Assembly: GCA_031265345.1 (NCBI GenBank)
Contig: JAISCU010000393.1
Location: forward strand, 1-16,156
Length of the DNA: 16,156 bases
Origin: Bifidobacteriaceae bacterium
Lineage (GTDB): Bacteria > Actinomycetota > Actinomycetes > Actinomycetales > WQXJ01
Direction of reading: 5' to 3'
Notes under the pieces: model-generated
What the model saw: the letters and a program-made list of their open reading frames with translations, nothing else
Told to the model about the DNA's origin: nothing
Databases searched by the model: none
Part shown: positions 1 through 16,156 of the stretch, piece by piece
Position numbering within the stretch: the stretch's first letter is position 1
Layout: each line of letters begins with the position of its first letter
Program-made: the position numbers and the translations under genes

Positions 1-31
1 GCCGGCGGACGCCACCTGCCCGCGACCCGCA

Positions 32-60
32 TGGGGCCGCCAACACGCCCGCCGGCCCCA
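32..60. terminator. Possible terminator hairpin upstream of the toxin-antitoxin module
   Basis: TGGGGCCG (32-39) pairs perfectly with CGGCCCCA (53-60) around a 13-nt loop. There is no T-tract, so it would be an actinobacterial-type hairpin terminator for a gene lying off the left edge. A frame open from the window start ends in TGA near 107, but no protein family is recognisable in those residues. Bases 61-148 hold nothing else I can name. Confidence 0.3.
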
Positions 61-148
61 CCCCACCGCCGAACCCGCCCAGACCGGCACCCCATCGGTG
101 GATTGAGGTTTAGGGACGCGGCGACGGCAGTTCGCGCCCCATGTGGCA

Positions 149-154
149 TAGAAT
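149..154 (+). promoter_or_regulatory. Putative -10 box of a leaderless promoter
   Basis: TAGAAT fits the actinobacterial -10 pattern TANNNT. It ends seven bases before the ATG at 162, so transcription would begin at or next to the start codon and give a leaderless mRNA, a common arrangement in Actinobacteria. No good -35 hexamer is visible at 16-19 bp upstream. There is also no Shine-Dalgarno sequence before 162, which fits leaderless initiation. Confidence 0.5.
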
Positions 155-161
155 TGGCTGT

Positions 162-515
162 ATGTCAGAGACCGTCATATATGACACAAAGCTAGGGCCT
201 GGCGGGCGCGCCGTCATTCCGGCACCGTTGCGCAAGCACCTCGGGCTGCGAATCGGGGACCGCCTCCACTTTCAGGTCGTTGGCACCGACGTTCGTCTCG
301 CGACCGACGACGACCTGCTCAAGGCGGTGTGGGAGAAGAACGGTGGATCTGGCGAGACGGCGACGGCACAAGAGTTGAGCGTCGCCGACTGGAGGGCCGA
401 GGACGCCACCCGAGCGGCGACCCGGCGCGAGCGCCTCGATGTTGCCGCCGCAGCTGATCAACGTGACCCTCACCATGGAGAAGATGACCTTCTCGATGCG
501 CTGGGGCTGGAATGA
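162..515 (+). CDS. AbrB/SpoVT-fold (MazE/VapB-like) antitoxin
   Basis: This is the antitoxin of a type II toxin-antitoxin pair. It should bind DNA as a swapped-hairpin dimer to autoregulate the operon and neutralise the PIN toxin encoded next. From the ATG at 162 it is 117 residues. Residues 4-45 carry the AbrB-like signature: a Gly-rich turn, then GRAVIPAPLRKHLGLRIGDR (15-34). The C-terminal half (about 50-117) is charged and low in hydrophobics, as expected for the disordered toxin-binding tail, and is longer than in typical 75-90 residue relatives. An in-frame ATG at 141 would add seven residues, but the putative -10 box lies between the two ATGs, so 162 is preferred. Its stop overlaps the toxin start as ATGA. 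The fold is secure; the subfamily name (VapB or MazE-like) is not. Confidence 0.86.
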   Translation: MSETVIYDTKLGPGGRAVIPAPLRKHLGLRIGDRLHFQVVGTDVRLATDDDLLKAVWEKNGGSGETATAQELSVADWRAEDATRAATRRERLDVAAAADQRDPHHGEDDLLDALGLE

Positions 516-970
516 CCGAGCCCAGGACGGGCGTCTGCCTTGATGCGTCTGTCGTGGTCGCGCTAGTGACCCAGGAGCACGGCTGGCAGGCGATCCGCCG
601 GTTGGTGGCGCGCCCAGATGTGCGCTGCGTGCTGCCCGGCTCTGTGATGACCGAAGTCATCCACGTGTCCCATCGCAAGGGGAACCGGGCGAGCGGCGAG
701 GAGATCCGTCGCGCTCTCACGGCTTTGGGAGTGGACATCGAGCCAGCGGCGCCGAGCGACCTGGTTCGGGCGGCCGAACTGATCGAGATGTCGGATGCCT
801 TTCCCGGTTCCGCAGACCCGCTGATCGGCGTGCGGTCGACTCTGTCCCTGGGCGACGCGCTGGCGCTGGCCGTGACCGAGCGGCTGGGCTACCCGGCCCT
901 GACGCGGGACGTCTACTGGAAATGGCTCGCCGACCAGGGCCACCTGAATGTGAAAGTGGTCATCGTCTGA
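512..970 (+). CDS. PIN-domain ribonuclease toxin (VapC-like)
   Basis: A 152-residue PIN-domain protein, probably a metal-dependent endoribonuclease toxin held inactive by the upstream antitoxin. The four conserved acidic positions are visible: Asp11 (CLDASVVVAL), Glu48 (MTEVIH), Asp115 (SLGDALALA) and Asp133 (LTRDVYW). Together they would coordinate Mg2+/Mn2+. The length is slightly above the usual 125-145 for VapC, the extra residues being in the middle helices (about 60-105). The ATG sits inside the antitoxin stop codon (ATGA, 512-515), with only a weak purine-rich stretch before it, so translation is probably coupled to the antitoxin, as is usual for these modules. No active-site residue is missing, so the toxin should be functional. 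The RNA target cannot be read from the sequence. Confidence 0.93.
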   Translation: MTEPRTGVCLDASVVVALVTQEHGWQAIRRLVARPDVRCVLPGSVMTEVIHVSHRKGNRASGEEIRRALTALGVDIEPAAPSDLVRAAELIEMSDAFPGSADPLIGVRSTLSLGDALALAVTERLGYPALTRDVYWKWLADQGHLNVKVVIV

Positions 971-985
971 GCCCGCGTCCGCGCG

Positions 986-1035
986 GGTGTCGCTAACCCA
1001 CCGTGGCAGGGCCTGATGGCGTACGGCGGTGGTTT
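986..1035 (+). repeat. Palindromic intergenic repeat, copy 1
   Basis: An imperfect copy of the sequence at 1122-1172. They share GGTGTC-CTAACCCACCGTGG at the left, GGCCTGA in the middle and CGGCGGTGG at the right. The ends form an inverted repeat (AACCCACCG against CGGTGGTTT, one mismatch), so each copy can fold into a stem-loop like a small REP-type element. It starts 16 bp after the toxin stop and could also act as its terminator. Confidence 0.6.
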
Positions 1036-1121
1036 CGGAACGGCCCAATAAGGGGGCGCTGATGCCGCCGAGGCGTCCACCTGCGCAAACGCGGCCAACC
1101 TGCCGCGCGGCATCGGGCAAA

Positions 1122-1172
1122 GGTGTCCCTAACCCACCGTGGCGCCGGCCTGACACCGTGCGGCGGTGGGTT
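1122..1172 (+). repeat. Palindromic intergenic repeat, copy 2
   Basis: The better-preserved palindrome of the pair: AACCCACCG (1131-1139) and CGGTGGGTT (1164-1172) are exact reverse complements. It begins 136 bp after copy 1, in the same orientation. Just upstream, TGCCGCGCGGCA (1101-1112) is a perfect 12-bp palindrome. The string CGGCATCGGGCA (1108-1119) recurs in the hairpin elements near 13240 and 14085. Confidence 0.6.
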
Positions 1173-1425
1173 GCGCACACGGTCGAGGCCGCGGCACAGG
1201 CACCCGCCCCGGTCACGGCGGATCGGGGCGGCCGACACGCGGGCAAGGGGACCGGGCGCGCCGCCGGGAGTCGCCAGAACGGGCCTGTCCCCTGTTCTGG
1301 GGGTCGGCCGAGCGGCATCGTCCAACTCTTTCGACGTCTCTTGAACCCGGGGAAAGTGACCTGCCTCACACCGGTGACAGACACCGCATAGCAATCGGCA
1401 GAATCACGGCCCTTGGGCACGTAAT

Positions 1426-1510
1426 GGGGACGGACCCGTTATCCACAGGGTCTGACCTGCGCAAACACCTGTGGAAAAACGCCGGGTGAGCATGGAATGG
1501 TACCGTCCCC
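1426..1510. other. Mirrored motif block with two inverted DnaA-box-like sequences
   Basis: Three motifs are mirrored in order around a centre near 1458. GGGGACGG (1426-1433) pairs with CCGTCCCC (1503-1510). ACCCG (1434-1438) pairs with CGGGT (1483-1487). TTATCCACAGG (1439-1449) pairs with CCTGTGGAAAA (1468-1478), with one mismatch. The inner pair contains TTATCCACA, which equals the classical DnaA-box consensus, and on the other strand TTTTCCACA, a common variant. The block may be a DnaA-binding or titration site, or a small inverted-repeat element. What is seen is the symmetry; the function is inferred. Confidence 0.45.
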
Positions 1511-1667
1511 GAAACGTCCCATGACTGGGGGTGGGTAGAAGCACTCAGACGGGCGTTAGTGGGCTGTTGGGAATGGATAGCGTCCTTCGAAAGTAGTGAG
1601 CCCACCAGAACTCGCGGAGCCGCGTTCAGGGTGGCTTCGGGGGGCCTATTAGTAAAGAGGTACTTGC

Positions 1668-4600
1668 ATGTTGCCACGCGTCCAGCCACGCCGTGATCCC
1701 TCGAATCCCTCGAACCGACCAGACAGCGCGAACCGCTGGCCCAGGCGTCGGCGCTGGGCACGCCCAGTCGCCATGGCCGCGACCTTCGTCACGGCGGTCA
1801 CGGGGGTGGTGGTCATCCAGAGCTGGGGCGGCGCCGAGCGCTCGCAAGCGGTGACGTACAACGCCGCCAACTGGAACGCGACCGGCACCTTCTCCAAGGA
1901 CGAGTTGTGGGTGGTCGGCACCGGAGACGCGTACACCAACCCGTACGTCATCACGAACCCGTGGACCGCGACCTCGGCGGACTTCATCAGTCGGCTGAGG
2001 CCCGGCTACAACAAGACAGGAGCGGTCAACGGCAACGGTTGCGGCGGCGCCTGGGAGAACCTCGCCATGGGGCCGGCCCTGATGGCCGAGGGCGACCAGC
2101 GGATCGCCCACCTGGGGTGGACCTCGACCGGCCTTGGCGGGGGCTTGGTGTTCTCCGGGGACGGCAACTGCTACGGCGTCACCGACCTCACGCCGGCCGC
2201 GACCAGCGTGAACGACTTCGACACCACCTGGGGCGGAGAGATCAACCAGAAGACCGGCGAGGTCTACCTGGTCAGCCAACCGATCGAGTACTTCGACGGC
2301 GATTCGCTGACCAACAACCCGCGCTTCAACATCGTCAAGGTCTCCAAGGCAACTTCGGGCTCGACGCCTTACACGGTCACCCGGCTGGCAGCTTCCCCCG
2401 CCACGCCGCCGGCGCCCGGCGCGAAGAATCTTGCCCAGGCCGCCCAGGCGGCGGGCAAGACCGGCGCGGTGGACGGTAACTGGCGGCTCGGATCGGACAT
2501 GGCGATCGACGCCAACGGCAACGCCTACCGAATGGCCCGCTTCGACCGGACCGGCCCGGACTACTGGGCGCTGATCCGTTTCAACATTCCCCGCGTGGGC
2601 GGCGCGCCGCAGTCAACCGGCTGGACCTACAACGTGGTCCGGGTTTTCGACAACTATGAAGCCACCGACGTCTGGGGGATGGCGTTCCTCAACGGCGCCT
2701 TGTACACCGGCCACGCTGACCTGGGAGACCAGATCATTCGCTGGGACCCGCTTTCCGGCGCCAACACCTACCTCGGAGTGTTCCTTCCGATGCTCGACAT
2801 GGGGTCGGCCCAGATGGCGCCTGTGATCGAGGGCAAGGTCTACCGTGACGTCGATGGCGACGGCGTGATCGAACCGGGGGACGACGGCCTGGGCGGCGTG
2901 GTCCTGGAAGTCTGGCAGCAGACCAGCGCCTCATCCGCGCCCGAGCTCCGGGGCACGCTGACCACCGACAGCGACGGCTCCTACTCCGCGCTGCTGCCTT
3001 CGGCGACAGACGATTTCTATCTTCGGTTGCGCCCCACCCAGATCAACGGCGTCAACGCGGGCCAGTCCTACGCCTCGGCCGGCAGCTACCGGGTGGACAG
3101 TGGCCAGCCCGCGAACGTGGTGACCCCGCTCTGCTTCGCCTCGGGAGGCGACTACCAACCCCGAACCACGTCCGGCGCCTGTCGCGGGGCGCGGGCGGAC
3201 GGCATCGACCCCCCGACGGTGACCGACCCGACCCTTGCCACGGGCGGCGCCAACACTGTGACCAAGATCGACATGAACTCCGACCTGGCTGTCGTGACGG
3301 CGGACTTCGGCCTGACCACTGGCCTGTCCTGGGGCGACGCACCGGACACTTACAAGACCTCGAACCAGGCCCTGGGGCCGTACGGCGCGCCGGACAGCCT
3401 TCACCTCGGCGCCACCCAGGCGCACTATCCGGACGGGCAACCATCGGCCGGCGCCAACTCGCATGACGCCACCGACGACGGCCTGTTCGTCACCCCCAAG
3501 CAGGACGACGGGACCTACGAGGAATCCGATTGGGTCCTGGCCCAGAACCAGGTCCTGACCACCGGCGGCCAGTACCGGTTCCGGGCCAAGGTTTCCGGCA
3601 CGGCCATCGCCCAAGCCACCGCCAAAGCCTGGCTCAGCCCGTTGGCCAGCGGAACCGGGCAGGCCGCGACCGCGCTGACGGACCAACTGCTCAGCGGCAC
3701 GCCGGACGCCGACGGCTATGTCTACGGCGACTACACGGTCGGCGCCCAGGGACCACAACAAGGCTTGGCGAGCGTCTACGCCCGCGCCAGAGTCGGCCAG
3801 ACCAGCACTTTCACCAGCGCTTCGCGCGGCAGCGCCAACCCGGACACCGACGCCTGGGTGCCCCGCGGGGAGGTCGAGGACTACCGCTTGGCGGTCGCCA
3901 ACGGCACCGTCAGGGTCAAAGCCCGCACCATCGGCGGCCGGGCCGCTCACGTCAACCTGGCGCTCGGCAACATCTTCGGGCTGGCGCCGTCCCAAGCCGA
4001 CACTTCGATATTGACCAACGCTGACGGTAGCTACGCCCGCGACTCTGGGGCACATGCCGTGGCCAGCATGGCCCAAGAGGTGGCGATCACCACGATCGGG
4101 GTGGGCGGTCCCACCGCCAACGCCATGCACGGCTGGAAACTGCTGGGCCAGGGAACCAGCTGCCACGATTCGGCCACGGGGACACCGGTCGCGGCCACGA
4201 TTCGCAACAACACCCTGGCGCTGGGGGCGCTCGACGCGCTCGGCGCCACCGGCCCACGCGACGTGACCTGCGAACTGAGCTACGGCGCGTCGGTCTCGGC
4301 GACTTATTCGACCCTCGAGGTCACCCCGGAGCCTGACGCGGCCAATCCGCTTACAGCCGGGACCAGCACTTATGACGCCAGAGTCACCGCCAAAGGCGTC
4401 ATCACCCCAGCCGAAGGGCCGGCCGTGCAAGTGCCGGTGCCGGGCGCGCAGATCGCGCTGACGCTGACCCCCGTCGGTGGGGACGGGACCGCCACCGGCG
4501 CGTCTTTCACCGCCAACAACGCCCAGTCCCACACCTGCACCCTCGACGACCAGGGCGAATGCACGGCCACCGTCCAGGCCAGCCATCGCGGCGCCTACCT

Positions 4601-7600
4601 CCTGGCCGCCACAGCTGAAGCCGGGTCGGTCGAGGTCGGCTCGAAGACCCTCTACTTCGCCGAGGGCGCGCCCAGCGAGGGCCGCTCCTCCGCCACCGTC
4701 ACCCAGACCGCCGACCAGTTGGCCAATTACCAAGCGCCCGGCTCCACCGCCGCGACCTGGGGCAAGCAGACCATCACCGTGACGGTCCGGGACGCCAACG
4801 ACGCGCCTGTCACCAACGCCGCCGCCGCCCTGACCGCTGCCGCCGCCAGCTCCGATCCCCTGAGCGGCTCGGGCCTGGCCTTCGCGGGCGGCGGCGCCTT
4901 CGCTTGCTCGGTCGCACCTGTCGGCGGCGCCTGTTACACCGGCGTCTACGCCCTGGACGTGTATTCGTCCAAGGCCGGCCCGCGCGCCATTGTCGTCACC
5001 CTGGGCTCCGCGCCCACTGGTTTCGAGGTCACCAACGCGGACGCCCCGCCGTCGAAGGTCCTCTTGGCGCCGTTCAAGACCCCGCCCGCCAGCGCCCAGG
5101 ATTCGACCTTGGTCGTCTCGCCTTCGACGCCCGCGGACCGCCCTGACGACCCAGACGACGTGCCCGATGGCGTGCCAAACGTTCTCACCACCGGCGCGGC
5201 CTACACCGTGGTCGTCACGGCCTGGGACGCCGGGCGGAACAACAAGGCCGCTGGCGCGGCGGTCACCCTGGCCTTGACCGGGGCCGACTGCGCCGCCACC
5301 TTCGCTGGCGGCGGCACCGGCGGCTCCGGCGGCGGCACCACAGCCGGGGGCGACACCTCGGCGCTGGGCCGCCTCGAGACCACGGTCGTGTCGAATGCCG
5401 CCACCACCTGCACTTTGACGGCGACGGTGGCGGGCGGCGTGCCGGGCGGTTCGCCGAAGACCTTGAAATGGGAGGATGCCGCCGTCGATCCCGACAACTC
5501 GCACACCTGGTTCGACGTGTCGACCGCGGACATAGTGGCGAACGGGCAGGCCACCGGCACCATCACGGTGTCGCTCTACGGACGTAACGGGCTCCCCGTC
5601 ACCACCGTCGCCAACCTGTCGGCGTCCGGGCCGACCGGCGGCGAGGTGACGGTGGGAGGTTTCACCAACAACGGCGACGGCACCTATCGAGCCACTTTCA
5701 CCGGCACCAGCGCCGGGTCGAAGTTGATCTCGGTGCTCCAGGGCGCGGTGGAGATCGGGGTCAAGACGCCGGGCGGCAACGACACCGCCAACTTCGTCCC
5801 CGGAGCGGCCTCGGCCGAGGACTCGTGGCTGGTCCAGCCGACCGATTCGGCCACAGCGGACGGGGACCAGAAGACAACCATCGGCGCTCGCGTGTATGAC
5901 AAGAACGGCAACCCGGCCAACAGCGGCAAGGTGGCCTTCACCATCCCGAAGGACTTGTCCGTGGGCTCAACCAACGGCCCGGCCACCATCGAAGTGGAAA
6001 TCGTGGGCGGGTGGGCTCAGCTCCAGGTCGCTTCGCGTGTCTCGACCAAGGTCCACGGCACCTACGTGGTGACGGCCAAGATTGGCGCCGTGGCCATCGC
6101 CTCGGTGCGCGACCAGGCCGACGAGACCTCCGAACTACGCACGAACGGCCAGGTCAACCCCGTGTTCGTGGCCGGATCGGCGGATCCCGGCACTTCGACC
6201 CTATCTATCCCGACGGCGGCGGGCGGGGCCACCAAGGAGGTGGGCGGCACCGAGAAGCACCGCGTCCAGATTCAAGTCGAGGACAAAGACCACAACCCGG
6301 TCGCGGACGCCGCGGTGCGCTTCGACTACACCTGCGTGGGCCAGGCGGGCCACACCTGTTCCGGGTCATGGACCGGGCTCACGACCGACCCGGACGGGAT
6401 CGCCTACTACGAATGGGGCACCACCAAGGCGTCCACCTGGACCGTCGGCGGGTTCCTGGGGACCGAGGAGGTGGCGGACTCGCCCGGCACCGCCACCTTC
6501 GACCCAGGTCCCCCGGTGATCGGCCCCGGCAAGACGCGTCTGGAATCCCCGACCAGCCCCGCCAAGGCCAACGGCTCCGAGACCCAGACGGTGCTGGCCC
6601 ACGCGATAGACGGCCAGGGCAACGCCGTCACGGGCCAGACGGTCACGTTCACCGTCCCCGCCGACGTGCGCGCCAATGGCGTCACCGGTCCGGACACCGT
6701 GGACGCCCAGACCGACCAAGACGGCATCGCCCGCCTGGTGGCGACTTCGGAACTGGTGGGCTCCTACCAGGTCAGGGCCAAGATCGGCGCCACCCAGATC
6801 ACTCAAGGGGACCCCGCCCGGATCGAGTTCGTCAACACCGACGTGGCCCTCGACCGCTCAAGCCTGACGGTGACAACAGCCCCAGCAGAAAAGCAAGTCA
6901 AGACCGAATATCATGAAGTCAAGGCCGAGCTGACCGACACCACCGGCCAGCCCTACCAACCGGCCACCGAAGTGACGTTCTCCTACCGCCTGGGCGCAAC
7001 CGGCGCTTGGACCACCGGCCCAGCGCTGACCACCTCCAACGGCACGGTCACCTGGGCCAGTTTCACCGTCCCGGTGGCGGGCACCTACCAGGTCCGCGCC
7101 ATGATCACGGCGGGCCAGGTCGGCACCACCCAGGAGGCCAAGTTCAAAGCCGGCCCGATTGACGGCGCCAAGACTCTCGCCTCGCTGACCGTGTCCTCGA
7201 CCCCGGTCGCGGCCGACGGCGTGGCCACGGTCCCAGCCTCGATGAAAGCCCAGGACGACGAAGGCAACCCGGTCAAGGACACGGCGTTGACGTTCGAACT
7301 GGTCTACACCGGCGCCGGACCCTACTTCACCTCGACGGCCGGCCAGACGGCATCGGGCACCTCCGGCCCCGACGGCATGGTCCGGGCGAGCATAGCCTCC
7401 CTCCACGCCGGGAGCTACGACGTGCGCGGCAGGCTGGGCGCGGACACATCGCCCGCGCCGTACCCCAAGGCGAACTTCTCCAAGGATGTGCCGGACCCCG
7501 GCCGATCCGAGTTCTCGGTGGCGCGGACCAGCACCAACACGTCGGCGACCAAAGCCATCGCCGACGGCTCTGACTCCTACACCGCCACCATCCTCCTGCG

Positions 7601-10600
7601 CAACGCCGCCGGGACCCTGATCAACGGGGTGGGTGGGACCCTCTACTTCACGCCTAAGGACATCCCCGGTGCAATAGCACAGACGTTCCCATTCGTGGTG
7701 GGCCTCGACGGCGCACCGCAGGGTCAGGCGCAGGTGGTGCTGACCGCGCTGAAGGCGGGCGTTTGGGAGGTCTCCGTGAAGATCGGCGCCGACCCGGTGG
7801 CGACCACGCCGGGCGGCCCGGTGACGGTGGTCGAATCCGAGTTTGAGCCCGACCCCGTCCACCACGGCCCGGCGCACAGCCGCCTGGTCTCCCCGTCCGC
7901 GTCCGCCCGCGCCAACGGTTCGGACACGCAAGTTGTCACGGCCCACGTCATGGACGTCAACAACAACCCCTGGAAGTTGGCCGATGCCGTGTTCACGATC
8001 CCCGCGAACGTCCGGGTCGGCGCGCAGGTCGGCCCCGGAACCGTCACGGCCAAGACTGACGACCAGGGTGTGGCGACTTTGACCACCACTTCGACGGTGG
8101 TGGGCGAATACGACATCACCGCACGGGTCGGGGCGGTGCCGTTGACGCAAGGCTCGCCCGCAGTTGTCCAGTTCACCAACGCCGACCTGTCGCTGCTCAA
8201 CTCACTGTTCACGATCCCGACGGCTGGTGTGGCCAAGCAGGTGTTGGCCGAGTCGCACACGCTGGAGGTGGAGTTGTTCGATTCGACCGGCAACGTGTAC
8301 ACGCCTTCGGTGAATGTGACGTTCAGTTATCGGTTGAGGGGGACCGCCGCGTGGGTCGCGCGCACGCCGTTGGCGACCGTGGGCGGGGGCGTGGTCTGGG
8401 CCGGGTTCACTGTCGGGGTGGCGGGCGAGTACGAGGTCAAGGCTGAGATCCCGTCCGGCCAGGTAGGGACGGTCCTGACGGCCAGGTTCGAGCCCGGCCC
8501 GGTCGATCCGGGCTTGACGAGGGGCTCGTTCGGGTTCACCACCGGCAAGGCGTTGTCCAACGATTCCGCGACGCATTCGGCCTGGGTGACGGTTCAGGAC
8601 GCCGAGGGCAACCCGATCCGGTTGACTAAGGTCCGGTTCACGCTGGACTCGGCCAAGGCGGCGCATTTTGTTGACCCGGTGACGCATGCGGACTTGGGCA
8701 AATCGGTCGAGGTGGAGTCCTCGGTCACGGGCCTGGCGCGGGTGTGGCTGGCGGACGGGACCACCGAGACCGTCCACCTGGGCGCTGCTCTGGGGGCGGA
8801 CCCGGTCGGTGCGGCCGATTTCGTGTTCGCCACCGACGCGCCCTCGGCGGTGGACTCTAGCTGGGTGGTTGTGCCGTCCGGCCCCCGCGTGGCGGACGGC
8901 GTCCAGTCCTTCGCGGCGACCGTCACGGTGCGTGATGCCAGCCCCAGCCATCTGCTGGTGCCGGGCGCTGCGGTCGGTTTCGAGGTGCCCTTGGCGGTCC
9001 GGGTCGTGGAGCCCGGCCCGTATCTGACCGGGCCGGACGGGAGGGTCACGGTGCGCTTCACCTCCGAGGTGGCCGCCAGTTACGATGTGCGGGCTCTGAT
9101 CGGCTCGGACGGGATCGAACCGGACCCGAGGACCATCACCTTCGAACCCGGCGCGATCAGTTTCGAGGACGGCAAGACCACTCTGCGCGGACCGGGCGTG
9201 ACTGCCGTCGCCAACGGCTCCGCGCCTTTGACGGCCACCGCGACCGTCCGCGACGCCAAGGACAACCCGGTGACGGGCGCAGTGGTGGAGTTCTCGGTCC
9301 CGGCTGGCTTGACGGCCCGCGCGCCTGGCGGCGATGTTTCTGGCCCCACAGTGGTGGAGGTCCCGGTCAATCCGGTCACGGCCGTGGCGACGGTGGCTTA
9401 TGTGACCACGACGGCTGGCCCGTACAACGTCACCGCCCGCGCTAAGAAGGGGGCTGGCGGCGCCTACCAGGCGATCCGCGACGGTTCGCCCGCGAGGCTG
9501 GTCTTCACCCATGGCCCGGCAGACCTGACCGTCTCGGTCATCGCGAAGGACCGTCCGGGCCCGCTGGTCGCTGATGGCGACCAGGCCTACGGCGTCACCG
9601 TCTCGCTGTTCGACTCGGTCGGCAACCCGTACACCGTCGCGGGCGTGCCGGTGACGGTCACTTACCGGTTGGGGGCGCGGATGATCGCCGAGGATCTGGT
9701 CACCGACGCTGCCGGGGCGGCGGCGACGGCTTTCGCCACCACCGAGGCTGGTTCGTGGCGGGCCACCGCGGACGTGGGCGGGCAGGCCGTGGAGGTCGGT
9801 TCTCCGCTGGCTCTGCCGTTCGAGCCCGGACCGCCGAGCGCCGACGTATCGGTGTTCGACGCCACCACCGGCAACGTTCTGGCCGATGGCAGCGCTGCGC
9901 ATTCCGCCTGGGTCGTTGTGACCGACGCGCAAGGCAACCCGGTTCCCAGCCGCGCCGTCGCGTTCACGGTCGCGACCGGCTCGCCGAGCGTGCCGGGGCC
10001 GGTGCTGACGGGCGGCTCTGCGACCGCCACGGTGGCCAGCTGCGACCCGGCCGTGGCGGGAGCCCCGGCCTGGTGCGACCAGGCTGGGAAGGCGCTGGTC
10101 TATCTGACGTCCAACGAGCCCGGCTCGTTCGCGGTCGGCGCGACGTTGGGCGGCGCGACGGTCAACGGGTCGCCGCGCGAGGTCAGTTTCGAGTCCGGCC
10201 CGGCGGACGAGGTCTTGTCTAGTTACGTGATCACGCCTCTGGCGACGGCCGCGGACTCGGTGTCGGTTCCGGCCGACGGGGCGGCGTCCTACACGGTGAC
10301 TGTGACGGCCCGGTCGGTGGCGGGGTTGTTGGTGCCGGGTGCGCAGGTGCGGCTGGCCGGTTTGGACGGCGCGGTGGCTGTGGGCCCGTCGCTCTCGGGG
10401 GTCACCGGGTCGCCCTCGAGCGGCAGCTTCGGGACCTTCGGTTGGCGGCTCAGCTCCGCCAGCGCGGGTTCGTTCAGCGGGCGCGTGCAGGTGTCCACGG
10501 CCGACGGCTGGCGCGACGTGGGCGGTCCGTTCCTGGTGCGGTTCGCGGCGACCGGGCCGGTGGCCGGGAACTCGCGGCTGACCATCCCGACGGCTGCGGG

Positions 10601-12218
10601 CGGCGCTACGAGGGTCGCGGACGGTTCGCAGGCCCACCGGGCTCAGGTGGAGCTCCGCGACGCCAACCACAACCTGGTGCCCGGAGCGGAGGTCGTGTTC
10701 GCCTGGGCCTACCCCGACGGGGGCCGGACGGTGAGCGGAACCTGGACGGCGGCATCGGGCATAGATGGCGTGGCGGTCTACGAGTTCTCCTCGACCAGGG
10801 CTGCGACCTGGACCGTCGCCGCGACCGTGGGCGGCGGGCCGGTCGCCGGATCGCCGCAGGAGGCGACCTTCGTGTCCGGGCCGCCGGTCTGCGCTACCAG
10901 CGAATTGATCTCCCCAACGACCTCCGCGCGGGAGAACGGCGAGGGTGTGCAGGCGGTCACAGCCATCCTGCGGGACGCCTTCGGGAACGCGGCCAGTTGC
11001 TGGGATGAGGGCTTGGAGGCGCCGTGCGAGGTCGCGTTCGCCATCCCGGAGCGGACCTGGATGGGCGAGGGCGCTGCCCGGATCTCGGGACCGGCCGTCG
11101 TGGCGGTGCGGGCCGGGCTGGCGGGCGACGCAACCGGGGCCGGGCAGGCGGTCATCGAGCTGTACGGCGACGAGGGGCTCTGGCAGGTCTTCGCGTTGAT
11201 CGGCGGCGAGCCTGTGACCAGGGCGGACGGCGTGGCCAGCCCGGATGGGGCGCCGGTGCCCGCGCGGGTCCGTTTCACCGACGCGATCCCGCCCGGCGCG
11301 CCCCTGCTCGACCCGTCGGACGGCCAGCATGTGACGGGGATCGTGGCGGAGTCCGACTTGTTGGACGCCGCCGCGGGTGACCTGGTGGCGGTGGTGGTCC
11401 ATCCGGTGACCGGCGAGGAGCTGGGCCGCTGCGTGGTCGAGGCGGACGGCACGTTCGACTGCGCCCTGCCCGGGCTGGGCGAGGGCGCGACCATCCATGT
11501 GCGGATCGACGACTCGGCGGGGAACGCCTCGGAGCACGCCGAGATGTCGGTGGACGCGACCGCTCCCGGCGTGCCGTCGGTCGAACCGTCCGACGGCTCC
11601 GACTTGGTGGGCGAGGGCGAGGAGCCCGGCGACACCATCATCGTGACCGATCAGGACGGCAACGAGCTCTGCCGCACCACCGTCGGGGAGGACCTGGGCT
11701 GGTCCTGCTCGTTCGACCCGCCGTTGAAGGAGGGCGACATGGTCACCATCACGGAGCGCGACCCGTCCGGGAACGTCACCGAGCGGCCGTGGCGGATCGG
11801 CGTGCCGCGCCTGGTGGTGGACAAGCCGGTGGCGTACCGGGGCGACAGGCAGACCGCCACCGGGTTCAACTTCCAGCCCGGCGAGGACGTGACCGGCGTG
11901 ATGCGTTCCGATCCGGTGGCCCTGGGCTCGGCCAAGGCCGATCCGCAGGGCAAGGTGGTTTTCGCCTGGGTGATCCCGGAGGCAACCGAGTTCGGCGCGC
12001 ACAAGGTCGAGGCGACGGGTTCGGCCTCGGGCGTGTTCGAGGCCGGCTTCACGGTCCAGACCCTCCCGCTCGCCGTCCAGGCCCTGCCCTTCACCGGCGC
12101 CGACGGCCTGGTCGGCGCCGCCGGCTCAGCCCTCGGGCTGCTGCTGGCGGGTTGGCTGCTGCTGGCGGCCGCCCGCCGTCGCCGCGCCCCCTCCCCTGAC
12201 GGGCTGGCCGCACCATAG
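1668..12218 (+). CDS. Giant LPXTG-anchored modular surface protein with about 20 invasin-type Ig-like domains
   Basis: A 3516-residue secreted, wall-anchored protein, probably an adhesin or stalk; its ligand is unknown. AAAGAGG (1654-1660) lies 7 bp before the ATG. Residues 1-61 form a long signal peptide: Arg-rich n-region (25-32), hydrophobic core (34-51), likely cleavage after Ala61 (SQA). Residues 62-385 resemble a beta-propeller, a weak assignment. From 386 an SdrD-B/prealbumin-like domain carries a calcium-type loop (DVDGDGVIEPGD). A GEVED domain spans about 554-742 (GEVEDY at 734-739). From 881 to about 3205, about 20 Big_1-type domains of roughly 115 residues follow, recognisable by ADG, DAxGNPV and AGSYxVxAxIG motifs. 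Two other Ig-like domains start at 3208 and 3298, and a stalk domain covers about 3383-3463. The sorting signal is LPFTG (3473-3477), then a hydrophobic segment and RRRR. Domain blocks are duplicated and codon preference shifts around 8 kb. It is transcribed alone as far as visible. Confidence 0.95.
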   Translation: MLPRVQPRRDPSNPSNRPDSANRWPRRRRWARPVAMAATFVTAVTGVVVIQSWGGAERSQAVTYNAANWNATGTFSKDELWVVGTGDAYTNPYVITNPWTATSADFISRLRPGYNKTGAVNGNGCGGAWENLAMGPALMAEGDQRIAHLGWTSTGLGGGLVFSGDGNCYGVTDLTPAATSVNDFDTTWGGEINQKTGEVYLVSQPIEYFDGDSLTNNPRFNIVKVSKATSGSTPYTVTRLAASPATPPAPGAKNLAQAAQAAGKTGAVDGNWRLGSDMAIDANGNAYRMARFDRTGPDYWALIRFNIPRVGGAPQSTGWTYNVVRVFDNYEATDVWGMAFLNGALYTGHADLGDQIIRWDPLSGANTYLGVFLPMLDMGSAQMAPVIEGKVYRDVDGDGVIEPGDDGLGGVVLEVWQQTSASSAPELRGTLTTDSDGSYSALLPSATDDFYLRLRPTQINGVNAGQSYASAGSYRVDSGQPANVVTPLCFASGGDYQPRTTSGACRGARADGIDPPTVTDPTLATGGANTVTKIDMNSDLAVVTADFGLTTGLSWGDAPDTYKTSNQALGPYGAPDSLHLGATQAHYPDGQPSAGANSHDATDDGLFVTPKQDDGTYEESDWVLAQNQVLTTGGQYRFRAKVSGTAIAQATAKAWLSPLASGTGQAATALTDQLLSGTPDADGYVYGDYTVGAQGPQQGLASVYARARVGQTSTFTSASRGSANPDTDAWVPRGEVEDYRLAVANGTVRVKARTIGGRAAHVNLALGNIFGLAPSQADTSILTNADGSYARDSGAHAVASMAQEVAITTIGVGGPTANAMHGWKLLGQGTSCHDSATGTPVAATIRNNTLALGALDALGATGPRDVTCELSYGASVSATYSTLEVTPEPDAANPLTAGTSTYDARVTAKGVITPAEGPAVQVPVPGAQIALTLTPVGGDGTATGASFTANNAQSHTCTLDDQGECTATVQASHRGAYLLAATAEAGSVEVGSKTLYFAEGAPSEGRSSATVTQTADQLANYQAPGSTAATWGKQTITVTVRDANDAPVTNAAAALTAAAASSDPLSGSGLAFAGGGAFACSVAPVGGACYTGVYALDVYSSKAGPRAIVVTLGSAPTGFEVTNADAPPSKVLLAPFKTPPASAQDSTLVVSPSTPADRPDDPDDVPDGVPNVLTTGAAYTVVVTAWDAGRNNKAAGAAVTLALTGADCAATFAGGGTGGSGGGTTAGGDTSALGRLETTVVSNAATTCTLTATVAGGVPGGSPKTLKWEDAAVDPDNSHTWFDVSTADIVANGQATGTITVSLYGRNGLPVTTVANLSASGPTGGEVTVGGFTNNGDGTYRATFTGTSAGSKLISVLQGAVEIGVKTPGGNDTANFVPGAASAEDSWLVQPTDSATADGDQKTTIGARVYDKNGNPANSGKVAFTIPKDLSVGSTNGPATIEVEIVGGWAQLQVASRVSTKVHGTYVVTAKIGAVAIASVRDQADETSELRTNGQVNPVFVAGSADPGTSTLSIPTAAGGATKEVGGTEKHRVQIQVEDKDHNPVADAAVRFDYTCVGQAGHTCSGSWTGLTTDPDGIAYYEWGTTKASTWTVGGFLGTEEVADSPGTATFDPGPPVIGPGKTRLESPTSPAKANGSETQTVLAHAIDGQGNAVTGQTVTFTVPADVRANGVTGPDTVDAQTDQDGIARLVATSELVGSYQVRAKIGATQITQGDPARIEFVNTDVALDRSSLTVTTAPAEKQVKTEYHEVKAELTDTTGQPYQPATEVTFSYRLGATGAWTTGPALTTSNGTVTWASFTVPVAGTYQVRAMITAGQVGTTQEAKFKAGPIDGAKTLASLTVSSTPVAADGVATVPASMKAQDDEGNPVKDTALTFELVYTGAGPYFTSTAGQTASGTSGPDGMVRASIASLHAGSYDVRGRLGADTSPAPYPKANFSKDVPDPGRSEFSVARTSTNTSATKAIADGSDSYTATILLRNAAGTLINGVGGTLYFTPKDIPGAIAQTFPFVVGLDGAPQGQAQVVLTALKAGVWEVSVKIGADPVATTPGGPVTVVESEFEPDPVHHGPAHSRLVSPSASARANGSDTQVVTAHVMDVNNNPWKLADAVFTIPANVRVGAQVGPGTVTAKTDDQGVATLTTTSTVVGEYDITARVGAVPLTQGSPAVVQFTNADLSLLNSLFTIPTAGVAKQVLAESHTLEVELFDSTGNVYTPSVNVTFSYRLRGTAAWVARTPLATVGGGVVWAGFTVGVAGEYEVKAEIPSGQVGTVLTARFEPGPVDPGLTRGSFGFTTGKALSNDSATHSAWVTVQDAEGNPIRLTKVRFTLDSAKAAHFVDPVTHADLGKSVEVESSVTGLARVWLADGTTETVHLGAALGADPVGAADFVFATDAPSAVDSSWVVVPSGPRVADGVQSFAATVTVRDASPSHLLVPGAAVGFEVPLAVRVVEPGPYLTGPDGRVTVRFTSEVAASYDVRALIGSDGIEPDPRTITFEPGAISFEDGKTTLRGPGVTAVANGSAPLTATATVRDAKDNPVTGAVVEFSVPAGLTARAPGGDVSGPTVVEVPVNPVTAVATVAYVTTTAGPYNVTARAKKGAGGAYQAIRDGSPARLVFTHGPADLTVSVIAKDRPGPLVADGDQAYGVTVSLFDSVGNPYTVAGVPVTVTYRLGARMIAEDLVTDAAGAAATAFATTEAGSWRATADVGGQAVEVGSPLALPFEPGPPSADVSVFDATTGNVLADGSAAHSAWVVVTDAQGNPVPSRAVAFTVATGSPSVPGPVLTGGSATATVASCDPAVAGAPAWCDQAGKALVYLTSNEPGSFAVGATLGGATVNGSPREVSFESGPADEVLSSYVITPLATAADSVSVPADGAASYTVTVTARSVAGLLVPGAQVRLAGLDGAVAVGPSLSGVTGSPSSGSFGTFGWRLSSASAGSFSGRVQVSTADGWRDVGGPFLVRFAATGPVAGNSRLTIPTAAGGATRVADGSQAHRAQVELRDANHNLVPGAEVVFAWAYPDGGRTVSGTWTAASGIDGVAVYEFSSTRAATWTVAATVGGGPVAGSPQEATFVSGPPVCATSELISPTTSARENGEGVQAVTAILRDAFGNAASCWDEGLEAPCEVAFAIPERTWMGEGAARISGPAVVAVRAGLAGDATGAGQAVIELYGDEGLWQVFALIGGEPVTRADGVASPDGAPVPARVRFTDAIPPGAPLLDPSDGQHVTGIVAESDLLDAAAGDLVAVVVHPVTGEELGRCVVEADGTFDCALPGLGEGATIHVRIDDSAGNASEHAEMSVDATAPGVPSVEPSDGSDLVGEGEEPGDTIIVTDQDGNELCRTTVGEDLGWSCSFDPPLKEGDMVTITERDPSGNVTERPWRIGVPRLVVDKPVAYRGDRQTATGFNFQPGEDVTGVMRSDPVALGSAKADPQGKVVFAWVIPEATEFGAHKVEATGSASGVFEAGFTVQTLPLAVQALPFTGADGLVGAAGSALGLLLAGWLLLAAARRRRAPSPDGLAAP

Positions 12219-12221
12219 TCA

Positions 12222-12256
12222 GGGACCGTCCCCGACGCACTTGAGAATGGTTCTCC
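12222..12256 (+). promoter_or_regulatory. Composite palindrome module, copy 1 (GGGAC/GTCCC plus Zur/Fur-like box)
   Basis: GGGACcGTCCC (12222-12232) lies four bases after the stop codon of the giant gene. Exactly eight bases after its GTCCCC comes TGAGAATGGTTCTCC (12242-12256), an imperfect 7-1-7 palindrome. The same two-part layout recurs at 12519-12554. It could contribute to termination of the giant transcript, be a dispersed repeat, or be a metalloregulator site. No gene start lies just downstream, which argues against a simple operator. Confidence 0.45.
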
Positions 12257-12364
12257 GCAGTATTGGGGTTAGGCGCAATGCCGTTGAGTTTGGGCGGGGG
12301 CGGCAGCGTGTCGGGCCGGATGCGGTTGGAAAAGACAGGATCCATGGTTGTCGCGCGCGAGAGC

Positions 12365-12400
12365 CAGGGATCCTGCGTTTTCGACCGCCCGCCCGCGAGT
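12365..12400 (+). repeat. 36-bp direct repeat, copy 1
   Basis: Identical to 12429-12464 at 34 of 36 positions. Each copy begins CAGGGATCCTG, continues GTTTTCGACC and ends in a GCCCGCCCGCG stretch. A further GGATCC with similar flanks sits 30 bp upstream (12338-12343). Read on the minus strand the core (TCGAAAACGCAGGATCC) faintly resembles the 31-bp repeat core further right (TCGAGACCGCTGATCTGC), so it may be an older member of that family. That relation is tentative. Confidence 0.65.
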
Positions 12401-12428
12401 ACGCGACCACCAGCACCGAGTTCTGTGT

Positions 12429-12464
12429 CAGGGATCCTGGGTTTTCGACCGCCCGCCCGCGGGT
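12429..12464 (+). repeat. 36-bp direct repeat, copy 2
   Basis: Second copy of the 36-bp repeat, 64 bp after the first and in the same orientation. It differs only at two positions (C/G after GGATCCTG, and A/G near the right end). The spacing of 64 bp is about twice the period of the other arrays in this island. Confidence 0.65.
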
Positions 12465-12518
12465 CGACGGCACGCGCCGACCGGGCCAGGGAGCCACAGC
12501 CGCAAACCAAACGATATT

Positions 12519-12554
12519 GGGACAAGTCCCCATTTCATCTGAGAATCATTCTCA
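12519..12554 (+). promoter_or_regulatory. Composite palindrome module, copy 2, with a perfect Zur/Fur-like 7-1-7 box
   Basis: GGGACaaGTCCC (12519-12530) is followed, again exactly eight bases after GTCCCC, by TGAGAATCATTCTCA (12540-12554), a perfect palindrome of 7-1-7 form. Fur-family operators have this shape: Fur boxes resemble TGATAATNATTATCA and actinobacterial Zur boxes resemble TGAAAATNATTTTCA. No gene begins close by on either strand, so a regulatory role at this site is unproven. It may be a repeat that happens to carry such a box. Confidence 0.5.
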
Positions 12555-12606
12555 ACTAGCTTTGACGCCCCATGGTTCGGTCCGTCAGCGGTCGGGGTGG
12601 CTGGTC

Positions 12607-12704
12607 GGGGCTGGGCGGCGACGCCTTGGTCGGGTCTGGTGCTTGCTTCACGTACGTGGGTCGCCGTTGACCCACGCAACCTCTACCCTACTGCGCCCAG
12701 CCCC
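12607..12704. other. Nested inverted repeat, possible structured RNA or element remnant
   Basis: An outer exact inverted repeat, GGGGCTGGGCG (12607-12617) and CGCCCAGCCCC (12694-12704), encloses an inner exact stem, CGTGGGTC (12655-12662) and GACCCACG (12669-12676), with a 6-nt loop. Two exact stems nested within 100 bp in otherwise featureless DNA are suggestive of an RNA fold. GC-rich DNA throws up such stems fairly often, and I recognise no known RNA family here. Confidence 0.3.
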
Positions 12705-12756
12705 GTGGCGCGGGCCTGCCCATGTCACTGCCGGGATCGTGGCCGGGCGCCCGCCC

Positions 12757-12911
12757 CAAAGCGCCCACGCCGAGTCCGTCGATTCGCGCGCCGTTGTTCA
12801 TCGAGGCCGCTGTTCTGCGCGCCCTCCTTCGTCGAGACCGCTGATTCGCTTGGCCGATCTCGTCGAGACCGCTGTTCTGCGTTCCCCTCTTCATCGAGTC
12901 CGCTGTTTTGC
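12757..12911 (-). repeat. 31-bp tandem repeat array, left arm (five units)
   Basis: Five units at exact 31-bp spacing: 12757, 12788, 12819, 12850 and 12881. Each ends with a conserved 20-bp core close to CRTCGAGACCGCTGWTYTGC, preceded by about 11 variable bases. The outermost unit is the most decayed. The array is in opposite orientation to the one at 12969-13092. The period is close to three turns of B-DNA, so each core would face the same side of the helix. Confidence 0.85.
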
Positions 12912-12968
12912 GTCCGACCGGTTTGGCGTCTTCGCTGGTCAGCGCGTTATGGGTGTTCCTGGAGACGT

Positions 12969-13092
12969 GCAGATCAGCGGTCTCGACGACATGGAGGAAG
13001 CAAATCAGCGGTCTGGACGAGTTCACGCGCGCAAATCAGCGGTCTCGACGAGTTCACGCGCGCAGAAGAGCTGTCTCGACGGACCGGGGCGT
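12969..13092 (+). repeat. 31-bp tandem repeat array, right arm (four units)
   Basis: Four units at exact 31-bp spacing: 12969, 13000, 13031 and 13062. The core GCAAATCAGCGGTCTCGACG is the reverse complement of the left-arm core. Units two and three are identical at 30 of 31 positions including the normally variable part, so that duplication is recent. The fourth unit is decayed. The 57-bp centre between the arms (12912-12968) contains CGCTGgtCAGCG, itself a palindrome. Confidence 0.85.
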
Positions 13093-13182
13093 GCAGGCCA
13101 CCGGAAACTGCTCCGACGGCCCACGGCATAGCGTCGATAGCCTTTCCGTGGCGCGGCACCCGGTCGCGTCGGCTGCCGTGAA

Positions 13183-13250
13183 GGCTCCCAACCATGGATC
13201 ATGCCGCCCCAAGACTCGGGCGCAAGACAGGCGGCACGGCATCGGGCATA
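13183..13250 (+). repeat. Hairpin element, copy A (right end lost)
   Basis: Matches 14029-14095 at about 60 of 68 positions, in the same orientation, 846 bp upstream. It begins with the same GGCTCCCAACC and ends at CGGCATCGGGCATA. It then runs into a low-complexity tract instead of the closing GTTGGGAGCC found in copy B, so it looks truncated. Internally, CATGCCG and CGGCATC remain able to pair, although one flanking position of the stem is mismatched. Confidence 0.7.
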
Positions 13251-13584
13251 TCAAAAGAATCGAAAGAATCAAAGACTATCAAAGAGGCCTGGTTGCGCCG
13301 CGCAAGATCGAACACAGTTACGTTACGCGCCGCCGCCGCACGACGATCAGTAGCATCGGTCCGATCATGGTCGCACTCACTGGCAGAATGGAAGCCATCG
13401 ACAACCGGCCCGAACCGGCACCGTACGGTGTACTTGCTTGCGACAGGCAAGCTAGGGCCGGTTTCGATCACCCGAAATCCCAGGTTATGGGCCGGAACGT
13501 GTGCTTCACGGTGCGCGTCGTTGGGGCTTGGTGGAGGGCTCTGCCGACGGTAGTGCGGGTGGTCCGCCCGGCGGCCGGTCGACT

Positions 13585-13665
13585 GCGAACCGATGGTCTC
13601 GACCCCCCGGGGAACGCCGAGACCATCGAAATGCAGACTCGACGGGCGCGAGACCATCCTTTTGC
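13585..13665. repeat. Diverged 31-bp repeat units, divergent pair plus one
   Basis: Three further units related to the arrays at 12757-13092. GCGAACCGATGGTCTCGA (from 13585) is in right-arm orientation. CGAGACCATC followed by A/T-rich bases and GC occurs at 13618 and again at 13649, exactly 31 bp apart, in left-arm orientation. In all of them CGAGACC is followed by eight bases and GC, as in the main arrays, but the middle has changed from GCTG to ATCG or ATCC. The opposing units overlap on a CCCCGGGG palindrome. Confidence 0.6.
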
Positions 13666-13805
13666 AGACCCAGAGCAGATTTGGGCCGCGCCGCCGCTGG
13701 CCGTCGGCTTCGCCGCAGTGGCTAATCGGAGCCGGAGCCAGCGTCGCCACGGGATTTGACTGGGTCGGGGCGCGGCGACCAAGACCATCGGGCGCGAGCC
13801 CATGA

Positions 13806-14027
13806 TCCGAATACGCAAGCATCGACCGGGCACAGCGCCGAGACTTGATGAAGCCCGCCCAGCAGCGCGCAAAGGTGTCGACAACCCGCCTGGGCGTGGA
13901 CCACAGATACGTCTCCGCCTATCGTCAGCGTCTGCTGACCGCTGGAGTGGTGGCGCCGGAACGGGCCCTGCTCGACTACCGGCTGCCTCACACGCGCGAC
14001 TACCTGCGGGAACGCCTCGCCCCGTAA
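13806..14027 (+). pseudogene. C-terminal remnant of an ATP-binding (AAA-type) protein gene
   Basis: From a TGA at 13803 the frame is open to TAA at 14025-14027. It reads as the tail of a protein, not a whole gene. The segment VDHRYVSAYRQRLLTAGVV followed by LDYRLPHTRDYLRERL resembles the C-terminal winged-helix end seen in a large family of bacterial P-loop ATP-binding proteins with a terminal HTH-like domain. The Walker A and B regions that should precede it by about 300 residues are absent, and the upstream DNA is repeats. TTG (13845) and ATG (13848) codons exist but have no ribosome site, so a 59-60 residue product is unlikely. Hairpin element B starts one base after the stop. The ATPase match is from memory of the family and is moderate; the truncation is clear if it is right. 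Confidence 0.55.
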
Positions 14028-14028
14028 A

Positions 14029-14105
14029 GGCTCCCAACCGTGGACGATGCCGACCCCAGGCTCGGGCGCAAGACGGCGGCACGGCATCGGGCATAGTTGG
14101 GAGCC
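14029..14105 (+). repeat. Hairpin element, copy B, with perfect terminal inverted repeats
   Basis: A 77-bp unit bounded by exact 10-bp inverted repeats, GGCTCCCAAC (14029-14038) and GTTGGGAGCC (14096-14105). A second exact inner pair, CGATGCCG and CGGCATCG, lies inside. It begins one base after the stop of the ATPase remnant, so it may be that gene's terminator. It also has the form of a very small inverted-repeat element, and a partial copy lies at 13183-13250. Confidence 0.65.
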
Positions 14106-14205
14106 GGGCGTGAGGTGACCAATAGGTGGCCCGCGAGCGGCCCGCGCGGACGCGAAGGGACCAAAGCAGGCAGACTGGCGGCTTCGACCGACAGGAGGAC
14201 GCCAC

Positions 14206-15585
14206 ATGCTGACCACCCGAGATTTCTCGCAGATCAATCCGATGCTGGCGCGACCGGGCGAGCCCGTCACGGCCCCCCGGACGCGGCTCGGCGATGTCGA
14301 ACTGTTGCCGGAGACCGCTTACCAGCTGGTGCACGACGAGGCGATGCTCGACGGCAACGCGCGGCTGAACCTGGCCACGTTCGTGTCCACTTGGATGGAT
14401 GACTACGCCGACCGTCTCTACGCTGAGGCGTTCGACAAGAACGCCATCGACAAGGACGAATACCCGCAGACGGCGGCTATCGAGCAATACTGCTGGCGGA
14501 TGCTGGCGGACCTGTGGCACGCGCCGGACCCGGCCAAGACGATCGGCACCTCGACCACCGGCAGCTCGGAGGCCTGCATGCTGGGCGGGCTGGCGCTGAA
14601 GCGGCGCTGGCAGCAGCGGCGCCGCGAAGAGGACAAACCGACCGACAAGCCGAACCTGGTCATGTCCTCGGCGGTGCAGGTCTGTTGGGAGAAGTTCTGC
14701 AACTACTGGGACGTGGAGCCCCGCTATGTGCCCATCTCCATGGACCACAAGGTCCTCGACGGGGCCGACCTGGACAGCTATGTCGATGAGAACACCATCG
14801 GCGTGGTGGCGATCATGGGTGTGACCTACACCGGCATGTACGAGCCGGTGGCTCAGATCGCCTCGGCCCTCGACCGCATCCAACTGGAGACCGGGCTCAA
14901 CGTCCCGATCCATGTGGACGCCGCCTCGGGCGGGATGATCGCGCCGTTCTGCCAGCCCGACCTGGTGTGGGATTTCCGCCTGCCGCGCGTGGCGTCCATC
15001 AACACCTCCGGACACAAGTACGGCCTGGTCTATCCGGGGCTCGGTTGGGTGGTCTGGCGCGACCAGGCGTTGTTGCCGGAGGACCTGATCTTCAAGGTCT
15101 CCTACCTTGGCGGCGACATGCCGACCTTCGCCCTCAACTTCTCCCGGCCGGGCGCCCAGATCCTGCTCCAGTACTACCTGTTCCTGCGTCTTGGCCGGGC
15201 TGGTTACACCAGGGTCCAGGAGGGCTCGCTGGACGTGGCCCGGTTCCTGGCCCTGTCGATCGGCGAGTTGGAGCCGTTCGAGCTGTGGAACGACGGCTCC
15301 GACATCCCGGTGTTCGCCTGGTCCTTGCGTTCCGACCAGGCGCGCCGCTGGTCGCTCTACGACCTGTCCGACCGCCTGCGCATGCAGGGCTGGCAGGTCC
15401 CGGCCTACCCCATGCCCGCCTCGCTGGAGGACCTGACCGTCCAGCGGATCGTGGTCCGTAACGGCCTGTCCATGGACCTGGCCGACCGCTTCATGGCCGA
15501 GTTCCGTTCTTCTGTCGACTACCTCGACCGGCTCGAAGGGCCGCTGCCCGCAGCGTCCGGCCGGTCCGGCGGTTTCCGCCACTAA
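14206..15585 (+). CDS. gadB: Glutamate decarboxylase (PLP-dependent)
   Basis: Converts L-glutamate to GABA and CO2 in the cytoplasm, consuming a proton, as the enzymatic half of the glutamate acid-resistance system. The 459 residues match the usual length (about 466 in E. coli GadB). Group II PLP-decarboxylase motifs are intact: TTGSSEACMLGG (117-128) around the phosphate site, VTYTG (206-210), HVDAASGG (236-243) with the pyridine-nitrogen Asp238, and SGHKYG (268-273) with the Schiff-base Lys271. The chain ends in Phe-Arg-His. In E. coli GadB a C-terminal His (465) closes the active site at neutral pH, so His459 may do the same here, implying acid-switched activity. AGGAGG (14193-14198) lies 7 bp before the ATG. 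gadC follows 70 bp later in the same direction, a probable operon. No promoter is obvious upstream. Confidence 0.98.
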   Translation: MLTTRDFSQINPMLARPGEPVTAPRTRLGDVELLPETAYQLVHDEAMLDGNARLNLATFVSTWMDDYADRLYAEAFDKNAIDKDEYPQTAAIEQYCWRMLADLWHAPDPAKTIGTSTTGSSEACMLGGLALKRRWQQRRREEDKPTDKPNLVMSSAVQVCWEKFCNYWDVEPRYVPISMDHKVLDGADLDSYVDENTIGVVAIMGVTYTGMYEPVAQIASALDRIQLETGLNVPIHVDAASGGMIAPFCQPDLVWDFRLPRVASINTSGHKYGLVYPGLGWVVWRDQALLPEDLIFKVSYLGGDMPTFALNFSRPGAQILLQYYLFLRLGRAGYTRVQEGSLDVARFLALSIGELEPFELWNDGSDIPVFAWSLRSDQARRWSLYDLSDRLRMQGWQVPAYPMPASLEDLTVQRIVVRNGLSMDLADRFMAEFRSSVDYLDRLEGPLPAASGRSGGFRH

Positions 15586-15655
15586 TCCCACCGACTCGCG
15601 TCTGCCCGGCCCTGGTGGGGGCGTCGGGGGACCCTGCTCTGCGAAGGAGGCCGTC

Positions 15656-16156
15656 ATGGCCATCACGAAGCCCCACCCGGTAATTCCCGAACCTGCCGTT
15701 ATGCCCGATGCCGCGCGGTCGGCATCGTCCAAACCGTCGTCTCGGGCAAAACGAGGGCCGGGCGCCTACCTGAGCGTGTTCAACATCGCCATGATGACCA
15801 CGGTCACGGTCATGTCCTTGCGCTCGCTGCCCGCCATGGCGACCTACGGCCTGGGCGCGGTCACCATGTTCGTGGTCCCGGCAGTGCTGTTCTTGATCCC
15901 GACCGCTCTGGTCGGCGCCGAACTGGCGACCACCTGGAAGGGCGGGGTCTACGTGTGGGTGCGCGAGGCCATGTCCAACCGGTTCGGATTCGTGGCGATC
16001 TGGCTGCAGTGGATCCAGAACGTGGTCTGGTACCCCACCCAATTGGCGTTCATCGCCGCGTCCGTGGCGTTCATGATCGGGATGCCGTCGCTGTCCGATT
16101 CCGGCATCTTCACGGCCGTCATCATCCTGTTGGTGTACTGGGTGGCCACGGCGATC
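15656..16156 (+). CDS. gadC: Glutamate:GABA antiporter, N-terminal part (cut by window end)
   Basis: The first 167 codons of an APC-superfamily amino-acid antiporter; the rest lies beyond the right edge. It should exchange external glutamate for the GABA made by GadB across the cytoplasmic membrane. A Pro/Ser/Lys-rich cytoplasmic tail (1-36) is followed by hydrophobic segments at about 38-60, 66-88, 110-144 and 150-167 onwards. The order of features matches GadC: a first helix ending near LPAMATYGLG, then VGAELATTWKGGVYVWV (86-102), which corresponds to the conserved AEMAT..GG.F.WV stretch, then a RFGFVAIW helix start. The start is set by AAGGAGG (15644-15650), 5 bp before the ATG. The full protein should be about 500 residues. 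Adjacency to gadB makes the specificity assignment strong, although the substrate-site residues are mostly outside the window. Confidence 0.93.
   Translation, partial: MAITKPHPVIPEPAVMPDAARSASSKPSSRAKRGPGAYLSVFNIAMMTTVTVMSLRSLPAMATYGLGAVTMFVVPAVLFLIPTALVGAELATTWKGGVYVWVREAMSNRFGFVAIWLQWIQNVVWYPTQLAFIAASVAFMIGMPSLSDSGIFTAVIILLVYWVATAI

Follow-up and report, generated by a model that had tools for sequence, protein, structure and literature searches.

What is the array of 31-bp repeats, mirrored about a centre, that lies in this stretch of Bifidobacteriaceae DNA (16,156 nucleotides in full, hereafter the window)? An earlier note, made from the sequence alone, left its function open between a partition-like site, an array of nucleoid-protein sites, the end of a mobile element and an RNA. 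We examined the layout of the array, searched related genomes for similar ones, and compared the copies in sequence, spacing and pairing.

Layout of the array

Between positions 12770 and 13079 of the window, five 31-bp units face four inverted ones across a core that reads GCGTCTTCGCTGGTCAGCG (12926-12944). In a frame anchored on the TCGA of the units, the five occupy 12770-12924 and the four 12956-13079:

12770..12924, forward strand: left array, five 31-bp units reading 5'-TCGAGACCGCTGATTTGC...; units start at 12770, 12801, 12832, 12863 and 12894, the outermost being the most decayed
12926..12944, forward strand: core GCGTCTTCGCTGGTCAGCG, with one mismatch to GCGTTTNCGCWGGTCAGCG and the dyad CGCTGgtCAGCG inside it at 12933-12944
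12956..13079, reverse strand: right array, four 31-bp units in the opposite orientation to the left ones; units start at 12956, 12987, 13018 and 13049
13080..13110, reverse strand: possible, weakly indicated decayed fifth right unit

The step of 31 bp is exact in all nine units. When the conserved sequence GGNNCTCGAYGA is searched with up to three mismatches, units start at 12767, 12798, 12829, 12860 and 12891 on one strand and at 12978, 13009, 13040 and 13071 on the other. With the same tolerance the window contains seven matches to the 17-mer ATCAGCGGTCTCGACGA, whereas 200 shuffles gave 0.05 on average and never more than one. Considered as an inverted repeat, the arms measure 126 nt each (12786-12911 and 12969-13094), are 72% complementary and enclose a spacer of 57 nt. 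The nine units carry a mean of 1.54 bits of information at positions 1-20 and of 0.66 bits at positions 21-31, and decay is strongest in the outermost units. These results bear out the description in the earlier note of nine units at an exact 31-bp period, five facing four inverted ones, with 20 conserved and about 11 variable positions and with decayed outer units.

Two other claims of that note stood in part. The near-identical pair of right-arm units exists (30/31 in the frame of the GGNNCTCGAYGA starts) but consists of the second and third units, not of the innermost. The symmetric centre CGCTGgtCAGCG is present, the midpoint of the inner anchors (12940) falling 1.5 bp off the centre of this dyad, but it is not general: among the array elements checked, the complete dyad was found only in the window. 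Its arm bases match at 5/5 in the window and in a hairpin-type element of genome G010 (see below), and at 2-4 of 5 in the other 13 elements.

Occurrence in related genomes

The pyridoxal-dependent decarboxylase gene of the window (14206-15585, PF00282), which we take to encode a glutamate decarboxylase, is 76-82% identical to genes of five Bifidobacteriaceae MAGs, the closest found; from their isolate names, these presumably come from termite guts. What we call the family comprises 18 genomes of one Bifidobacteriaceae group, grouped with the first of these five MAGs. Mirrored arrays were found in nine of the 18 genomes at about 56 places, some of which may be the two ends of a single locus split by the assembly, and both arms were visible at 48 of them. 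All or part of the element occurs at 16 places in G017 (both arms at 14), 14 in G016 (10), 10 in G012 (10), six in G008 (four), three in G003 (three), three in G010 (three), two in G004 (two) and one each in G006 and G001 (one each). One-armed places are mostly cut by contig ends. In the other nine family genomes, arrays were not found with the patterns used, which were not exhaustive.

Several searches contributed to this count. Blastn with the window array as query detected an array of 31-bp period in G008, a different species (69% identity over 138 bp, E 3.8e-7). Queries of one element per lineage yielded 14 places in G016, 15 in G017 and six in G008 plus one in G003; locus L167, missed by blastn, raises the G017 total to 16. 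Further arrays were identified in G001, G006 and G012, together with a second type in G003, and a scan for the geometry described below then added those of G004 and G010 and more copies in G003 and G012. The spaced pattern CTCGAYGA-N23-CTCGAYGA, at up to one mismatch, matched in 12 of the 18 family genomes (18 matches in G016, 18 in G017 and 11 in G008); its reversed control gave 0-1 per genome, and several of the single matches are due to chance. This pattern matched in 56 of 396 Actinomycetales genomes; outside the family the matches appear to be mostly coding, with similar strings recurring in several genomes. Genome G176 presents two overlapping matches in a row. A search of the genome contigs for the window's own unit as a tandem 31-bp pattern gave no match.

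Among the loci read, the mirrored arrays of G003, G008 and G016 have the same orientation as in the window. In G017 the string CTCGATGA is flipped, while the motif TCGACCTGAAC of the same units agrees with the window orientation. The earlier note had held that unit numbers and orientations varying at random around no conserved centre would argue against a defined element: the number of units is indeed variable, but the arrays keep their mirrored layout and their phase, and the centre in part.

Viral contigs contained the exact 17-mer ATCAGCGGTCTCGACGA in seven stretches with one match each and no array, which we read as chance. A blastn search of 72,556 plasmid and 50,697 phage records with the window array gave no match at E 1e-5, which tells against an origin as plasmid or phage DNA.

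Core and unit sequences across lineages

The centres of the arrays align, unevenly, on GCGTTTnCGCwGGTCAnnG. Relative to this 19-base consensus (one position free), 11 of 14 array elements have one to five mismatches and three, all from G016, have seven to eight; the G016 centre retains only CAGGTCA of the core. The units differ in sequence by lineage: TCGAG at positions 1-5 and T at position 15 occur in 8/8 lineage consensuses, which leave out G017 and are framed on the TCGA anchor itself, and little else is common to them. In G016, loci L183 and L184 are hybrids: to the left of a core they have a palindromic repeat (GTCATCCCGGACTTGATCCGGGATC in L183) that replaces or precedes the left array.

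The core pattern, at up to one mismatch, was present in all 18 family genomes with 3-50 matches each (0-4 for the reversed control), not all of them arrays. In G010 it lies within a conserved element of about 170 bp at 16/16 sites fetched, mostly flanked on both sides by a local hairpin; L325 in G009 resembles this hairpin-core-hairpin element. The 16 sites read in G010 (L307-L322, of 50 pattern matches) often have CTAG at both the start and the end of the element, and by eye this CTAG seems to provide the stop codon of a gene at L308 and L322. Locus L379 in G003 contains a copy of the core element in its hairpin form, and about 240 bp from it begins a Y1_Tnp (RAYT-type) gene. The 40 loci that we read around core or blastn matches comprise the 16 of the G010 hairpin-type element, the similar L325 and L335, the G006 array (L338), nine that are ordinary by eye (L323, L324, L336, L337, L339-L342 and L346), the unassigned L326, L343, L344 and L345, and eight in G001 (L327-L334) without the pattern at up to one mismatch.

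Of 139 Actinomycetales genomes outside the family, 60 contained a close variant of the core (69 of 149 genomes overall); its reversed control matched in two. None of the 12 out-of-family loci read had arrays. At four of them the core lies inside a predicted hairpin (strongly at L349, L354 and L356, weakly at L352), and three of these four are within about 60 bp of a tRNA gene; such hairpins may perhaps be terminators.

The window itself has two further core-like sequences. At 1439-1478, TCTGACCTGCGCAAACAC lies between the inverted sequences TTATCCACAGGG...CCTGTGGAAAA, which look DnaA-box-like. At 1001-1180, a second core-bearing repeat without 31-bp arrays (CTAACCCACCGTGGC ... CCTGCGCAAACGCGGCC) is by eye like a repeat in G006 (L338).

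Near-constant spacing around the core

We measured, in 20 elements, the distance from the G of GGT in the core, taken as the zero point, to the TCGA that anchors the units. Typically, TCGA lies about 42 bp to the left and about 46 bp to the right of GGT and recurs each 31 bp thereafter. The left anchor was found at -41 to -43 in 14 of 20 elements, one unit further out but in phase in one, at -53 in four (all from G016) and beyond the contig in the remaining one. The right anchor was found at +45/46 in 10 of 20, in phase but further out in two, and at +35 in five of the six G017 elements, the sixth having it in that phase; two elements had no in-phase TCGA. The deviating lineages, G016 and G017, are 11 bp off, which is about one helical turn; in G017 this depends on the choice between two TCGA per unit: we used the TCGA flanked by sequence that matches the left units, and the alternative register (+21) would not be one turn off. 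At L364, one outer unit is one base out of phase. The elements combine a constant 31-bp spacing with a near-fixed distance to the core, with the register of G017 ambiguous. At 10.5 bp per turn, a period of 31 bp makes about 2.95 turns, which puts successive sites on the same side of the helix.

The spacing was also searched as a pattern, TCGA-N27-TCGA-N38-GGTCA-N41-TCGA-N27-TCGA with up to two mismatches. Among 396 Actinomycetales genomes it gave 17 matches in five family genomes, and in the 378 non-family genomes two matches, with two for the reversed pattern. The offsets were derived from family members, so the 17 matches are not wholly independent of the measurements, although 15 of them lie outside the 20 measured elements. 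They represent a floor, because elements with different offsets, among them that of the window, escape the pattern. Whereas the interspersed repeats of bacteria are usually characterised by their sequence or by a hairpin, this element is best defined by geometry: its sequences drift and its distances hold. This makes it a natural experiment in the co-divergence of DNA and protein, and a concrete probe for a putative nucleoid-binding or DNA-processing protein. A geometry-only pattern can find more members that have little sequence in common.

Variation and placement of the copies

At positions 16-31, identity across the ten G012 copies is 0.92-0.93 for the innermost units and 0.42-0.82, without a monotonic trend, for the outer ones. 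Within the elements, identity is 0.60 between adjacent units of an arm, 0.48 between non-adjacent ones and 0.45 between opposite arms. Between three and nine units were detected per arm, and the second halves of left and right units differ. Because the inner units are conserved and neighbours are alike but opposite arms are not, these comparisons indicate that the copies share a central module and that each arm was probably remodelled separately by local tandem duplication. Over 21 elements, the share of recognisable units drops from 0.95 for units beside the core to 0.05 for those in eighth position, and identity decreases with distance (Spearman -0.38 over 128 units beyond the first that have at least half identity), the few remaining far units being well kept. 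These 21 elements (22 for the logos) include seven of the ten G012 copies and none from G017, and the consensus was built from inner units, which favours those. The suggestion of the earlier note that the array grew near its centre agrees with units that become rarer and less consensus-like outward, but not with the G012 copies, where the innermost units are the most conserved and duplication within the arms appears to be local.

The copies are intergenic and near housekeeping genes. Among the neighbours of arrays, at distances of up to about 1.4 kb, are ftsZ, hrcA, gyrA, metK, a GATase gene and rpsJ, and by ORF calls all kinds of flanking-gene orientation occur. The array upstream of rpsJ in G008 is absent in 10 other loci whose upstream sequence extends over at least 1190 bp, where the best 62-bp run at period 31 has 26-37 matches or less, compared to 59 in G008. 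Likewise, the array near the decarboxylase gene in the window is absent from the contigs of all five relatives.

Pairing between the arms

A single strand of 186 nt folds at -94.8 kcal/mol (z -6.0 relative to shuffles), which is expected because the array is an inverted repeat. Left-right covariation did not exceed the control in any of three genomes: the paired fraction was 0.705 vs 0.698 ± 0.005 for permuted halves in G016 (8 copies), 0.613 vs 0.617 ± 0.005 in G017 (13 copies) and 0.736 vs 0.732 ± 0.006 in G012 (10 copies). Columns with double changes were within the controls as well (9 vs 7.7, 22 vs 22.6 and 13 vs 12.2, respectively). For G016, 10 of 12 copies were given, L183 (whose left half is unrelated) and L184 being left out, and eight fitted without gaps or cut ends; for G017, 14 of 16 were given and 13 used; G008, with five given and two used, was uninformative. 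The case for a maintained hairpin is weakened by these comparisons, and of the cruciform or hairpin transcript raised in the earlier note there stands the strong fold of one strand, but not pairing maintained between the arms.

The only Rfam match in the window, DUF3800-IX at 13401-13469 (46.1 bits), lies outside the array. No Rfam family covers the array, and the array loci of 17 relatives gave one tRNA only and no DUF3800-IX. The lack of arm covariation and of an Rfam match counts against a pairing RNA. Against a terminator, ORF calls place some copies between divergent genes, L163 beside hrcA being one; in such placements Pfam usually confirms one side only.

Comparison with known repeat families

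REPINs consist of two inverted REPs that pair with compensatory changes and are linked to a RAYT (PMC3116915). Judging from the accessible part of that source, the arrays resemble REP doublets of the REPIN/RAYT system in being small, dispersed, intergenic, inverted and present in many copies, some in ordered clusters, but differ in that each arm is a tandem array, the arms do not covary and no Y1_Tnp gene was found in six of the nine array genomes. PF01797 (Y1_Tnp, RAYT-type) was detected in six of the 18 family genomes, three of the nine with arrays and three of the nine without; it was not found in the array genomes G001, G004, G006, G012, G016 and G017, which are fragmentary, so that the gene may be missed. 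A RAYT-dependent REPIN is disfavoured by this distribution of the RAYT gene and by the lack of compensatory pairing.

BIMEs share regularly spaced repeats in both orientations and reportedly bind protein; their orientation alternates, whereas the mirrored arrays flip once, at the centre, as far as the available text of the source describes them (PMC2817692). The pneumococcal BOX is likewise an intergenic repeat built of modules, whose tandem modules vary in number, but it is variable inside with fixed ends in the part of its description at hand, whereas the mirrored arrays have a fixed centre and vary outside (PMC3049150). The clt/TRS sequences of Streptomyces TraB are short repeats that also occur on actinobacterial chromosomes and are bound by a hexameric translocase; they are 8-bp repeats, and a mirrored 31-bp layout is not mentioned in the accessible portion of that source (PMC4170104). 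Within what these sources offered in part, REPIN, BIME, BOX and clt/TRS each differ from the arrays in a defining feature. The literature searched, to which subscription journals mostly do not belong, contained no description of a mirrored 31-bp layout in its accessible text, and the available part of a paper on termite Bifidobacteriaceae uses 'repeat' once, for CRISPR (PMC11707648).

Alternative explanations

The main rival is a non-autonomous mobile element, MITE-like or REPIN-like, that exists through self-copying and in which the arrays are transposase or recombinase sites or mere passengers. Many paralogous copies per genome with a central module in common would follow from it, as would the 90% identity of L156 and L162 in G016 over 515 bp including one flank, the presence of arrays at rpsJ in G008 and at the window's decarboxylase gene but not in 10 and five comparable loci, and the Y1_Tnp gene in three array genomes (G003, G008 and G010). 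However, alignment limits differ from one pair of G012 copies to the next, arms fade outward, and no target duplication was noticed in an informal look; no Y1_Tnp gene was found in the other six array genomes, and three of the nine genomes without a visible array possess one; and likeness between lineages is greatest at the centre and in the geometry, not at the ends. We regard this explanation as a serious candidate that is nonetheless rather unlikely to be the right one. Copying by some recombinase or transposase is, moreover, compatible with a protein-binding array.

A neutral minisatellite, in which functionless slippage products derive from an ancestral inverted duplication, agrees with the variable unit number (3-9 per arm in ten G012 copies), the likeness of adjacent units and their outward loss in frequency and consensus. 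It does not readily account for a 31-bp phase and near-constant offsets in lineages whose units have little in common except TCGAG and a T at 14-15, and we consider it improbable. We give still less credit to a structured RNA or DNA cruciform formed by the pairing of left and right arms, which seems very unlikely: the arms are inverted and fold strongly, and the same core is flanked by hairpins in G010 and G009, but arm covariation was lacking in three genomes (8, 13 and 10 copies, among which weak constraint could escape), the second half of the units is not the same in the left and right arms of G012, and no Rfam family covers the array.

Proposed mechanism

Among the readings offered by the earlier note, the array of protein-binding sites came out best supported, by the constant 31-bp phase and the near-constant distances between anchor and core, with 11-bp exceptions in two lineages; the partition site, IS end and RNA gained no direct support. 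A protein array nucleated at the core appears to be the best fit to the geometry and the arm data, because the core distance is near-constant, the exceptions are of 11 bp, the arms are independent and the units are lineage-specific. Our preferred reading, which we hold to be plausible though somewhat short of an even chance, is that the window element is a copy of a dispersed intergenic element and forms a helically phased, putatively protein-binding array nucleated at the core. Protein binding is here argued from geometry. The core would be recognised by a candidate factor. An oligomeric DNA-binding protein, whose sequence preference would differ by lineage, would fill sites of about 17-20 bp outward in both directions on one face of the helix. 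The resulting nucleoprotein filament or wrap might serve chromosome organisation or some DNA transaction.

Tandem duplication alone can hold a period, and it is only the core-to-unit offsets and the 11-bp exceptions (two lineages, with G017 ambiguous) that argue for helical phasing. Against the role of the core, its conservation is only partial and it also occurs without 31-bp arrays in G010, G009 and hairpins of other Actinomycetales. More tentatively, and with doubts that outweigh our confidence, we propose a bacterial chromosomal site of a novel type, dispersed and bidirectional, whose core would nucleate two outward, helically phased protein arrays, the site sequence and the putative protein diverging together from lineage to lineage while the geometry stays fixed.

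Other features of the window

To the left of the array, at 12365-12470, the window contains two direct copies of AGGGATCCTG(C/G)GTTTTCGACCGCCCGCCCGCG. Positions 1668-12218 encode a protein of 3516 aa with 12 Big_1 and seven Invasin_D3 stretches and, by eye, a C-terminal LPFTG; it is probably a surface protein. Finally, an antitoxin-like gene (with a MazE match below the cut-off) and a PIN-domain gene at 141-970 form a probable toxin-antitoxin module.
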